From assembly GCF_002706795.1 (NCBI RefSeq), contig NZ_CP017705.1, positions 2,492,501 to 2,556,500 of the forward strand: a DNA stretch of 64,000 nucleotides, read 5' to 3'. Numbering within the stretch: position 1 is the first letter of the stretch; every line of letters begins with the position of its first letter. Below are positions 1 through 64,000 of the stretch, one piece after another. Source of the stretch: Brevibacillus laterosporus DSM 25 (GTDB lineage Bacteria; Bacillota; Bacilli; Brevibacillales; Brevibacillaceae). Below the pieces are notes generated by a model. That model saw only the letters and a list, made by a program, of their open reading frames with translations. It did no database searches and was not told where the DNA came from. The translations under genes and the position numbers were made by a program.

Positions 1-1125
<1,125 letters not shown>

Positions 1126-1173
1126 ACATTGCCTTTATGCTGACTTCATTATCTAGTTTTGAAAGAACAATAT

Positions 1174-1250
1174 GGCGGTGTAGCTCAGCTGGCTAGAGCG
1201 CTCGGTTCATACCCGAAAGGTCGGGGGTTCGACTCCCTCCGCCGCTACCA
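1174..1250 (+). tRNA. tRNA-Met (CAT), elongator type
   Basis: Cloverleaf with acceptor GGCGGTG/CGCCGCT, anticodon loop TTCATAC (anticodon CAT), T-loop GGTTCGACTCC and an encoded CCA. It lacks the C1-A72 mismatch of initiator tRNA, so it is the elongator. It starts only about 49 nt after the 23S end, where a 5S gene would normally lie. Confidence 0.93.
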
Positions 1251-1262
1251 TTATAACTACAT

Positions 1263-1339
1263 GGCCCGTTGGTGAAGCGGTTTAACACAGCAGCCTTTCA
1301 CGCTGTCATACAGGGGTTCGAATCCCCTACGGGTCACCA
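1263..1339 (+). tRNA. tRNA-Glu (TTC)
   Basis: Acceptor GGCCCGT pairs with ACGGGTC. Anticodon loop CTTTCAC gives TTC. T-loop GTTCGAATC and encoded CCA are present. Confidence 0.93.
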
Positions 1340-1348
1340 TTTATACCT

Positions 1349-1424
1349 GGAGGATTAGCTCAGCTGGGAGAGCATCTGCCTTACAAGCAGAGGGTCGGCG
1401 GTTCGATCCCGTCATCCTCCACCA
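1349..1424 (+). tRNA. tRNA-Val (TAC)
   Basis: Acceptor GGAGGAT pairs with ATCCTCC. Anticodon loop CTTACAA gives TAC. Encoded CCA. Confidence 0.93.
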
Positions 1425-1442
1425 TTTTTATTTTCATATTGT

Positions 1443-1519
<77 letters not shown>

Positions 1520-1526
1520 AAATTTT

Positions 1527-1603
1527 GGAGCTGTGGTGAAGTTGGAGTTCACGCCGGTCTGTCACACCGGAGGTCGCGGGTTCGAGTCCCGTCAGCTCCG
1601 CCA
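1527..1603 (+). tRNA. tRNA-Asp (GTC)
   Basis: Acceptor GGAGCTG pairs with CAGCTCC. Anticodon loop CTGTCAC gives GTC. Encoded CCA after discriminator G. Confidence 0.93.
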
Positions 1604-1639
1604 TTTTTAATTAAATAGGCTGTTGGTTATATTAAAAAT

Positions 1640-1715
1640 GCCGGTGTAGCTCAATTGGTAGAGCACCTGACTTGTAATCAGGGGGTTGTGGGTTCAAGTC
1701 CTATCGCCGGCACCA
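1640..1715 (+). tRNA. tRNA-Thr (TGT)
   Basis: Acceptor GCCGGTG pairs with CGCCGGC. Anticodon loop CTTGTAA gives TGT. Encoded CCA. Confidence 0.93.
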
Positions 1716-1722
1716 TTTTTAT

Positions 1723-1797
1723 TGGGGTATAGCCAAGCGGTAAGGCAACGGACTTTGACTCCGTCACTCCCAGGTTCAAATCCTGGTACCCCAGCCA
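1723..1797 (+). tRNA. tRNA-Gln (TTG)
   Basis: Acceptor TGGGGTA pairs with TACCCCA. Anticodon loop CTTTGAC gives TTG. Encoded CCA. The U1-A72 pair is typical of tRNA-Gln. Confidence 0.93.
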
Positions 1798-1804
1798 TTT
1801 GCAT

Positions 1805-1880
1805 GAGCCATTAGCTCAGTTGGTAGAGCATCTGACTTTTAATCAGAGGGTCGAAGGTTCGAGTCCTTCATGGCTCACCA
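1805..1880 (+). tRNA. tRNA-Lys (TTT)
   Basis: Acceptor GAGCCAT pairs with ATGGCTC. Anticodon loop CTTTTAA gives TTT. Encoded CCA. It is followed by about 109 nt before the next tRNA, the longest gap in the cluster. Confidence 0.93.
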
Positions 1881-1989
1881 CTTTTTTTTGTTTAGCGGTC
1901 ATTATAGCATTGACAGACGAGCTAGGTTCAAATTAAAGTGGTATATAGTTAATCGAAGATCTAATTACATTAAGTTATATAACACTTGT

Positions 1990-2065
1990 GCGGACGTAGC
2001 TCAATTGGTAGAGCGTCGCCTTGCCAAGGCGAAGGTCGCGGGTTCGAGACCCGTCGTCCGCTCCA
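1990..2065 (+). tRNA. tRNA-Gly (GCC)
   Basis: Acceptor GCGGACG pairs with CGTCCGC. Anticodon loop TTGCCAA gives GCC. Encoded CCA. Confidence 0.93.
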
Positions 2066-2070
2066 TATAT

Positions 2071-2147
2071 GTGCCCTTAGCTCAGCTGGATAGAGCGTTT
2101 GACTACGAATCAAAAGGTCGGGAGTTCGAATCTCTCAGGGCACGCCA
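2071..2147 (+). tRNA. tRNA-Arg (ACG)
   Basis: Acceptor GTGCCCT pairs with AGGGCAC. Anticodon loop CTACGAA gives ACG (A34 normally becomes inosine). Encoded CCA. Confidence 0.93.
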
Positions 2148-2151
2148 TTAC

Positions 2152-2225
2152 GCGGGTGTAGTTCAATGGTAGAACTCCAGCCTTCCAAGCTGGTCGCGTG
2201 GGTTCGATTCCCATCACCCGCTCCA
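2152..2225 (+). tRNA. tRNA-Gly (TCC), last gene of the cluster
   Basis: Acceptor GCGGGTG pairs with CACCCGC. Anticodon loop CTTCCAA gives TCC. Encoded CCA. Its 3' half recurs in decayed form at 4141-4189. Confidence 0.93.
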
Positions 2226-2240
2226 TATGAAAACATCGTA

Positions 2241-2270
2241 AAAAGTCTTGATATACAAGGCTTTTTTTGT
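2241..2270 (+). terminator. Rho-independent terminator of the rRNA-tRNA operon
   Basis: Stem AAGTCTTG/CAAGGCTT with a short loop, followed by a run of seven T, 16 nt after the last tRNA. Confidence 0.75.
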
Positions 2271-2286
2271 TTTACCAAGCATTGAC

Positions 2287-2508
2287 ATGCGGTTCCGACT
2301 TGAAGAGCGATCGGTTACAAGTCCTCTTTCATTCCAAGAATTCGGGCGATTGATTATTGAACTACAAAATGCGAAACTACTTACTCAAATCAGAGAAGAA
2401 TAAGATAAGAGTAAAGTTACATCAGAGTTATTTGCTGTCTCTGAAGCTATTGCACAGGTAGATGAAAAAATAGCAATGTTGGAAAGAAAAATTCAAAAAC
2501 TTGAATGA
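2287..2508 (+). pseudogene. Broken small ORF with in-frame stop
   Basis: An ATG frame at 2287 runs 38 codons (starts MRFRLEERSV, ends LLTQIREE) to TAA at 2401-2403. The same frame then continues 34 codons without interruption to TGA at 2506, ending in a coiled-coil-like stretch (AVSEAIAQVDEKIAMLERKI). The acidic and Leu-rich coding look on both sides of the stop suggests one small gene of about 73 codons broken by a nonsense change. I do not recognise the family and see no good ribosome binding site. It could also be two chance frames. Confidence 0.35.
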
Positions 2509-2572
2509 GAGAACGAACATGACTATACAATAGTTGACTCCTGTATACAGCTTTACAAATAGATATGTAGAA

Positions 2573-2606
2573 CGTCTTTCTCATCTGAGAAAGGCGGTTT
2601 TTTTTA
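2573..2606 (+). terminator. Rho-independent terminator
   Basis: Ten-pair stem CGTCTTTCTC/GAGAAAGGCG with a 4-nt loop, followed by a T run. It closes the broken small ORF unit and insulates the collagen-like gene downstream. Confidence 0.75.
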
Positions 2607-2759
2607 TCCAAAAATAAAAGAGGGCTATTATTTATATTTTATAGAATAATAAATTTCCCTAGACAAATAAATGTAATTCTTAGATATTTTATACCGAATA
2701 ATTTTTAAAAGAGGAATGGCGAATTAATCGTTCCTTACATAGTATGGTATATGAAATAA

Positions 2760-3746
<987 letters not shown>

Positions 3747-4140
3747 ACATATAACGAGGTTCAGAATTATTTACATCTTTGTGGGAGAAATTGAAGTCGA
3801 TAGATTTTTTGAGCTGTACAAAATAGTGGGGCTTTTTGAATTCCGCTAGGTACAGCAAACAACACAGATCAACCAATTTTTAGCCGAGAAGAACAAAAAA
3901 GGTAGTTACAAAGCAGGATTCACCACCCATACGTGGAAAATTCCTTTTTCTAGGATGTAAACTACTATGGGTGGAACATGTTCGTAAGATATGCAACCAA
4001 ACAAGTAAAATAAAAAATATGGGCGTTCCCACTTTGGTGAACTGCCGATCGGGTAAGGGTAGCTAGTGGATAGGAGCAGCAGAACTTATAAAGGAAATCT
4101 AAGTAATGCCAAGTTTTCATTGCTGAGCCACCAAGCAAAA
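3747..4140. other. Intergenic region without a supported gene
   Basis: About 390 nt with frequent stops in all frames. The only clear structure is a 9-bp inverted repeat (CCACCCATA 3923-3931 and TATGGGTGG 3966-3974). It may be decayed accessory DNA between the collagen-like gene and the tRNA remnant. Confidence 0.5.
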
Positions 4141-4189
4141 GCCTTTCAAGCTGGTCGCGTGGGGTGGATTCCCATCACCCACTTCATAT
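4141..4189 (+). pseudogene. Decayed 3' half of tRNA-Gly(TCC)
   Basis: Aligned without gaps, 4141-4189 matches 2180-2228 (anticodon loop to just past CCA of the tRNA-Gly at 2152) at 44 of 49 positions. The T-loop is damaged (GGGTGGATT in place of GGTTCGATT) and the 5' half of the tRNA is absent, so it cannot be functional. It lies about 1.96 kb downstream of the intact gene in the same orientation. It is either the far attachment repeat of an element that integrated at the tRNA 3' end, or the stump of a duplicated tRNA. Confidence 0.85.
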
Positions 4190-4195
4190 TTCTCA

Positions 4196-4225
4196 AAAGA
4201 TAGAGCAAAATCTCTATCTTTTTTA
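4196..4225 (+). terminator. Rho-independent terminator after the tRNA-Gly remnant
   Basis: Perfect 10-bp stem AAAGATAGAG/CTCTATCTTT with a 6-nt loop and T run. Its position right after the tRNA remnant suggests it was the original tRNA-operon terminator. Confidence 0.75.
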
Positions 4226-4297
4226 CGTTTTGAAACCTTTTTTTAGGAAGTACGTCCTTTATAGTAAGACTAACCAAAAGGAGGCTGTTAATTCTTT

Positions 4298-4852
4298 ATG
4301 AATCAGACAGAACCTCGCTCCGGATGGAGTAGAGCAATTAAGGACTGGCTCACTTCCATCATAACAGTTTTTATTGTTACATTTGCTTTGTACACGTGGC
4401 TGGGAGCGCCCTATGTTGTGTATGGAGAATCCATGCAAAGCACTTTGCAAAATAATGAGAAGGTAGTTGTAAATAAGGCGGTATACCGTTTGCATGAACC
4501 ACAACGAGGAGAAATTATTGTATTTCATGCAAACCAAAAGGAAGACTACATCAAACGTGTGATCGGAATAGCTGGTGATCGGGTAGAGATGCGTAATGAT
4601 CAGCTATTTATTAATGGAAAACCTGTAGAAGAACCTTATTTAGATGAGCAAAAAAAGAAAGCTCATGCAGAGGGAAAAAAGGTAACGGAGGATTTTCCGC
4701 CGGTCACGGTTGAGGCAGGTTATATTTTTGTCATGGGAGACAATCGGCAAAACAGTAAGGATAGTAGAATGATCGGCCCTGTGTCTATTACAGAGGTCGT
4801 TGGCAGAGCTGATTTCGTTTACTGGCCACTTTCAAACGTGAGATCACCATAA
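4298..4852 (+). CDS. lepB: Type I signal peptidase (SipS/LepB family)
   Basis: Membrane serine protease of 184 aa that removes signal peptides from exported preproteins on the outer face of the membrane. One N-terminal membrane segment (about residues 17-37) is followed by box B GESMQST with the catalytic Ser45. The general-base Lys86 lies in YIKRVIGIAGD, and box E is MGDNRQNSKDSR. The length is normal for Gram-positive single-span SipS-type enzymes. A strong AAAGGAGG lies about 13 nt before the ATG. It is a single gene with a terminator at each side, so it is probably a housekeeping copy. A second, more divergent signal peptidase occurs at 23470. Confidence 0.95.
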   Translation: MNQTEPRSGWSRAIKDWLTSIITVFIVTFALYTWLGAPYVVYGESMQSTLQNNEKVVVNKAVYRLHEPQRGEIIVFHANQKEDYIKRVIGIAGDRVEMRNDQLFINGKPVEEPYLDEQKKKAHAEGKKVTEDFPPVTVEAGYIFVMGDNRQNSKDSRMIGPVSITEVVGRADFVYWPLSNVRSP

Positions 4853-4880
4853 TGATATTTTAACGATAAGAGAATGAGTG

Positions 4881-4918
4881 AAAAGTTCTATTGCAACGTG
4901 TTGCATAGGACTTTTTTC
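4881..4918 (+). terminator. Rho-independent terminator of lepB
   Basis: Long stem AAAGTTCTATTGCAAC/GTTGCATAGGACTTT with a 2-nt loop and a T run. Confidence 0.8.
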
Positions 4919-5071
4919 TATTGTCGATAAAAGTGGCATGGCTTTCTAGTTAATATTAGTTTTATTCAAAAAATTGACCCTATATGCTGGTAAAGTGCTT
5001 CCTCTATAATATAGAGTAGCAAATGATGATTGGTTATGATTGTAAATTACAGGTAAGTCAGGAGGATACGC

Positions 5072-5896
5072 TTGAATTATCGATGGCTAAAATTAACGAG
5101 CATCATGCTACCTACCATTATGATAGGTGGCTTTGAATATGCGCGACACGAGTTTTTGTTACCGTATTTTACGATGGATGAAGGAAATGTCATTATTACC
5201 ATTATGACTTTGGTTCTCTCATTTATATTTGCCACCTGGGTTTTTGGAAAAATCAAAAGAATGAGTGAGAGATTAGCAAAAGAAAAAGCCAAGCATGCTG
5301 TGTATGAAGAAAGGGAACGTTTAGCCCAAGAGCTACATGATAATATTGCACAAGCCATTTTCTTTTTAAACGTAAAATTAAACCAAGAACAAATTGGAGA
5401 AGCAAAGGCAACGATCTCCGAAATTGATAACCAGCTAAGACAAGCCATTTTTAATCTCCGTTCTCATCCAGAGGAGGGTGTATTATTAACCGATCGTTTG
5501 GGCAAGTGGCTACACGAATGGAGCATGATCACCGGTATCGAGGTTAAACAGGATCTTGATGGAATGGATGAATATTTTAAACAAGCGGAACAAGTCCATT
5601 TATTTAGCATTATTCAGGAATCTTTCACTAATATTCGCAAGCATGCAGATGCGAGTCATACGGAGATTCAATGGCAACTTCAAGGAACAGGCTGGTATCT
5701 ACTGATTAGAGATAATGGGATGGGATTTGATGCAGAAACATTAAAACGCGAGAGATATGGTCAGACAATGATGCGAGAGCGAAGCTGGAAATTAGGAGCT
5801 AGTTTTGAGATGCGTCCAGGAACACAGGGTGGGACAGAAATTTTGATAGAGTCATTTAAAGGGGAGAGCGGAAGGTGCAGAAATACAGGGTATTAG
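5072..5896 (+). CDS. Two-component sensor histidine kinase (HisKA_3, NarL/LiaS-like)
   Basis: Membrane kinase of 274 aa with two hydrophobic segments near residues 8-28 and 39-60 and only a short loop between. It is therefore probably an intramembrane-sensing type with no extracellular ligand domain. The dimerisation helix carries the phospho-acceptor His89 (LAQELHDNIAQ). The ATPase domain has the N box (NIRKHADAS) and G box (IRDNGMGFD) and ends in GGTEILI. The TTG start lies 6 nt after GGAGG at 5061. It overlaps the response regulator start by 22 nt, so the two are translationally coupled. The stimulus cannot be told from sequence. Confidence 0.9.
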   Translation: MNYRWLKLTSIMLPTIMIGGFEYARHEFLLPYFTMDEGNVIITIMTLVLSFIFATWVFGKIKRMSERLAKEKAKHAVYEERERLAQELHDNIAQAIFFLNVKLNQEQIGEAKATISEIDNQLRQAIFNLRSHPEEGVLLTDRLGKWLHEWSMITGIEVKQDLDGMDEYFKQAEQVHLFSIIQESFTNIRKHADASHTEIQWQLQGTGWYLLIRDNGMGFDAETLKRERYGQTMMRERSWKLGASFEMRPGTQGGTEILIESFKGESGRCRNTGY

Positions 5897-6525
5897 TGGT
5901 AGACGACCATTTATTGGCTCGAACAGCTATAAAAAGTATGTTAGCAGAGGATTCCTCTTTTGAAATTGTAGGGGAGGCTGAACAAGGAGAAGAGGGAGTA
6001 CGTCTTTGTAGCCAGTTGCAACCAGATGTGGTATTGATGGATATTAGCATGCCTGTATGCGATGGCTTGGAGGCAACACGACGGATTAAACAAGCCTATC
6101 CCCATATAAAAGTCGTTATTCTGAGTGTATCGGATGATGTAGCTGATCTATTTACAGCTGTGCAATTTGGGGCACAAGGTTATTTACTAAAAAATATGAA
6201 TCCACATGACTGGCTATCATACTTGCGCGCTTTGCTAGAAGATAATAGTGATATTTCACGTGAATTGGCAAACAAGCTCTTCTATAAATTTCGATCAGGT
6301 CCTGTTATCGATGAACCTAGCCCGAGTGTATTAACTCCGCGAGAAACTCAAATTTTAAAATATGTATCAAAGGGAGAGACGAATAAACAGATTGCCCAGC
6401 GTCTCGTGATTACAGAACATACGGTCAAAAACCATATGAAAAATCTACTGGAAAAGCTTTATTTGGAAAACCGGGTGCAGCTAGCCTCCTATGCACTGCG
6501 TCATGGTCTATCTTCTGAAGATTAG
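5875..6525 (+). CDS. LuxR/NarL-family response regulator
   Basis: Partner of the kinase just upstream, 216 aa. The receiver domain (1-120) has the acidic pocket Asp10-Asp11, phospho-acceptor Asp56 (VLMDISMP) and the conserved Lys in YLLKNMNP. The C-terminal LuxR-type HTH (about 153-210) begins LTPRETQILKYV and contains the recognition helix around ITEHTVKNHM. The GTG start lies inside the kinase 3' end. The gene runs into a lysine/serine-type simple repeat and then a terminator. The target genes are unknown. Confidence 0.93.
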   Translation: MQKYRVLVVDDHLLARTAIKSMLAEDSSFEIVGEAEQGEEGVRLCSQLQPDVVLMDISMPVCDGLEATRRIKQAYPHIKVVILSVSDDVADLFTAVQFGAQGYLLKNMNPHDWLSYLRALLEDNSDISRELANKLFYKFRSGPVIDEPSPSVLTPRETQILKYVSKGETNKQIAQRLVITEHTVKNHMKNLLEKLYLENRVQLASYALRHGLSSED

Positions 6526-6574
6526 ATGTCAAAGTGGATAAATGCAATATGAGTATAAGTATACATAAAAGTAT

Positions 6575-6630
6575 AAGTAACAGTAAAAGCAAAAGTAAAA
6601 GTAAAAGTAAAAGCAAAAGCAAAAGTAAAA
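6575..6630 (+). repeat. Hexanucleotide simple repeat (AAAAGY)n
   Basis: About nine near-perfect copies of AAAAGT or AAAAGC. One frame from ATG 6549 would give a Lys-Ser repeat peptide, but without a ribosome binding site. It sits exactly between the response regulator and the terminator and clpP fragment. Confidence 0.9.
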
Positions 6631-6663
6631 GCACACAGCCTCCCTACAGTGTGCTTTTTTTTG
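6630..6663 (+). terminator. Rho-independent terminator of the two-component operon
   Basis: Stem AGCACAC/GTGTGCT with a 12-nt loop followed by T8. The clpP fragment begins immediately after the T run. Confidence 0.7.
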
Positions 6664-6664
6664 T

Positions 6665-7069
6665 TACATTAATAGCCCTGGAGGCTCAACGACGGCAGGA
6701 TTAGCTATTTATGATACCATGCAGTTCATCCAGCCAGATGTTTCCACGATCTGCTTAGGAATGGCGGCATCCATGGGCGCCATTCTACTGGTGGGCGGAG
6801 CAATTGGAAAACGTTACGCCCTGCCTAATGCTGAAGTAATGATTCATCAACCATGGGGGGGAACACAGGGGCAAGCCTCAGATATTCAAATTAGAGCAGA
6901 ACGTATACTAAAAACGAAAGACTTACTTTGCTCCATCATTGCAGAGCGATCGAATCAGAGTGTTGAAAAAGTATCCATAGATTTTGATCGAGACTTCTTC
7001 ATGTCAGGTGAGGAAGCAGTACAATATGGAATTGTTGATAAAGTAATCGAAAAGAAAGACAGGAGTTAG
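6665..7069 (+). pseudogene. clpP: 5'-truncated clpP paralogue
   Basis: The frame from 6665 begins [12 protein letters not shown] and continues to a normal ClpP C-terminus. It keeps the catalytic Ser (GMAASMGA), His (VMIHQP) and the Asp region (DFDRDFFMS), together with the substrate-groove and handle-helix features. About 60-65 N-terminal residues of the usual 195, including the axial loops, are absent, and coding starts right after a terminator T run. The first in-frame ATG (6719) has no good ribosome site. It is a copy cut at its 5' end, probably by a deletion or rearrangement that joined it to the two-component operon. A full-length housekeeping clpP should exist elsewhere. Confidence 0.85.
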
Positions 7070-7102
7070 GAATCTTTTATCGAATTACTACATTAAAGGA
7101 GT

Positions 7103-7189
7103 ATGAAAAGGTTACTAATTTACGATGAGCAATACCGGCGACAAATAGAAGGATTTTTAGAGATGATCAATTATTTAAGAAACATGTGA
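7103..7189 (+). CDS. Possible small ORF, 28 aa
   Basis: ATG at 7103 behind AAAGGAG encodes a charged 28-residue peptide beginning MKRLLIYDEQ and ending YLRNM. It sits between the clpP fragment and a terminator. I do not recognise it. The ribosome site makes translation plausible, but it may be the remnant of a longer gene. Confidence 0.3.
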   Translation: MKRLLIYDEQYRRQIEGFLEMINYLRNM

Positions 7190-7198
7190 TATCTATAA

Positions 7199-7228
7199 AA
7201 AAACCAGCAAAAATAGGCTGGTTTTTTC
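7199..7228 (+). terminator. Rho-independent terminator
   Basis: Stem AAACCAGC/GCTGGTTT with an 8-nt loop and T6. Confidence 0.75.
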
Positions 7229-7281
7229 TGCATGTATTTGACTGAATTGATCCTGTTAGTAAATAGAAAGGAGAAGGCATT

Positions 7282-7527
7282 TTGAGCTCCATTCAAATCA
7301 GTAAAATAGTCATTTTGTTAGCCATTCTTGTTCATCTTCTTGGGATTGGAGAACTATTTGGTAAAGAAGTGATGCATAGTAGTCAATTACTCACTCTTTG
7401 TCTACTTATTTTAGCATTTGTTAGTTTAGGCAAAAAAAAGGGAAAAAGAAAACGAAAAAAATCGTCGACGGTAAGCACGCTCCTAAACCGAGCAAAAGAG
7501 CGATCTTCTGATGTGGATCTGTCATAA
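7282..7527 (+). CDS. Small membrane protein of unknown function
   Basis: 81 aa with two hydrophobic helices (about 7-25 and 35-50), then a very basic stretch (GKKKGKRKRKK) and a Ser/Glu-rich tail. By the positive-inside rule the tail is cytoplasmic. The TTG start lies behind AAAGGAGAAGG. No family recognised. Confidence 0.6.
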   Translation: MSSIQISKIVILLAILVHLLGIGELFGKEVMHSSQLLTLCLLILAFVSLGKKKGKRKRKKSSTVSTLLNRAKERSSDVDLS

Positions 7528-7637
7528 ACAGTCAGGGCATAAGTGGATTTAACACTACGAAGAGGTTGGAAAAGTTCTAGATGTAAGTAATACGGCATAA
7601 AGTAGTAAAGAATCTTGTGAAAAGATAGGGGGACACA

Positions 7638-7814
7638 ATGGCATATCGTTCAAAACGTACGATGAAGGAACACGTCTATGAGGATACCCTTGTATGGCAG
7701 TGTACAGCTTGTAACTGTTGGTCGCGAAAAGAGTTTGTGATCGTTGAGGACCCACGTTGCCCATTGTGCAACAGCAAGATGGAAGAAGAAATGAAGAATA
7801 TCAGGATTGAATAA
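7638..7814 (+). CDS. ydjO: YdjO-like cold-inducible zinc-ribbon protein
   Basis: A short protein of 58 aa with two CxxC pairs (WQCTACNCW and PRCPLCNSKM) arranged as a zinc ribbon. The wording around them resembles the YdjO family of Bacillales, annotated as cold-inducible. The ATG is preceded by AGGGGGAC. It is monocistronic with its own terminator. The molecular role of the family is not established, and the family call rests on recalled similarity. Confidence 0.7.
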   Translation: MAYRSKRTMKEHVYEDTLVWQCTACNCWSRKEFVIVEDPRCPLCNSKMEEEMKNIRIE

Positions 7815-7820
7815 ACATGG

Positions 7821-7856
7821 AAGCTGGTTGCCACCTTAGCAACTGGCTTTTTGTTT
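7821..7856 (+). terminator. Rho-independent terminator of the ydjO-like gene
   Basis: Stem AGCTGGTTGC/GCAACTGGCT (two G-U pairs) with a T5 run. Confidence 0.75.
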
Positions 7857-7894
7857 GAGAACCAGCACTCATTACGTAAAAAGGGGAGAGTAGG

Positions 7895-8275
7895 ATGAAA
7901 AGATTTTCGTTTGCTCTAACGTATGGGAAAAGTATCACTCATTATGATAGTCTACACCTGATAATGTCACGAATTGGGAGGCTACCAGCAAATACCTATA
8001 TGAATTGTGCTTATTTATCTCCTCAAGGAAAAATCGGCTATCATCAGGCTACATTACCTCAATTATTGTTGGTACTCAGTGGGGATGGATGGGTACGTAC
8101 AGATACAAGTGACTATGTTTATGTACAAAGTGGAGATGCTATCTATTGGGAACCGGGGGAATGGCATGAAACCATTACAGAGTCCGGTATGATGTCGATT
8201 ATTTTAGAAGCAAACGACCTGTTTGGAAGAATATCGATGTTGGAGTATACAGAAGAAGGAAATAGCAACACATAA
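7895..8275 (+). CDS. Cupin-fold (AraC sensor-type) protein without DNA-binding domain
   Basis: 126 aa with the pattern of an AraC-type N-terminal sensor cupin: a central strand pair around LLLVLSGDGWVRT, then VQSGDAIYWEPGEWHE with the typical G-D-x6-P-G-x2-H second cupin motif. The two C-terminal HTH units of an AraC activator are absent and no frameshifted continuation is seen downstream, so this is a stand-alone ligand-binding domain. GGGGAGAG precedes the ATG. It lies 48 nt before the broken nitronate monooxygenase. Function unknown. Confidence 0.7.
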   Translation: MKRFSFALTYGKSITHYDSLHLIMSRIGRLPANTYMNCAYLSPQGKIGYHQATLPQLLLVLSGDGWVRTDTSDYVYVQSGDAIYWEPGEWHETITESGMMSIILEANDLFGRISMLEYTEEGNSNT

Positions 8276-8323
8276 CGAGAATGATCTGAAAAGACAGAAT
8301 TATACAGACAGGAGGAGACGACT

Positions 8324-9428
8324 ATGTCCATGCAGTTTCAGACCAGGTTTTGCGATATCTTTGGAGTTGAAAATCCAATTATACTTGCAGCAATGGCTGG
8401 CAATATAAACTCAGCTTCACTTGTGGCAGCAGTATCAGAGGCAGGAGGCTTAGACAACCATTGCTGGAGCATATGTTACACCTCAAGCTCTACGGGAGAG
8501 AATTCGTGAAGTGAGGGCTCTAACCAATCGCCCTTTTGCTGTGAACCTACTCTTATTTGAACAACCAGAACAGCAGGAAGTAACACCTGCTTTTAGGCAG
8601 TGGCTTAATCAACAAAGGGAACGATTCAATCTTCCACCATGGACAGGTGACTGGCCAACCCTTCAAGACGAGATTACCGATTGTTTTACGGTCATTTTAG
8701 AAGAGAAGCCTGCTGTATTCAGTTGTGCGATGGGATTGCCAGGTAAATATGGAGAAAGTGCAAAGGCAGCAGGAATGAAGGTTGTAGGTATGGCGACCAC
8801 ACAGGCAGAGGCTGAGCAATTAGTAAGTCAGCACGTCGACGCGATCGTGGCACAAGGTGGTGAAGCTGGTGGCCATCGGAGTACTTTTAATGCAGGGGAA
8901 GATGGACCTGGAGAATGTATAGGTACGTTACCCTTAGTGGCTCAGCTTTCTTCAGCTATTCGTGAGGTGCCTATCATTGCAGCGGGTGGGATTATGAATG
9001 GTCAAAGCTTAGTAGCGGCCTTAGCGCTTGGTGCCGAAGCTGTGCAATTGGGTACTCGGTTTTTGGGATGTTCAGAAAGTACGGCCAACAAGGCTTATAA
9101 GGAACGATTGTTTCATGCAAAAGAGACAGATACAGCTGTTACAAGAGCTTTCTCGGGCAGACCAGCGCGTGGAGTTGTGAATCAATTTATGAAAGAGTTT
9201 GCTAAAAGTCAAGTAGGATCGTTGGTATACCCCATTCAGAATGAGTTAACCAAGGAGATCCGCCAAGCAGCCGGAAAGGCCTTAGATGCTGACTATCTAT
9301 CGTTATGGGCTGGTCAAGGGGTAGGTATGCTCCAAAAGGAAGAGACAGCAGCAGATATCATGCATGCTTTATTGGAAGAGGCACAGCAAAGCTTTAGCAG
9401 ATTACAAAACTGGATGCATGTAAAATAA
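8324..9428 (+). pseudogene. Nitronate monooxygenase, split by a +1 frameshift
   Basis: FMN-dependent nitronate monooxygenase (2-nitropropane dioxygenase family), which oxidises toxic alkyl nitronates. The first frame (8324-8509) gives NPIILAAMAGNINSASLVA and AVSEAGGL, then turns to nonsense. The other frame resumes with TIAGAYVTPQALRERIREVR and runs to 9428. It keeps the FMN and catalytic regions (VAQGGEAGGHRS, AAGGIMNG, ALGAEAVQLGTRF). The break is at about 8451-8457, where TTAGACAACC is one base longer than needed for L-G-T. All else looks intact, so this is either a recent pseudogene or a sequencing error. AGGAGG precedes the ATG at 8324. citR follows 19 nt downstream. Confidence 0.85.
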
Positions 9429-9447
9429 ATGCTTTGAGGTGAGTCGT

Positions 9448-10347
9448 ATGGATATAAAGCTTCTGCAAACGTTCGAAGTAGCGGCATCCTGTGAGAACTT
9501 TCACCAGACGGCAGAAACGCTATATATCGCTCAACCTACCGTGACGCAACATATACGTCAATTAGAAAAAGAGTTGGATGTCGCTTTATTTGAACGAGTA
9601 GGCAAACGGGTGAGGCTAACAGCAGCTGGGAAGCGCTTCTTGTCGCATGCAAAATTGATTTTGTCACAATGGCACGCCGGTGTTGAAGAGATGGTGACAT
9701 GGAAGCAAGGCTACAAGGAGATTTTGCGTATCGCGGTCTCTCCGATCATTGCTCGCACCTCACTCCCTTCGCTTATTCATCGTTATACCAAAGAGCACCC
9801 TGAGGTAGATATTACAATTAAAGTTGCCGACTCCATTGATATTGGTCTCTTGGTCCAAAGTGGACAGGCTCACTTGGGATTATCTCGAATGATTCCTTAC
9901 GAAGGGCAACTGGCTGCTTATCTCATGCAGACGGACCCGATCGTATTTGCTGTGCCTCATTATGGTGGAGATATGGATGCTCCCTTACCTGACTGGGAGC
10001 AGGAGTTAATTACCAAGAGGTTGCTAACGCATAATCATCCGGTTTATTGGGACCCTCTCTTAACATCGCTCAGACAGCGAGGATTTGCTATTCGCACGAT
10101 GGGAGTTACGCATGTGGACGTGACCAAACGTTTTATTGAAGAAGGACTGGGTATTTCCTTCTTACCACGATCTGCCATTTTACGTGAGTTGTTCGAAAAT
10201 CGCTTTATGGAATTACCAACCCCAGGCCTAGAGCTACCAAAAGTGGCTTCCTATGTCATTTTGCCAAATAACAATTTGATAGCATCCGGACAACGATTTG
10301 TTGATATTCTAGCGACATTATATGCTCCATTACCAAAAGTGACCTAA
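9448..10347 (+). CDS. citR: LysR-family regulator, CitR-like
   Basis: LysR-type regulator of 299 aa. The N-terminal winged HTH begins MDIKLLQTFEVAASCENF, with recognition helix IAQPTVTQHIRQLEKEL, and is followed by a periplasmic-binding-like effector domain. Sequence blocks such as LLTHNHPVYWDPLL and TKRFIEEGLGISFLP closely resemble what I recall of Bacillus subtilis CitR, the repressor of the minor citrate synthase citA. The citA orthologue sits about 420 nt downstream, which supports the call. The ATG at 9448 is preferred over GTG 9439 because GAGGTG at 9436 serves as its ribosome site. Unlike in B. subtilis, where the two genes are divergent, both are on the plus strand here. Confidence 0.8.
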   Translation: MDIKLLQTFEVAASCENFHQTAETLYIAQPTVTQHIRQLEKELDVALFERVGKRVRLTAAGKRFLSHAKLILSQWHAGVEEMVTWKQGYKEILRIAVSPIIARTSLPSLIHRYTKEHPEVDITIKVADSIDIGLLVQSGQAHLGLSRMIPYEGQLAAYLMQTDPIVFAVPHYGGDMDAPLPDWEQELITKRLLTHNHPVYWDPLLTSLRQRGFAIRTMGVTHVDVTKRFIEEGLGISFLPRSAILRELFENRFMELPTPGLELPKVASYVILPNNNLIASGQRFVDILATLYAPLPKVT

Positions 10348-10363
10348 GATTAGGAAAGCTGGG

Positions 10364-10483
10364 TTAACGACTAAAAATATCAAGAACCATTAAAAGCCCC
10401 CATAGGGCACCTAGAAAGATCGTGACACCAAAAAAGACGTAGACAATGTAGCGAAGTGGAGCTTGTTTTTCTTTTGCTGGCAT
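10364..10483 (-). CDS. Small single-span membrane protein, 39 aa
   Basis: A 39-aa ORF on the minus strand: basic N-terminus (MPAKEKQAPLRY), then one membrane helix of about 22 residues (IVYVFFGVTIFLGALWGLL) and a short tail. A good ribosome site (AAAGGAAGA) lies about 9 nt upstream of the ATG. It is convergent with citR. I do not recognise the family; composition resembles small respiratory or membrane-stress subunits, but nothing proves that. Confidence 0.55.
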   Translation of the reverse strand: MPAKEKQAPLRYIVYVFFGVTIFLGALWGLLMVLDIFSR

Positions 10484-10732
10484 AATGTAATCTTCCTTTC
10501 TTGTATTAGGAAAGCTAGTTGTTTGTATTAGAAGTAATTCTGATTAGTGTGCCATGAAGATACAAGCTTCATACAGGTATACCGTTTAGTAATAAATTCT
10601 AAAATAACTCCGATTACTAATACAGAATTAAAGATAAAATAGAGCGCACATAACCATTCAAATGAACGTTCCTTAATTATGTTTTGTAATCAATCACTCA
10701 TTTACTATCTATTTCTACTTTTCTGAACATAT

Positions 10733-10741
10733 TGGTATACT
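10733..10741 (+). promoter_or_regulatory. Likely extended -10 promoter of citA
   Basis: TGG-TATACT (T33, G34, then TATACT 10736-10741) is an extended -10 element about 30 nt before the citA start. The -35 region is poor (TTCTAC), which fits an extended -10 promoter or dependence on a regulator. Confidence 0.45.
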
Positions 10742-10768
10742 GTAATGAAAAGAAAGGAGTGGAAGTGA

Positions 10769-11869
10769 ATGGAAAAAATGTTGGCGATTGGGCTTGAAGG
10801 AATTGTTGTTGCAGAAACGGATTTAAGCCTAGTTGATGGACAAAACGGATTATTGGTTTATCGGGGTCATTGGGCTCGCGATCTAGCCATTTCCCATACA
10901 TTTGAAGAAGTCGCTTATTTGTTATGGTTTGGTGCATTGCCTACAGAAGAACAATTATCCGGTTTTCACACAGCATTAGCTCAACAAAGAGCCCTACCTA
11001 AAGAGGTAAAACAGGTCATAGACGCTATTCCCCATGATCGAGACATGATGACAGTATTACGGACGGCTGTCTCTGCTCTGGGGGGTGCTGAGCAAAGCTG
11101 GCCTCCTACTTTAGAGCAATCTATTGCCATCACAGCAAAAATGCCAACTATCATTGCTTATCGGGAAGCTCGAAAAGCTGGCAGGGAACCGCTAGAGCCT
11201 CGGATGGAGCTTAGTCACACGGCAAACTATCTGTATATGTTAAAGGGAACAGAAGCCAGCTACGCACATGTCAGAGCATTAGATGCGTATCTAGTTTTGA
11301 CTCAAGAACATGGGATGAACGCTTCTACTTTTGCTGGACGGGTAGTAACTTCCACTCAATCGGATATTTATTCTGCGCTGACAGCAGCAATCGGTGCTTT
11401 GAAAGGTCCCTTACATGGCGCCGCTCCGTCTGAAGTTACAGAGATGATTAATGCGATTGGCAGTAAAGATAAGGCAGAAGAATGGATTCGGACACGGTTG
11501 GAGAGCGGACAACGTTTAATGGGCTTTGGGCACCGTGTATATAAAACCATTGATCCACGGGCTACAGCACTTCGTGTGGTAGCGGCAGAATTAGCGGCAG
11601 ATGACCCATGGTTTGATTTAGCTACCCATGTGGAACAAGTAGGAACAAAATTATTGGCGGAGTATAAGCCAAAACGCAAACTGCATACCAATGTAGAATT
11701 TTTTGCTGCTGCGGTTATGAGAGCAGTTGGTTTGGACGAATCATTGTTTACCCCCACCTTTGCTGTTAGTCGTACAGTAGGTTGGTGTGCACACATTTTG
11801 GATCAAGCGGGTCGTAATAGAATCATCCGTCCGGAATCAGAATATACAGGAAATATGCCGAAATCTTAA
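10769..11869 (+). CDS. citA: Citrate synthase, CitA type
   Basis: Condenses oxaloacetate and acetyl-CoA to citrate (366 aa). Conserved segments are EHGMNAS (His181), KGPLHGAAP (His216) and GFGHRVYK (His255). The usual catalytic Asp of the NVDF motif is Glu310 here (TNVEFFAAAVM). I recall the same Glu in B. subtilis CitA, so this marks the CitA branch rather than damage. The C-terminus FTPTFAVSRTVGWCAHILDQ also resembles CitA. GGAG precedes the ATG and a bidirectional terminator follows. Probably controlled by the CitR-like protein upstream. A methylcitrate-synthase role cannot be excluded. Confidence 0.85.
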   Translation: MEKMLAIGLEGIVVAETDLSLVDGQNGLLVYRGHWARDLAISHTFEEVAYLLWFGALPTEEQLSGFHTALAQQRALPKEVKQVIDAIPHDRDMMTVLRTAVSALGGAEQSWPPTLEQSIAITAKMPTIIAYREARKAGREPLEPRMELSHTANYLYMLKGTEASYAHVRALDAYLVLTQEHGMNASTFAGRVVTSTQSDIYSALTAAIGALKGPLHGAAPSEVTEMINAIGSKDKAEEWIRTRLESGQRLMGFGHRVYKTIDPRATALRVVAAELAADDPWFDLATHVEQVGTKLLAEYKPKRKLHTNVEFFAAAVMRAVGLDESLFTPTFAVSRTVGWCAHILDQAGRNRIIRPESEYTGNMPKS

Positions 11870-11953
11870 TCGTGAGGAACATAGAAGCGTCTATTCAAAC
11901 TTCCTAGAAAAATGATAAACGTAAAATAATACGAAAAAGTAATTGATTCAACG

Positions 11954-12010
11954 AGAAAAAAGCTTTTCCAACATTGGGTAGAATACCTATTGAGGAGAAA
12001 AGCTTTTTTC
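11954..12010. terminator. Bidirectional terminator between citA and the DUF4129 gene
   Basis: Long inverted repeat with outer arms AAAAAGCTTTTCC and GGAGAAAAGCTTTTT, T run on both strands, between convergent genes. Confidence 0.75.
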
Positions 12011-12015
12011 TTTTT

Positions 12016-13338
12016 TTATTTATGGTCGCTGAGTGAGTAGGATAAAGTCTTGGATAAAGAGCAAAGCTGTCCAACATCTGCTTGCAAAAGCGAGATTTCC
12101 TGCTCGGATAATGTTACGCCTGCGTAGCGGTGAGCCTCATAGGCAGTAGTGATGCGTTTAGCAAGCTCAACCATTTGTTGGTTAGGACATATGCTTTGTA
12201 GGCGGTGCAAATATTCGCTGCTTGTCTCCTCTGGATAGATGAGAAATTCTTCTTTACCCATATGCATGAGAAACTGATAATAAGCGTAGCGAATGCTGTC
12301 TTCTTTTTGCACTTTCCATGTTTGTAACTCCTTTTGACTATCTTCTTTTGTTGATTTTGCAGACTGATTCAATTTGTCGATCTGAGTTGTAGCATGAGAG
12401 AACATATTGGATTGAATATCCTGCTTTTTTTTCTGGTGAGAATGCTTCCAGATTTTCCAGCTCAAGAATACAAGTATCAAGATCACAAAAGCTGAAATGA
12501 GATAAGGCTCAAGGAGTGAAAGTATGTCATCCCTATTATCTAAAGGAGCTTCCCAGTTCTTATCTTCTGGTTTTTGGTCATCTAGGTAGTTGGTTAATGA
12601 GCTATTAGAAGAAGCCATTTCTTGCAGGTTTTGAATGACACGATCTAGCCATAGCAAGATAGGAGTAAGTAAATTTTTAGCTACAGTTCCAATAGGACCT
12701 AACAATAGACCCCAACCAAGGGAAACCAGAGAATAAACAAGGCTTGCTCCTACTACATAAGCTCCTAGTAGTAATGTCTCTAATCCCCAATGTTGTGTAA
12801 CTAATATTGATAATGTACCGCCAGATGTAAGACTCATCCTTTTATATCGTGTAATGAATTCCATATAACAAATCATTAGAAACCAAATCATAGAAACGGT
12901 TAATAACAGGGGAGTATCTCCCAGATGAGGGTCAGCGCTCAGCTTTTGAAAAAGCAAAAAGTAGGCATAGGCCAACATGATAATGGTGAAGCGTTTCATG
13001 AGATCGGGAAGTATTACATCATGATCTGCTATAGCGTGAAGCCGCCAATAGTAAATGCCTGCCCCCAGAAGTGCAAGAAGCATGGAATTAAAATAGAGGA
13101 AAGCTACTATTCCTACGAGGGCTACCATCCCATATAACATGAGTAATCCGACAAACTTTTGATTTATTTTTTCGTAACAGCAGGTACCAATTGCAAATAG
13201 AAGAGAGATGCAGATAAATAAACCTATTCCTTCTTTAAACGTAAAGGGTAGAAAAGCTGTTAAGAAGAAGAAAAGCGTAATGATCTGTGCCTCAAGGGTT
13301 AATAGTAGTGTATTGCGAAACGAAGTCTTACCCATCAT
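12016..13338 (-). CDS. Multi-pass membrane protein with DUF4129-like C-terminus
   Basis: About 440 aa. Some seven hydrophobic helices occupy the first half, with another near residue 280. A soluble tail of about 150 residues contains the DUF4129-type pattern: aromatic-rich SIRYAYYQFLMHMGK, then EETSSEYLHRLQ and ITTAYEAHRYAG. It is the third gene of a moxR-DUF58 operon. In B. subtilis the corresponding third protein (YebA) carries a transglutaminase domain between the membrane part and the DUF4129 part; no Cys-His-Asp transglutaminase core is visible here. The start is uncertain: GTG 13350, ATG 13338 and ATG 13335 are all possible behind AAAGGAG. It overlaps the DUF58 gene end. Exact function unknown. 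Confidence 0.7.
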   Translation of the reverse strand: MMGKTSFRNTLLLTLEAQIITLFFFLTAFLPFTFKEGIGLFICISLLFAIGTCCYEKINQKFVGLLMLYGMVALVGIVAFLYFNSMLLALLGAGIYYWRLHAIADHDVILPDLMKRFTIIMLAYAYFLLFQKLSADPHLGDTPLLLTVSMIWFLMICYMEFITRYKRMSLTSGGTLSILVTQHWGLETLLLGAYVVGASLVYSLVSLGWGLLLGPIGTVAKNLLTPILLWLDRVIQNLQEMASSNSSLTNYLDDQKPEDKNWEAPLDNRDDILSLLEPYLISAFVILILVFLSWKIWKHSHQKKKQDIQSNMFSHATTQIDKLNQSAKSTKEDSQKELQTWKVQKEDSIRYAYYQFLMHMGKEEFLIYPEETSSEYLHRLQSICPNQQMVELAKRITTAYEAHRYAGVTLSEQEISLLQADVGQLCSLSKTLSYSLSDHK

Positions 13339-14584
13339 GGGAGCTGACACACTCCTTTCCCGAAGAAGACGAATCAGCCGGACTAGAAGTTGGTTTTGGT
13401 GTAGTAGCGCGTTTATTCGAGACTGGCTTGCCTTTTAACAAGCGAAAAACTGGGTTTTCATCGGCCATGTCCAACAGGATGATCTCATGACCACGCAATA
13501 TGAGCCGTTTAGTTACAAGTGCCATATCTTCATCAAAACGCGAAGAGATAAGCAGAATGGACAACTTTTGTGTATGTATTTCCAAACGCCGCAATGCTCC
13601 TATTATGGACGTTGGCATGAATTGATGCATTTTGGCTAGTTGCGTCATGACATGTACATAATGAGCTTTGCCACTACCTTCTGCTAGCTGTAAGACATCT
13701 TTTCCACGTTGTCTCACATTCAGATAAAGCGTGTAGGGGATTTTCTCCTGCCGAAATCTTGTGGCAACAGAGGCTACAGCTGAAATCAGCTTTTCATTTT
13801 CCAGATCATGAAAGCGCTGAAGCTTTGCTTCATAGATTGGAAGGATATGACCTACAATCATCCATTTTTGCTGAGAGGTATATTCAAATAATCTGGTTTG
13901 CAAGAAAGATGTTTTAGCGGTTGCTCTCCAATCGATATTTTTGAGGCGATCACCTGGCATGTAGGTACGAGTACCACGTATAAAGGAGGGATCGTCTTGC
14001 AGGCGTTGCCTAGATAAATGTTTACCTAAAGGCTCAAATGCCCCCTGTTGGTACGGAGGAATCGGAATTATCTCGGGATAGACTAACAGAGTATAAGTTG
14101 TTGGTAGCGTTTGATTACAAACCTCTGTAACAAATGGACTGATAAGCTCTACTTTTATTTCGCTGAACCAGATGACACCACGCTTACTAGGAACCAATGT
14201 AATCTCTCTCGTGGCTTGGGCCCTTGGTGGGATGTGCATGAATATTTGAACGTGGTGCTGCTTGTTTTCTTCGTTACAGGAATCAGCCCCTTCTATTTTG
14301 ACAGAGAGAGGTAATGTAAGGACAAGCTTGGTAGCGGGCAACGGTAAATAGGAATGATTTTGAACTAAGACCTTTAAGGTGATAGGTGTATGTGGCATGA
14401 CACGCACCTGATCACTTGTACAAGTAATGTGAATAAGCTTTGGAATTTGTTTTATCCACCATCTATGAACGTATACTAAAAAGAAGAAGAACCCACCTAG
14501 AGCAAAGTAAAACAATTGACCAGATAGGAGTGCGACCAAAAGAAAAATGCCTCCCATCAATCGAAACGAATCCACAGTCACCAT
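13328..14584 (-). CDS. DUF58-domain membrane protein (YeaD-like)
   Basis: 418 aa. Two N-terminal membrane helices (about 8-45) precede a beta-rich region and then the DUF58 core with its signature GDRLKNIDWRATAKTSFLQT, which has a von Willebrand A-like fold. DUF58 proteins are almost always encoded with a MoxR ATPase and are thought to help assemble or activate partner proteins. The ATG directly follows the moxR stop codon, so translation is coupled. Confidence 0.88.
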   Translation of the reverse strand: MVTVDSFRLMGGIFLLVALLSGQLFYFALGGFFFFLVYVHRWWIKQIPKLIHITCTSDQVRVMPHTPITLKVLVQNHSYLPLPATKLVLTLPLSVKIEGADSCNEENKQHHVQIFMHIPPRAQATREITLVPSKRGVIWFSEIKVELISPFVTEVCNQTLPTTYTLLVYPEIIPIPPYQQGAFEPLGKHLSRQRLQDDPSFIRGTRTYMPGDRLKNIDWRATAKTSFLQTRLFEYTSQQKWMIVGHILPIYEAKLQRFHDLENEKLISAVASVATRFRQEKIPYTLYLNVRQRGKDVLQLAEGSGKAHYVHVMTQLAKMHQFMPTSIIGALRRLEIHTQKLSILLISSRFDEDMALVTKRLILRGHEIILLDMADENPVFRLLKGKPVSNKRATTPKPTSSPADSSSSGKECVSSHDG

Positions 14585-15526
14585 TTACCGAACTCCCTCT
14601 TCAACAGGAGCAGGTACTAAGAGCAGCAGTTCGCGTACAACATCGCTTTCCATGAGTAAAAGCTCTGCTTCCATAGTTAAGCGAATTCGATGTGTGAAGA
14701 GAGGAGGAACCACAAGCTTTACGTCGTCAGGGAGTACGTAATTTCGACCTTCTACATAGGCAACTGCCTGGGCAGCGCGCACAAGTGATAGCATCGCCCG
14801 TGGGCTTATTCCGATTTCGATAGAAGGATGCGTGCGACTTGCTTCAGTCAGGTCAATGATGTAAGTCTCCACGGCTTCGCTTACATGTACCTGTCGTACT
14901 TCTTGTTGCATGAATAGAATCTCTTCGATAGTTACGACTGCTGATACCTGATCAAGTGGAGAATCATTACGAAAGCGGCGCATCATTTCCAGAGAGTCTG
15001 ACCGTGTTCCATAACCGAGCGATAAGCGGAAGAGAAACCGATCTAATTGTGCTTCTGGAAGAGGGTAAGTTCCTTCAGATTCAATCGGATTCTGAGTTGC
15101 AATAACAAAAAAGGCTGGGGATAAGGTCAGGCTTGTTCCTTCAATAGACGTTTGACGCTCTTCCATACACTCCAAGAGACCAGATTGTGTACGTGGAGTG
15201 GCACGATTAATTTCGTCTGCTAATAAAACATCTGTAAATACCGGTCCTCGTCTCAGTTCGAAATCACTTGTTTTCGGATTAAAATAATGGAGCCCAACAA
15301 CGTCAGATGGTAATAGATCAGCTGTAAACTGCAATCGTTGAAATGCTCCTCCAATTGTTTGAGCAAGTGTCTTTGCCAACACGGTTTTTCCCATGCCAGG
15401 TAAATCCTCCAATAAAACATGGCCACGTGCCAGTAGCCCAGCTACGAGTAGGCGAACTTCTTTTTCTTTTCCTACTACAACTGTGTTAATTGTCTCCAGA
15501 AGTTTTTGAATCTTATCTTGCTGCAT
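14585..15526 (-). CDS. MoxR-family AAA+ ATPase
   Basis: AAA+ chaperone-like ATPase of 313 aa. Walker A is LPGMGKT (about residues 42-48), Walker B is LLADEINRATP, and sensor 1 is in FFVIATQNP. The C-terminal lid has the usual GISPRAMLSLVRAAQ. The ATG at 15526 is chosen because AAAGGAGG stands 7 nt before it; an upstream ATG at 15565 lacks a site. It is the first gene of the moxR-DUF58-DUF4129 operon, transcribed away from the sensor kinase at 15803. Confidence 0.92.
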   Translation of the reverse strand: MQQDKIQKLLETINTVVVGKEKEVRLLVAGLLARGHVLLEDLPGMGKTVLAKTLAQTIGGAFQRLQFTADLLPSDVVGLHYFNPKTSDFELRRGPVFTDVLLADEINRATPRTQSGLLECMEERQTSIEGTSLTLSPAFFVIATQNPIESEGTYPLPEAQLDRFLFRLSLGYGTRSDSLEMMRRFRNDSPLDQVSAVVTIEEILFMQQEVRQVHVSEAVETYIIDLTEASRTHPSIEIGISPRAMLSLVRAAQAVAYVEGRNYVLPDDVKLVVPPLFTHRIRLTMEAELLLMESDVVRELLLLVPAPVEEGVR

Positions 15527-15802
15527 AGAGTCCTCCTTTTTTAGCACCAGTAATGTATTTTCCATAACGATATAACAAAAGATCGAGCAAAGGCAATTTA
15601 CAAGTAGATAAAATGTTATAAAAATTTAGAAAATAAAGGAAGTGCAACTTGGATTTATTTTCTAGTCTATTAAAAGCGCTGATAAAATAAGCTAGGGCAC
15701 TTGGCTATAGACGATCTGTAAGTCTTCTGTCACAAAAATATGTATTTTTATCCAGTAACAATTGTTATAATTTACCTAAAACTTAAAATAATGGAGTTTT
15801 TC

Positions 15803-17383
15803 ATGATCGTTAATCTTCTGGTTAGAAATGTTGAGTGGCTTATCGTATTGTTTCGTTGGGTTTTACTCATTATGTTGTATGCTACCACTGATACAACAAA
15901 TATTTACTTGTCCATTCCTGTGTATGTGTTACTTGTGATACAAACGTTACTAAGTATAGTAACACTGTACCGAATCGTAATGGTCAGGCAAGTGTTGCTA
16001 ATAGCTGAATTTTTCTTTCTGTTGTATTGGGAAGTAATACAACAAATGTGGGGAATTTCTGATTTGTGGTTTACTTATACGTCCTTAATACTATTGGGTT
16101 TGCGTTTACCTTTGCGTTATATGCTAGGAATCCTTGTATTGGGATTTGGAAGTGCAATTCTCTTTGTTATCTGTGGAGGACTGACCAGTGCGGATAATTC
16201 TACTCTACGTGCAGAGGGGCTTTTAGGTACGCATTTCGTTACTACAACCATTTTGTGTGGATTAATCCACATTCTTCATAAAAAATGCAAAGTTTACTTT
16301 CAGCACTGGCTATCCTTTATGTCATATATTAAGCTGTTACGTAAAAATAAAGAGTCCAGTGACTTATGCCGTGTAGGCGAACGGTTTTTGAAACGACTTT
16401 TTCCTAAGAAAAGATCGTATGTTTTTTGGTTTAATCATACGAGAGTACAGAAGGATTGGCAAAGAGAGTTTTACCAGCTTGCCCTATTAGAAAGTAATTG
16501 GCAAGAACTAAAGCAGCATGGAACGATAACGGTGAGTAACTTCACTGGTCAACCAGAGGATGTACTGTATTTTCCATTAGGTCAAAAAGGTAAACACCAA
16601 GGAGCTATTCTACTTATTGGACAAAGGGCAGAGGCTTTGTCTATCGTTGAATTGCTTTTTTTACATAGCTTTGCGATCGTGACATCTAGCCATTTGCGCC
16701 AAATTAAGGATACCGAGGAATTGGTATTCCGTACGGATGCAGAGACCCGCAAGCAAATGGCGGAGGATATGCATGATAGCTTAGCACAACAATTATTTTT
16801 TCTATCGGCCCAGCTATATTATGTAAAACAAATGCTTTATCCTGTCATGAATGAGGAGATGTCGGCCACTATTGATCAAATGGAAGAACAGATGAAAGAA
16901 TGTCATCTCAAAGTACGTGGGTATATCCAGCATTTACGATTTAATCGGGAAGCAGAACCTCTTTTTGATGCGATACGTGACATGGGAGAACGTATTTTAA
17001 AAGGTACAGGGGTACAGCTTCATTATGTGACGAAAGGAATAGTGCTGGAAGAGAGCTTGGCGGTAGAGGAAGCGATTTATCGTGTGGTAGAAGAAGCATT
17101 ATACAACATGCTAAAACACGCTAAAGCAGATCAAGTCGAAGTTTATTTAGAAGCTACCTCTGTACAATGGACATTACAGATAAAGGATAATGGAATTGGA
17201 TTTACTACAGACAGCGTACATGCTTCTAACCGTTCATTTGGAATCTCAAATATGCGAGAACGAATGAAGCGTGTAGGTGGTACGATTACAATTCGTTCCG
17301 TGGAACAACAGGGTACAGAAATCACGGCGTTTATCCCTAGAGGAGGAGTTAGTGGTGGAGAAAATAAAGGTTCTTCTCGCTGA
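15803..17383 (+). CDS. Membrane sensor histidine kinase (HisKA_3, NarL/ComP-like)
   Basis: 526 aa. The N-terminal 180 residues hold five or six hydrophobic helices. A cytoplasmic linker of about 120 residues follows, with GAF-like character. The HisKA_3 domain has phospho-acceptor His324 (AEDMHDSLAQQ) and the ATPase domain has YNMLKHAKADQ and IKDNGIGF. The many-helix input resembles ComP-type kinases that sense membrane or peptide signals. ATG 15803 has GGAG 8 nt upstream; ATG 15740 and 15791 are alternatives. The 3' end overlaps the regulator start by 29 nt. Confidence 0.88.
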   Translation: MIVNLLVRNVEWLIVLFRWVLLIMLYATTDTTNIYLSIPVYVLLVIQTLLSIVTLYRIVMVRQVLLIAEFFFLLYWEVIQQMWGISDLWFTYTSLILLGLRLPLRYMLGILVLGFGSAILFVICGGLTSADNSTLRAEGLLGTHFVTTTILCGLIHILHKKCKVYFQHWLSFMSYIKLLRKNKESSDLCRVGERFLKRLFPKKRSYVFWFNHTRVQKDWQREFYQLALLESNWQELKQHGTITVSNFTGQPEDVLYFPLGQKGKHQGAILLIGQRAEALSIVELLFLHSFAIVTSSHLRQIKDTEELVFRTDAETRKQMAEDMHDSLAQQLFFLSAQLYYVKQMLYPVMNEEMSATIDQMEEQMKECHLKVRGYIQHLRFNREAEPLFDAIRDMGERILKGTGVQLHYVTKGIVLEESLAVEEAIYRVVEEALYNMLKHAKADQVEVYLEATSVQWTLQIKDNGIGFTTDSVHASNRSFGISNMRERMKRVGGTITIRSVEQQGTEITAFIPRGGVSGGENKGSSR

Positions 17384-17978
17384 CGATCATAGGATTGTTC
17401 GCGAAGGAGTCAAGATGATTCTACAGATGGCAGGTAAATTCGAAATAATAGGGGAAGCAGCTAATGGGGATGAATTGTATAGTAAAGCATTGGATTGCCA
17501 ACCGGACTTGATTATCTCTGATCTTAAAATGCCTGGGCAAAACGTGCTTAAAAGTGGGAAGCTTCTAAAAGAGCAGCTCCCAGCTATTAAGATTTTAATC
17601 CTGACAGCCTTTGATGATAGTGAGGATATCTTTCAAGCTCTCGATGGTGGAATTGATGGATATATAATGAAAGATACGATGCCTGAGCAAATTTTGCATA
17701 CCATCGACATGATTTTGATGGGGTACTCCTGCTTTCAGCCTAAATTAGAACGGAAGAAGTCTACACAAACATCACAGCTTCAATTAACAGAACGGGAAAG
17801 AGAGATATTTGAGCTTATTGTTGATAATTTGAGTAATCATGAGATCGCTGAGAAGCTATACATAACCGAGGCGACTGTAAAAACTCACGTAAGCAGTATC
17901 CTACGTAAAATGGGACAACCAAATCGGTCTCAGGCGGTATTATACGCACTGAAACAGGGACTGGTTAAAGTGAAGTAA
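17355..17978 (+). CDS. LuxR/NarL-family response regulator
   Basis: 207 aa. The receiver domain has the acidic pair in LLADDHRIVREG, phospho-acceptor Asp56 (IISDLKMPG) and Lys in YIMKDTMP. The LuxR-type HTH begins LTEREREIFELIVD and carries YITEATVKTHVSSIL. GTG 17355 is selected because AGGAGG at 17341 lies 8 nt before; GTG 17352 is equally in frame. It pairs with the kinase upstream and precedes a degenerate HD-GYP membrane protein by 45 nt, probably in one operon. Confidence 0.92.
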   Translation: MEKIKVLLADDHRIVREGVKMILQMAGKFEIIGEAANGDELYSKALDCQPDLIISDLKMPGQNVLKSGKLLKEQLPAIKILILTAFDDSEDIFQALDGGIDGYIMKDTMPEQILHTIDMILMGYSCFQPKLERKKSTQTSQLQLTEREREIFELIVDNLSNHEIAEKLYITEATVKTHVSSILRKMGQPNRSQAVLYALKQGLVKVK

Positions 17979-18023
17979 AGGTTTGGTTGGATAAAGGTAG
18001 GAATAGGAGAGGAGTTTCACAAA

Positions 18024-19151
18024 ATGAAGTTTGAACAAGAGAAGCTGGCTAAACAGATGATGCGATATGCAGTTTATCTGGCTTCGTTGTTTTTAACCCT
18101 CACCCTACTTGCACATGGTCTTGAACAGAAAGATATCTGGATTCCGTCTTTTCTTAGCTGGCTATTTTACCTCTGCGTATGTTGGGGTGTTTATCTTTTG
18201 TATTGCATGTATCAACAGTCTTACTCTTATTCAGACTGGATGGTTTCATTCTGTGTTTTATTTTTATTTTTGTTTGTATTGTTAGCTCCACCTCTTTCTA
18301 CTATAAAAATGGGGTGCTTGGTCTTGGCATACCCACTATTACTCAGTATGACAAGACAGGGAAAGGTCATGCATACAGGAAGTATCATTTATATTGTAGT
18401 AGTAATGATGTCACTGTCTTGGCAAGCTTATATGGGCCACGTAGAAAAAGCGTTTTCTGTTATTCTGCCTGTATTGGTATTTGCTATTGTGGGCTATTTG
18501 CTAGCAATATTATGGTTGCGTTTATTTACCATGCAGGAGCATAGAATGAGAGAGGAGCAGGAACGCAATCATTTAGCTACTTTATATCGAATGCTATACG
18601 CTTTTGTGCCAACAGTGGAGCGGAAATCGCAAACTTCCAGTAGACAAATTGAGCAGATGCGTTCCCTTTTAAAAAGAACCATTTCTCTGTTAAAGATGCC
18701 TATCGATGTACAAGACTGGGAGCTACAGTGTCTGTCACTTATACACTTTGTCAGTAAAATAAAATGGCCGGACTATTTGTTTGAAAAGAAAGAAAAGTTG
18801 ACTGCTTATGAGTATGAGATGGTTCAGAAGCATTGTATGATAGCAAAGGAACTACTTGATGATTTGCCACAGTATCAACGAATTATTGAAACGATGCGTT
18901 ATCACCACGAGAGATATGATGGAAGTGGTTATCCAAAACAATGGAAGGGTGATAAAATTCCTTTGCTTTCTCAGGTTGTTGGGGCTGTTGAAACTTATTT
19001 GGCTATGATTGAACCGAGGCCTTACCGAAATGCTTTTAGCACGGAAGAAGCGCTTAAAGAGTTACAATTATTAAAAGATCAATCGTTTCGAGCTGATGTC
19101 ATTGATGCACTATTTCAAGCAGTAGTAGGTCAGGAGCTAGAGAGAGAGTAG
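18024..19151 (+). CDS. Membrane protein with degenerate HD-GYP domain
   Basis: 375 aa. Six or so N-terminal membrane helices (about residues 15-180) lead into an HD-GYP-like domain. HHERYDGSGYP starts at His294, and the GDKIPLLSQVVGAVETYLAM and RPYRNAFSTEEAL segments are recognisable. The upstream metal-binding HD dyad, usually LHDIGKI, is IHFVSKI here (His241-Phe242), so the Asp ligand is missing. Family knowledge says HD-GYP enzymes hydrolyse cyclic di-GMP and need that dyad; I infer this protein binds or senses rather than cleaves. GGAG precedes the ATG. It follows a two-component pair closely. Confidence 0.75.
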   Translation: MKFEQEKLAKQMMRYAVYLASLFLTLTLLAHGLEQKDIWIPSFLSWLFYLCVCWGVYLLYCMYQQSYSYSDWMVSFCVLFLFLFVLLAPPLSTIKMGCLVLAYPLLLSMTRQGKVMHTGSIIYIVVVMMSLSWQAYMGHVEKAFSVILPVLVFAIVGYLLAILWLRLFTMQEHRMREEQERNHLATLYRMLYAFVPTVERKSQTSSRQIEQMRSLLKRTISLLKMPIDVQDWELQCLSLIHFVSKIKWPDYLFEKKEKLTAYEYEMVQKHCMIAKELLDDLPQYQRIIETMRYHHERYDGSGYPKQWKGDKIPLLSQVVGAVETYLAMIEPRPYRNAFSTEEALKELQLLKDQSFRADVIDALFQAVVGQELERE

Positions 19152-19229
19152 CTCATGGGCATTATTCCTCTTTTTTTCAAGCCATACTAACGTAGAAATC
19201 GATAGGTAAACACCCTCGGGACCTTGGAC

Positions 19230-19263
19230 TGACCCAGGTTAATGAGACATTGAAAAAACACCT
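19230..19263 (+). repeat. IS terminal inverted repeat, left end (transposase 3' side)
   Basis: Begins TGACCCAGG, includes GAGACA and ends GAAAAAACACCT. The orfB stop codon lies at its inner edge. Confidence 0.85.
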
Positions 19264-20119
19264 ATGCTACCTGTTTTCCATACTCGTATGGGGACAGGTA
19301 GTTTAATTTTTCCTGAATTCGTTCCTGATTGTAAAAACAGATGTAATTTTCTACTTTTTGTAATACCATTAGATTTGTTAGGAACTCTCTCTTCGGAGAG
19401 GCGAATTCTTCCGACTTTAGCGAGGAGTGGAAGGATTCAATGACAGCATTATCATGGCAATTTCCCTTACGGGACATGCTCGTGGTAATGCTGTTTTCTT
19501 TTGCTTTATTTTGAAAAGCGTATGAGGTATAAACTGAACCTTGGTCACTATGGAGAAGGACACCTCGCGCGTCTCTAGTTTTCGTGGCTTGTTCAAGCGT
19601 CTCTAGAACGAGAGAAACATCTTGTCTGTCACTTATTCGGTAAGCAATGATCTCGTTGTTATATAGATCCATTATCGAAGATAAGTACAACATGCTTTGA
19701 CCGTAAGGTAAATACGTAATATCCGTTACCCACTTTTCATTTGGCTTTAAAGCTATAAATTCCCGGTTCAGCTTGTTTGAAACAATCATTTTACTCTCGC
19801 CACTACTAAACGTCTTGCGCTTTACTTTTACACGACATTGTAAATTTTTCCTTTGCATAACCCTCTGCACTGTTTTACGATTCACTTTTTTATTATAAAT
19901 ACGACCTAGTAAAGCAGTTATCTTGCGATGACCAAAACGATAGTGATACTTCAAGCAGAGTTGTTCAATTAGGTATTCAAGTTCTGTACTTGTGTTTTGA
20001 AACTTCGCTTTCCAGCGATAATACGTTGCTCGTGGTACAGCAAACAATTTTAGTATCTCCGTAATAGTAAACCGATCTTTAAAGCTCTCTACAACGTCAA
20101 TTAGGCTCGATTTTTTCAC
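19262..20119 (-). CDS. IS3-family transposase OrfB (DDE integrase core)
   Basis: 285 aa. An N-terminal HTH_21-like region (YYRWKAKF and following) precedes the rve integrase core with the catalytic triad: Asp in WVTDITYLPYG, Asp in LLHSDQGSVYTS and Glu in NAVIESFHSSLKSEEF. The start GTG overlaps the orfA stop in GTGA and shares its ribosome site AAAGGAGG with the orfA end. A run of six A follows, but after the orfA stop, so translation coupling looks likelier here than the usual -1 frameshift fusion. Confidence 0.93.
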   Translation of the reverse strand: MKKSSLIDVVESFKDRFTITEILKLFAVPRATYYRWKAKFQNTSTELEYLIEQLCLKYHYRFGHRKITALLGRIYNKKVNRKTVQRVMQRKNLQCRVKVKRKTFSSGESKMIVSNKLNREFIALKPNEKWVTDITYLPYGQSMLYLSSIMDLYNNEIIAYRISDRQDVSLVLETLEQATKTRDARGVLLHSDQGSVYTSYAFQNKAKENSITTSMSRKGNCHDNAVIESFHSSLKSEEFASPKREFLTNLMVLQKVENYICFYNQERIQEKLNYLSPYEYGKQVA

Positions 20120-20424
20120 CTCCTTTGAAATTCCTGATACTTTTTTAGGACTTCTATCTGCAACTCTAATTGACGAATTCTCAGGTCTTTGGTAGCTATC
20201 TCGTCTAGCTGATCTTGTCCGTATTTTCCATACATATATTGTTTGCCTACCTGTTGAGCAAACCGATACGTTTCTCCATTACGAAACCACTTCATCCATG
20301 TCTTTATCTGAGATTTATCCTTGATACCAAGTTCATCCATAATCTGTTTATTCGTATAACCCTCTTGCTTCATCTTTACGACTTGCCACTTCACCTCTTC
20401 TGGATAAGAAACTCTTGTACCCAT
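20116..20424 (-). CDS. IS3-family transposase OrfA (HTH protein)
   Basis: 102 aa. HTH_8-type domain with MKQEGYTNKQIMDELGI and a C-terminal leucine-zipper-like helix (DLRIRQLELQIEVLKKY) used for multimerisation with OrfB. ATG 20424 is preferred because GGGAGGTG lies 9 nt before it; ATG 20445 would place that site inside the gene. Confidence 0.9.
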   Translation of the reverse strand: MGTRVSYPEEVKWQVVKMKQEGYTNKQIMDELGIKDKSQIKTWMKWFRNGETYRFAQQVGKQYMYGKYGQDQLDEIATKDLRIRQLELQIEVLKKYQEFQRR

Positions 20425-20470
20425 GAAAGAAGCACCTCCCATCAAATCATATTGTTTAATACGATTCAGG

Positions 20471-20504
20471 AGGTGCTTTTTCCTTGTCTCAATTTACTGG
20501 GTCA
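20471..20504 (-). repeat. IS terminal inverted repeat, right end (transposase 5' side)
   Basis: Reverse complement of this stretch begins TGACCCAGT and ends GGAAAAAGCACCT, matching the left end at 27 of 34 positions. Confidence 0.85.
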
Positions 20505-20692
20505 CTTCACCTTGTAGCCCGGTTTTTTTTGTGTTTATAAGTGAAATTATTCACAAAGTATGATTTCATCCTCCTTCATGGGTTGTAGATAAAGATCATC
20601 CTGTTTATCTGATAAAGTACCTCTCACAGTGGAGGAAAAGATTTTGGGTTTTTCTTACAATAAGAGCAAGAAAAGTAAAGCGGGGAAGGCTG

Positions 20693-21010
20693 ATGCTTAT
20701 AACAAAAAAACTAAACACATGGGAGATCGTGCTGGACGGCGAGACGTTATTTGTGGAAAAAGATTCAGAGCGCTTAACACATGATGAGATGGTTGAACTT
20801 GCGGCTGAGTTACACATTTTGTATCAATATGTCCACATTAATCATTGTTTCATTACGTACCGTCATAGTGTGAACTTGGAAGATGAGGATGAACACACAC
20901 GATCAAACTGGCATGTATTAATAGCCGGTTTGCATTCCAGTTTAGCTTTGATGCCTATCCTCCTGATACCTTTTTTTGTCTCTACATTTCGAAAGGAGGA
21001 AGTACCGTAA
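20693..21010 (+). CDS. Unknown protein with C-terminal membrane helix
   Basis: 105 aa. A soluble, acidic N-terminal part of about 75 residues (starts MLITKKLNTWEIV) precedes a single hydrophobic helix (LIAGLHSSLALMPILLIPFF) and a short charged tail, so it is probably a tail-anchored cytoplasmic protein. GGGGAAGG lies before the ATG. Its stop overlaps the next start (TAATG), which ties it to the secreted-protein genes downstream. No family recognised. Confidence 0.6.
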   Translation: MLITKKLNTWEIVLDGETLFVEKDSERLTHDEMVELAAELHILYQYVHINHCFITYRHSVNLEDEDEHTRSNWHVLIAGLHSSLALMPILLIPFFVSTFRKEEVP

Positions 21011-21483
21011 TGATAAAAGGAAAAGGGATAAAGATTATATCCATCCTATCTGTATTGGTCTCCTCCGTAGCTGTGAGTTTAAGCTTTGCTGGGATTGATG
21101 TAAAGAATCAGTTAAGTACCTGGTACAACCAGAAGATGAGGGCATCGAGTAACACAATTGAAGAAACAACTGACTCTTATAAGCAGAATAGTAATAACAA
21201 AGTGGTAGAAGAAGCAAAGTTCAAAACTGATAAAGCCCTTTTCTTGCTGGAACAAGAAATGATTCAAGTGTCCAAAACAGGAGAAAAATCAATTGATGAG
21301 TACGTAGACCGTCAGAAAACACGATTGAATCAAAAACAAAACATATTAGAACAGCAAGAATTACCTACGGAGTTCAAACAATTTGTACAACAATCCAATG
21401 AGAACATCAATGAAGAACTAGATAAAGAAACAATTGATTTCCTTCATAAATTTACTTCAGAACAACAGGTGTTTGACAAATAG
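21010..21483 (+). CDS. Secreted coiled-coil protein, paralogue 1 of 3
   Basis: 157 aa with a signal peptide (hydrophobic core about residues 9-25, ending SLSFA). Directly after it comes GIDVKNQLSTWYNQKM, the motif shared with the next two genes. The rest is charged, helical and Lys/Glu/Gln-rich with heptad character. It contains no Cys and no lipobox. AAAGGAGGAAG precedes the ATG, which overlaps the previous stop. Function unknown; I infer an exported surface or matrix component. Confidence 0.7.
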   Translation: MIKGKGIKIISILSVLVSSVAVSLSFAGIDVKNQLSTWYNQKMRASSNTIEETTDSYKQNSNNKVVEEAKFKTDKALFLLEQEMIQVSKTGEKSIDEYVDRQKTRLNQKQNILEQQELPTEFKQFVQQSNENINEELDKETIDFLHKFTSEQQVFDK

Positions 21484-21526
21484 AAGGGCATTGTTTCCTT
21501 AAATCCCCTTTAAAAAAAGACAGGAG

Positions 21527-22306
21527 ATGAAGAGGTTGAAAAAAGTAAAAAGTAAAATCGTGATTGGTGTGTTAGCAGTTGGTCTGATTGGTAGCTTAGG
21601 TACTGCATTTGCGGCCGTTGATGTAGGTGGCCAGCTTAAAAATTGGTATGATAAACAATTCGCTGCTTCAGCATCGTCTATTACGAAAGAAGCGGTTAAT
21701 TACGGAAACGAGAAAAAGGCAATTACAGAAGGTGAGATTAATAAGCTAAAGAATCAGGTTGCTGACCGTGTTAAGCAAGCGGGTAGCGAGGAAGCAAATC
21801 GTGCCGTCGCTTCAGTAACAGCTGCTAAAAACGATTATTTGAATGCTTTGAGAGGCAAAACGAACGAAATCAAGGGCAATATGCAGAACCAATACAACCA
21901 GAAGGTAGAGGGATTAAAGCAGGAAATTAACAAAGCAGCCAATCATACAAAAGTCAATTCGATCGTCGATCTTACAAATAAAGTGAACCACGCTGGAGAA
22001 GCAGGAAAACAAGAAGTAAGAACAAACGTTACTAGTGCACAAGACAAAGCAAAGCAAGAACTAACCAGTGCGATTAACGATGCTAAGAATACGATTAATG
22101 GTTTGATTCGCGAGAAAGAAGCTAGCTCTAAAGAGGAAACAAAACGCTTTATTGACGAAAAAGTTGCTGAAATCCAAAAAGTAGTTGACGAATCCGCTAA
22201 ATTATTGGAGAAACAAGTGAAGGATGCTATTAAAGATACAGGTGCTAAGGCTGAAAAGGATGCAAAGAATAGCTTGGATCAACTAGTAGCCGATCAATTT
22301 AAATAA
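21527..22306 (+). CDS. Secreted coiled-coil protein, paralogue 2 of 3
   Basis: 259 aa. The signal peptide ends GTAFA, and the mature part begins AVDVGGQLKNWYDKQFA, the shared motif. A long alpha-helical region rich in Lys, Glu, Ala and Asn follows, looking like an extended coiled coil to the C-terminus. Several pseudo-repeats of the form K-N-x2-N-x-L are visible. Start codon: TTG or ATG near 21527 behind AGGAGATG. It is 44 nt after paralogue 1. No catalytic motif seen. Confidence 0.72.
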   Translation: MKRLKKVKSKIVIGVLAVGLIGSLGTAFAAVDVGGQLKNWYDKQFAASASSITKEAVNYGNEKKAITEGEINKLKNQVADRVKQAGSEEANRAVASVTAAKNDYLNALRGKTNEIKGNMQNQYNQKVEGLKQEINKAANHTKVNSIVDLTNKVNHAGEAGKQEVRTNVTSAQDKAKQELTSAINDAKNTINGLIREKEASSKEETKRFIDEKVAEIQKVVDESAKLLEKQVKDAIKDTGAKAEKDAKNSLDQLVADQFK

Positions 22307-22323
22307 AAAACTATTATCATACA

Positions 22324-22354
22324 TTGTCAGAGCTTCTGTTGTAAGCTCTGACAA
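22324..22354 (+). promoter_or_regulatory. Perfect 12-bp hairpin upstream of the proline-repeat gene
   Basis: TTGTCAGAGCTT and AAGCTCTGACAA with a 7-nt loop. No T run follows, so it is not a standard terminator. It could be an mRNA processing or stabilising structure, or an operator, between paralogues 2 and 3. Confidence 0.55.
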
Positions 22355-22376
22355 TGCCCATTAAGGGGGAAAAGAT

Positions 22377-23420
22377 GTGTTAAGTAGATCGAAAAGAGAA
22401 AAGCAGCGACGTAATAAGGTGCGAAAACGAATTTTCCTTGGATTTGTTTCTTTAAGCATGTGTTTTGGTCTAACGATGGGTGTTGCCTATGCTGATGTGG
22501 ATGTTACGCAATTATTACAAGGATGGTATACACAAAGTGCCGAGACAGCCAAGCAATCGGTAACTGATGCCCTAAAAACGGAGACGCAAGTACAAAAGGA
22601 GCGCTTGAAGGCAGAAATCCAACGAAAACTTCTAGAATCGGCTGAAGATTTAAAGCAATTTACTGTGGAAGAAAAAGCAGCACGACTTACATCTTTAGCA
22701 GATTATTCCGGTACCCTAATCGATAATTTGGATATCTCCAATGAAAAGGATAAACGGCAAGTAGAAAGAAAAATGGATGCCATTCTAAGTAGCGCTAAAC
22801 ATGCAATGAAGGACCTGGCGGACAGTTATGAAGCTCCTTCCCTGGAGTTTATTCCAACTCCACCCCCACCACCTGTAAAGGGAGGCACGCCGGTTCCAAC
22901 GCCAGAAGTACCACCCGTATCTGTACCAAACCCAAGCGAGCCGCACCAGCCAGCACCAGTGCCAAATCCAAGCGAGCCGCAACAGCCAGCACCAGTGCCA
23001 AATCCAAGCGAGCCGCAACAGCCGGCACCAGTACCAAACCCAAGCGAGCCGCAACAGCCAGCACCAGTGCCAAATCCAAGCGAGCCACAACAGCCGGCAC
23101 CAGTGCCAAACCCAAGCGAGCCGCAACAGCCAGCACCAGTGCCAAACCCAAGCGAGCCGCACCAGCCGGCACCAGTGCCAAACCCAAGCGAGCCGCACCA
23201 GCCGGCACCAGCACCAAACCCGAGCGAATCGCACCAGCCGGCACCAGCACCAAACCCGAGCGAATCGCAACAGCCGGCATCTGAACAACATCAGGAAATG
23301 CCACCAGATGAGAAGCCAATCCTAACTGTAGAGGGACCTGATCCAAGAGAGAGTCAGGAGCGCCCAGCAGATATTCCAGACCCAACAAACACAGCGCAAG
23401 AACCACTTTCAACACCATGA
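22377..23420 (+). CDS. Secreted proline-rich repeat protein, paralogue 3 of 3
   Basis: 347 aa. Basic N-terminus, hydrophobic core and a cleavage region ending GVAYA, then DVDVTQLLQGWYTQSA, the shared motif. A helical domain of about 110 residues follows, then a poly-Pro stretch and ten 12-residue repeats V/A-P-N-P-S-E-P/S-Q/H-Q-P-A-P, and a polar Pro/Glu tail. There is no LPxTG or S-layer-binding motif. The Pro-rich part probably spans the wall as an extended stalk. The start is GTG 22377 behind AAGGGGGA. The signal peptidase gene follows after 49 nt. Confidence 0.75.
   Translation: MLSRSKREKQRRNKVRKRIFLGFVSLSMCFGLTMGVAYADVDVTQLLQGWYTQSAETAKQSVTDALKTETQVQKERLKAEIQRKLLESAEDLKQFTVEEKAARLTSLADYSGTLIDNLDISNEKDKRQVERKMDAILSSAKHAMKDLADSYEAPSLEFIPTPPPPPVKGGTPVPTPEVPPVSVPNPSEPHQPAPVPNPSEPQQPAPVPNPSEPQQPAPVPNPSEPQQPAPVPNPSEPQQPAPVPNPSEPQQPAPVPNPSEPHQPAPVPNPSEPHQPAPAPNPSESHQPAPAPNPSESQQPASEQHQEMPPDEKPILTVEGPDPRESQERPADIPDPTNTAQEPLSTP
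22923..23282 (+). repeat. Ten tandem 36-bp repeats (Pro-rich 12-mer)
   Basis: Ten contiguous copies of a 36-nt unit containing CCAAGCGAGCCGCAACAGCC or close variants. Units differ at a few third positions, and the Q/H exchange comes from CAA versus CAC. There are no spacers, so this is a coding repeat and not CRISPR. Confidence 0.95.
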
Positions 23421-23469
23421 TCTATTCATAATGAGAAAACTACAACTCTATAAGAAAAAGGTGTTAAGG

Positions 23470-24048
23470 ATGGAAATGATAAAACTAAAAACAAAAGAAA
23501 ATGATGCCACACCTAACCAACCTAAAAAGTCATTCCAATCTGAGCTTTTCAGTTGGCTACGTTTTTTTCTGGTATTAGCAGTCGGTTACTTTCTTATGAT
23601 AAATAGCATTGGTCTTACAAGGGTAGTTGGTCATTCGATGGATCCTACCATGCAGGATGGAAGTATCGTCCTGTTGAATAAAATTCCGACTCATTTTGCA
23701 AAGCCAGCTTTTGGTGATGTAGTGGTTATTCACGAGGAAGCGAAGGGGTACGAAATCATAAAAAGAATTATTGGTTTGCCTGGTGATACGGTGAAAATTG
23801 AAAAAGGAGTCGTCTATGTGAATGATAGCCCTCTGCCAGAACTATATACGCAAGGCGTATCGGAGGATATAGCTCTACTTACAATTTCTCAGGATCACAT
23901 GTTTGTGTTAGGAGATAATCGAACATTGGGTGAAAGTATGGATAGCCGTGATCCTAGCATTGGTCAAATACCTATTACAGATATTAAGGGTTATGTTTCC
24001 TTATCGCTGTTTCCCTTTTATCAAGTAGCTAAGCCTTTAGAATTGTAA
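23470..24048 (+). CDS. lepB: Type I signal peptidase, linked to the secreted-protein cluster
   Basis: 192 aa. Basic N-terminus, one membrane span (about 27-46), catalytic Ser56 in VGHSMDPTMQ, Lys98 in IIKRIIGLPGD and box E LGDNRTLGESMDSR. All catalytic residues are present. ATG 23470 is chosen for the AAAAGGTG 6 nt before; ATG 23476 and 23431 are alternatives. It is the last gene of the cluster, directly after the proline-repeat gene, with a terminator behind. I infer it may process those secreted proteins preferentially, as SipW does for TasA in B. subtilis, but it is not SipW-like in sequence. Confidence 0.9.
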   Translation: MEMIKLKTKENDATPNQPKKSFQSELFSWLRFFLVLAVGYFLMINSIGLTRVVGHSMDPTMQDGSIVLLNKIPTHFAKPAFGDVVVIHEEAKGYEIIKRIIGLPGDTVKIEKGVVYVNDSPLPELYTQGVSEDIALLTISQDHMFVLGDNRTLGESMDSRDPSIGQIPITDIKGYVSLSLFPFYQVAKPLEL

Positions 24049-24095
24049 AAGAATATAACACACTGTTTTGAAGTATCGATAACGAATACTTGTAG

Positions 24096-24128
24096 AATCC
24101 AGCCTTTGGCATAAGGCTGGATTTTTCT
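24096..24128 (+). terminator. Rho-independent terminator of the secreted-protein cluster
   Basis: Perfect stem AATCCAGCCTT/AAGGCTGGATT with a 6-nt loop and T run. Confidence 0.85.
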
Positions 24129-24422
24129 TTTCTTAAACATAATAGTAGCTTGGGCTAGCTATACTAAGAAAGCTAGTCCATTCCCCAATCCTGATATCTA
24201 TATGGCGATAAATGAGTAAAATATTTTGTTTACATCACCCAATTTTTTATAAATAGATTGATAGAAGTAGAAGGAAATCAAGCTTTATTTAATCAGTTTT
24301 AGAAAAGATGGCATGGGCTAGACATAGTTTATTCACAAATAAACACTAGCTACAAATTCGACAAAAATTCGCCCTGCATTGTTCACAACATAACGATAGT
24401 TTTTAACATAAATGTTGAGTAT
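24129..24422. other. Long non-coding leader region before cydA
   Basis: About 290 nt, AT-rich, with no supported gene. It holds a stem-loop GGGCTAGCT/AGCTAGTCC (24152-24160 and 24171-24179) and scattered TTCACAA half-sites (near 24330-24390) resembling the operator at 24423. Probably regulatory. Confidence 0.5.
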
Positions 24423-24440
24423 GTGTGATAAAATTCACAC
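24423..24440 (+). promoter_or_regulatory. cydA: Rex/FNR-type palindromic operator before cydA
   Basis: GTGTGA-TAAAAT-TCACAC is a perfect palindrome with 6-bp spacing, centred 47 nt before the cydA start. It fits the TGTGA-N6-TCACA pattern of CRP/FNR-family sites and is one base from the Gram-positive Rex pattern. Its TAAAAT centre could itself be a -10 box, which would favour repression by Rex. Rex control of cyd genes is established in Bacillus. Confidence 0.6.
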
Positions 24441-24478
24441 TGTAAGAGAATGATTTATGGTATGAGGGGGGAGTACGA

Positions 24479-25795
24479 TTGGATCTGGATAGCACTATGT
24501 TAGCCCGAATACTAACATCCGTGACACTGGGGTTTCATATTATTTTTGCTTCAATGGGTGTAGGTATTCCTTTGGTTATCTCTATTGCCGAGTTTATTGG
24601 AATTCGTAAAAAAGACAAAGCTTATCTATTAATGGCACGCCGTTGGACACGAGGATTCACTGTGACAGTAGCAGTTGGGGTAGTGACAGGAACCTGTATC
24701 GGGTTACAATTAAGTCTTTTGTGGCCATCATTTATGAAATTGGCCGGAGAGGTAATAGCATTACCGCTGTTTTTAGAAACGTTTATGTTCTTCTTTGAAG
24801 CAATTTTCTTAGGCATTTATATTTATACATGGGACCGATTTAAGAATCCGTATCTTCACTGGCTTATCTCTATTCCAGTGATAATTGGTTCCACTGGTTC
24901 TGCTTTCTTCATTATGACAGTGAATGCTTTTATGAATACGCCGCAGGGCTTCACCCTAGTGGATGGAGTACTGCGTGATATTCAACCGATGGTAGCGATG
25001 TTTAATCCAGCTACACCTTCTAAGGTGGGGCATATGGTCTTTGCTGCTTATGCCACTAGTGCCTATGTGATGGCTGCAATCGCTGCCCTAAGCATGCTAA
25101 AGGGGAAGACGCATTCCTATCACAAAAAGGCACTTAACCTGTCACTGACACTTGCGTTTATCTTTTCCATGGGGACTGCTGTGTGGGGAGATATCGCTGG
25201 TAAATTCCTAGCCGAGTATCAACCTGCGAAGCTAGCGGCAGCAGAATGGCATTTTGAAACCACTGACAAGGCAGAATTTGTGTTTGGTGGTGTTTTGGAT
25301 AAAGAAAAGCAAGAGGTTAAGTATGCAATTAAGGTACCCTATGCCTTGAGTATTTTAGCGACTAATTCCCCAAATGGCGTAGTGGTAGGGTTAAATGACA
25401 TTCCCCGCGATGAATGGCCTCCACTGTTTATTCATTATCTGTTTGATAGTATGGCAACCATTGGCGGATATATGGCATTAGTTCCAGTGCTTTACTTCTT
25501 GATTGTAAAAGTACGGAAGCGAGTACCACCTAAATGGATTTTGTGGGCTTCTGCTCTTGGAGCTCCACTCGGATTTTTAGCGATTGAATTTGGCTGGATG
25601 TTTGCGGAGATTGGTAGACAACCTTGGATATTAAATGGTTATTTACGAACGATGCATGCAGCGACGACGGCAAATAATGTCGGTGAAATGCTCATTCTTT
25701 TCTGCTTGCTGTACGCCTTTCTGGGAACGGTGTGCGCCCTTGTCCTGAAGCGAATGTTCAAAGATAAACCAGTCGAATTGGAACTGGAAAAATAG
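24479..25795 (+). CDS. cydA: Cytochrome bd-type quinol oxidase subunit I
   Basis: 438 aa with about nine membrane helices. It is the haem-carrying subunit of a bd-type terminal oxidase that reduces oxygen with electrons from quinol. Recognisable are the N-terminal RILTSVTLGFHIIFA (His ligand), the GRQPW motif (EIGRQPWILNGYLRT) and the periplasmic segment GFTLVDG. The Q-loop region is short, as in the YthA/CIO-like branch. TTG start behind GAGGGGGGAG. cydB follows 19 nt downstream. No cydCD assembly transporter genes follow. Confidence 0.93.
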   Translation: MDLDSTMLARILTSVTLGFHIIFASMGVGIPLVISIAEFIGIRKKDKAYLLMARRWTRGFTVTVAVGVVTGTCIGLQLSLLWPSFMKLAGEVIALPLFLETFMFFFEAIFLGIYIYTWDRFKNPYLHWLISIPVIIGSTGSAFFIMTVNAFMNTPQGFTLVDGVLRDIQPMVAMFNPATPSKVGHMVFAAYATSAYVMAAIAALSMLKGKTHSYHKKALNLSLTLAFIFSMGTAVWGDIAGKFLAEYQPAKLAAAEWHFETTDKAEFVFGGVLDKEKQEVKYAIKVPYALSILATNSPNGVVVGLNDIPRDEWPPLFIHYLFDSMATIGGYMALVPVLYFLIVKVRKRVPPKWILWASALGAPLGFLAIEFGWMFAEIGRQPWILNGYLRTMHAATTANNVGEMLILFCLLYAFLGTVCALVLKRMFKDKPVELELEK

Positions 25796-25814
25796 GACGG
25801 GGAGGTAGGAATAC

Positions 25815-26837
25815 ATGACGCTTGCACTTCTAGGGATTACCATACTGTGGATTTTCCTGTATGGCTATCTGATCATTGCTTCCATTGACTTTGGAGCGGG
25901 ATTTTTTGCTTACTATTCTAGACGCCGCAAGAAGGACCACATCGTGAACGGAATTATTCAGCGCTATTTGTCTCCTGTCTGGGAAGTTACAAATGTGTTT
26001 TTAATCTTCTTTATTGTGGGGATTGTCGGCTTTTTCCCAGACACAGCTTATTATTACGGCACAGCGTTATTAATCCCCGGTAGTTTAGCTTTAGTGTTGT
26101 TGTCATTACGTGGTTCTTTCTATGCATTTGCGCATTACGGGGCTAGAGACAGTACATTTTATTATGGAATTTATGGGATTACGGGCTTGTTGCTTCCTGC
26201 TGCTTTATCTACCGTTCTTGTAGCATCAGAGGGTGGATTTATTGTGGAAGAAGGCAATAAGATCCATCTGTTAATGGGCAAAATGCTGGCAACACCTTAC
26301 ACATATGCTGTTATATTACTTGCTTTAGTCAGCGTATTATTTATTAGTGCAACCTTTTTGACCTTTTATGCTAACAAAGCAGGTGACAAGGGCGCGACCA
26401 AGATGTTGCACTCTTATGCAATGATCTGGTCTCTTCCAACTATAATTGCTAGCTTGCTTGTGTTTTGGACCATTCAGATTCATAACCCAGAGCATTATGC
26501 CAAAATGTTGGAAAACGGCTGGTTTTTCGTCGTATCTTTTATTTGGTTTATGATAGCCACCTTTTTATTGTATAAACGACGCGCGTATGGTTGGGCGTTT
26601 ATTGCGGTCATGCTACAGTTTTTCTTTGCTTTCTTCGGATATGGTAAAGCGCATTTACCTTACTTGTTGTATCCCTACATCACAATCACTGATAGTATTA
26701 ACAGTCCAGAGATGGGGAAAGCACTGGTCATTGGATTCATAGCAGGGCTGTGTTTATTAGTTCCTTCGCTTATTTTGTTGATGAGGCTCTTCTTATTTGA
26801 CGCTAAATACGTCAAAGGGGACAAGAAAAACCAGTAA
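25815..26837 (+). CDS. cydB: Cytochrome bd-type quinol oxidase subunit II
   Basis: 340 aa, almost entirely membrane helices (about eight or nine). The N-terminus TILWIFLYGYLIIASIDFGAG and the SPVWEVTNVFLIFFIVG segment are typical of CydB, the partner that stabilises the haems in subunit I. GGGGAGG precedes the ATG. A terminator closes the cydAB operon. Confidence 0.92.
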   Translation: MTLALLGITILWIFLYGYLIIASIDFGAGFFAYYSRRRKKDHIVNGIIQRYLSPVWEVTNVFLIFFIVGIVGFFPDTAYYYGTALLIPGSLALVLLSLRGSFYAFAHYGARDSTFYYGIYGITGLLLPAALSTVLVASEGGFIVEEGNKIHLLMGKMLATPYTYAVILLALVSVLFISATFLTFYANKAGDKGATKMLHSYAMIWSLPTIIASLLVFWTIQIHNPEHYAKMLENGWFFVVSFIWFMIATFLLYKRRAYGWAFIAVMLQFFFAFFGYGKAHLPYLLYPYITITDSINSPEMGKALVIGFIAGLCLLVPSLILLMRLFLFDAKYVKGDKKNQ

Positions 26838-26856
26838 TTTGTTAACAATTTTTGAC

Positions 26857-26900
26857 AAGAGAAGTACTCCAGCAGTTTGGGGCTGCTTCTCTTTTTTTTC
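26857..26900 (+). terminator. Rho-independent terminator of cydAB
   Basis: Arms AGAGAAG/CTTCTCT with an inner AGCAG/CTGCT pairing, followed by T8. Confidence 0.75.
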
Positions 26901-26954
26901 TATAGGGGACATATGATATATTTGAATTATCGTAAAATGAGGAGGATATTATTG

Positions 26955-27266
26955 ATGAGTAATATCGTGAGGGAAATTACACCTGAAGAGGTGTTGACGA
27001 AAGTAAAGGAGAAGGCTGCTATTCAAATTATTGATGTGAGAGAACCAGAAGAGTGGGTAGCAGGTCATATTGCAGAAGCGATCTTAATTCCCTTAAATGA
27101 TGTACCAGCTTCTCTGGACCGATTTGATACTTCCAAAGAAATCATCATGGTATGCCGAAGTGGAGCAAGAAGCTACCATGCTTGTGAATTTTTAAAGCAT
27201 AATGGAATTGAAGCAGTCAATATGGAAGGCGGCATGCTGGCTTGGCCAGGAGAGATTGCTCGCTAA
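26955..27266 (+). CDS. Single-domain rhodanese-like sulfurtransferase
   Basis: 103 aa, one rhodanese domain. IIDVREPEEWVAGHI is followed by the active loop MVCRSGARS with the catalytic Cys, and a closing GGMLAW. It probably handles persulfide sulfur. ATG 26955 is used because GGAGG at 26941 lies 9 nt upstream; the frame is open further up but without a site. It leads a small unit with the YtkA-like lipoprotein and SCO1, behind cydAB. Confidence 0.92.
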   Translation: MSNIVREITPEEVLTKVKEKAAIQIIDVREPEEWVAGHIAEAILIPLNDVPASLDRFDTSKEIIMVCRSGARSYHACEFLKHNGIEAVNMEGGMLAWPGEIAR

Positions 27267-27285
27267 AGTAAAGTGGGGGAGTAAC

Positions 27286-27708
27286 ATGCCGAAACAACAG
27301 ATGAAATGGTTGGGCTGGCTTGGAGCAATGTTTCTGTTACTCGTCGTAACCGGTTGTGGTGGCAGCGATAATAAGGAAGGCACTATCGAATTGCAAGCCA
27401 CCCAAGATGGTTATCAGGCGAAGCTGGAAATAAAGCCGGGAATAGCTGGAATTAATACGTACACAGTCACGATTACCAATGACAAAGCGCAAGCGGAATC
27501 AGGGCAAGGAGCTGTCTTGCATTTTGAGATGCCTAGCATGGATACTCATGGTAAAAGTGAAAAGGAGTTAAAGAAGCAAAAGGAAACACATTGGCAAGAA
27601 TCCGGCCCTCATATTATGATGCCTGGCGAATGGCAGAGCACGCTGGAATGGAAAGATGATCAAGGCAAAGTGCACACGTTTCTATACAACTACGAGATAA
27701 AAGAGTAG
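27286..27708 (+). CDS. YtkA/FixH-like lipoprotein
   Basis: 140 aa. Signal peptide with lipobox VVTGCGG, so the mature protein is anchored through Cys. The remainder is a small beta-sandwich with LEIKPGIAGINTYTVTI and HFEMPSMDTHG. The Met/His-rich stretch (MPSMDTHG and HIMMPGEW) resembles copper-handling YtkA-like domains. GGGGGA lies before ATG 27286. It stands between a rhodanese and SCO1, which fits a role in copper supply to respiratory oxidases (inference). Confidence 0.8.
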   Translation: MPKQQMKWLGWLGAMFLLLVVTGCGGSDNKEGTIELQATQDGYQAKLEIKPGIAGINTYTVTITNDKAQAESGQGAVLHFEMPSMDTHGKSEKELKKQKETHWQESGPHIMMPGEWQSTLEWKDDQGKVHTFLYNYEIKE

Positions 27709-27718
27709 GGGGATAAAA

Positions 27719-28339
27719 ATGGAGGATGTAACAGCAGGGAGCCTCTATCGAAAGTGGTTGCCCATCTTTGGAGTTATTATTATTCTGATCGCTGTAGGCA
27801 GTGTTTTGTACAAGAGCTATTTTTCTACGGCTGATATGCCAATTATTAAGAAAGTTCAAGATTTTACGTTGGAGCGTATGGACGGGCAGAATGTCAAACT
27901 TTCTGATTCCAATGGTAAAGTCCGCCTCGTCTCATTCATTTTTTTACGTTGTCCCGACGTATGTCCGCTTACCACGCAACATATGGTGGATTTACAGAAT
28001 AAATTAAAAGAAGATGGGATGTATGGAAAAGACATAGAGTTTATTTCGGTCACATTTGATTATGAGAACGATACTCCAGAAGCATTACAGAAATATGCGA
28101 AAGCAGTTCAAGCTGATCCAAGCGGCTGGCAATTCCTACGTGGACCAGATGACATTATGAAGCCTATATTGAACGATTTCTGGATCGGGGCAGAGAAGCA
28201 AAAAGACGGCTTATATGTACATACCATGAAGACATTCCTGTTAGACAAAAATCAAAATATTCGTCAGATATATGGTATGGCGGATGATATGGATAAAGAA
28301 AAGATTTTGCGAGAAATGAAAAAACTAGTCAGAGAGTAA
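27719..28339 (+). CDS. SCO1/SenC-family copper chaperone
   Basis: 206 aa. One N-terminal membrane anchor (about 14-32) and an extracytoplasmic thioredoxin-fold domain with the copper-binding CPDVCP pair and the conserved His in YVHTMKTFLLDK. SCO proteins deliver copper to, or reduce, the CuA site of cytochrome c oxidase. No caa3 genes are in the window, so its partner oxidase is elsewhere. It is 10 nt after the YtkA-like gene; a terminator follows. Confidence 0.93.
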   Translation: MEDVTAGSLYRKWLPIFGVIIILIAVGSVLYKSYFSTADMPIIKKVQDFTLERMDGQNVKLSDSNGKVRLVSFIFLRCPDVCPLTTQHMVDLQNKLKEDGMYGKDIEFISVTFDYENDTPEALQKYAKAVQADPSGWQFLRGPDDIMKPILNDFWIGAEKQKDGLYVHTMKTFLLDKNQNIRQIYGMADDMDKEKILREMKKLVRE

Positions 28340-28396
28340 GAGATTCAATAGCTGTTGAAGTAGTCAATTCCTTGAAAATAGCTAGAAAAGAATGTG

Positions 28397-28428
28397 AAAG
28401 CTGCCAAGAGTATATGGCAGCTTTTTTC
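28397..28428 (+). terminator. Rho-independent terminator after SCO1
   Basis: Stem AAAGCTGCC/GGCAGCTTT with a 10-nt loop and T6. Confidence 0.85.
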
Positions 28429-28470
28429 TTACCCAAAAAGCGCTTCCTTCAAACCCACCTACATAAAACC

Positions 28471-28508
28471 TTAACAATCCTTAACACTCCTTTTACGTTA
28501 CGTTCATC
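28471..28508 (+). promoter_or_regulatory. pstS: PhoP-box-like array upstream of pstS
   Basis: Four hexamers at about 11-bp steps: TTAACA (28471), TTAACA (28481), TTTACG (28492) and TTCATC (28503). The established B. subtilis PhoP box is direct repeats of TT(A/C/T)A(C/T)A with about 5-bp gaps. Position about 75-110 nt before the pstS start is right for phosphate-starvation activation. Confidence 0.75.
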
Positions 28509-28583
28509 CTAGCTTTAAGCTAGGGAGGTAGGATGAGAGTGTAAAAGAAATCAAATGATTGAAGGCGACGAGGGGGATTTCCT

Positions 28584-29516
28584 TTGAAAAAGATTTCATC
28601 CATTCTTATGGCAGGTATGCTATCTGTAGGTTTACTTTTAACTGGCTGCGGAGCGGGAGGCACTTCTAATGCGACAGCACCGGCTACACCAGCACCAGCC
28701 AAAACAGAAACGAAAACAGATACAAATACAGCCAGCAGCGGTTCTATCACAGCTGTAGGGTCCACAGCAATGCAGCCGTTAGTAGAGCAAGCAGCTAAGA
28801 AATTTATGGAGAAAAATCAGCAAGTGCAAATTCAAGTGCAAGGTGGAGGTAGTGGTACGGGTTTGAGCCAGGTGGCCAATGGTGCATCTACTATCGGAAA
28901 CTCTGATATTTTTGCGGAAGAAAAGAAAGGAATTCCTGCTGACCAATTGGTAGATCACAAAATTGCTGTAGTAGGTATGGCAGCCGTGACTCATCCTAAG
29001 GCGGGTGTAGATAATCTAACAAAGCAACAATTAATTGATATCTTTACAGGCAAAGTAACGAACTGGAAAGAAGTCGGTGGAGCGGATCAAAAGGTTACAT
29101 TGGTCAACCGCCCGAAAAACTCTGGTACTCGTGCTACTTTCGTACAATATGCTTTGGATGGTGCAGAGGAAGCTGAAGGTATCACAGAGGATTCTTCCGG
29201 TACAGTTCGCAAAATTATTGCTGAAACACCTGGGGCAATCGGATACCTTGGTACTTCATATCTAAATGACACTGTTAAAGCAGTAAAACTAGATGGTGTA
29301 GAAGCTACAACAGAAAACATCGTAACGAATAAATATAAAGTGTGGGCTTATCAGCACATGTATACAAAAGGTGAGCCAACTGGTGCGCAAAAAGAGTTCT
29401 TGGAATTCATGGCAAGTGACGAAGTACAAACAGGAATCGTACAAGAATTGAAATACATCCCAGCCTCTGCCATGAAGGTGGAAAGAACAGCTAAGGGTGA
29501 GATTACACAAAAATAG
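28584..29516 (+). CDS. pstS: Phosphate ABC transporter substrate-binding lipoprotein
   Basis: 310 aa. Signal peptide with lipobox LLLTGCGAG, a Thr/Ala/Pro linker, then the phosphate-binding fold. Binding loops are visible as SITAVGSTAMQPLVE, GGGSGTGLSQVANG and RPKNSGTRATF. TTG start behind GAGGGGGA. First gene of pstSCAB. Confidence 0.96.
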   Translation: MKKISSILMAGMLSVGLLLTGCGAGGTSNATAPATPAPAKTETKTDTNTASSGSITAVGSTAMQPLVEQAAKKFMEKNQQVQIQVQGGGSGTGLSQVANGASTIGNSDIFAEEKKGIPADQLVDHKIAVVGMAAVTHPKAGVDNLTKQQLIDIFTGKVTNWKEVGGADQKVTLVNRPKNSGTRATFVQYALDGAEEAEGITEDSSGTVRKIIAETPGAIGYLGTSYLNDTVKAVKLDGVEATTENIVTNKYKVWAYQHMYTKGEPTGAQKEFLEFMASDEVQTGIVQELKYIPASAMKVERTAKGEITQK

Positions 29517-29566
29517 AGAAACGTGTAGCTCAGAAAAAGGTTAACTAATTAAAGGGGGAGCGTTTA

Positions 29567-30553
29567 GTGAGCGCTGAGCAAAGAACAACACTGTTACAGC
29601 AGGGAACACCAGTAAGAGCGGGGCAAATGAGAAACTCCGCTTCTGCCAAAAAACTTTCCGACCGGTTCCACATCAATAAAAAACATGAATGGGAAGAAAA
29701 AGCAGGGAAGCTGATTACAGCTGTCTGTGCGGGATTGTTAGGCCTTCTAACGCTCTCCATCCTCTATTTTATTGCTTCGCGTGGCCTCGCTACCTTTATG
29801 GTGGACGGGGTTAGCGTGTCGCAATTTTTTACCGGTACAAAATGGGACCCGGAAGCAGAGCCAGGTCAATTTGGAGCAGTAGCCTTTATACTAGGTTCCT
29901 TTGGAGTTACATTGATTGCAACAATGATTGCAGCCCCTTTAGGTATTGGAGCAGCTGTGTATATGACTGAGATTGCTCCCAAGTTTGGTCAAAAGGTATT
30001 GAAGCCAGTTATGGAGTTGTTAGTTGGAATTCCATCGGTTGTATACGGATATGTAGGTCTTACCTTGCTTGTTCCGTTTCTTCGCAGTCAATTTGATATT
30101 TTAGGATTTAGCTTACTTGCAGGGGGAATTGTTCTAGCAATTATGATCCTGCCCACTGTGACCAGTGTTGCCGCTGATGCAATCGCCACTGTGCCACAGG
30201 AATTACGCAATGCCTCGCTAGCGCTAGGTGCTACTCGTTGGCAAACGATTCGCCATGTTGTGCTATATACAGCACGTTCTGGTTGTCTGACAGGTGTTGT
30301 TCTTGGTATGGCTCGGGCCTTCGGTGAGGCGTTAGCTGTCCAAATGGTTATCGGAAATACGATGAAGCTACCTGGAGGTTTATTCGATCCGTCGATTACT
30401 CTGACAAGTGGTATCACATTAAATATGGGAAATACGATCCCAGGTACTCCCTACCATAATGCGCTTTGGTCCATGTGCTTGGTTCTGTTGGCTATGTCCC
30501 TATTGTTTATCTTGGTGGTTCGCTTAATCGGTAGAAAGAAGGGGGCAAAATAA
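29567..30553 (+). CDS. pstC: Phosphate ABC transporter permease PstC
   Basis: 328 aa. Cytoplasmic N-terminal extension of about 45 residues, then six membrane helices. The permease coupling motif is in ALGATRWQTIRHVVL followed by GMARAFGEALAVQMVIG. GTG start behind AAAGGGGGAG. The stop overlaps the pstA start. Confidence 0.96.
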   Translation: MSAEQRTTLLQQGTPVRAGQMRNSASAKKLSDRFHINKKHEWEEKAGKLITAVCAGLLGLLTLSILYFIASRGLATFMVDGVSVSQFFTGTKWDPEAEPGQFGAVAFILGSFGVTLIATMIAAPLGIGAAVYMTEIAPKFGQKVLKPVMELLVGIPSVVYGYVGLTLLVPFLRSQFDILGFSLLAGGIVLAIMILPTVTSVAADAIATVPQELRNASLALGATRWQTIRHVVLYTARSGCLTGVVLGMARAFGEALAVQMVIGNTMKLPGGLFDPSITLTSGITLNMGNTIPGTPYHNALWSMCLVLLAMSLLFILVVRLIGRKKGAK

Positions 30554-31443
30554 TGACTAACAAGCAAAAGGATAAAATTGCCACCTTTCTACTAACTGGA
30601 ATTGCTGTTCTCTTAATTGCTATGTTGATTGGTCTTTTAGGTTTTGTGATCAGCAAAGGGGCAGCAAAATTAAATTGGAATTTTATCACATCCCCGCCTG
30701 ACATGTTAAACGCAGGTGGAGGAATTGGTCCACAGCTATTTAACTCCCTATATTTATTGGTTTTAACTATGTGCTTCGCTGTTCCTATTGGGCTTGGCGC
30801 AGGAATTTACTTGGCTGAATACGCACCTGATCGAAAGTGGGTGCAAATGATTCGTATGTCTATTGAGGTACTTTCTTCCCTGCCGTCCATTGTTGTAGGT
30901 ATGTTTGGACTGTTGCTTTTTGTTAGTATGACAGGCTGGGGATATTCATTGATCTCTGGTGCGATGGCTCTGACTGTATTTAATCTACCGTTAATCGTCC
31001 GTATTACAGAGGATGCCTTGCGTTCTGTCCCACAAGACCAGAAGGAAGCCAGCTATGCATTAGGTGTAACGAAATGGAAAACAATTGTTTCGGTCCTATT
31101 ACCTGCTGCATTGCCTGGCTTGATTACAGGATTTGTACTTGCTTCTGGGCGCGTATTTGGAGAAGCGGCGGCGTTACTGTTTACAGCGGGTATGACCTCC
31201 CCTGATATACAATTCAATAACTTTGACCTAAGTAGCCCTTCTTCTCCATGGAACGTATTCCGTCCAGCAGAGTCTTTGGCTGTGCACATCTGGAAAATTA
31301 ATGCGGAAGGTCTCGTTGCAGATGCACGGGAAATTGCGGATGGAGCGGCAGCTATTCTAGTGATCGCAGTTCTACTGTTTAATGGTGGGGCACGTTGGTT
31401 TGGCCGTTGGTTGCATAAACGTTTAACCAAAATTGCCGCGTAA
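30553..31443 (+). CDS. pstA: Phosphate ABC transporter permease PstA
   Basis: 296 aa, six membrane helices. The coupling motif is YALGVTKWKTIVSVLLPAA and GRVFGEAAALLFTAG. ATG overlaps the pstC stop (TAATG). It forms the membrane channel with PstC. Confidence 0.96.
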   Translation: MTNKQKDKIATFLLTGIAVLLIAMLIGLLGFVISKGAAKLNWNFITSPPDMLNAGGGIGPQLFNSLYLLVLTMCFAVPIGLGAGIYLAEYAPDRKWVQMIRMSIEVLSSLPSIVVGMFGLLLFVSMTGWGYSLISGAMALTVFNLPLIVRITEDALRSVPQDQKEASYALGVTKWKTIVSVLLPAALPGLITGFVLASGRVFGEAAALLFTAGMTSPDIQFNNFDLSSPSSPWNVFRPAESLAVHIWKINAEGLVADAREIADGAAAILVIAVLLFNGGARWFGRWLHKRLTKIAA

Positions 31444-31460
31444 GGAAGAGGGGAATCAAT

Positions 31461-32237
31461 ATGCCAATAACAATCGCCCAGAAAACAGCTATTATTGAAG
31501 CAGAGAGCTTGTCCGTGTTTTATGGTGATAAACATGCTGTAAAAAATATTAACATCCAAATGGAGCGCAATACAGTAACGGCGCTGATCGGTCCGTCGGG
31601 TTGTGGGAAATCTAGCTTTTTACGCACGATTAACCGAATGAACGAAGAGATTAGAGGTTGTCGTGTGACAGGGAGACTTTTGCTAGATGGAGCGGATATT
31701 TATGGTTCTTCAGTAAAAAAGGAGGGACTTCGTCAATCGGTGGGAATGCTGTTCCAACGTGCGAATCCCTTCCAAAAATCCATCTATGAAAATATTGCAT
31801 TTGCACCACGATTTCACGGGACGTCAAATAAGGCCGAATTGAACTATATAGTGGAAGAAAGCTTACGAAAGGCTGCACTATGGGATGAAGTGAAGGATCG
31901 GTTGAATGATTCCGCCCTAGCTCTGTCTGGTGGTCAGCAGCAACGTCTATGCTTAGCACGAGCAATCGCAATGAAGCCGGGAGTTCTGCTCTTAGATGAG
32001 CCGTGTTCAGCGTTAGACCCAATTTCTACTTCGAAGATTGAAGAGCTCATCATCCAGTTGAAACACGATTATACGATTGTCATTGTGACTCATAATATGC
32101 ATCAGGCTGTACGAGTAGCAGATGAGACGGCTTTCTTTCTCATGGGAGAGCTAGTGGAGAAAGCTTCAACTAACAATTTATTCAATGATCCGAAGCGAGC
32201 AGAAACGGCCGATTATCTTAGTGGCCGTTTTGGTTAA
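31461..32237 (+). CDS. pstB: Phosphate ABC transporter ATP-binding protein PstB
   Basis: 258 aa. Walker [11 protein letters not shown]-loop MLFQRANPFQKSIYEN, signature LSGGQQQRL, Walker B VLLLDEPCSALDP and switch His in VTHNMHQA. GAAGAGGGG precedes the ATG. Closes pstSCAB; phoU does not follow. A second pstB is at 53412. Confidence 0.96.
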   Translation: MPITIAQKTAIIEAESLSVFYGDKHAVKNINIQMERNTVTALIGPSGCGKSSFLRTINRMNEEIRGCRVTGRLLLDGADIYGSSVKKEGLRQSVGMLFQRANPFQKSIYENIAFAPRFHGTSNKAELNYIVEESLRKAALWDEVKDRLNDSALALSGGQQQRLCLARAIAMKPGVLLLDEPCSALDPISTSKIEELIIQLKHDYTIVIVTHNMHQAVRVADETAFFLMGELVEKASTNNLFNDPKRAETADYLSGRFG

Positions 32238-32256
32238 AATAAAGTAATACAAAAGC

Positions 32257-32296
32257 AAAAACCAGCATGGCTTTTAGTCCTTGCTGGTTTTTTTAT
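32257..32296 (+). terminator. Rho-independent terminator of pstSCAB
   Basis: Stem AAAAACCAGCA/TGCTGGTTTTT with a 14-nt loop and T tail. Confidence 0.85.
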
Positions 32297-32561
32297 ATAA
32301 CAGGAAAGCATAACGATATATGGTGGTTGTAAGGGTACAAATCCGCTTTTTTTGTGATTAGGCATGACAATGGCCTGTTTTTTACGGATTCTTTCTTTTT
32401 TTAGTCTGTTTTATAGACGAAATGAGTATACTAATTTTTTAGTGGAAGGAAAGTGAAAGTGTGAAAGCCTTGGGAGAATACAACTATCCATATGAAAATT
32501 ATGTTACTATAAAAGCAGAGTGCATAGAACGGCCCACATCGTATTTGTAGGAGGTATTTTT

Positions 32562-34214
32562 TTGAGTGAGGTTAAAATTTTTGGTTTAGGTGGTCTGGGG
32601 GAAATTGGTAAAAATATGTATTGCGTAGAGTACGAGGATGAGATTATCATCATCGACTGTGGCGTAAAATTTCCTGAGACTGAAATGTTTGGGATAGATT
32701 TGGTGATACCAGATGTTTCTTACCTAATTGAAAACCAGCACAAGATCAAGGCTATGGTACTTACTCATGGACATGAAGATCATATTGGTGCTATTCCCTA
32801 TGTGTTAAAACAAATCCAGGCAACGATCTATGGTGGACGCCTGACACTTGGATTAGTAAAGGCTAAGCTTGAAGAGCACCGTATGCAAAATGATGTAAAG
32901 ATGGTACCTGTGTTTGAAGATACGATCTTACCATTTGAAAATCTCTCTGTTTCTTTCTTCCGTACTAATCATAGTATTCCTGATTCGTTTGGCGTTGCGA
33001 TTGAAACTCCAGAAGGAACAGTAGTTCACACAGGGGATTTTAAATTTGACCTGACACCAGTAGGACGTCCTACTGAGTTTGGAAAAATTGCCCGCATCGG
33101 AAAAAATGGTGTACTAGCCTTGATGTCTGATAGCACCAACAGCGAACGCCCTGGTTTTACAATGTCAGAGCGTACGGTTGGCGATAGCATTATGGATGTT
33201 GTTAGCAAAGCACGAGGTCGTATTATCTTGGCTACCTTTGCTTCCAATGTCCATCGTTTGCAACAGGTTGTGGATGCCGCAGTGGCGGATGACCGGAAGA
33301 TTGCTGTTATCGGTCGAAGCATGGAAAAAGCCTTCATGATTGGACAGGAACTAGGCTATATCCAGGTGCCCGAGGGATGTCAGATTGATATTAAAAACAT
33401 TGATAATTACTCTGATAACAAGGTATTAATTATTTGTACGGGTAGTCAGGGAGAACCGATGGCGGCGTTAACGCGTATCGCGTCTGGTTCACACCGTTCT
33501 GTTCATATCTATCCAGACGATACAGTGATTATCTCTGCGTCGCCAATTCCGGGAAATACGGTCAATGTAAGCCGCATTATTGATAAGTTATATCGTGCTG
33601 GGGCTAATGTGGTACAAAACACTGCATTCGATATTCATGCTTCGGGTCATGGTAGTAGTGAAGAATTGCGTCTTATGCTGAGCTTTTTGTGTCCTACATA
33701 CTTTATTCCAATCCATGGAGAGTATCGGATGCTCAAACAACACGCTAGATTAGCTGAACAGGTGGGCGTAGAGTCTAAGAACATCTTTATTATTGATAAT
33801 GGGGATGTCGTTTCTTGCACCCGAGAATCAGGGCGTGTGACGAGCAAAGTGACAGCAGGTATCGTCCTTATTGATGGTAGCGGTATTGGAGATGTTGGTA
33901 ATATCGTGTTACGCGATCGTAAGCATCTTGCAGAGGATGGTTTAATGGTTGTTGTGGTTAGTATCGATATGAAACAATTCAAGCTTTTAACTGGACCAGA
34001 TATCGTAAGTCGTGGTTTTGTCTATGTTAGGGGTTCTGAATCTCTCATTCAGGAAGCTACTGGTTTAGTCAAACACAAGTTATTGGAAGCATTAGACCGC
34101 AAAGTGAGAGAGTGGTCTGAATTGAAATCCCAGATTAACCAGGTATTAAAGCCATTCATCTTTGAAAAAACCGGACGTAACCCGATGATTCTTACCATTG
34201 TAATGGAAGTGTAA
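32562..34214 (+). CDS. rnjA: Ribonuclease J (beta-CASP metallo-beta-lactamase RNase)
   Basis: 5'-3' exonuclease and endonuclease for mRNA turnover and rRNA maturation, 550 aa. The zinc motif HGHEDH is at 69-74, with further ligands in HTGDFKFD and the beta-CASP blocks LSDSTNSERP-like and ASGHGSSEEL. The C-terminus ends GRNPMILTIVMEV. All metal ligands are present, as in RNase J1 (B. subtilis J2 has a changed motif). TTG 32562 is chosen since TAGGAGGT lies just before; the frame is open upstream. Monocistronic, 224 nt after the pst terminator. Confidence 0.92.
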   Translation: MSEVKIFGLGGLGEIGKNMYCVEYEDEIIIIDCGVKFPETEMFGIDLVIPDVSYLIENQHKIKAMVLTHGHEDHIGAIPYVLKQIQATIYGGRLTLGLVKAKLEEHRMQNDVKMVPVFEDTILPFENLSVSFFRTNHSIPDSFGVAIETPEGTVVHTGDFKFDLTPVGRPTEFGKIARIGKNGVLALMSDSTNSERPGFTMSERTVGDSIMDVVSKARGRIILATFASNVHRLQQVVDAAVADDRKIAVIGRSMEKAFMIGQELGYIQVPEGCQIDIKNIDNYSDNKVLIICTGSQGEPMAALTRIASGSHRSVHIYPDDTVIISASPIPGNTVNVSRIIDKLYRAGANVVQNTAFDIHASGHGSSEELRLMLSFLCPTYFIPIHGEYRMLKQHARLAEQVGVESKNIFIIDNGDVVSCTRESGRVTSKVTAGIVLIDGSGIGDVGNIVLRDRKHLAEDGLMVVVVSIDMKQFKLLTGPDIVSRGFVYVRGSESLIQEATGLVKHKLLEALDRKVREWSELKSQINQVLKPFIFEKTGRNPMILTIVMEV

Positions 34215-34301
34215 TAAATGCAGATCGGCTGTACTCGATTGATACGAGAACAGGTATAATAGAAGAAATGTATGTATGTAAAGGAGAGTTGAACGATTAT
34301 G

Positions 34302-34730
34302 ATGTCTTATGAAGCATATATGAGCCAAGTTATTCAACCAATGCGAGATGAGCTAACTAATGCTGGATTTGAAGAACTTCGCACAGCAGATGAAGTAGAA
34401 GCGACTTTCTCGGAATTAAAAGGAACTGCATTGGTAGTGGTTAACTCTGTATGCGGCTGTGCAGCAGGATTGGCTCGTCCCGCAGCTATCTATTCGACTC
34501 GCCATGAATCCAAGCCAGACCATTTCTACACGGTTTTTGCTGGTCAAGATAAGGAAGCAACTGCTAAAGCTCGCGAGTATTTTGAAGGATACCCACCATC
34601 TTCACCATCTTATGCGCTATTGAAGGATGGTAAGCTGGTAGCAATGGTTGAACGCCATCAAATTGAAGGCAATGAACTTGAATCCATTGCGAAGCTCCTA
34701 ACTGATGCCTTTGATCAACATTGTAAATAG
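34302..34730 (+). CDS. Bacilliredoxin (BrxA/BrxB family)
   Basis: 142 aa. Thioredoxin-like fold with the unusual CGC motif (VNSVCGCAAGLARPAA, Cys51 and Cys53). It removes bacillithiol from oxidised protein thiols. The FAGQDKEATAKAREYF block and C-terminal Cys region are normal. AAAGGAGAG precedes ATG 34299/34302. I cannot decide between the BrxA (YphP) and BrxB (YqiW) branches. It implies bacillithiol synthesis in this organism. Confidence 0.92.
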   Translation: MSYEAYMSQVIQPMRDELTNAGFEELRTADEVEATFSELKGTALVVVNSVCGCAAGLARPAAIYSTRHESKPDHFYTVFAGQDKEATAKAREYFEGYPPSSPSYALLKDGKLVAMVERHQIEGNELESIAKLLTDAFDQHCK

Positions 34731-34744
34731 ATAGTAGGAAATGT

Positions 34745-34778
34745 AACGTCCATTCCAAATAGGAATGGACGTTTTTCA
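34745..34778 (+). terminator. Rho-independent terminator of the bacilliredoxin gene
   Basis: Perfect 12-bp stem AACGTCCATTCC/GGAATGGACGTT with a 5-nt loop and T5. Confidence 0.88.
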
Positions 34779-34942
34779 TTTATGACGTATCCCTTTGTAC
34801 AGGGTATGAAGGAAGACGTGATACGAATGCCTAGAAGGCGTACAGTGGTGCATAGACAACGGCAAAAATACTTTAGGCGCTAAAGGAACCAGCCCCCAGC
34901 TTTCTTTCATATGATGGGATGAAAGCAGAGGTGGATATCGAC

Positions 34943-35590
34943 ATGGGGGTATTGTCGCTAATGCTGATTTGTTTAGCGATCAGCTTGGATGGCTTTGGCG
35001 TTGGGATGTCATACGGTTTACGTAAAATGAAGATGCCGTTTCTTTCTTTTATGGTAATTGGTCTGTGTTCCTTTACCGTCATCTTTGTTTCTATGACAAT
35101 AGGACAATGGCTTCAATATTGGGTAACGTCTGAACTAAGCTCTAAAATTGGAGCAACCGTACTTATTCTGATTGGCGGTTTAACTTTTTGGAAGATAATG
35201 GTAGGAAAACAGAAGCCATCCGATATTCTACCTGTAAAGGAGAGGCCAACATATCGGGAGTTTCGCTGGACGATAAGAATGTTTGGATTAATGATACACA
35301 TTTTACGTGATCCAGCCAGAGCGGATACAGATCATTCGGGACATATCGTAGGCACGGAAGCGGTTATGCTAGGTTTGGCATTGTCTCTTGATGCGTTTGG
35401 TTCTGGAATTAGTTTAACGTTATTGGGGTTTGCACCTCTATTCACCTCTCTATGGGTGGCCTTAACCAGTATTATCTTACTGTGGGCGGGAATAAAGGTG
35501 GGACGTCGTTTTTCGTCGGTCGGATGGTTCCAGAGGCTATCATTTCTTCCAGCGATCCTGTTAATAGGTATTGGTCTTTTTAAATGGTGA
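34943..35590 (+). CDS. ytaF: Sporulation membrane protein YtaF (MntP-like fold)
   Basis: 215 aa, about six helices in two halves of similar sequence: LAISLDGFGVGMSYG near the N-terminus and LALSLDAFGSGISL in the second half. This duplicated LSLDAFG motif is typical of YtaF/MntP-type transporters. ATG 34943 is preferred because GAGGTGG lies 8 nt upstream. The family is linked to sporulation in Bacillus; the transported ion is not known. Confidence 0.85.
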   Translation: MGVLSLMLICLAISLDGFGVGMSYGLRKMKMPFLSFMVIGLCSFTVIFVSMTIGQWLQYWVTSELSSKIGATVLILIGGLTFWKIMVGKQKPSDILPVKERPTYREFRWTIRMFGLMIHILRDPARADTDHSGHIVGTEAVMLGLALSLDAFGSGISLTLLGFAPLFTSLWVALTSIILLWAGIKVGRRFSSVGWFQRLSFLPAILLIGIGLFKW

Positions 35591-35602
35591 GGAGACGAAC
35601 GG

Positions 35603-35648
35603 AAAGCTTCGGTATCCATTCTCAAGTGAAGGAACCGAAGCTTTTTTG
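35603..35648 (+). terminator. Rho-independent terminator of ytaF
   Basis: Stem AAAGCTTCGGT/ACCGAAGCTTT with a 20-nt loop and T6. Confidence 0.8.
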
Positions 35649-35798
35649 ATCAAATGGACTGTCGACTATCACATGGGATTGCTGCTGTAAAAGAGCTTCG
35701 TACGTCCGATGTTTTTCATCTTAAGCTTTTTTCATACTAATCGGCTTGTCTGCATAGATATGAGAATAAGTTGAAGAAGAGCATTGGAGGAGATTGTA

Positions 35799-38558
35799 TT
35801 GAAGCCGAATAAACCGTGGTACCAAGTCCCTCTAGCGGAATTACCCAGTATGACAGGCAGTGATGTTCATAACGGTTTAACACAGGAGGAAGCGGCTACT
35901 CGTAGACAAAAATATGGTAAAAATCAACTTGCTGAGGCCGAAAAAGTTCCACTCTATGTTGTATTTATGAATCAGTTTAAAGATTTTATGGTGGGAGTTC
36001 TAGTGGTTGCCACCATCCTTTCCTTTTTCTTAGGGGAGTACCTAGACGCTATCACTATCATTGCTATCATTTTTTTAAATGGCGTATTAGGTTTTATTCA
36101 GGAAGCTAAAGCAGAAAGTTCGTTAAACGCTTTAAAAGATATGGCATCTCCAATGGCTCGTGTGATTCGTAGCGGAAACTTGGACATGATACCTGCTTCT
36201 TTATTGGTCCCAGGGGATCTTATACTTCTTGAAGCAGGTGACCGTGTTCCTGCTGATATGAGACTGATTAATGCCAATCGGCTGGAGATAGAGGAGTCTA
36301 CGCTTACTGGAGAATCGATAGCAGTAATGAAAACAGCTAACGTTATTGAATCAACAGGAGCGGTTCCACTAGGTGACCAGAAAAACGTAGCCTTTATGGG
36401 AACTATGGTAGCTGGCGGAACTGGAAAGGGAATTGTTATTGAAATAGGCATGTCTACCGAGATAGGAAAAATTGCGCACTTGATCAATCAAGCTGATAAG
36501 TTAGAAACTCCCTTACAGATTAAATTGGAGCAGATGGGGAAAACGCTCGTCTGGATTGCACTAATACTCACGATCTTTGTCATTGTAGCAGGGGTTTGGC
36601 ATGGACAAGAATTAATGACAATGTTTCTCTCAGGGGTCAGCCTCGCTGTAGCTGCTATACCAGAAGGATTGCCTGCAATTGTAACAGTAGCCCTAGCTCT
36701 AGGTGTGCAGAGAATGATCAAGAGAAATGCTATCGTTCGCAAGCTTCCCTCCGTCGAAACCCTTGGTTGTGCGTCAGTTATTTGCTCTGATAAAACAGGG
36801 ACCCTTACTGAAAATAAAATGACAGTAACTCATCTTTGGCATAGCGGAAAAAGCTTTGATGTAACTGGTAATGGCTATGAGCCAAATGGGGAAATTATAT
36901 GGCAAGGAAAATCAATCAAAATAACGATAGATCAAGGGCTATCCCAAATTTGTCAAATAGCAGAAAAATGCAATAATGCAAAATTAGTAAATGCTCAGCA
37001 AAAGGAACGCTCCAAGCTATTTTTATCTAAGAATATTTCGACATGGAATGTAATTGGAGATCCGACTGAGGGAGCCCTACTTACTTTAGCTTACAAGGGA
37101 TTGAAGGAGGGTAAAAAACAAGACGAGCCTACCATTCGTATTGATGAATTACCATTTGACTCTGAACGTAAAATGATGTCTGTGGTAGAACAATCACCAG
37201 ATGGAAAAACCGAATTGCTAACCAAAGGAGCTGTCGAGGCTCTGCTACAGCACTCCTCCCACATATACTGGCAAGGGGAGATTGTACCTCTTACAACTGC
37301 TCATCGTATCGCAGTTGCTAAGCAGACAGAAGAGATGGCGAGTGGGGCCCTGCGAGTTCTAGGCTTTGCATACAGATCACTCCAAAACTATATAACAGGT
37401 GAAACACCATCTGCATTAGAAACAAATCTCATATTTGTGGGGATGGTTGGCATGATAGATCCTCCACGTCAAGAAGTAAAGTCTTCTATCCAGTTGTGCC
37501 GCCAAGCAGGAATTAAAACAGTGATGATAACAGGAGATCATAAAATAACCGCAGAAGCGATTGGACGTCAGATTGGTCTGTTTCAAGAAGGGAACAGCCA
37601 TGTGCTGGAAGGAGCCACAATTGATGAGATGACTGAGGAGGAACTGGTGCGAACTGTTGACAAGGTATATGTTTATGCCCGTGTGTCTCCGGAGCATAAG
37701 TTGCGTATTGTCAAGGCATTGCAAAGCTGTGGTCATATTGTAGCAATGACAGGTGATGGTGTAAATGATGCACCTGCCATCAAGGCTTCTGATATTGGGA
37801 TTGCGATGGGAATTACGGGAACAGATGTTACCAAGGAAGCAGCATCCCTGGTATTGCGAGACGATAATTTTGCTACCATTGTTTCTGCTGTAGAAGAAGG
37901 GCGAAACATCTATGATAATATCCGAAAATTTATTCGTTACTTACTTGCGTCCAATGTCGGAGAGATTTTAGTCATGTTTTTCGCTATGCTAATGGGACTC
38001 CCATTACCATTACTTCCCATTCAAATCCTGTGGGTCAATTTGGTAACAGACGGACTACCTGCTATGGCATTAGGGATCGATCCGTCTGAAGGAGACACTA
38101 TGCGACATAAACCGCGCAAAAAACATGAAAATATTTTTGGCCGTGGATTGGGCTGGAAGATTATTAGTCGGGGTTTTTTAATTGGATTGATGACTCTAGG
38201 AGCGTTTGTCGTTGCGTATCATGAAAATCCGAATGATCTAACTCACGCCCAAACGGTAGCGTTCGCTACTTTAGTTCTTGCACAACTCATTCATGTATTT
38301 GATTGTCGTAGTGAGCATTCCGTCTTCCACCGCAACCCATTTAGCAACAAGTACTTGGTCTGGGCAGTGTTATCGTCAATGGCTTTAGTACTAGTCGTTA
38401 TTTACTGGGATGTAATGCAGCCAGTATTTAAAACAACCTATCTCTCGTTACGGGATTGGGCTTTAATCTTTGTCGCAGCAGGAATTCCTACTTTTGTTGC
38501 TGGTATGGGGGGAGCTCTGCGTTCCTCACAGCCCAAAGAGGCTTATAAAATCAACTAG
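35799..38558 (+). CDS. yloB: Cation-transporting P-type ATPase, Ca2+ (type IIA) class
   Basis: 919 aa. An N-terminal cation-ATPase domain precedes the actuator loop with TLTGESIAV. Helix M4 has the PEGLP motif (AAIPEGLPAIVTVALALG), and the phosphorylation site is DKTGTLTENKM with Asp331. The ATP site includes FDSERKMMSV and LTKGAVE, and the hinge is MTGDGVNDAPAIKASDIG. M6 contains NLVTDGLPA with ion ligands. This is the SERCA-like class, resembling B. subtilis YloB, which exports or loads Ca2+ and matters in spores. TTG 35799 follows GGAGGAG by 6 nt. Confidence 0.93.
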   Translation: MKPNKPWYQVPLAELPSMTGSDVHNGLTQEEAATRRQKYGKNQLAEAEKVPLYVVFMNQFKDFMVGVLVVATILSFFLGEYLDAITIIAIIFLNGVLGFIQEAKAESSLNALKDMASPMARVIRSGNLDMIPASLLVPGDLILLEAGDRVPADMRLINANRLEIEESTLTGESIAVMKTANVIESTGAVPLGDQKNVAFMGTMVAGGTGKGIVIEIGMSTEIGKIAHLINQADKLETPLQIKLEQMGKTLVWIALILTIFVIVAGVWHGQELMTMFLSGVSLAVAAIPEGLPAIVTVALALGVQRMIKRNAIVRKLPSVETLGCASVICSDKTGTLTENKMTVTHLWHSGKSFDVTGNGYEPNGEIIWQGKSIKITIDQGLSQICQIAEKCNNAKLVNAQQKERSKLFLSKNISTWNVIGDPTEGALLTLAYKGLKEGKKQDEPTIRIDELPFDSERKMMSVVEQSPDGKTELLTKGAVEALLQHSSHIYWQGEIVPLTTAHRIAVAKQTEEMASGALRVLGFAYRSLQNYITGETPSALETNLIFVGMVGMIDPPRQEVKSSIQLCRQAGIKTVMITGDHKITAEAIGRQIGLFQEGNSHVLEGATIDEMTEEELVRTVDKVYVYARVSPEHKLRIVKALQSCGHIVAMTGDGVNDAPAIKASDIGIAMGITGTDVTKEAASLVLRDDNFATIVSAVEEGRNIYDNIRKFIRYLLASNVGEILVMFFAMLMGLPLPLLPIQILWVNLVTDGLPAMALGIDPSEGDTMRHKPRKKHENIFGRGLGWKIISRGFLIGLMTLGAFVVAYHENPNDLTHAQTVAFATLVLAQLIHVFDCRSEHSVFHRNPFSNKYLVWAVLSSMALVLVVIYWDVMQPVFKTTYLSLRDWALIFVAAGIPTFVAGMGGALRSSQPKEAYKIN

Positions 38559-38609
38559 TAGAAACGTACTCTCGCCAGTATGCATACAGTAGCAACAGGA
38601 GGGGGTGCT

Positions 38610-38888
38610 ATGGAAATCTTCTTTCTTGTGATGACTCTCGTCTGTTCGCTCATCGCTTACTTATTTGAAGAGCGATTATGGGTAACCTTACTTCGTACTA
38701 CTGATAAGAAGGAATTTGTCCAATGGTGTAAGCATCTTGAGGAACAAGGCGTCGAGTATCATAGTAAAAAACACTTGATTCATGAAAATCATGCTTGGGT
38801 AAAGGTATACAAGGTTAAAGTCCCGAAAGAACAGGAATCGCGCGTGAATATCCAATACCATGAAGAGAAAATGCAAAAAAGGAGCTGA
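38610..38888 (+). CDS. Small membrane-anchored protein of unknown function
   Basis: 92 aa. One N-terminal helix (IFFLVMTLVCSLIAYLFEE), then a basic cytoplasmic domain (WCKHLEEQGVEYHSKKHL and a C-terminal KVKVPKEQ segment). ATG 38610 sits behind AGGAGGGGG. It is 51 nt after the ATPase gene and probably co-transcribed; the stop codon lies inside the terminator hairpin. No family recognised. Confidence 0.65.
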   Translation: MEIFFLVMTLVCSLIAYLFEERLWVTLLRTTDKKEFVQWCKHLEEQGVEYHSKKHLIHENHAWVKVYKVKVPKEQESRVNIQYHEEKMQKRS

Positions 38889-38912
38889 CCATCAGGTGGC
38901 TCCTTTTCTTCT
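38877..38912 (+). terminator. Rho-independent terminator
   Basis: Stem AAAAGGAGC/GCTCCTTTT with a 13-nt loop that includes the preceding gene's stop codon. Confidence 0.75.
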
Positions 38913-39013
38913 ATTCTCCAAAAGTGGTAAAGAAAAATGATTCGCAAAACAGCTGTTTCGAGTATACTAGTAGGATGAAATAAGCCAACAAATTTTGACA
39001 CGGACTGACAAGG

Positions 39014-40054
39014 ATGGTGAAATCCAGTTTGAGTATTCGAACAAAGCGAATTCTATTTTTATGTGTATTTCTGATTTTAATTACGGCGGCTTTTTTTGCA
39101 TATAAAATCTTTGGTTTTTTGTCAGGGATTCAAGACACGACATTATTTCCGCCAACATCGAATCCAACTGCCACAAAACCAGAAGCTCCACCTGTATGGA
39201 CGGGTACCGAACGAGTTAACATTCTGCTAATGGGTGTAGACAAACGAGAGATGCGTCCACATGAGTTACCACGTTCTGATAGCATGATGCTAGTGAGTAT
39301 TGATCCACAGAAAAAAACGTATGATCTTTTCTCCATTATGCGCGACACGCTTGTGCGTATACCTGGACATGGGAAAACGCGTGTAAATGAAGCGTTGGCG
39401 TATGGAGGCCCTGAGCTTGCCATGGAAACAGTCAGTGATTTTGTAGGACAACCAGTCCATTACTATTTAATAACTGATTTTGAAGGCTTCAAGAGCTTGA
39501 TAGATGCTGTTGGGGGTGTTGAGATAGATGTAGAAAAGAATATGCGTTATCATGACCCAACAGATAAAGGAAAGTACGATATTAATTTAAAAAAGGGATT
39601 ACAACACTTAGATGGTGAGAAGGCATTGCAATATGCTCGATTCCGACATGATGCCACTTCTGACTATACTCGTACAGAACGTCAACGTAAGCTACTAAGC
39701 GCTCTGGCTACAGAATTAAAGTCTACCACCACTATTTTTCAAATTCCCAAAATTTTGGATAGTGTCCAACCTTATATCCAGACCAATCTTGCCACACTTG
39801 ATATGATTAAGCTAGGCTCGTTGGGGATGTCACTTAAACAGTCAGGAGAAGGTGGTCATCAATTACCGCCAATGCATATGTTCCAAGAAGCGAATGTCCC
39901 TGGGAAAGGCGCTGTGCTACTCCCATCCGAAAAAGACGTCATCAAATATGTGGACGAGCAGCTAAACAAAAGCAACGTGGTAGAGGATAAGGAAGGTAAA
40001 CAAGAAGATCCCTCTAACACCCATCAAGACTCCTCTATAAAGCATGCTTCGTAA
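39014..40054 (+). CDS. LytR-CpsA-Psr (LCP) family cell-wall glycopolymer ligase
   Basis: 346 aa. Short cytoplasmic tail, one membrane helix (about 12-32), then an extracellular LCP domain. Conserved blocks include ILLMGVDKRE, PRSDSMMLVSIDP, FSIMRDTLVRIPGHG, KTRVNEALAYGGP and LQYARFRHDATSDYTRTERQ. The Arg and Asp residues that bind polyprenyl pyrophosphate are present. The family attaches teichoic acids or other polymers to peptidoglycan. The C-terminus is Lys/Glu-rich. The ribosome site (AAGG) is close to the ATG. Confidence 0.93.
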   Translation: MVKSSLSIRTKRILFLCVFLILITAAFFAYKIFGFLSGIQDTTLFPPTSNPTATKPEAPPVWTGTERVNILLMGVDKREMRPHELPRSDSMMLVSIDPQKKTYDLFSIMRDTLVRIPGHGKTRVNEALAYGGPELAMETVSDFVGQPVHYYLITDFEGFKSLIDAVGGVEIDVEKNMRYHDPTDKGKYDINLKKGLQHLDGEKALQYARFRHDATSDYTRTERQRKLLSALATELKSTTTIFQIPKILDSVQPYIQTNLATLDMIKLGSLGMSLKQSGEGGHQLPPMHMFQEANVPGKGAVLLPSEKDVIKYVDEQLNKSNVVEDKEGKQEDPSNTHQDSSIKHAS

Positions 40055-40070
40055 GAGAGTCATTTATTTT

Positions 40071-40110
40071 GATAGAGATGGTTCATGACGGGCCATCTCC
40101 TATCATTTTT
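40071..40110 (+). terminator. Rho-independent terminator of the LCP gene
   Basis: Arms GATAGAGATGG/CCATCTCCTATC with an 11-nt loop and T5. Confidence 0.7.
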
Positions 40111-40113
40111 CCA

Positions 40114-40142
40114 TTGACACCAGATTTCTAATTCTTTATTCT
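40114..40142 (+). promoter_or_regulatory. metN: Sigma-A-type promoter of metNIQ
   Basis: TTGACA (40114-40119), 17-bp spacer, TATTCT (40137-40142). It would give a 5' leader of about 130 nt. Confidence 0.6.
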
Positions 40143-40152
40143 TATAGTACCT

Positions 40153-40177
40153 AATTCCTAGTGATTGTGTAGGAATT
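40153..40177 (+). promoter_or_regulatory. Hairpin in the metN leader
   Basis: AATTCCTA/TAGGAATT with a 9-nt loop at the expected start of the transcript. There is no T run, and no S-box (SAM-I) signature (no AGAGAGGTGGAGGGA-like core) is found in the leader. Confidence 0.45.
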
Positions 40178-40277
40178 GATATATCTTTCAAAATTTCGAA
40201 GATTTCGAAAAGTATCACGTAATTTGATTGCCCATTCGGTTAGAGCCGTGGGTGAAGCAGGGGGCGATTCTACTCTC

Positions 40278-41309
40278 ATGATTAAACTGACGAACATTGT
40301 AAAGGTGTTTAAAAATCGTTTTGGAACCTTTACAGCCCTAAATGGTGTCGATTTGACAATCCAACAGGGAGATATTTATGGCATCATTGGATACAGTGGA
40401 GCTGGAAAATCAACGCTAGTACGTATGATTAACCTACTAGAATCGCCAACAAGCGGTGAAGTTACTGTGGGTGACACACATCTCCATAATTTAACACCAA
40501 AAGAATTACGTAAAGCAAGACGCAAGATCGGTATGGTTTTTCAACACTTTAACTTGCTATGGTCGCGTACTATAGCAGATAATGTAGCATTGCCATTAGA
40601 GATTGCTGGCGTGCCAAAGTCACAGCATCAAGTAAAGGTAAAAGAATTATTAGAATTGGTAGGGTTGTCTGATAAGGCGGATATGTATCCATCTCAATTA
40701 TCTGGTGGTCAAAAGCAGCGTGTAGGTATTGCTCGTGCATTGGCCAATCAGCCTGATGTGCTTTTATGTGATGAAGCAACATCAGCCCTGGACCCGAAAA
40801 CCACCGATTCTATTTTGGAATTGTTACAGGATATTAATCGCAAACTAGGGTTAACCATTATTTTAATAACGCATGAAATGCATGTGATCGAAAAAATTTG
40901 TGACAAGGTAGCTGTAATGGAAAGTGGACGAATCATTGAAGCGGGTGATGTCGTAGAAGTGTTCTCCCATCCTAAAACAACTACAACTAAGGAATTCTTG
41001 AGTCAAGTATCGGGTAACGATCAGCTATCTCCTGAATTTCTGGATAGTTTGGGACCGGGTGCAGTCCTGCGTCTTACCTTCTTGGGTGGATCAGCTAGTC
41101 AATCTATGATTAGTCAGTTAGTCAGCGAGGTTGGGGTGCAGGCAAATATTTTACAGGGGCAGATTAAACGTTTAAAAGATGTTACCTTTGGTACTCTATA
41201 CATTCAGATACCAGGTGATATTGATACAGAATCAAAAGCAATTGCCTACTTAAAGAAGAGTGGCGTTATTGTCGATGTCATTCGAGGCGCTGAAGGAGGT
41301 AATCGCTGA
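40278..41309 (+). CDS. metN: Methionine ABC transporter ATP-binding protein
   Basis: 343 aa. Walker A GYSGAGKST, signature LSGGQKQRVGIARAL, Walker B VLLCDEATSALDP and switch His in LITHEMHVI. The C-terminal NIL/ACT-like regulatory domain (about 265-343) is present, as in MetN. ATG 40278 starts the conserved MIKLTNIVKVF, with AGGGGG about 13 nt before; the open frame upstream is not conserved-looking. metI follows with overlap. Confidence 0.93.
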   Translation: MIKLTNIVKVFKNRFGTFTALNGVDLTIQQGDIYGIIGYSGAGKSTLVRMINLLESPTSGEVTVGDTHLHNLTPKELRKARRKIGMVFQHFNLLWSRTIADNVALPLEIAGVPKSQHQVKVKELLELVGLSDKADMYPSQLSGGQKQRVGIARALANQPDVLLCDEATSALDPKTTDSILELLQDINRKLGLTIILITHEMHVIEKICDKVAVMESGRIIEAGDVVEVFSHPKTTTTKEFLSQVSGNDQLSPEFLDSLGPGAVLRLTFLGGSASQSMISQLVSEVGVQANILQGQIKRLKDVTFGTLYIQIPGDIDTESKAIAYLKKSGVIVDVIRGAEGGNR

Positions 41310-41992
41310 TGAATGACTTTTTGTTAACTTATTTACCAAACGTAATGAAATTCTGGGATCTTATTCAGAAGGCCATTTGGGAAACAGGTTATATGGTCTT
41401 GTTTTCATTACTATTTGCTGCACTTATTGGTATTCCGTTGGGCATTCTACTCGTAGTTACAAGTAAAGGTCATCTAAAGCCTATGCCAGCTTTGTATCAA
41501 TTCCTTAGTTTTATTGTGAACATCTTTCGATCCATTCCTTATATTGTATTGATTATTATCCTTATCCCAGTTACGCGCGCACTAATACAGACTTCAATCG
41601 GGCCAAATGCGGCTATTCTAAGTCTTGTTGTCGGATCAGCACCGTTTATTGCTCGTCTGGTGGAAACATCTATTCGTGAAGTAAATCGAGGTGTTATTGA
41701 AGCGGCTCAATCCATGGGTGCTAGCAACTGGCAAATCATCTATAAAATCTTAATTCCAGAATCGCTGCCAGGCATTGTCTCAGGAATTACGGTTACTGCT
41801 GTTAGCTTGGTAGGATATACAGCGATGGCAGGTGTCGTAGGCGCGGGTGGTTTAGGAGCAATGGCATTTAACTACGGTTTTAATGGATTTAAGCCAGATA
41901 TCATGCTGGTTACTACTGTCATGTTGATTATTCTTGTACAAATCATTCAGATGATTGGTGACGCGATCTCGCGGAGACTGGATCATCGTTGA
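41309..41992 (+). CDS. metI: Methionine ABC transporter permease
   Basis: 227 aa, five or six membrane helices. The permease coupling loop is IEAAQSMGASNWQIIYKILIPE and the C-terminal VGAGGLGAMAFNYGF is typical of MetI. ATG overlaps the metN stop (TGATG). Confidence 0.93.
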   Translation: MNDFLLTYLPNVMKFWDLIQKAIWETGYMVLFSLLFAALIGIPLGILLVVTSKGHLKPMPALYQFLSFIVNIFRSIPYIVLIIILIPVTRALIQTSIGPNAAILSLVVGSAPFIARLVETSIREVNRGVIEAAQSMGASNWQIIYKILIPESLPGIVSGITVTAVSLVGYTAMAGVVGAGGLGAMAFNYGFNGFKPDIMLVTTVMLIILVQIIQMIGDAISRRLDHR

Positions 41993-42028
41993 TAATAATG
42001 AAATGAATGAAAACAGGGGGGTAAAAGG

Positions 42029-42883
42029 ATGAAAAAGGTTTTTTCTACACTAGCGATTGGGGTATTAGCTTTAAGTTTGGCGGCGTGCGGTGCTGGTAAT
42101 AAAACGGATACTAACACAGCTACACCACAAGAAGGACAACCAGTAACCCTAAAGGTGGGAGCAACGGCTGTTCCTCATGCGGAGATTTTAAATGAAGTGG
42201 TTAAACCGATGCTACAGAAGGAAAACATTAATCTTGATGTTGTGCTATTCCAAGATTTTGTAATGCCAAATACACAACTTGCTGAGAAGGAATTAGATGC
42301 TAACTATTTCCAGCATATTCCTTGGTTAGAGAAAACAAATAAAGAAAAGGGTCTAGACCTTACGTATGTAGCGGGTATCCACATTGAGCCAATGGGAATT
42401 TACTCTAATAAATCAAAAGCATATAAAGATGTAGCAGCTCTTCCACAGGGCGCAGTAGTAGCGATTACGAATGCCTCTGCTGAACAAGGCCGTATTCTTG
42501 GCATTCTCGAAAAAGCGGGTCTGTTGAAATTAAAGGACGGCGTTGATACGAATGGAACAGTAGCTGATATCGTTGAGAAGAAAATAGAATTAAAAGAGTT
42601 AGAACCAGCCATGTTGCCACGTTCTATTGACGATCCAGGTATTGATGCAGCTGTGATTAACTCTAACTTTGCGATGGAAGCTGGACTAAAACCAACAGAG
42701 AACTCTATTTATATTGAAGAGGGTAAAGATAATCCAAATGTAAATGTGTTGGCAACTCGTCAAGATAACAAAGATAGTGAAGTAATTAAGAAGCTTGCTA
42801 AAGCGATGACCTCCCCTGAAGTGAAAGACTTCATTGATAAGAAGTATAATGGGGCAGTAGTATTTGTCGGGCAGCTTAAATAA
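42029..42883 (+). CDS. metQ: Methionine-binding lipoprotein (NlpA family)
   Basis: 284 aa. Lipobox SLAACGAG, then the NlpA binding fold: LKVGATAVPHAEIL, FQDFVMPNTQLAEKELDANYF, ITNASAEQGRIL and DPGIDAAVINSNFAMEAGL. GGGGGG precedes the ATG. Completes metNIQ. Two terminators follow. Confidence 0.94.
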   Translation: MKKVFSTLAIGVLALSLAACGAGNKTDTNTATPQEGQPVTLKVGATAVPHAEILNEVVKPMLQKENINLDVVLFQDFVMPNTQLAEKELDANYFQHIPWLEKTNKEKGLDLTYVAGIHIEPMGIYSNKSKAYKDVAALPQGAVVAITNASAEQGRILGILEKAGLLKLKDGVDTNGTVADIVEKKIELKELEPAMLPRSIDDPGIDAAVINSNFAMEAGLKPTENSIYIEEGKDNPNVNVLATRQDNKDSEVIKKLAKAMTSPEVKDFIDKKYNGAVVFVGQLK

Positions 42884-42891
42884 TAATGTCG

Positions 42892-42926
42892 AAAAAACTG
42901 TCGGATAAAACCGGTAGTTTTTTAGC
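42892..42926 (+). terminator. Rho-independent terminator of metNIQ
   Basis: Stem AAAAAACTGTCGG/CCGGTAGTTTTTT with a 6-nt loop. Confidence 0.82.
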
Positions 42927-42946
42927 TGAAAAGAGATACAAAATAT

Positions 42947-42989
42947 AAAAAAGATGACCTTGTGAATAATCCTGGGTCATCTTTTTTTG
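42947..42989. terminator. Bidirectional terminator between metQ and the M50 protease gene
   Basis: Stem AAAAAAGATGACC/GGTCATCTTTTTT, with T runs on both strands, between convergent genes. Confidence 0.82.
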
Positions 42990-43023
42990 CTTGAATTTTC
43001 CAGCCTACTTATATTTACAAGGT

Positions 43024-44247
43024 TCACGATACTTGGCGGGTTACGTTACGGGTCATTTTTCTTTGGCGATTCCATGACCACAGTACAATACCAAATGGAA
43101 GCAATGTTAATAGAAGTAAGAGAATGCCATCAACGAATTGCCAAGAGAGAATGGGATATTGCAAGAAATCAGTCGTAATTCGACGAATAATCTCGATTGA
43201 TTGAAGCAAGAAGAAATTGAAGAAGAAATAGAGTGCGAAACAAAAGCCTAACAAAAAGAAGATGGAGTACCAGCGGATCACTTGTTTTTCTCGCATATCT
43301 ACCGTGTCCCATAGCTCTTGATCAGCAGGAGTCCACTTGCGGTAAAATTTACGTAAGAACAACTGGGTATTATCAAATAAATTATTACAGCCAAAAAAGG
43401 TAGTGAATACATAATAAATATCCGTTCGCATAAAGAACATAAATTGAAAGCCCAGAGCCATTAAGAAATTCAAGTTCATTAATTTGATAAAGGAGAGCAT
43501 AAAATCAGATAGCATGATGGTTCCTACATCATTAGCATACAAGAGCCAGACACCAATACTAAAAAAGAGCGCATCTCCAGACATGCCAGCGAGGTAGGCT
43601 GTATAACGCTTATGTGGTTCAACTAGAACGATGTCTGACATGTTTGTCTCTGCCACAGGAAAGAATAAGCGATGGCTAAAACCAATCCGACTACCTACCC
43701 CTAGAGAACGCACAGCCGTTAAGTGAGCTGTCTCGTGTATAAACAAAAAAAGATAGTTAACAACAACTGCTAACAAAAGAGAAGCGGTCAAAGACGGCGA
43801 GCTAAAAATATCGGTGAAGACAGGAAAATATTCATGCTGAAAAAAGAGAAGAGTAACAGCAGATAAAAAGCAGGCAATAGAGATAGAGAATGTCAATTTG
43901 TTAAAAAGTACTTTTCCAACCCGTTCGGATATCCATGGAAAATGATCGATGCGTATCTCTTTTTCATTAACTACTGTTCCATCTACTGTATATACAAATT
44001 GATATTCGTTTATCAGATCAAGTGCAAAATCATGAACATCGACAGGTTCACCAAAGCGTCTTTCCATTTCTTCAGCTACTTGGGTAATGGTTTGTCCCTG
44101 ATCTAACATCTCAATAATTTCAACAGCAAAGGTAGGTAGCATGATATATTCACTTTTATCGGGTCTGCCAATTATGGTTTCTTCTTCATTTACTTGGCGT
44201 TTTTGTAGGGGATGCATACGCAACATGCTACTATTAGTTAGTTCCAT
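43024..44247 (-). CDS. M50/site-2-type membrane metalloprotease with PqqD/RRE-like N-terminus
   Basis: 407 aa. Residues 8-95 look like a small winged-helix PqqD/RRE-type domain (MLPTFAVEIIEMLDQGQTIT, then an acidic EEMERRFGEPVDVHDF stretch), the kind that binds leader peptides. About eight membrane helices follow. HETAH at 171-175 in helix 2 gives two zinc His ligands and the catalytic Glu. MRTDIYYV (Asp276) fits the third ligand seen as R-x-D-G-Y-Y in YydH-like peptidases. Peptide maturation or export is the likeliest job (inference). GGAGG lies 9 nt before the ATG. It follows the ThiF-like gene by 15 nt. Confidence 0.78.
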   Translation of the reverse strand: MELTNSSMLRMHPLQKRQVNEEETIIGRPDKSEYIMLPTFAVEIIEMLDQGQTITQVAEEMERRFGEPVDVHDFALDLINEYQFVYTVDGTVVNEKEIRIDHFPWISERVGKVLFNKLTFSISIACFLSAVTLLFFQHEYFPVFTDIFSSPSLTASLLLAVVVNYLFLFIHETAHLTAVRSLGVGSRIGFSHRLFFPVAETNMSDIVLVEPHKRYTAYLAGMSGDALFFSIGVWLLYANDVGTIMLSDFMLSFIKLMNLNFLMALGFQFMFFMRTDIYYVFTTFFGCNNLFDNTQLFLRKFYRKWTPADQELWDTVDMREKQVIRWYSIFFLLGFCFALYFFFNFFLLQSIEIIRRITTDFLQYPILSWQFVDGILLLLLTLLPFGIVLWSWNRQRKMTRNVTRQVS

Positions 44248-44262
44248 TGGTTAATTCCTCCG

Positions 44263-45423
44263 TTAGCTAAGCACTTCTTCGACTGGTTGCTCCAACGAGA
44301 AGATAGAAAGTGTTCGATTTCCTTCGCCGCAGGTCGGGCAATCTAATTCTTTTCGTTCTATTTCTGAAAGAATTTTGGTTTCATACGTTAAGAAATTGAT
44401 CGACACAAATTTACCTTGCGATTGAACTTGACTTGTGCCTGTAAGAATTTTGCATGCTTCAGAAGCGATAATCCCTGTAATAATGGCTAAATTTGGAGCG
44501 ATAGTGGCTGTAGGAAGATGGTATCCTGAATCAACCAAATACTTGACCTCTTCTTCGTAATGATCTGGATTTTGATCATAGTGATGCAGATGGAAGCAAT
44601 CCAAGCAAGGAGTTTTTCCAGGGTGAATATGATAAAAAGTTCCTTCTGTTAAATTGACTCCTCCTGCAATATAGGGGATTCCTAATTCAACACATGCTGT
44701 ATTTACCCATCTTTGAATAAAGAAAAAGGGCGTATCAGCAGCTAAAATAACAAGATCACTACCTGCTATAAGTTCTTTGACATCAGTAGCAGAGGAGATT
44801 TTTTTCATAATGGTTTCTACCGACATGCTTGAATTGCGTTTTGTAACGAATTCTTCGGCTACTTCGATTTTTAATCGACCAATATCATCCTCTTTAAAAA
44901 GTAATTGGCGATTTAAATTACTAAGCTCCACACGGTCGAAGTCGGCAATACGGACATTTGTAATGCCTAGACCAGCAAAGTTAGACAGGAGAGTAGAGCC
45001 AAAGGCACCTGATCCAAGAATCGTTACTCTCTTTTGCAATAAAACCTCCTGAATCTTACTAGGAGGATTGTCTATATCTGAATAGATCGAAAAGAAACGA
45101 ATATTTGCTCGGTATCGATCCTTTTGAGCTGTTGATAGAGTAGTTGTTTCTTCCCATGTCTTATCTTCAAGATATCCCAGAGAGTTAAGAGCAGTAATTG
45201 CCTCGGTTAGTTCCTCAAATGTGACTTCGGGGTGTTTGCTGACAAGCTCCTGGTGTATTTCCTTAGTAGTGCGTGTTCCATCAAGTAACGGAATTAATGT
45301 TTTGATGGACCCAGTTTCATCGGGAATATGATTGAGAAAGCCAGATACTTGTCCAAATTGGAGAGTGTCGGATCCAATTTTAATAATAGGATGAATTTCT
45401 TTTAAGATAGGTTTTTGTTCCAT
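44263..45423 (-). CDS. E1/ThiF-like adenylating enzyme with PqqD/RRE-like N-terminus
   Basis: 386 aa. Residues 1-88 form a wHTH-like region (LIPLLDGTRTTKEIHQEL, LNSLGYLED) as in TOMM cyclodehydratase and MccB-type proteins. The E1 Rossmann domain has GSGAFG at 137-142 and SNLNRQ at 168-173 (ATP-binding Arg), with Asp in LAADTPFF. Two zinc CxxC pairs are at 273/276 (TPCLDC) and 362/365 (DCPTC). Such enzymes adenylate a peptide C-terminus or help cyclise Cys/Ser residues. No YcaO, dehydrogenase, radical-SAM or sulfur-carrier gene is adjacent. ATG 45423 is used since AAAAGGAG lies 9 nt upstream. Confidence 0.85.
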   Translation of the reverse strand: MEQKPILKEIHPIIKIGSDTLQFGQVSGFLNHIPDETGSIKTLIPLLDGTRTTKEIHQELVSKHPEVTFEELTEAITALNSLGYLEDKTWEETTTLSTAQKDRYRANIRFFSIYSDIDNPPSKIQEVLLQKRVTILGSGAFGSTLLSNFAGLGITNVRIADFDRVELSNLNRQLLFKEDDIGRLKIEVAEEFVTKRNSSMSVETIMKKISSATDVKELIAGSDLVILAADTPFFFIQRWVNTACVELGIPYIAGGVNLTEGTFYHIHPGKTPCLDCFHLHHYDQNPDHYEEEVKYLVDSGYHLPTATIAPNLAIITGIIASEACKILTGTSQVQSQGKFVSINFLTYETKILSEIERKELDCPTCGEGNRTLSIFSLEQPVEEVLS

Positions 45424-45438
45424 ACAATCCATCTCCTT

Positions 45439-45501
45439 TTAGGTATAGAAACAAGGATAGGGGTAGCTTAGGCAACTATCCATAACACATCTGGTAAGCA
45501 C
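45439..45501 (-). CDS. Possible 14-20 aa peptide upstream of the ThiF-like gene
   Basis: From ATG 45483 the frame encodes MDSCLSYPYPCFYT (14 aa); from GTG 45501 it has 20 residues and three Cys. Its stop codon overlaps the ribosome site of the ThiF-like gene. MccA, the substrate of the MccB adenylating enzyme, is only 7 residues, so a tiny substrate is conceivable. No ribosome binding site of its own is visible, which argues against it. Confidence 0.15.
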   Translation of the reverse strand: MLTRCVMDSCLSYPYPCFYT

Positions 45502-45522
45502 GAGCAGGTGATAAAAAAGTAA

Positions 45523-45595
45523 TTGTCAGAATTATCTAACGAAAATTGTATCCTTTTATCATGCTTATTTCAATATAAATTTACAATTTTCAGTA
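45523..45595 (+). repeat. Intergenic element A (duplicated at 45852)
   Basis: Contains TGTCAGAATTATCTAAC, then GAAAATTGTA (45541-45550) and its perfect inverted match TACAATTTTC (45582-45591). A second copy of the same pattern lies at 45852-45917. It is about 100 bp upstream of the ThiF-like gene. The GAAAATT/AATTTTC halves resemble CodY half-sites. Confidence 0.6.
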
Positions 45596-45652
45596 ATCAG
45601 TCCAAAACTGTATAAATAACGCTTCTTTCCATATAGTGAAGTAGAGAAGAAG

Positions 45653-45754
45653 ATGCATGTAACCCCATGTTTGGACGAGAAAATAAACAAAATGAACCGT
45701 TATTCCAATTGTTCATTTATGTTTCGTGTTGGTAGAAAGACAGTCAGTGGATGA
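45653..45754 (+). CDS. Possible small ORF, 33 aa
   Basis: ATG 45653 behind a weak AGAAGAAG encodes 33 residues beginning MHVTPCLDEK, with two Cys and a basic tail. It is on the strand opposite to the ThiF-like gene, between the two duplicated elements. No family recognised; low coding confidence. Confidence 0.2.
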   Translation: MHVTPCLDEKINKMNRYSNCSFMFRVGRKTVSG

Positions 45755-45851
45755 AAGGTGTTCAAAAAGGTACTTTTTTAGCTAAAAGGGAAGGATAAAA
45801 CTAGAAGTAGAGCCTAATCTTTTGGTTACCTAAATGGAATTCATTTTACAA

Positions 45852-45917
45852 TTTGACAGAGTTATCTAATTGAAAATCTACCTTTTATTTAGTAAATTAG
45901 AACTACAATTTTCCATG
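45852..45917 (+). repeat. Intergenic element B (copy of 45523)
   Basis: Contains TGACAGAGTTATCTAATTG, GAAAATCTACCTTTTAT and ACAATTTTC in the same order and orientation as element A. It lies about 160-230 bp upstream of the first oligopeptide-binding gene. Confidence 0.6.
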
Positions 45918-46080
45918 AAATTCATCTTTAGTTCTATATTACCAAAAATACACTTTATTTTTATTTATTTATCTTGATAATTAATAAAAAATAATTAAAT
46001 GTAAAAGAAAATTATATTATATTATTCTGATAAAGAGTATAGTAAAGCATATGAGAAAGAAAAAAGGGGGACACAAAAAG
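45918..46080. promoter_or_regulatory. Very AT-rich leader of the first oligopeptide-binding gene
   Basis: Runs of A and T with several TATAAT-like words (for example TATATTATAT near 46013). No single promoter can be fixed by eye. Confidence 0.35.
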
Positions 46081-47718
46081 ATGAAAAAGAATATTTTTGT
46101 ACTAATGAGTTCCGTTTTAGTTTTAGGTGCAGCTTTAGCAGGTTGCGGAGGTAATACAAGTACATCAGCACCGACTCCTGCTGATGGATCAAAACAGGAA
46201 GCTTCAAAAGGTGAGAAGAAAGTATTACGATTGAACATGCACACTGAACCACCAACAGCTGACCCAGGTATTGCGGAGGATTCCACTTCTGGTGCAGTGG
46301 TACGCGCAATCTATGACGGCTTGACTCGTACCGATAGCGAGGGGAAACCTCAACCATCCGTAGCAGAAAAAATTGACGTTTCACCTGATGGAAAGAAATA
46401 TACATTCCATTTGAGAGATGCTAAATGGAGTAATGGCGAGCCTCTAACAGCGCATGATTTTGAATTCGCTTGGAAGCGTGCATTAGATCCAGCGACAGCG
46501 TCTAACTATTCTTACCAGCTGTATTACATTAAAGGTGGAGAAGCATTTAACACTGGAAAAGGTAAGAAAGAGGATGTAGGTGTTAAAGCGACTGACGATA
46601 AGACCCTGGAAGTAGAATTGGCAAACCCAACACCATTCTTCCTGGAGCTTACTAGCTTCTATACGTATTATCCTGTAAATAAGAAGCTGGTTGAATCCAA
46701 CAAGGATTGGGCAAAAGAAGCTAAGACTATCGTTGGTAATGGACCATTTAAAATGACTAACTGGGAACATAAGAGCAAAATGACTCTTGAGAAAAATGAA
46801 CACTACTGGGATGCCGATGTAGTGAAAATCGACAAGCTAGAATTCTCTATGGTAGAGGATGAAAATACAGAGCTTTCCATGTATGATAACGGTGAATTGG
46901 ATTGGGCAGGTGCCCCTCTAAGCAATATTCCGTTGGACTCTATCCCTGCCCTGCAACAAAATAATTCGTTGATTACAAAACCAAAAGCATCCATTTATTG
47001 GTATAAAATGAATACAGAGAAGGCACCATTCAATAACGCCAAAATTCGTAAAGCATTCGCCTATGCTGTAAATCGTGATGCGATCGTTAAGAACGTAACA
47101 CAATCAGGACAAATTCCGGCAATGGGTATGCTACCACCTACTATGGCATTTAAAAAAGAGGGCTACTTTAAAGACAATAATGTTGAAGAAGCTCAAAAAT
47201 TATTAGCAGAAGGTATGAAAGAAATGGGTTTGGATAAACTTCCTCCAATTACTATTTCGATCAACACTTCTGAAAACCATAAAAAAATTGCCGAAGCAGT
47301 TCAAGACCAATGGAAAAAAGGTCTGAATGTTGATGTGAGGATAGAGAATTCCGAGTGGAAAGTATACTTGGATAAACTTCACCAAGGTAACTACCAAATT
47401 GGACGTATGGGCTGGAACGCTGACTTTAACGATCCAATTAACTATATTGAGTTGTTCCGTGATAAAAAGGGTGGAAACAACGATACCAACTGGGAAAATG
47501 CTGAATACAAAAAACTTGTGAACGAATCTCAAAAAGAGCTAGACAAAACGAAGCGTGATGCGTTACTACAAAAAGCAGAAGAAATCTTTATGGACGAACT
47601 GCCAGTTATCCCAGTTTACTTCTACACCGATTCTTGGGTGCAAAATCCTAAGCTGAAGGGTGTAAGCTTTGATGCTAGGGGTAACATTGACTGGAAATGG
47701 GCAGATTTAGAACAATAA
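46081..47718 (+). CDS. oppA: Oligopeptide ABC transporter substrate-binding lipoprotein (OppA family), copy 1
   Basis: 545 aa. Lipobox ALAGCGGN, then SBP_bac_5 fold: LRLNMHTEPPTADPG, TFHLRDAKWSNGEPLTAHDF, NGPFKMTNWEHK, NNAKIRKAFAYAVNRDAI and MGWNADFNDPINYI. The FAWKRALDP and YDGLTR blocks are typical of OppA/DppE. ATG 46081 follows GGGGGA; an in-frame start at 46051 lacks a site. No permease or ATPase genes are adjacent. It is followed by a terminator and a paralogue. Confidence 0.92.
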   Translation: MKKNIFVLMSSVLVLGAALAGCGGNTSTSAPTPADGSKQEASKGEKKVLRLNMHTEPPTADPGIAEDSTSGAVVRAIYDGLTRTDSEGKPQPSVAEKIDVSPDGKKYTFHLRDAKWSNGEPLTAHDFEFAWKRALDPATASNYSYQLYYIKGGEAFNTGKGKKEDVGVKATDDKTLEVELANPTPFFLELTSFYTYYPVNKKLVESNKDWAKEAKTIVGNGPFKMTNWEHKSKMTLEKNEHYWDADVVKIDKLEFSMVEDENTELSMYDNGELDWAGAPLSNIPLDSIPALQQNNSLITKPKASIYWYKMNTEKAPFNNAKIRKAFAYAVNRDAIVKNVTQSGQIPAMGMLPPTMAFKKEGYFKDNNVEEAQKLLAEGMKEMGLDKLPPITISINTSENHKKIAEAVQDQWKKGLNVDVRIENSEWKVYLDKLHQGNYQIGRMGWNADFNDPINYIELFRDKKGGNNDTNWENAEYKKLVNESQKELDKTKRDALLQKAEEIFMDELPVIPVYFYTDSWVQNPKLKGVSFDARGNIDWKWADLEQ

Positions 47719-47741
47719 GGTTGATAGAAAACAGATAGATA

Positions 47742-47778
47742 AAAAGAGGGGCAAATGATGCTCCTCTTTATTTTTTTG
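47742..47778 (+). terminator. Rho-independent terminator of oppA copy 1
   Basis: Stem AAAGAGGGGC/GCTCCTCTTT with a 7-nt loop and T7. Confidence 0.8.
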
Positions 47779-47901
47779 AACATATAAATGTAAATTTTGT
47801 AACATAAATTAAAATTAATTTTTGTTATAAAAGTGTTTGTTCTCGAAAAAAACAAGGTATATTTACTTCTATATATCTTTTTTTAGGGGGGCATAATACA
47901 C

Positions 47902-49521
47902 ATGAATAAAAGCATTTTTACAGCTGTAAGCTCCATATTAGTTCTTAGTACAGCATTAGCTGGCTGTGGTGGCGGTACAGCCTCTGAGAATAAAACGGGA
48001 GCGGCTAGTGGTACTACTCATGAACAAGTTCTACGTGTGAATCTACATTCAGAACCACCTACTGCGGACCCTGGTCTTGCAGATGACAATGCTTCTTCTG
48101 CCATTTTGAGAGCTACTTTTGATGGTTTGATGCGCTCAGATAAGGACGGCAAAGTAACAAATTCTGTAGCGAAAGATTATAAAGTTTCTGAAGATGGCAA
48201 AACTTATACATTTACTTTACGTGATTCACTATGGGCAAACGGTGAAAAATTAACAGCAAAAGATTTTGAATATGCTTGGAAACGAGTACTTAATCCGAAA
48301 ACAGCGGCTTCTTATGCTTATCAATTGTATTATTTGAAAAATGCAGAAGCTTATAACAAAGGTCAAGCAAAGGCTGAGGACGTCGGTGTAAAAGCACTTG
48401 ATGAGCACACGCTCGAAGTAACCCTGAACAATCCAACCCCGTTCTTCTTGGAGCTAACAGCATTCTATACGCTTTATCCTGTAAATGAAAAAGTTGTGGC
48501 ATCTAGCGATAAGTGGGCAGGGGAAGCAAGCACGCATATTGGGAACGGACCATTTAAAATGGAATCCTGGAAGCACAAAAACGAAATTGTTCTTGTGAAA
48601 AACGATAATTATTGGGATAAAGATAATGTGAAATTAGAAAAAATCATCTACCAAATGATTGATGATGAAAATACAGAGTTATCCATGTTTGAAAATGGAG
48701 ATCTCGATTGGGCAGGTCAGCCTAATGGTATGCTACCAATTGATGCAATTGCTCCTAACATGGCATCTGGCAAGGCGCACGTTCAGCCTAAGGCAGGTAT
48801 CTATTGGTACAAATTTAATACGGAAAAGGCACCGTTTAATAATGCTAAAATCCGTAAAGCCTTTGCATACGCAATTGATCGCAAAACAATCACAGATAAC
48901 ATTACACAATCTGGCCAAACCCCTGCTACTAATCTGCTGCCACCAACTATGGCTTTAGCAAAAGAAGGATTCTTTAAAGATGGTGATGTGGATACGGCGA
49001 AAAAGCTTCTTGCTGAAGGTATGAAGGAAGAAGGCTTAACGAAGCTTCCACCAATTGAAATCTCCTTTAACACAGCAGAAAAACATAAGAAGATTGCAGA
49101 AGCGATTCAAGATCAATGGAAAAAGGCTTTTGATATTGACGTGAAGCTTACTAACAAAGAATGGAAAGTATTTATTGATGACCTGCACAGAGGTAACTAC
49201 CAAGTAGGTCGCAATGGTTGGAATGCCGACTACAATGATCCAATTAGCTTCTTGCAGATTTATAAAGATAAAACAGGTGGTAACAACGACACCAAGTGGG
49301 AAAATCCAAAATACAAAGAATTGCTAAATAAAGCTGATGCTGAAACAAACCCAGAGGTACGTAAAGGGTATTTGGCAGATGCAGAGAAAATTATAATTGA
49401 TGAAATGCCGATTATTCCGATCTACTTTGACTCTAACGTTTGGTTACAAAATGACAACCTTAAAGGCGTTGTTGTAGATGCCATGGGTAATGTAGATTAC
49501 AAGTGGACTTCTTTTGAATAA
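47902..49521 (+). CDS. oppA: Oligopeptide ABC transporter substrate-binding lipoprotein (OppA family), copy 2
   Basis: 539 aa, lipobox ALAGCGGG. It aligns along its whole length with copy 1: LRVNLHSEPPTADPG, TFTLRDSLWANGEKLTAKDF, GNGPFKMESWKHK, FNNAKIRKAFAYAIDRKTI and NGWNADYNDPISF. Binding-pocket surroundings differ, suggesting different peptide preference after tandem duplication. GGGGGG precedes the ATG. It has its own terminator and probably its own promoter in the AT-rich 120-nt leader. Confidence 0.92.
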   Translation: MNKSIFTAVSSILVLSTALAGCGGGTASENKTGAASGTTHEQVLRVNLHSEPPTADPGLADDNASSAILRATFDGLMRSDKDGKVTNSVAKDYKVSEDGKTYTFTLRDSLWANGEKLTAKDFEYAWKRVLNPKTAASYAYQLYYLKNAEAYNKGQAKAEDVGVKALDEHTLEVTLNNPTPFFLELTAFYTLYPVNEKVVASSDKWAGEASTHIGNGPFKMESWKHKNEIVLVKNDNYWDKDNVKLEKIIYQMIDDENTELSMFENGDLDWAGQPNGMLPIDAIAPNMASGKAHVQPKAGIYWYKFNTEKAPFNNAKIRKAFAYAIDRKTITDNITQSGQTPATNLLPPTMALAKEGFFKDGDVDTAKKLLAEGMKEEGLTKLPPIEISFNTAEKHKKIAEAIQDQWKKAFDIDVKLTNKEWKVFIDDLHRGNYQVGRNGWNADYNDPISFLQIYKDKTGGNNDTKWENPKYKELLNKADAETNPEVRKGYLADAEKIIIDEMPIIPIYFDSNVWLQNDNLKGVVVDAMGNVDYKWTSFE

Positions 49522-49559
49522 ACGTGTAAGACGTGAAAAACCGTATAAATCGTAACAGA

Positions 49560-49595
49560 AAAAAACAGAGTTCCAGAGGGAATTCTGTTTTTTTC
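49560..49595 (+). terminator. Rho-independent terminator of oppA copy 2
   Basis: Stem AAAAACAGAGTTCC/GGAATTCTGTTTTT with a 4-nt loop and T7. Confidence 0.85.
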
Positions 49596-49677
49596 ATTTT
49601 GATAGGACAAATGACCAAGCGAGTTCGCCATCTATTTCATAGAGTAAAGAGAACGATGATAACAGGGGAGGATGATT

Positions 49678-49935
49678 ATGGACTGGGGAAAGATTTTGAA
49701 AATGGCAGCGACAGTTGACAAGAATAAATTAAAAACGGAATCAGGTATTCGTGATGTTATCAAGGATTTAGCCAGTAGATCAGGCAAAGATTTATCAAAA
49801 AGGGACTTAGACAATTATACGGAGCAGGTAAAGAAATTCATGCAGAAAAAAGACGTTGGCAGTATGCTGGATCAATTAAAGAAAAAAGGCCTGGATCAAA
49901 GTGATATAGACAAAATCAAAAAAGGGCTGAAGTAA
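49678..49935 (+). CDS. Small helical protein, SpoVIF-like
   Basis: 85 aa, soluble, Lys/Asp-rich and helical: TESGIRDVIKDLASRSGK, then DNYTEQVKKFMQKKD and LKKKGLDQSDIDKIKKGLK. This pattern resembles the stage VI sporulation protein F family as I recall it, but the match is by eye. ATG 49678 is 8 nt behind GGGGAGG. It is followed within 14 nt by the next gene. Confidence 0.6.
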   Translation: MDWGKILKMAATVDKNKLKTESGIRDVIKDLASRSGKDLSKRDLDNYTEQVKKFMQKKDVGSMLDQLKKKGLDQSDIDKIKKGLK

Positions 49936-49949
49936 AGGAGAGGGTTGTC

Positions 49950-50432
49950 ATTTCTAAAAAGACACCATTTAAACGGCGAAATCCAACCCAGAGCAACCAA
50001 CTAAAGATGCTATCTACACTCCAGCAAAACCAGTATGTACATGTTCAACAGGAAATGGCCCATCTCCGACAAGAAATTTACGAAATAAAAAACATGCTGG
50101 GGAGATTACAACCTAACGAGCCAGAACGTAAACGGCTTAGCTTTAGTCTTTTTCCTAGGAGAAGGAAGCCGCCAGAGCCTGTCATTGTGCAAGAAGCACC
50201 AAAACCAAGTCTCGGAATTAATTTGGAGCAAGTACTACCGTTGCTCCCTCAGCTAAGTTCAATAATGCCGGAAATTAGTAAAATGATGCCTAAATTATCT
50301 AAATCTAAGATGAAGGATACTATGCAGTTACTTTCTAATCCTGCCGTAGCTAGTGTGGTCCAACAGTTATTAGGTAACCTTCAAACAAACAACCTACCAG
50401 TTCCAGTTAAAAATACGATAAAAAAAGGGTAA
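49950..50432 (+). CDS. Unknown basic helical protein, probable ATT start
   Basis: From ATG 50007 the protein has 141 aa, but that ATG has no ribosome site. The frame extends upstream through a basic, lysine/arginine-rich stretch (SKKTPFKRRNPTQSNQLK) to ATT 49950. There AAAGGAG (49934-49940) sits 9 nt before, so a non-standard ATT start giving 160 aa is likely. A coiled coil follows (QQEMAHLRQEIYEIKNMLGR), then a Pro-rich linker and a Leu/Met-rich helical part. No family recognised. Neighbours suggest a spore-related role. Confidence 0.6.
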   Translation: MSKKTPFKRRNPTQSNQLKMLSTLQQNQYVHVQQEMAHLRQEIYEIKNMLGRLQPNEPERKRLSFSLFPRRRKPPEPVIVQEAPKPSLGINLEQVLPLLPQLSSIMPEISKMMPKLSKSKMKDTMQLLSNPAVASVVQQLLGNLQTNNLPVPVKNTIKKG

Positions 50433-50492
50433 CGAAAAAGATTTGTATTATTGATTAAAACAAAAGTTAAATATGTAAAAAAGAGTATGGTA

Positions 50493-50536
50493 AAAAGCTG
50501 CCCCTTCAAGTGAACGACCCTTGGGGCAGTTTTTTA
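50493..50536 (+). terminator. Rho-independent terminator
   Basis: Arms AAAAGCTGCCCC/GGGGCAGTTTTTT with an 18-nt loop. Confidence 0.8.
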
Positions 50537-50701
50537 TGTTGGTAAGGGGCTAAAAACGAACCACTAACTTGATTGTTCTGCTATCATAAGTTGTCGACAC
50601 TTGAAATACAAGCGTGAGGATTTTTAGTACCAAAAGCCTAAAAACTTTTTTCGACAAGTTACGTCTAAAGTAATGAACAGCAAGATAGGGGAGGAGAAAT
50701 T

Positions 50702-52378
50702 TTGAAAAAGTTTGTATTAGGCTTGGTTGCCTTGAGCAGTTTTATTTGGATGGCGCCTCAAGCAATAGATGCCGCAGGACAGTCGACACAGGGCAATATT
50801 CAATTACGGATAGAGGGCAGGAGCGTTAATGCGGAAGTTCCTCCGCTCATCTCCAATGGACGCACCCTTGTCCCTGTTCGTGTTATTGCAGAAGGTTTGG
50901 GAGCAAAAATTGATTGGAATCAGGAGGAGCGAAAAGCCAAGATTACGAAAGATAATCGAGAGGTTGTATTGCAGCTAAGCAACAAGAAAGCCTACATAAA
51001 TGGTAAAGCGCAAACCTTGGAGGCCGCTCCCCAGCTCGTTAATAATCGAATGTTATTGCCTCTCCGATTTGTGGGAGAAGCACTAGGAGCGACGATAGGA
51101 TGGGACAATGATAGTCGGACTGTGATTGTCAATCAACCAGTTCAAGCGCAAATTAATGGACAAACCCTATCGGCTAGTGAAAAAGTATATCGCTGGGAGG
51201 ACAAAATTTTATTACCAGCGAAGACAATTGCAGACAAGCTGGGGGTTTCCCAAGACGAGCTAACAGCTAAAGCCAGCTTGAAGAAAGTAATTGATTCTAC
51301 GACGACAGTTGTATCGTTACAAGATATAGAAGAAAGTATCGGAACAGATGTCGCTGAGTGGGATGAAAAGCGAAATGAAGTGGTTATCACTCGAATGAAC
51401 AGATTGTCAGGTATTGAACCACAAGAAGACAGCGTGCAGATGGAAACCAGATATAAGGTATCGCCAACTGTGTCAGTCTTACAAAATCCCTATCGGATTG
51501 TAATGGATTTCCCGGAAATGGAACTATCCAATAAAATGCGCGATGATGAAAGTAAAGAGATTGTGATTGATCAAGGGAAAAGTAGTGGAACCTCCGATTA
51601 TTACTCCTCTAATATGGATAGTCCAGAAAGACTGGAAAAAAGTGATGAAGAATCCGATAATGCATCTTTTAGTACAGTTAGCCAACAGACTCAACCGCTT
51701 ATTCGTTCAATTCGATACAGCCAATATCAAGACAATCCAAAAATGGTCAGAGTCGTAGTGGAATTGAATCGATCAAGTAAATATCAGCTAGTATCGACAA
51801 GTGATGGTGTAAAACTACAATTGCAAGCACAGCCACAGAAAACAGGATACCTCATTGTTGTAGATGCAGGACATGGTGGTCATGATGTGGGAGCCAAGGG
51901 AACGGTTGGAAACTATGAAAAGGATTTTAATCTGTCTGTAGCTAATCGTTTAGTGGAGTACCTAAAGCAGCATAAAGAATTTCAAGTGATCGCAACCCGT
52001 AGCAACGATACGTATTTGACGTTAAAGGAGCGTACAGATATAGCTAATGAGATAGATGCTGATGTATTTATCTCCGTGCATGCTAACTCCTTTAATCCGG
52101 AAACGAGAGGAACCGAAACATACTATTACAATCAGAACAGCTTGGATTTAGCGCGTGTTGTTCATAAGCATCTGCTAGCGGCCACTCAATTTCCTGATCG
52201 AAAAGTAAAACAAAACAATTTTTATGTTGTAAAGAATACGAAAATGCCTGCGGTATTGACAGAAACAGGTTTTCTAACGAATCAAATCGAAAATACTCAG
52301 TTAATGTCCCCGCAATTTCAAGACAAAGTAGCAAAATCATTAGCAGATGCGATCTTTGAATATTATCAAACCTATTAA
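50702..52378 (+). CDS. N-acetylmuramoyl-L-alanine amidase with copper-amine-oxidase-N and AMIN domains
   Basis: 558 aa. A signal peptide ends near IDAAG. Two copper-amine-oxidase-N-like units follow (NGRTLVPVRVIAEGLGAKI and NNRMLLPLRFVGEALGATI), a wall-binding module common in Paenibacillales. An AMIN-like region comes next (IRSIRYSQYQDNPKMVRVVV), then Amidase_3 with zinc ligands His in DAGHGGHD, Glu in YEKDFNLSVA and His in VHANSF, and the catalytic Glu in LTETGFLTN. It cuts the lactyl-Ala bond of peptidoglycan. TTG start behind GGGGAGGAG. The GerM lipoprotein gene follows 21 nt later. Confidence 0.93.
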   Translation: MKKFVLGLVALSSFIWMAPQAIDAAGQSTQGNIQLRIEGRSVNAEVPPLISNGRTLVPVRVIAEGLGAKIDWNQEERKAKITKDNREVVLQLSNKKAYINGKAQTLEAAPQLVNNRMLLPLRFVGEALGATIGWDNDSRTVIVNQPVQAQINGQTLSASEKVYRWEDKILLPAKTIADKLGVSQDELTAKASLKKVIDSTTTVVSLQDIEESIGTDVAEWDEKRNEVVITRMNRLSGIEPQEDSVQMETRYKVSPTVSVLQNPYRIVMDFPEMELSNKMRDDESKEIVIDQGKSSGTSDYYSSNMDSPERLEKSDEESDNASFSTVSQQTQPLIRSIRYSQYQDNPKMVRVVVELNRSSKYQLVSTSDGVKLQLQAQPQKTGYLIVVDAGHGGHDVGAKGTVGNYEKDFNLSVANRLVEYLKQHKEFQVIATRSNDTYLTLKERTDIANEIDADVFISVHANSFNPETRGTETYYYNQNSLDLARVVHKHLLAATQFPDRKVKQNNFYVVKNTKMPAVLTETGFLTNQIENTQLMSPQFQDKVAKSLADAIFEYYQTY

Positions 52379-52399
52379 TACAAGAAAGGAGGGTGTGAG

Positions 52400-52921
52400 A
52401 TGAAACGAATAGCTCTTATCATGTGTACCATTCTGGCCTTACTGGTGGCTGCATGCAGTAATAATTCTGTAACAGTGGAACCAGGGAATGATACCAAGAC
52501 AGAACAACCTGCTAAGGAAGGACAGCAACTAACGCTTACCCTTTATTACGTAGATAATGATCTAACCAAGCTAATGGAGGAGAAACAACAGATTACAAAC
52601 CCTGTATCTGATAAGGACAAGTATGAAAAGGCAATGGAATTGTTGGGAAAACCATCCAAGCCTGAACATAATGCTCTTTGGAAAAATTTTGAATACCACT
52701 CCATTACGTTTGAAAATGGTACGTTAACGATTGATGCTAAAGGGACAAACCAATATAATCTGGGTTCTAGTGGCGAAGCTTTTGCCATTGATGCCTTACA
52801 ACAGACCATGTTTCAATTCCCAGAGGTTATGAAAATCATTATCTTAGTAGATGGTAAGAAGACAGAATCCCTAATGGGGCATGTTAGTATTGATGAACCG
52901 TTAACTCGCTCTACACCATAA
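52400..52921 (+). CDS. GerM-domain lipoprotein
   Basis: 173 aa. Lipobox LVAACSNN, then a single GerM (sporulation/germination) domain: LTLYYVDND, FENGTLTIDAKG, SSGEAFAIDALQQTMFQFPE and IILVDGKKTESLMGH. B. subtilis GerM has two copies of the domain. AAAGGAGG precedes the ATG. Operon with the amidase, pointing to cortex or wall work during sporulation. Confidence 0.88.
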   Translation: MKRIALIMCTILALLVAACSNNSVTVEPGNDTKTEQPAKEGQQLTLTLYYVDNDLTKLMEEKQQITNPVSDKDKYEKAMELLGKPSKPEHNALWKNFEYHSITFENGTLTIDAKGTNQYNLGSSGEAFAIDALQQTMFQFPEVMKIIILVDGKKTESLMGHVSIDEPLTRSTP

Positions 52922-52954
52922 CAGAACAACCCTGGAAAGAATGAAGATAGAATC

Positions 52955-52992
52955 AAAAAGCGGTGTGTCTATAAATGACGCACCGCTTTTAT
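52955..52992 (+). terminator. Rho-independent terminator of the amidase-GerM operon
   Basis: Stem AAAAGCGGTGTGTC/GACGCACCGCTTTT with a 7-nt loop. Confidence 0.85.
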
Positions 52993-53023
52993 ATGATTTG
53001 GCTTACATGTCTAAGCTATTTTT

Positions 53024-53218
53024 CTACGTACGTTGACGGTCACTCCCAAAAAACTTGATAGCATAAATTCCAGCAATACCAACTATCGTGTAAATGATAC
53101 GGCTTAGGATAGAGTTCATACCCCCAAACAAGGTGGAAACCAGATCAAGATGGAATAAGCCAATTAGTCCCCAGTTGATTGCACCAATAATAACAAGAAG
53201 CAATACTAATTTATCCAT
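53024..53218 (-). CDS. yuzA: DUF378 membrane protein (YuzA-like)
   Basis: 64 aa with two helices: LVLLLVIIGAINWGLIGLF, carrying the INWGLIG signature of DUF378, and a second helix IIYTIVGIAGIYAIKFF. AAAGGAGTGAG lies before the ATG. Function of the family is unknown. Confidence 0.88.
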   Translation of the reverse strand: MDKLVLLLVIIGAINWGLIGLFHLDLVSTLFGGMNSILSRIIYTIVGIAGIYAIKFFGSDRQRT

Positions 53219-53337
53219 GCCCTACTCACTCCTTTCTTTGTAAGTAGTTTCATGATTTCCTTTTCAAAATTAGATTATTCATGAATAGCTTTTGCCCAGA
53301 CGAAAGCTCGTTTTTGCCTGTGCACCTTTAAAAAAAA

Positions 53338-53376
53338 TTTACATAAATCTAATACAGGCTTCATGTGTGTAATGTA
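53338..53376 (+). promoter_or_regulatory. pstB: PhoP-box-like array upstream of the second pstB
   Basis: Hexamers at exact 11-bp steps: TTTACA (53338), CTAATA (53349), TTCATG (53360) and AATGTA (53371). The first fits the PhoP box fully, the next two at five of six, and the last poorly. Located 36-74 nt before the start codon. Confidence 0.45.
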
Positions 53377-53411
53377 ATCTGTGAATAGAAGCAAGGAGAG
53401 GAGCGAAACTC

Positions 53412-54164
53412 TTGAGCATGATTAAGGTGCAAGACCTGCATGTCTATTACGGATTAACCCATGCCTTAAAGCATATTGAAATGGAAATTGAACCAAAGTC
53501 AATTACCGCTTTAATCGGTCCTTCCGGCTGTGGAAAATCAACCTTTTTACGGACAATTAACCGCATGAATGATATGATCCCGCAAGTTAAAATTACAGGA
53601 AGCATTCAGATTGCGGGTAAAAATATATATGACGCTAATTGGGATGTGGAACAATTACGTAAGCAAGTTGGAATGGTGTTTCAAAAGCCTACTCCTTTTC
53701 CAAAAAGCATTTATGAAAACATTGTATATGGTCCGAAGTTGCATGGTATTCGAGATAAGAAGCGACTAGAGGAATTGGTTGAGGCAAGCTTGCAAAAAGC
53801 GGCTTTGTGGGAAGAGGTAAAGGATAGTTTGCATAAACCAGCACATGGTTTATCTGGGGGGCAACAGCAACGCTTATGTATTGCACGGGCGTTAGCCGTA
53901 GAGCCGGAGGTCATCCTGTTAGATGAACCGACATCTGCTCTTGATCCTATTGCTACAGCTAAAATAGAGGAGCTATTGATACAATTAAAGGAAAGCTATA
54001 CGCTGGTTATGGTAACGCACAACATGCAACAAGCTGCTCGCGTTTCCGATCAAACCGCTTTCTTTTTACAAGGTGAGTGCATTGAAATGAAGCAAACCAC
54101 TGAGGTGTTTGAGAATCCAACAGATCAACGCCTGAAGGATTATATCTCCGGCCGTTTTGGCTGA
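53412..54164 (+). CDS. pstB: Second phosphate-type ABC ATP-binding protein (PstB paralogue)
   Basis: 250 aa. Walker [11 protein letters not shown]-loop [16 protein letters not shown], signature [15 protein letters not shown], Walker [14 protein letters not shown] and switch [14 protein letters not shown]. It is closer to typical PstB at the Q-loop than the operon copy (RANPFQKS). It is monocistronic, without permeases, between a DUF378 gene and an ArsR-family gene. TTG start 8 nt after AGGAG. B. subtilis also has two PstB proteins, but in one operon. Confidence 0.93.
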
Positions 54165-54195
54165 TTATGAGATACAGTTATACCCCCTTTATTTT

Positions 54196-54224
54196 GAAGA
54201 GCGGCTAAAGCCGTTCTTTTTTTT
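54196..54224 (+). terminator. Rho-independent terminator of the second pstB
   Basis: Stem AGAGCGGC/GCCGTTCT with a 4-nt loop and T8. Confidence 0.8.
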
Positions 54225-54349
54225 ACCTCAATTCCAGTGTAACTGTAAAAATCGTGCTATTACTCAGAGAAATCAAAACCTTGGATTCCAATTATCACTA
54301 TCCATATAGTATACTTGGTGAAGAAAGTTTATACAAAGGTGGGAAGAAT

Positions 54350-54682
54350 ATGGAAACCACAGATATGATTCAAATGATGGTGCTTGCTGACCTATTCAAA
54401 CTACTCGGTGACAAGACGAGATTAACCATTATGGCTTTGTTACAAGTTCAATCTCTATGTGTACGTGATTTGGTAGAAATTTTACAAGCTTCTCAGCCAT
54501 CCGTTTCGCAGCATTTAGCTAAACTAAAAGGACAAGGATTGGTAAAAGAAGAGCGGCGTGGGGCTTGGGTATTTTACTCCCTAAACAACGATGCTGCTCC
54601 AGTTATGAAGCTTATTCTTGAGCATTTGCCTGATGTTAAGCCACTTGTTGAAAAGCAACAGCGCGTAACCTTAAGCAGTTAA
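54350..54682 (+). CDS. ArsR/SmtB-family winged-helix regulator
   Basis: 110 aa. LADLFKLLGDKTRLTIMALL is followed by the HTH LVEILQASQPSVSQHLAKL and a wing RRGAWVFYSLNND. In the alpha-3 position it has LCVRDL, with one Cys only. The classic arsenic/cadmium CxC site is therefore absent and the effector cannot be guessed. ATG 54350 follows AAAGGTGGG; the frame is open upstream but without a site. Confidence 0.88.
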   Translation: METTDMIQMMVLADLFKLLGDKTRLTIMALLQVQSLCVRDLVEILQASQPSVSQHLAKLKGQGLVKEERRGAWVFYSLNNDAAPVMKLILEHLPDVKPLVEKQQRVTLSS

Positions 54683-54889
54683 ATAGGGAAGACCATCATA
54701 CTAAAAGGAGTGCTAGCAGAGGCTCTTTTTTTGTATGCAATAAAGAAATGGCGAAAAAATTCCGGGTAAAATATAGGATTTAAATGATTGTTTAAAAATC
54801 ATTTTGAGATATACCTGTTAAAATAAGGTGTGGATACGCCCCTTTGATTAAGCACAAATTATATGTGTATCAAGGGAGGTGAGATATCC

Positions 54890-55222
54890 ATGAAAAACAA
54901 ACAACAAGGTTTGAACAATGCTGCTCGTGCTGCTGCACAGCAAAACACAGCAACTGAGTTTGCAAGTGAAACAAACGCAGCTCAAGTACAAAAACAAAAT
55001 CAAGCTTCTGCTGCTCGTGCTGCTGCACAGCAAAACACAGCAACTGAGTTTGCAAGTGAAACAAACGTAGCTCAAGTGCAAAACCAAAATCAAGCTTCTG
55101 CTGCTCGTGCTGCCCAACAAAATACAGCGACTGAGTTCGCAAGCGAAACAAACGTAGCTCAAGTGCAAAAGAATCGAGCTTCTGCTGCTCGCGCTGCACA
55201 ACAAAACAACGCTACTAAATAA
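54890..55222 (+). CDS. sspE: Gamma-type small acid-soluble spore protein
   Basis: 110 aa, no Trp or Cys, very rich in Ala, Gln and Asn. The gamma-SASP motif TEFASETN-x-A-Q-V-Q occurs three times, separated by QNQASAARAA linkers. Family knowledge: gamma SASPs do not bind DNA but store amino acids for germination and are cut by the GPR protease at such motifs. AGGGAGGTGA precedes ATG 54890. Single gene with its own terminator; forespore-specific control is expected. Confidence 0.93.
   Translation: MKNKQQGLNNAARAAAQQNTATEFASETNAAQVQKQNQASAARAAAQQNTATEFASETNVAQVQNQNQASAARAAQQNTATEFASETNVAQVQKNRASAARAAQQNNATK
54920..55200 (+). repeat. Threefold internal repeat of the gamma-SASP gene
   Basis: Units of about 84-93 nt sharing CAACTGAGTTTGCAAGTGAA and CTTCTGCTGCTCGTGCTGC. 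The first two are nearly identical, which shows recent duplication. Confidence 0.85.
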
Positions 55223-55233
55223 TAGGTTTCGCG

Positions 55234-55267
55234 AAAGACCTTCACCTTCAGGGTGAGGGTCTTTTTC
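55234..55267 (+). terminator. Rho-independent terminator of the SASP gene
   Basis: Stem AAAGACCTTCACC/GGGTGAGGGTCTTT with a 4-nt loop and T5. Confidence 0.82.
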
Positions 55268-55569
55268 TTGTACAGAAGCCCTATATGAAAGGAACACAGG
55301 TTTTTTGATCCTATACAAGACAAACTCCAACTTGTCTGCATATTGGGACGAGAAGACTCATAGATATATAACGCATAGAGCAGGAGGGGAAACTGTTAGC
55401 TCTACAGACTTACTAAAGTTCTGTTAGCGCAGGAATATTTGCGGAATGTACAAGATTCAGTCAGCTTGTAGTATATGTTGACTGAAACTGGATAACGATC
55501 TGACAAATTTCCTAGGAAATAGACAGTCAAGCCCTTCATTGTCGAAACCAGACAAGGGGAGTTGAGGTA
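55268..55569. other. Intergenic region upstream of the ydcC-like gene
   Basis: About 300 nt with no supported gene. It holds an 8-bp inverted repeat TTCAGTCA (55456-55463) and TGACTGAA (55479-55486), and AGGAGGGG at about 55382 with no worthwhile ORF behind it. Probably promoter region. Confidence 0.45.
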
Positions 55570-56601
55570 ATGAAACGTAGAGCTTTAGGTTTAGTCATGC
55601 TATTGGTGCTCTCGTTGCTCGTGACGGGATGCTTCGGGACAAAGACACCAGAGGATGTAGTGAATGAATTAGGAGGGAAAATGGACAAAATTACCGGTTA
55701 CAAGACCAATGCAGTGTTAACTCTGCAGACCGGTACGACACCACAAGAATATGATGTAGAGGTCTGGTATTCTAAGCAGAACAATTATCGCGTAGCCCTC
55801 ACTTCTAAACAGCGTAACATTACGCAAATCATTTTACGTAATGATGAAGGTGTTTTTGTTTTAACCCCACATCTCAAAAAAAGCTTCCGTTTCCAAAGTG
55901 GATGGCCAGAAAATAATGGACCCCTCTACTTATATGAAACGTTGGTTAACAGCATCGTAAATGATACTGAGCGTAAATTGAAAATGGATGATAAGGAGTA
56001 TGTCTTTGAAGTAAAAGCTAATTACAGTGGTAATCGTTCTTTTAGTAAGCAAAAGATTTGGATGAGCAATGATTTGAGACCGATGAGAGCAGAGATTATG
56101 GATAATAACATGAATAAGCTGGTAGAGATTAATTTCACTGAGTTCAACTTTAATCCTGAATTTCCAAAAGATGCGTTCGATAAAGATAAGAACATGACAA
56201 GTGCGCTCCCTTCTGTTCCCACTATGGGTCTAGCTGAAACAGGTGTGAAGAAACCTACGAGCCAATTTGGGGTGATACAACCTACTTATGTACCAGCAGG
56301 AATTAAGCTAAACAACATTGAACCGGTGACGCATAATAAAGAAAAGAGCGTATTGTTACAGTATAAAGGAGAGTACAACTATTCTTTGATGGAAAGCCGG
56401 CCAACTGCTGCTACAGTCTCCTATGAACAAGGCATGCCTGTTGATCTAGGTTTTACCATTGGTGTTCTATATCAGACTGCTGAAGAAAAACGCATTCTGA
56501 AATGGGAGTTGGATGGTGTCGAATTCACACTATCTGGCGATCTTCCTGAAGATGAAATGCTAAAAGTAGCACAATCTACTTATGGAGTAGGCGGTAAATA
56601 A
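55570..56601 (+). CDS. ydcC: YdcC-like outer-face lipoprotein (LolA/LppX fold)
   Basis: 343 aa. Lipobox SLLVTGCFG, then a beta-rich LolA-like fold (EVWYSKQNNYRVAL, KQKIWMSNDLRPMRAEI) and a C-terminal DUF4367-like part. In B. subtilis ydcC is a sporulation gene directly before alr, and here alr lies one gene further on, which supports the call. GGGGAG precedes the ATG. Its exact role is unknown. Confidence 0.82.
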   Translation: MKRRALGLVMLLVLSLLVTGCFGTKTPEDVVNELGGKMDKITGYKTNAVLTLQTGTTPQEYDVEVWYSKQNNYRVALTSKQRNITQIILRNDEGVFVLTPHLKKSFRFQSGWPENNGPLYLYETLVNSIVNDTERKLKMDDKEYVFEVKANYSGNRSFSKQKIWMSNDLRPMRAEIMDNNMNKLVEINFTEFNFNPEFPKDAFDKDKNMTSALPSVPTMGLAETGVKKPTSQFGVIQPTYVPAGIKLNNIEPVTHNKEKSVLLQYKGEYNYSLMESRPTAATVSYEQGMPVDLGFTIGVLYQTAEEKRILKWELDGVEFTLSGDLPEDEMLKVAQSTYGVGGK

Positions 56602-56613
56602 GATGTTAAAGCT

Positions 56614-56647
56614 AAAAGAGGCGAAGGAAGTCTTCGTCTCTTTTTCT
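56614..56647 (+). terminator. Rho-independent terminator of the ydcC-like gene
   Basis: Stem AAAAGAGGCGAAG/CTTCGTCTCTTTT with a 5-nt loop and T5. Confidence 0.78.
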
Positions 56648-56833
56648 ATGTTGTCGTTCTATAAAAAGTACCAAAATATTTATTATCTAGGGATTTTAGG
56701 TGTCTATCCTAGCAATATCAAACCGACAAATATATACAAATTTTTCTGACATTTCATGTTGCTTCATTGACAGGCTCCCTAAAAAAACGGTAAGATACGT
56801 AACGAGTTATTTATAAGGGGTGATTCAGCTTAG

Positions 56834-57277
56834 ATGAAACATGAATACGGTGAGGTACTCTATCACGAAAAAGCGACCTATTCAGATTTATTCTTACGTA
56901 AAAATGCAAAGATGAGAATTATGGAAACAGTACTTTTTGTGATAATAATGATTCTGCTTTCGGGTTTGTTTGGAGATCGGGATAGCACAGTATTTAAGGT
57001 ATTCGCCATTGCAAGTGCCGTGGCACTGGTGGGATTAGCTCCTTTCTTTTATAAATGGAGCCTTCGTCCTGTTTACACTGTGACGAAATCTCATCTCATT
57101 ATCAATATTCGTGGACAAGAAACAGCGTATCCACTAACGCAAGTAGAGCCGATTATTGAAGGGAGACATATGTACCGTATTAATGGGAAACGTATGCCCC
57201 TCATGATATCTCATAAATTTCTAGCTCATTTAAATGAGAGACTGCATGTTATTAACAGAAAGAATAAGAGGCGATAA
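56834..57277 (+). CDS. Two-helix membrane protein of unknown function
   Basis: 147 aa. N-terminal 30 residues cytoplasmic, two adjacent helices (VLFVIIMILLSGLF and VFAIASAVALVGLAPFFY), then a soluble beta-rich tail (YTVTKSHLIINIRGQ) with a PH-like look. GGGGTGA precedes the ATG. It ends 3 nt before alr, so it is probably co-transcribed with it. In B. subtilis no such gene stands between ydcC and alr. Not recognised. Confidence 0.65.
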   Translation: MKHEYGEVLYHEKATYSDLFLRKNAKMRIMETVLFVIIMILLSGLFGDRDSTVFKVFAIASAVALVGLAPFFYKWSLRPVYTVTKSHLIINIRGQETAYPLTQVEPIIEGRHMYRINGKRMPLMISHKFLAHLNERLHVINRKNKRR

Positions 57278-57280
57278 TTC

Positions 57281-58486
57281 ATGAAGCCATATGCCCGCGA
57301 TACATGGATAGAAGTTGATTTGGATGCGATTGCGGCTAATGTCTCTGCCCTGCGCCAACATATCCCTGCCCACTCAGAAATTATGGCAGTAGTTAAAGCG
57401 GATGGATATGGTCATGGTTCAGAATATACGGCCAGAGAAGCACTGGCGCATGGAGCTACCAGACTAGCGGTAGCTGCTCTAGATGAGGCGCTTGTGTTGC
57501 GACGAGCAGGTATTACAGCACCGATCCTTGTTTTAGGTTATACCCCCGTAGATGCTATGCAAACCGCTGTAGAAGAGAATATTCAATTGACTGTTTATCA
57601 TCTTCAGTGGTTGCACGAGGCTGCCAATCTATTGGTAGATAGTTCTCATCAACTGGAGGTTCATGTAAAAGTTGATACAGGTATGGGACGCATTGGGGTT
57701 AGTGATGAAGCAGAGTTACTGGAGCTTATCCACGCGATAACTACGAATGATTCTATGCGTTGGGTTGGAATATTCACGCACTTTGCTTGTGCGGATGAGG
57801 AAGACACTACACATGTAAAAGGCCAGCATGCCTTATTTCAAGAACGTCTGAAAGCTGTTGAGAAAGCGGGCTACAAACTTCCTCTCATTCATTGCAATAA
57901 TACGGCTGCAGCTATTGTTTTTCCAGAATGGAGTTATGATTTGATTCGATTGGGCATAGGCTTATACGGATTGTATCCTTCTGACTTCATAAAACAACAG
58001 CATACTCTTGATCTAAGACCAGCCCTCAGCTTAAAAACCCGGATTTCCCATGTTAAAAATATGCCTCCACATTCTACAGTCAGCTATGGAGCCACCTATA
58101 CAACCACCGATCACGAACAGATAGCTACTGTACCAATTGGATATGGAGATGGATTTTCACGTTTATTGTCAAATCGAGGTGTCGCTTTGTGTCATGGCAA
58201 ACGAGTGCCGATTGTAGGAAGAGTGTGTATGGATCAAACCATTCTTCATATTCACTCAGGAGATGCTCAGGTTGGAGATGAAGTAGTTTTGTACGGAAAA
58301 CAGGGGAATGAAGAAATTACTCTCGATGAGATAGCTGAGTGTCTGGGAACGATCAATTATGAAGTAACATGTATGCTCAATTATCGCATTCCTCGCGTTT
58401 ATTTACGAAATGGGAAAATTGTCGGTATCTGTCATGGAATTGCCAATAAATTCTTGGAAGAATATCGAAAAATGGCAGGAATTTAG
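57281..58486 (+). CDS. alr: Alanine racemase
   Basis: 401 aa, PLP enzyme making D-alanine for peptidoglycan. The PLP Lys is in AVVKADGYGHG and the second catalytic base Tyr in VSYGATYT. KVDTGMGRIGV, the GIGLYGLYPS segment and CMDQTILH are also in place. The C-terminal beta domain is complete. Next to the ydcC-like gene and the ndoAI/ndoA module, as in other Bacillales. Confidence 0.96.
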   Translation: MKPYARDTWIEVDLDAIAANVSALRQHIPAHSEIMAVVKADGYGHGSEYTAREALAHGATRLAVAALDEALVLRRAGITAPILVLGYTPVDAMQTAVEENIQLTVYHLQWLHEAANLLVDSSHQLEVHVKVDTGMGRIGVSDEAELLELIHAITTNDSMRWVGIFTHFACADEEDTTHVKGQHALFQERLKAVEKAGYKLPLIHCNNTAAAIVFPEWSYDLIRLGIGLYGLYPSDFIKQQHTLDLRPALSLKTRISHVKNMPPHSTVSYGATYTTTDHEQIATVPIGYGDGFSRLLSNRGVALCHGKRVPIVGRVCMDQTILHIHSGDAQVGDEVVLYGKQGNEEITLDEIAECLGTINYEVTCMLNYRIPRVYLRNGKIVGICHGIANKFLEEYRKMAGI

Positions 58487-58649
58487 CGGAAAAGATCGAA
58501 TACCTTTTAAGGTGGGCATCATGCATCGGTGAAAAGCATCAAAAAGGTATATTTTTGCATATGGTTCGACATAATGGTACTGATAAGATAAAGAGAACGG
58601 AGAGCGTTCGAGAACAGAGGTTACGGTCATGGCTGGAGGTGGATTTGTC

Positions 58650-58928
58650 TTGTCTAAAAGCAATACAAAACGTATCATGATCAGTTTGCCGCAACATTTA
58701 TTGCAAGAGGTAGACGGAGTCGTGCAAAAAGAGAGATCAAACCGAAGTGAATTGATTCGTCAAGCGATGAGTCTCTACCTCAAGGAGCGAAAAAAACGAT
58801 TTATACGAGAAACAATGCAACGTGGCTATTTGGAAATGGCTAAAATCAATCTCAATATGGCATCGGAGGCTTTTGAAGCAGAAGAGGAAGCCGATCTTAC
58901 CTTAGACCGCTTAGTTAGCGGGGTGTAG
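58650..58928 (+). CDS. ndoAI: Antitoxin NdoAI (EndoAI), RHH protein
   Basis: 92 aa. Ribbon-helix-helix N-terminus (KRIMISLPQHLLQEVDGVV, SNRSELIRQAMSLYL) and an acidic C-terminal tail that blocks the toxin, ending DRLVSGV. TTG 58650 is chosen since GGAGGTGG lies 8 nt before; ATG 58629 would place that site within the gene. Very close to B. subtilis NdoAI. Directly upstream of the toxin. Confidence 0.93.
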   Translation: MSKSNTKRIMISLPQHLLQEVDGVVQKERSNRSELIRQAMSLYLKERKKRFIRETMQRGYLEMAKINLNMASEAFEAEEEADLTLDRLVSGV

Positions 58929-58931
58929 TAA

Positions 58932-59282
58932 GTGAATGTTAAACGTGGCGATGTATTTTTCGCGGACCTTTCCCCTGTGGTTGGCTCCGAGCAAGGTGGA
59001 GTTAGACCGGTATTAGTTATACAAAACGATATTGGAAATCGATTTAGTCCGACGGTTATCGTCGCTGCGATCACTGCTCAGATTCAAAAGGCAAAGCTGC
59101 CTACGCATGTGGAAATCGATGCAAAAACATATGGGTTTGATCGTGACTCTGTCATCTTATTGGAACAAATAAGAACCATTGATAAGCAAAGGTTGACTGA
59201 TAAAATCACTCATCTAGACGATGAGATGATGGAAAGAGTGAATGAATCACTTCAGATCAGCCTCGGATTAATAGATTTTTAA
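58932..59282 (+). CDS. ndoA: Endoribonuclease toxin NdoA (EndoA, MazF family)
   Basis: 116 aa. [20 protein letters not shown] holds the conserved Arg and the RNA-binding loop, [13 protein letters not shown] carries further contacts, and [13 protein letters not shown] is typical of MazF. Almost identical to the B. subtilis protein that cuts mRNA at UACAU. GTG start 3 nt after the antitoxin stop. In this locus it is a conserved chromosomal gene, not a mobile one. Confidence 0.96.
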
Positions 59283-59291
59283 TAACGGATG

Positions 59292-59336
59292 AAAAAAGGA
59301 CCTTTCGCTGAATACATGCGAAGGGTCCTTTTTTCA
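59292..59336 (+). terminator. Rho-independent terminator of alr-ndoAI-ndoA
   Basis: Stem AAAAAAGGACC(T)TTCGC/GCGAAGGGTCCTTTTTT with a T6 tail. Confidence 0.85.
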
Positions 59337-59402
59337 GCGGAGTAATTTTTAGAGATGAATGTCGTTTTATGACAGCGCAGAGCCTTGCAAAACTACCAGA
59401 AA

Positions 59403-59448
59403 CCCCTGTGAGCCAATCTAGGTGAACTTGTAAACGAAACCTCAGGGG
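59403..59448 (+). promoter_or_regulatory. Imperfect hairpin in the tex leader
   Basis: CCCCTGTGAG and CTCAGGGG pair with one bulged T around a 28-nt loop. No T run. Possibly an mRNA leader structure, about 65 nt before the tex start. Confidence 0.3.
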
Positions 59449-59511
59449 GCTATCATACTAAATAGATGTAAAAAGATTGAGAACTTCTGTAAACCTTGGG
59501 AGGATAAGTAC

Positions 59512-61671
59512 ATGGATGTTAAACAAATGGCTGCCACCCTTGCACGAGAACTAGGTGTAGGTGTTCAGCAGGTTGTACAAACAATAACCTTACTGGATGA
59601 AGGGAATACCGTTCCATTTATTTCTCGCTATAGGAAAGAAATGACTGGTCAATTAGACGAAACACAAATACGGGATATTGAAGAGCGTGTACGCTATTTA
59701 CGAAATTTAGTTACCCGAAAAGAAGAGGTTCTTCGTTTAATTGAAGAACAAGGAAAGCTAACAGAAGAATTATCAATCGCTATTCAAAAGGCCACCAAAC
59801 TTCAGGAGGTGGAGGATCTTTATCGTCCCTATAAGCAAAAGCGTCGTACACGTGCTACGATTGCCAAAGAAAGGGGATTGGAGCCTCTTGCCACCTATCT
59901 ACTTTCCTTACCACAGACAGGTGATCTTGCCTCAGAAGCTAGTCGCTATTTAGACAGTGAAAAAGGCGTTGAAACCGTAGAAGATGCCCTGCAAGGTGCA
60001 ATGGATATTATTGCTGAACAAATCTCCGATGATGCAGAGTATCGTAAATGGATTCGTGAAAAAACATTCATGAAAGCTGTCTTACTTACGGATCAAAAGG
60101 AAAAAGAAGAAGACGGAAAAAATGTTTACGAAATGTATTATAGCTATTCAGAGCCTGTCAAAAAAGTGGTTCCTCATCGCATTCTTGCCATCAATCGTGG
60201 TGAAAAAGAAGGAATTTTAAAGGTTTCATTAGAAGCACCTGTGGAAGATATAACTGCATTTCTCCAGAGAAAAATACTTACTCAGAAGACAATTGTTGAG
60301 GATTTAATAAAGCAAACAATCGAGGATAGCTACAAGCGTTTAATTGCTCCTTCAATTGAACGTGAAGTAAGAAACGAATTGACGGAGGTAGCTGAAGAGA
60401 GAGCAATTCACATCTTTGCTGAGAATCTACGCAATTTGTTGCTCCAGTCTCCGTTTAAAGGAAAAGTGGTACTAGGTGTTGATCCTGCTTTTCGAACAGG
60501 CTGTAAGCTTGCTGTTGTGGATGATACGGGTAAAAAACTATACATAAATGTTATTTATCCAACTCCACCAGTAAACAAAGTCAAAGAAGCTAGCGAAACA
60601 GTGGAAAAAGTTATTAAAGAATATCAAGTAGATGTAGTGGCAATCGGGAATGGTACAGCTTCAAGGGAGACAGAGCAGTTTATTGCTGACGTACTAAAAG
60701 AAGTGAAGCGAGATGTTTCCTATATCATTGTGAATGAAGCAGGAGCCTCTGTGTATTCGGCATCAGCGTTAGCCAAAGAAGAATTTCCTGATTTGGACGT
60801 AGCAGAAAGAAGTGCTATCTCTATTGCTCGTCGTTTACAAGATCCGCTGGCTGAATTGGTAAAAATCGATCCAAAATCAGTAGGTGTTGGACAATATCAG
60901 CATGATGTATCCCAAACTCGTTTAGCAGAGAGTCTTGAATTTGTTGTGTCGTCGGCAGTTAATCACGTCGGAGTGGATGTGAATACAGCTTCCGCTTCTT
61001 TGCTTCAATATGTATCCGGTGTAAACAAGCAAGTAGCATCAAATATTGTGAAGCTACGTGAAGAGAATGGAAAGTTTAAAAACCGATCCCAATTAAAAAA
61101 GGTACCGCGATTGGGGGCTAAAACCTATGAGCAATGCATCGGCTTCTTACGTGTTATGGACGGAGATAATTCTCTTGATCGTACTCCTATTCATCCCGAG
61201 TCATACGAGGTTACGTATAAGCTGTTAAAACACTTACAAATCCAGCCTGAGGAGATTGGCAGTGACCCTTGTAAGAAACAGGTAATGAATATGTCATTAC
61301 CACAAATGGCAGCAGAGCTTGAGATAGGTGAACCGACGCTACAAGATATTGTAGATAGCCTTTTGCGTCCAGGTCGTGATCCGCGCGATGAGCTACCAAA
61401 GCCACTTTTAAGTAAAGATGTTTTGAAGTTAACGGACCTTAGCAAGGGTATGAAGATGCAGGGTACGATTCGTAATGTGGTCGACTTTGGTGCATTTGTT
61501 GATATCGGACTAAAAAATGATGGGCTTATTCATATTTCACAATTGAAAAAGGGCTTCGTAAAACATCCTCTTGATGTTGTAGGCGTTGGAGATATCGTTG
61601 ATGTCTGGGTGATGGATGTTGATGAGAAACGTCAGCGTGTTGGTATGACTATGATTTCTCCAGTAGAATAG
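59512..61671 (+). CDS. tex: RNA-binding transcription accessory protein Tex (S1 domain)
   Basis: 719 aa, normal for the family. The N-terminal Tex domain starts with the VPFISRYRKEMTG motif, followed by a YqgF/RNase-H-like domain (VLGVDPAFRTGCKLAVVD), a helix-hairpin-helix part (NGKFKNRSQLKKVPRLG) and a C-terminal S1 domain (GMKMQGTIRNVVDFGAFVDI). It is a nucleic-acid-binding factor, also linked to sporulation and toxin expression in some Firmicutes. GGGAGG precedes the ATG. Confidence 0.95.
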   Translation: MDVKQMAATLARELGVGVQQVVQTITLLDEGNTVPFISRYRKEMTGQLDETQIRDIEERVRYLRNLVTRKEEVLRLIEEQGKLTEELSIAIQKATKLQEVEDLYRPYKQKRRTRATIAKERGLEPLATYLLSLPQTGDLASEASRYLDSEKGVETVEDALQGAMDIIAEQISDDAEYRKWIREKTFMKAVLLTDQKEKEEDGKNVYEMYYSYSEPVKKVVPHRILAINRGEKEGILKVSLEAPVEDITAFLQRKILTQKTIVEDLIKQTIEDSYKRLIAPSIEREVRNELTEVAEERAIHIFAENLRNLLLQSPFKGKVVLGVDPAFRTGCKLAVVDDTGKKLYINVIYPTPPVNKVKEASETVEKVIKEYQVDVVAIGNGTASRETEQFIADVLKEVKRDVSYIIVNEAGASVYSASALAKEEFPDLDVAERSAISIARRLQDPLAELVKIDPKSVGVGQYQHDVSQTRLAESLEFVVSSAVNHVGVDVNTASASLLQYVSGVNKQVASNIVKLREENGKFKNRSQLKKVPRLGAKTYEQCIGFLRVMDGDNSLDRTPIHPESYEVTYKLLKHLQIQPEEIGSDPCKKQVMNMSLPQMAAELEIGEPTLQDIVDSLLRPGRDPRDELPKPLLSKDVLKLTDLSKGMKMQGTIRNVVDFGAFVDIGLKNDGLIHISQLKKGFVKHPLDVVGVGDIVDVWVMDVDEKRQRVGMTMISPVE

Positions 61672-61737
61672 CCTACAAAACAACATTTTGTAAGCAAATT
61701 GATTTTTTAGTAATATTTTACGTTCTCTACTCGGACA

Positions 61738-61772
61738 AAAAAGCCGTCCTATTCTTCAGGGCGGCTACTTTG
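61738..61772 (-). terminator. Terminator of cmpA (minus strand)
   Basis: Arms AGCCGTCCT/AGGGCGGCT around the cmpA stop codon; a run of T follows on the minus strand. Confidence 0.7.
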
Positions 61773-61874
61773 TTTTTCTAAATATAGAAACCAACAGCTG
61801 TTTAGCAATCGAATTTGTCTTACATCCTTCCCAAAGAAGGCGCGTTGTAGCTGTTTACGCATCCATTGTGGCAT
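61749..61874 (-). CDS. cmpA: Cortex morphogenetic protein CmpA
   Basis: 41 aa: MPQWMRKQLQRAFFGKD followed by QIRLLNSCWFLYLEKQ. It closely matches the 37-aa B. subtilis CmpA pattern (MPxWxKKQxQ-x-A-F, then Q-I-K-L-L-N-x-C-W). CmpA is a SpoIVA-checkpoint adaptor that represses cortex synthesis and is degraded by ClpXP once the coat is properly built. GCAGGAGGT lies 7 nt before the ATG. Its place after tex and before the SprT-like gene is the standard one. Confidence 0.92.
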   Translation of the reverse strand: MPQWMRKQLQRAFFGKDVRQIRLLNSCWFLYLEKQSSRPEE

Positions 61875-61989
61875 AAAAAATACCTCCTGCGCTTTCTTAC
61901 TTGCATTGTATGCAGGAAGAAAGGCAGAGGTACTTTGTCTGTGTAGGTAATAACCTAATTCTATGTCTGAGTATGGTGTAGAATTAGTT

Positions 61990-62325
61990 CTATTCGTCTT
62001 CTGCTAAACCTTCTAGTTGTGCTTGTAGAGCACGAATTTCGGTTAATAATGAACGGAGTGGGTATTCTGTTTCATTCAGACAGGAAAAGCTGGACTCTAA
62101 CTCATTCAAATAGGAGAGACCGTCTACGATCTTTAGTTCCTGTGTAAGGAGTTCAAGTTCACTACATTCGCTTAGCATATTTGGTAATTCTGGTCTAGTG
62201 ACTACGGTTAATTTGTTATGTTCTTTTTGCAGTCGTTTAAGCAGGGCTAAAAGCTGATACATATGTGATGACGGCATTTGTACAAAAAAAAGCCCGCTCT
62301 TCTTTTGTAAAAGTAGATAACGCAT
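61990..62325 (-). CDS. Unknown small helical protein
   Basis: 111 aa, soluble. A short hydrophobic start (MRYLLLQKKSGLFFVQM) precedes helical segments rich in Leu and Glu (LLALLKRLQKEH, SECSELELLTQEL, LLTEIRALQAQLEGL) with heptad spacing, so a coiled coil is likely. ATG 62325 has GGAGG just upstream. It lies between cmpA and the SprT-like gene. Not recognised. Confidence 0.55.
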   Translation of the reverse strand: MRYLLLQKKSGLFFVQMPSSHMYQLLALLKRLQKEHNKLTVVTRPELPNMLSECSELELLTQELKIVDGLSYLNELESSFSCLNETEYPLRSLLTEIRALQAQLEGLAEDE

Positions 62326-62445
62326 AGGAGCCTCCATCTTTAAATTGACTTGCGTTCATGCACAAGTGTAGCGTATCCTTCAAGAAGAATTCAAGAGATT
62401 TTGTTATAGTAAGTACAGTCGGAAAAGACTTAGGGGGAGACGTGT

Positions 62446-62910
62446 GTGAACGACAAGGAATTGCAAAAACTAGTTGAAGAGATATCTGTACGTGATTTTG
62501 CCAAACCGTTTCGTCACAATGCTCGGTTTAACTCCCGTTTGCGCACGACTGGTGGTAGATATTTGTTACGCACTCATGATCTTGAGTTTAATCCCCTTCA
62601 TCTTCAAGAGCATGGTGAGGAAGAATTGATTGGTATAATTAAGCATGAACTATGCCATTATCACCTTCATCTGGAAGGAAAGGGCTATCGACATCGTGAT
62701 CAGGATTTCATTCAATTATTACAACAGGTAGGCGGAGCAAGATATTGCTCCAGACTTAACGGACAAAAAATCGTACTACCATATCGCTATCAATTAATCT
62801 GCACGGATTGTGGATTCTTGTATAAAAGAAAGAAAAATATTAATCCAGCTCGCTATGTTTGTGGCAGATGTCGTGGTAAATTACGAATCGAGCCTTTGTC
62901 ACAGGGATAG
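62446..62910 (+). CDS. SprT-like zinc protein (YdcK)
   Basis: 154 aa. HELCHYHLHLEGKGYRHRD gives the HExxH metal site, and a C-terminal zinc ribbon has two CxxC pairs (CTDCGF and CGRCRG). SprT-like proteins are putative metalloproteases, role in bacteria unclear. GTG start behind GGGGGA. Same neighbourhood as B. subtilis ydcK. Confidence 0.92.
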   Translation: MNDKELQKLVEEISVRDFAKPFRHNARFNSRLRTTGGRYLLRTHDLEFNPLHLQEHGEEELIGIIKHELCHYHLHLEGKGYRHRDQDFIQLLQQVGGARYCSRLNGQKIVLPYRYQLICTDCGFLYKRKKNINPARYVCGRCRGKLRIEPLSQG

Positions 62911-62975
62911 GAGCGCGCCTTTACATGCCATTTTCGACAAGGCTATAATAAAAAGAATGGAGGAATGGCAAGGCA

Positions 62976-63446
62976 ATGACGTATGAATTTGAGTTTACTA
63001 GTCAGCAAGCAACTCAAGAATTTGCAGAAAAACTAGCTCAGTTGTTGATGCCAGGAGATTTCTTGGCGTTGGAAGGGAATTTGGGAGCTGGTAAAACTAC
63101 GTTTACACAAGGACTAGCACGGGGGCTCGGGGTGAAACGTGTGGTGAATAGCCCAACCTTTACAATTATAAAAGAGTATGCTGGACGTTTGCCACTTTAT
63201 CATATGGATGTATACCGGGTCGCCGATCAGGTGGATGATTTAGGTCTTGATGAGTATTTTTATGGAGATGGTGTTTGTGTGGTAGAATGGGCCTCTTTGA
63301 TTCCTGATCATGTACCAGAGGATCGAATAACGATTCATTTGCTTCAACAAGAAGAGAATGTTCGCCTATGCCGACTTGAGGTAGTGGGGAAACGAAGTGA
63401 ACAGGTAGGTAAGGAGATTGATCAACATGTGCATGCTGGCAATTGA
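62976..63446 (+). CDS. tsaE: tRNA threonylcarbamoyladenosine biosynthesis ATPase TsaE
   Basis: 156 aa. P-loop GNLGAGKTTFTQG, then NSPTFTIIKEY and YHMDVYR, typical of TsaE (YdiB). It works with TsaB and TsaD to put the t6A modification on ANN-decoding tRNAs. AATGGAGG precedes the ATG. Overlaps tsaB by 20 nt. Confidence 0.96.
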   Translation: MTYEFEFTSQQATQEFAEKLAQLLMPGDFLALEGNLGAGKTTFTQGLARGLGVKRVVNSPTFTIIKEYAGRLPLYHMDVYRVADQVDDLGLDEYFYGDGVCVVEWASLIPDHVPEDRITIHLLQQEENVRLCRLEVVGKRSEQVGKEIDQHVHAGN

Positions 63447-64000
63447 TACTTCCAATCTCGTGCTTAGCGTCGCTGTGGTCGATGATTCACGAGTACTAGG
63501 GGAGTGGACAAGTAATCTAAACAAAAATCATTCCGTCACCGTAATGGACGGGATCTCCATGTTACTAGATGAGCTGAATATTGACCCGGCAGCATTGACA
63601 GGAATTGCTGTAGCTAAGGGGCCTGGTTCCTACACAGGTGTTCGAATTGGGGTAGCCACAGCGAAAAGCATGGCCTGGTCTCTCGGGATTCCTGTTATTG
63701 GTATTTCTAGTTTAGAAGCAGTTGGAATGAATGCTCTGACTTTTACAGGTGGAATTGTCCCGCTATTTGATGCAAGGCGAGGTCAGGTATATACAGGCCT
63801 GTATCGAAGCAAAGACTGTCAGACGCTAGACGTTTTGCTTCATGAGCGAATTATATTGCTTACAGATTGGTTGGACATGCTTCAACAAGAAACAGATGGT
63901 GAGCCATTGTTATTTTTAGGAGAAGATTTGGACAAACATCGTGAAGTCATTATAAATGTGCTAGGGAAAAAGGCGATGTTTGCAACTCCTGCCCTAAATC
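63427..64000 (+). CDS. tsaB: tRNA threonylcarbamoyladenosine biosynthesis protein TsaB (3' end outside window)
   Basis: 191 codons are visible. MLAIDTSNLVLSVAVVDD is followed by NKNHSVTVMDGISMLL, AVAKGPGSYTGVRIGVATAK and PLFDARRGQVYTG, the normal TsaB (YdiC) blocks with its ASKHA fold. The ATG at 63427 lies inside tsaE in another frame; ATG 63433 is an alternative. The gene has no stop before the window ends. Confidence 0.95.
   Translation, partial: MCMLAIDTSNLVLSVAVVDDSRVLGEWTSNLNKNHSVTVMDGISMLLDELNIDPAALTGIAVAKGPGSYTGVRIGVATAKSMAWSLGIPVIGISSLEAVGMNALTFTGGIVPLFDARRGQVYTGLYRSKDCQTLDVLLHERIILLTDWLDMLQQETDGEPLLFLGEDLDKHREVIINVLGKKAMFATPALN

Follow-up and report, generated by a model that had tools for sequence, protein, structure and literature searches.

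An RRE-bearing ThiF-like enzyme and an adjacent RRE-fused M50-type protease of Brevibacillus laterosporus probably mature short peptides encoded elsewhere in the genome

The locus described here raises the question of what an E1/ThiF-like enzyme and a membrane metalloprotease, encoded side by side, act upon. The window analyzed is a stretch of 64,000 nt from Brevibacillus laterosporus DSM 25 (GCF_002706795.1, NZ_CP017705.1, positions 2,492,501 to 2,556,500 of the forward strand), and both genes lie on its minus strand. The first encodes an E1/ThiF-like adenylyltransferase of 386 aa with an N-terminal RRE (44263..45423). It is followed, after a gap of 15 nt (44248–44262), by the gene for an RRE-fused M50-type membrane metalloprotease of 407 aa (43024..44247). 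An alternative start for the E1 is found at 45432 (ORF 44263–45432); the start at 45423 has the better Shine-Dalgarno sequence. A previous sequence-only reading had described this two-gene module, its spacing, and the motifs GSGAFG, SNLNRQ, two CxxC pairs, and HETAH, and the open reading frames and motifs were confirmed.

The E1 matches the ThiF profile (PF00899) with E = 1.4e-53. In the nucleotide-binding glycine motif (residues 137–143; 44995..45015, minus strand), G137, G139, G142, and S143 are invariant in alignment A2; residues 140–141 are missing from the E1 proteins of loci L058 and L059. R172, within SNLNRQ (residues 168–173; 44905..44922, minus strand), is invariant in 17 aligned sequences, as are K185 and D230. 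The spacing of these three residues (13 and 45) is the same as that of R167, K180, and D225 in EnfB (PMC12250964). The two CxxC pairs are CLDC (residues 273–276; 44596..44607, minus strand) and CPTC (residues 362–365; 44329..44340, minus strand). Among the PDB families, the nearest to the E1 is PaaA (5ff5), which is matched over both domains.

The same reading had proposed RRE-like domains at the N-termini of both proteins, and both are supported. The E1 domain (residues 2–90; 45154..45420, minus strand), used as a profile, matches the N-terminus of PaaA (5ff5) with E = 2.5e-9. The protease domain (residues 1–93; 43969..44247, minus strand) is supported by the PqqD profile (PF05402), an AF2 model, and Foldseek. 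The PqqD score is 24.8 bits for residues 1–104 alone, above the cut-off of 23.4, and 21.5 for the whole protein, below it. In the AF2 model (pLDDT 92.5), strands precede three helices, and its 12 best Foldseek matches in the PDB are all RiPP proteins, the best with E 0.016 and probability 1.00 and none with E under 0.001. The RRE profiles of the two enzymes also match one another by hhalign (probability 82%, E 1e-5). The window's genome contains one RRE-M50 protein, and one E1 match spans the RRE among the matches listed (3 of 4).

The protease is a polytopic protein with the HExxH motif and distal Asp of the M50/S2P proteases. H171, E172, and H175 of HETAH (residues 171–175; 43723..43737, minus strand) are invariant in 38 sequences, as is D276 (43420..43422, minus strand) within an invariant T-D-x-Y; from this conservation, D276 is the candidate third zinc ligand. 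The Pfam M50 match of the window protease itself is poor (E = 1.8), and Peptidase_M50 is found at E ≤ 1 in 30 of the 38 aligned relatives, the best at 4.2e-6. Of the 87 Foldseek matches to the membrane domain, the 50 listed include no solved S2P structure.

Co-occurrence of the two genes in relatives was borne out both within the family and at wider loci. The M50 gene is present in 16 of 39 family genomes, and an E1 orthologue adjoins it in all 16; the pairing is therefore not due to chance. In one genome (G011) both genes of the pair are broken. The six scanned neighbors comprise a metNIQ-type importer, two SBP_bac_5 proteins, and a LytR protein. The absence of the usual partner enzymes, which had been regarded as odd, holds for YcaO, with 0 matches in the window's genome and a control search positive in 5 of 14 genomes, and a partnership with a YcaO azole (TOMM/LAP) enzyme was rejected on this basis. 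For radical SAM and exporter genes it corresponds to none having been seen by eye in the neighboring open reading frames, and no transporter was seen adjoining the pair. The absence of these partners is less odd than it was first thought to be, because clusters for ThiF-like RiPPs that have no YcaO are already known (PMC12250964, PMC12150305). A search of positions 42880–46090 yielded 6 promoter-like sites, fewer than the 10.6 expected, and these were thus given no weight. A repeat upstream of oppA was looked for and not found.

The substrates proposed here came from related Brevibacillus loci, where open reading frames of 18–23 codons, each led by a Shine-Dalgarno sequence, lie upstream of the E1 gene. 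The encoded peptides share the leader MKIQAKK(V/M)E-x-V-x-x-T, followed by a variable tail of 4–9 residues; B. dissolubilis has nine such micro-ORFs with a fixed leader and varied tails. One peptide, MKIQAKKVESVRTTAVAA, is identical in 10 genomes. In an alignment of 11 genomes the micro-ORF is 97% conserved, compared with 88–90% in its flanks, and the variable columns are distributed as 3/1/9 over the three codon positions. A DNA pattern for the leader was found at 28 sites in 16 of the 398 genomes of the class, and the reversed pattern, used as a control, at 0 sites across the same 398. The 16 genomes are the same 16 family members that carry the pair, and the pattern occurs in 0 of the 20 family members that lack it.

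Four precursors are encoded in the genome of the window: MKIQAKKVEQVSPTLMTSV, MKIQAKKMEKVAPTLVGSSV, and MKIQAKKMEKVAPTLANTCV, the last of which is present twice. Their genes lie in trans, at distances of 178 kb and 1.26 Mb from the pair, and in two sister species the precursors are likewise far from it. All four end in Val, and none has a Glu after the leader. These peptides, together with those encoded beside the E1 in relatives, support the peptide-modification and processing pathway suggested earlier, and the pair probably matures peptides of about 20 residues encoded elsewhere in the same genome. In the window's genome (G000) and in genomes G003 and G004, no precursor was found upstream of the E1 gene on its strand, either within 900 nt with a Shine-Dalgarno sequence or within 620 nt in three frames. 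A match of 20 nt immediately 3' of the protease gene (window positions 42981–43000; E = 0.043) lacks a start codon and was dismissed as chance. The E1 upstream region has 0 words in common with each precursor region, at or under the number in shuffled sequences; the lack of a shared element, like the distance, speaks against a common pathway. The two precursor regions have 2 AT-rich 20-mers in common, with 4 mismatches, versus at most 1 in 15 shuffles, a similarity that we distrust.

The proposed pathway is of the known ThiF-like (TLAT) RiPP kind: a ThiF domain is fused to an RRE, the adenylation Arg, Lys, and Asp are conserved, and a short precursor with a conserved leader is tied to the enzyme, being unlinked but co-occurring in the window's genome. 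We consider it likely that the pair supplies the modification and processing steps of a minimal pathway of this kind, with leader-bearing substrates of about 20 residues encoded in trans. Most likely, the C-terminus of the precursor is adenylated by the E1, which forms a dehydrative linkage, with leader removal falling to the protease. Both enzymes would recruit the leader through their RREs, and the E1 would use ATP/Mg to adenylate the C-terminal carboxylate. Capture of the adenylate by a nucleophile within the peptide would close the core into a ring or block its C-terminus in another way. Holding the same leader at the membrane, the M50 protease would cut near the conserved Thr, a residue that is missing from some E1-type precursors (L141, L143, L147, L148, and L171). 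The short modified peptide would be released after this cut and may have a role as a signal.

Each half of this scheme has counterparts among characterized systems. EnfB, GrcB, and IndF are ThiF-like, RRE-bearing enzymes that activate a carboxylate with ATP before cyclization (PMC12250964, PMC12150305). The EnfA/EnfB, IndA/IndF, and GrcA/GrcB systems resemble the one proposed here in their RRE and ThiF-like domain, and EnfA has 21 residues; their clusters differ in having transporters, an M16 peptidase (Ind), or radical SAM enzymes (Grc), and in the use of Trp or Cys residues (PMC12250964, PMC12150305). In the pantocin A system the precursor is also short and PaaA has the same domain order as the E1. 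However, PaaA works on two Glu residues of the 30-residue PaaP, and is accompanied by an oxygenase of the 2OG-Fe(II) type and an EamA-type exporter (PMC12250964); neither of these (PaaB and PaaC) is among the six scanned neighbors of the E1. Membership in the pantocin A family was rejected because two Glu are required and the cores in the window's genome have none. The term M50 does not appear in this review (PMC12250964). The membrane M50 proteases EpeP and TglG/TmoG process small modified peptides, the epipeptide and pearlin precursors, as is proposed here; an RRE fusion and an E1 partner, both found here, are not mentioned for them in the portion of PMC10885120 available. The intramembrane zinc protease TmcP (S2P clan) of the TMcin system removes a RiPP leader, as proposed for our protease, but it belongs to the DUF3267 family and acts on a transmembrane precursor with a 45-residue leader, and the available text mentions no E1 (PMC13252029).

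The precursor cores have no conserved internal nucleophile and no conserved C-terminal residue. This speaks against the preferred reading and for a less probable one, in which an amine, thiol, or sulfide from outside the peptide attacks the C-terminus activated by the E1, the product being a peptide that is amidated, conjugated, or thiocarboxylated. A C-terminal Gly-Gly, as in ubiquitin-like proteins, is present in several actinomycete precursors, EnfB is able to amidate its peptide with amines (PMC12250964), and C-terminal thioesterification by MccB has been published (PMC13255007). However, neither a sulfurtransferase nor an E2-like protein is among the six scanned neighbors, and among five ThiF-like RiPP enzymes covered in PMC12250964 and PMC12150305, four cyclize. 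Somewhat more doubtful still is a microcin C-like pathway, in which a nucleotide would be linked to the peptide C-terminus as a peptidyl-AMP analogue to give a Trojan-horse antibiotic. MccA/MccB likewise combine a tiny precursor with an adenylating E1 homologue, MccB is the second-best PDB family of our E1, and the precursors MKIKVKKIEQICTTMVTRN, MKKIKVKPVPSVKTTGLAFN, and MKINVKKVEVLVPLINHHN of relatives end in Asn. MccB is specific for a C-terminal Asn and no M50 protease appears in the review (PMC12250964), whereas the precursors in the window's genome end in Val, for which reason microcin C membership was rejected; an MccC-type exporter is also absent among the neighbors scanned. It is very improbable that the E1 is a housekeeping ThiF/MoeB enzyme for thiamine or molybdopterin beside an unrelated envelope protease. 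The resemblance of its catalytic domain to ThiF/MoeB speaks for this reading; against it, the scores are far under the model cut-offs (122.7 versus 275 for ThiF), another ThiF/MoeB-like gene is present in the genome (G000:C1:1289154), the E1 carries an RRE, precursors co-occur with the pair, and the two genes adjoin in 16 of 16 genomes.

The protease that accompanies the E1 in the preferred dehydrative pathway has relatives in Bacilli, Actinomycetota, one Myxococcota, and two Pseudomonadota metagenome contigs. An earlier partner count took 28 of 42 loci and gave 49 E1, 13 TPR, and 7 MASE12 partners for 69 proteases; six non-repeat loci (L051–L053, L133, L190, and L194) were then added. Of the resulting 75 relatives, 49 lie beside an E1, 18 beside a TPR protein, and 8 beside a MASE12 sensor, with none lacking a partner. 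The weak match G213 was left out of this count, and L069 (from G011, with a TAG in the E1 gene and a split M50 gene) was counted as E1-paired; L133 has a TGA within the M50 gene. A protease tree of 68 of the 69 relatives, with L069 left out, carries a long-branch warning. The MASE12 partners are a histidine kinase or an HD-domain sensor, and the link of the TPR and MASE12 partners to signaling is one of gene adjacency.

In a first count, a motif ORF was found within 2.5 kb of 39 of 63 proteases, L164, a repeat of L058, being included. The 11 motif ORFs scored as background in that count were all part of the system: 8 belong to the B. dissolubilis array, 2 lie beside the lone E1 of L059, and 1 is an extra copy at L137. 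The distance was then widened to 4.5 kb, a Shine-Dalgarno sequence was required, and the motif was widened. With this widened leader motif, which was derived from the same loci in which it was counted, 50 of 69 proteases have a motif ORF, compared with 0 in 285,862 bases of background. The placement of all 75 relatives examined beside an E1, a TPR protein, or a MASE12 sensor suggests that RRE-M50 proteases serve the three settings as a common maturation hub, which may act on peptide signals. More tentatively, these proteases might form the hub at which the peptides of an unrecognized class of micro-peptide communication systems are matured and released. Peptides with the leader M-K-x-I-x-K-x-E-x-x-x-T would feed an E1 that caps or cyclizes them, a TPR module, or a MASE12 reader module, and in the species of the window one pair would serve several scattered peptide genes.

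No description of the RRE-M50/ThiF pair or of these peptides was found in titles and abstracts of the open-access literature, among the matches listed; the network of 27,400 RRE-ThiF proteins in the IndF paper may contain the family unlabelled. Precursors of about 20 codons are below the usual limits of gene calling, and a widespread peptide pathway can therefore go unseen beside genes annotated as ThiF or M50. With the precursors in hand, the enzymology is accessible to direct in vitro testing. If the proposal holds for the sensor-linked relatives, a tiny ribosomal peptide would give rise, by a new route, to a signal at the cell surface or in the cytoplasm.

The E1/ThiF-like protein (386 residues; 44263-45423, minus strand) and the HExxH membrane protease M50 (407 residues; 43024-44247, minus strand) were identified by ORF reading, with E1 located first and M50 following after a gap of 15 nt. 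The neighbor scan placed two SBP_bac_5 genes on the opposite strand, diverging from E1, and a metNIQ-type importer, also on the opposite strand, converging with M50. The SBP_bac_5 gene pair (46081-49521) is OppA-like, and the adjacency of peptide uptake genes to a peptide-making pair may be a chance coincidence. Elsewhere in the window, positions 1-2222 contain the last part of a 23S rRNA gene and, after it, 11 tRNA genes; at 8324-9428, a nitronate monooxygenase appears as a pair of neighboring ORFs that each match the NMO family.

An RRE-like domain, of the PqqD-like type that recruits RiPP precursor leaders, is predicted at the N-terminus of both proteins, as the sequence-only reading had proposed. 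Residues 1-104 of the protease, searched alone, matched PqqD above the Pfam cut-off, and the full-length protein scored below it; 20 of 33 aligned protease N-termini gave a PqqD match at E ≤ 1. The AlphaFold2 model of this region consists of strands followed by three helices (pLDDT 92.5). The best twelve Foldseek matches in the PDB were RiPP proteins throughout, led by the leader-bound lasso RRE TbiB1 (probability 1.00, E = 0.016), with no match at E < 0.001. The N-terminus of E1, used as a lone profile, matched PaaA (2.5e-9), and the profile-profile alignment of the two RREs gave a probability of 82%.

The presumed substrates were found in relatives. In B. dissolubilis, two E1 genes and one M50 gene are accompanied by nine micro-ORFs of 21-23 codons, each preceded by a Shine-Dalgarno sequence, with the leader MK(I/L)QAKKV(E/D)xxRTT and tails that include AAAGGTSV, VAAPGATV, ANATTSV, and ATPPSLY. 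Ten other genomes (genus g7, whose named members are Brevibacillus) carry a single identical copy of MKIQAKKVESVRTTAVAA about 150 nt upstream of E1. When these ten were aligned with B. daliensis, this ORF was 97% conserved compared with 88-90% for its flanks, and its variable columns numbered 3, 1, and 9 at the first, second, and third codon positions, respectively. B. daliensis has three loci of the system, one of which comprises E1 and two precursors with no M50 within 18 kb. Locus L069 (genome G011) is a decayed copy with an in-frame TAG in E1 and M50 in two pieces, in which the micro-ORF MKIKAKKVESVRTTVFTSNV is still open. In Tumebacillus lacus (L139, 3875-3937), MKIQARKVEQVKTTAICVDC and MKIQAKRVEQVRTTAECVAC, both ending in Cys, lie between E1 and a gene that by eye resembles ftsZ. 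At L149 (6130-6399), the 21-residue ORF MKKIKVKVLPKVGLPANRANT occurs in three identical copies; its neighbors are an RRE-M50, a divergent ThiF protein, and a DUF2785 protein.

The leader pattern was derived from the relatives, and the remote precursors of the window's genome and of the sister species G003 and G004 were a blind prediction. The pattern has 28 sites in 16 of the 398 genomes of the class, and its reverse has none. The M50 profile matches 35 of the 398 at 1e-12, of which 16 belong to the window's family; these are the same 16 family genomes that carry the pattern, and the remaining 20 sampled family genomes have neither, a linkage given no p-value because the genomes are related. 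In the 19 M50-positive genomes outside the family, other leaders or none were found.

No precursor-type micro-ORF was found beside the pair in the window's genome. The pattern search located MKIQAKKVEQVSPTLMTSV 178 kb from the pair, and a search at the DNA level revealed an array at a distance of 1.26 Mb, consisting of MKIQAKKMEKVAPTLVGSSV and two copies of MKIQAKKMEKVAPTLANTCV. The LANTCV peptide occupies the corresponding place in both sister species (two copies in G003 and three in G004, whose M50 is 92% identical to that of the window). Directly 3' of M50, positions 42981-43000 match a precursor start over 20 nt (95%, E = 0.043) without a start codon, either a remnant or a chance match.

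Loci gathered by protease alone (profile E ≤ 1e-15) contained 75 protease genes, every one with a partner within 1.8 kb: E1 at 49, a TPR protein at 18, and a MASE12 protein at 8 (49, 13, and 7 in an earlier subset of 69). Within that subset, 50 proteases have a Shine-Dalgarno-led motif micro-ORF no more than 4.5 kb away on their own strand, and none occurs in 285,862 more distant bases, with motif and distance fixed after a first count, when many micro-ORFs were already known. Among the 19 proteases without one are that of the window and those of both sister species. A tree was built from 68 of the proteases, and some long branches make parts of it unsure; in it the MASE12-paired proteases form one clade adjoining the E1-paired ones, and the TPR pairing requires one or two changes.

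The three MASE12 proteins scanned are fusions, two with HD_5 and one with a histidine kinase. Peptides such as MKIRKLKKVKVTCWWCFMFPKG were found at seven of the eight MASE12 loci (seven looked at). At the seven Bacilli loci with a MASE12 membrane protein and RRE-M50 (L135 4093-4164; L144 4969-5037; L145 4976-5044; L151 5149-5208; L152 5861-5929; L153 6053-6118; L154 6318-6383), a peptide of 19-23 residues contains CWWC, and the combination looks like a peptide-sensor unit. The TPR partner, at L051-L053, L060-L062, L136-L138, L140, L142, L165, L166, L173, L178, L190, and L194, has about 640-750 residues where whole. Each of the TPR loci read encodes between one and four peptides that follow MKKxxIKKTExVKLT(T/S) or MKKxxVRxVETLKTT. 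One TPR-locus peptide is MKKMSIKKTEAVKLTTAASLYGEPCWVIA, and the TPR arrangement is present also in Corallococcus and Lysobacterales contigs. In several Actinomycetes the tails end in Gly-Gly; at six actinomycete E1+M50 loci (L180, L183, L185, L189, L193, L195), peptides of 35-36 residues end in KRLEKVETT(G/A)LREGG, a Gly-Gly C-terminus like that of ubiquitin on what is presumed to be a very small substrate of E1. Thr just ahead of the tail is absent from the E1-type peptides of L141, L143, L147, L148, and L171 and is kept in many others. Since these include peptides at loci without E1, we infer that it serves recognition by the protease or RRE rather than the E1 reaction.

The protease is assigned to M50 because 30 of 38 sequences match Pfam Peptidase_M50 at E ≤ 1 and H171, E172, H175, T275, D276, and Y278 are invariant among the 38; no S2P structure was among the Foldseek matches listed for the membrane part. 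The solved structures closest to E1 over both domains are PaaA (1.7e-47) and then MccB. R172, K185, and D230, invariant among 17 E1 sequences, have the same spacing (13 and 45) as R167, K180, and D225 of EnfB, as described in PMC12250964.

In the best-supported reading, E1 would bind the precursor leader, adenylate the C-terminal carboxylate, and form a dehydrative link; M50 would then cleave off the leader, perhaps also releasing the product. PMC12250964 and PMC12150305 describe a phosphoramidate (MccB), a bicyclic product (PaaA), a thiolactone (GrcB), an imide (EnfB), and an indolylamide (IndF) as products of ThiF-like enzymes, and with bonds so varied the exact one here is not readable from sequence. 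An alternative, microcin C route to the E1 product is described as Asn-dependent and is disfavored here by the C-terminal Val of the peptides of the window's genome. No published description of an RRE-M50/E1 system was found in the open-access library searched, which covers few subscription journals. We place the pair, by its predicted domains, among the ThiF-like (TLAT) RiPP systems. It would differ from those known in three ways: the M50 protease carries an RRE; the precursors are very small, with some of them encoded in trans; and the protease has relatives whose partners are TPR proteins or sensors.
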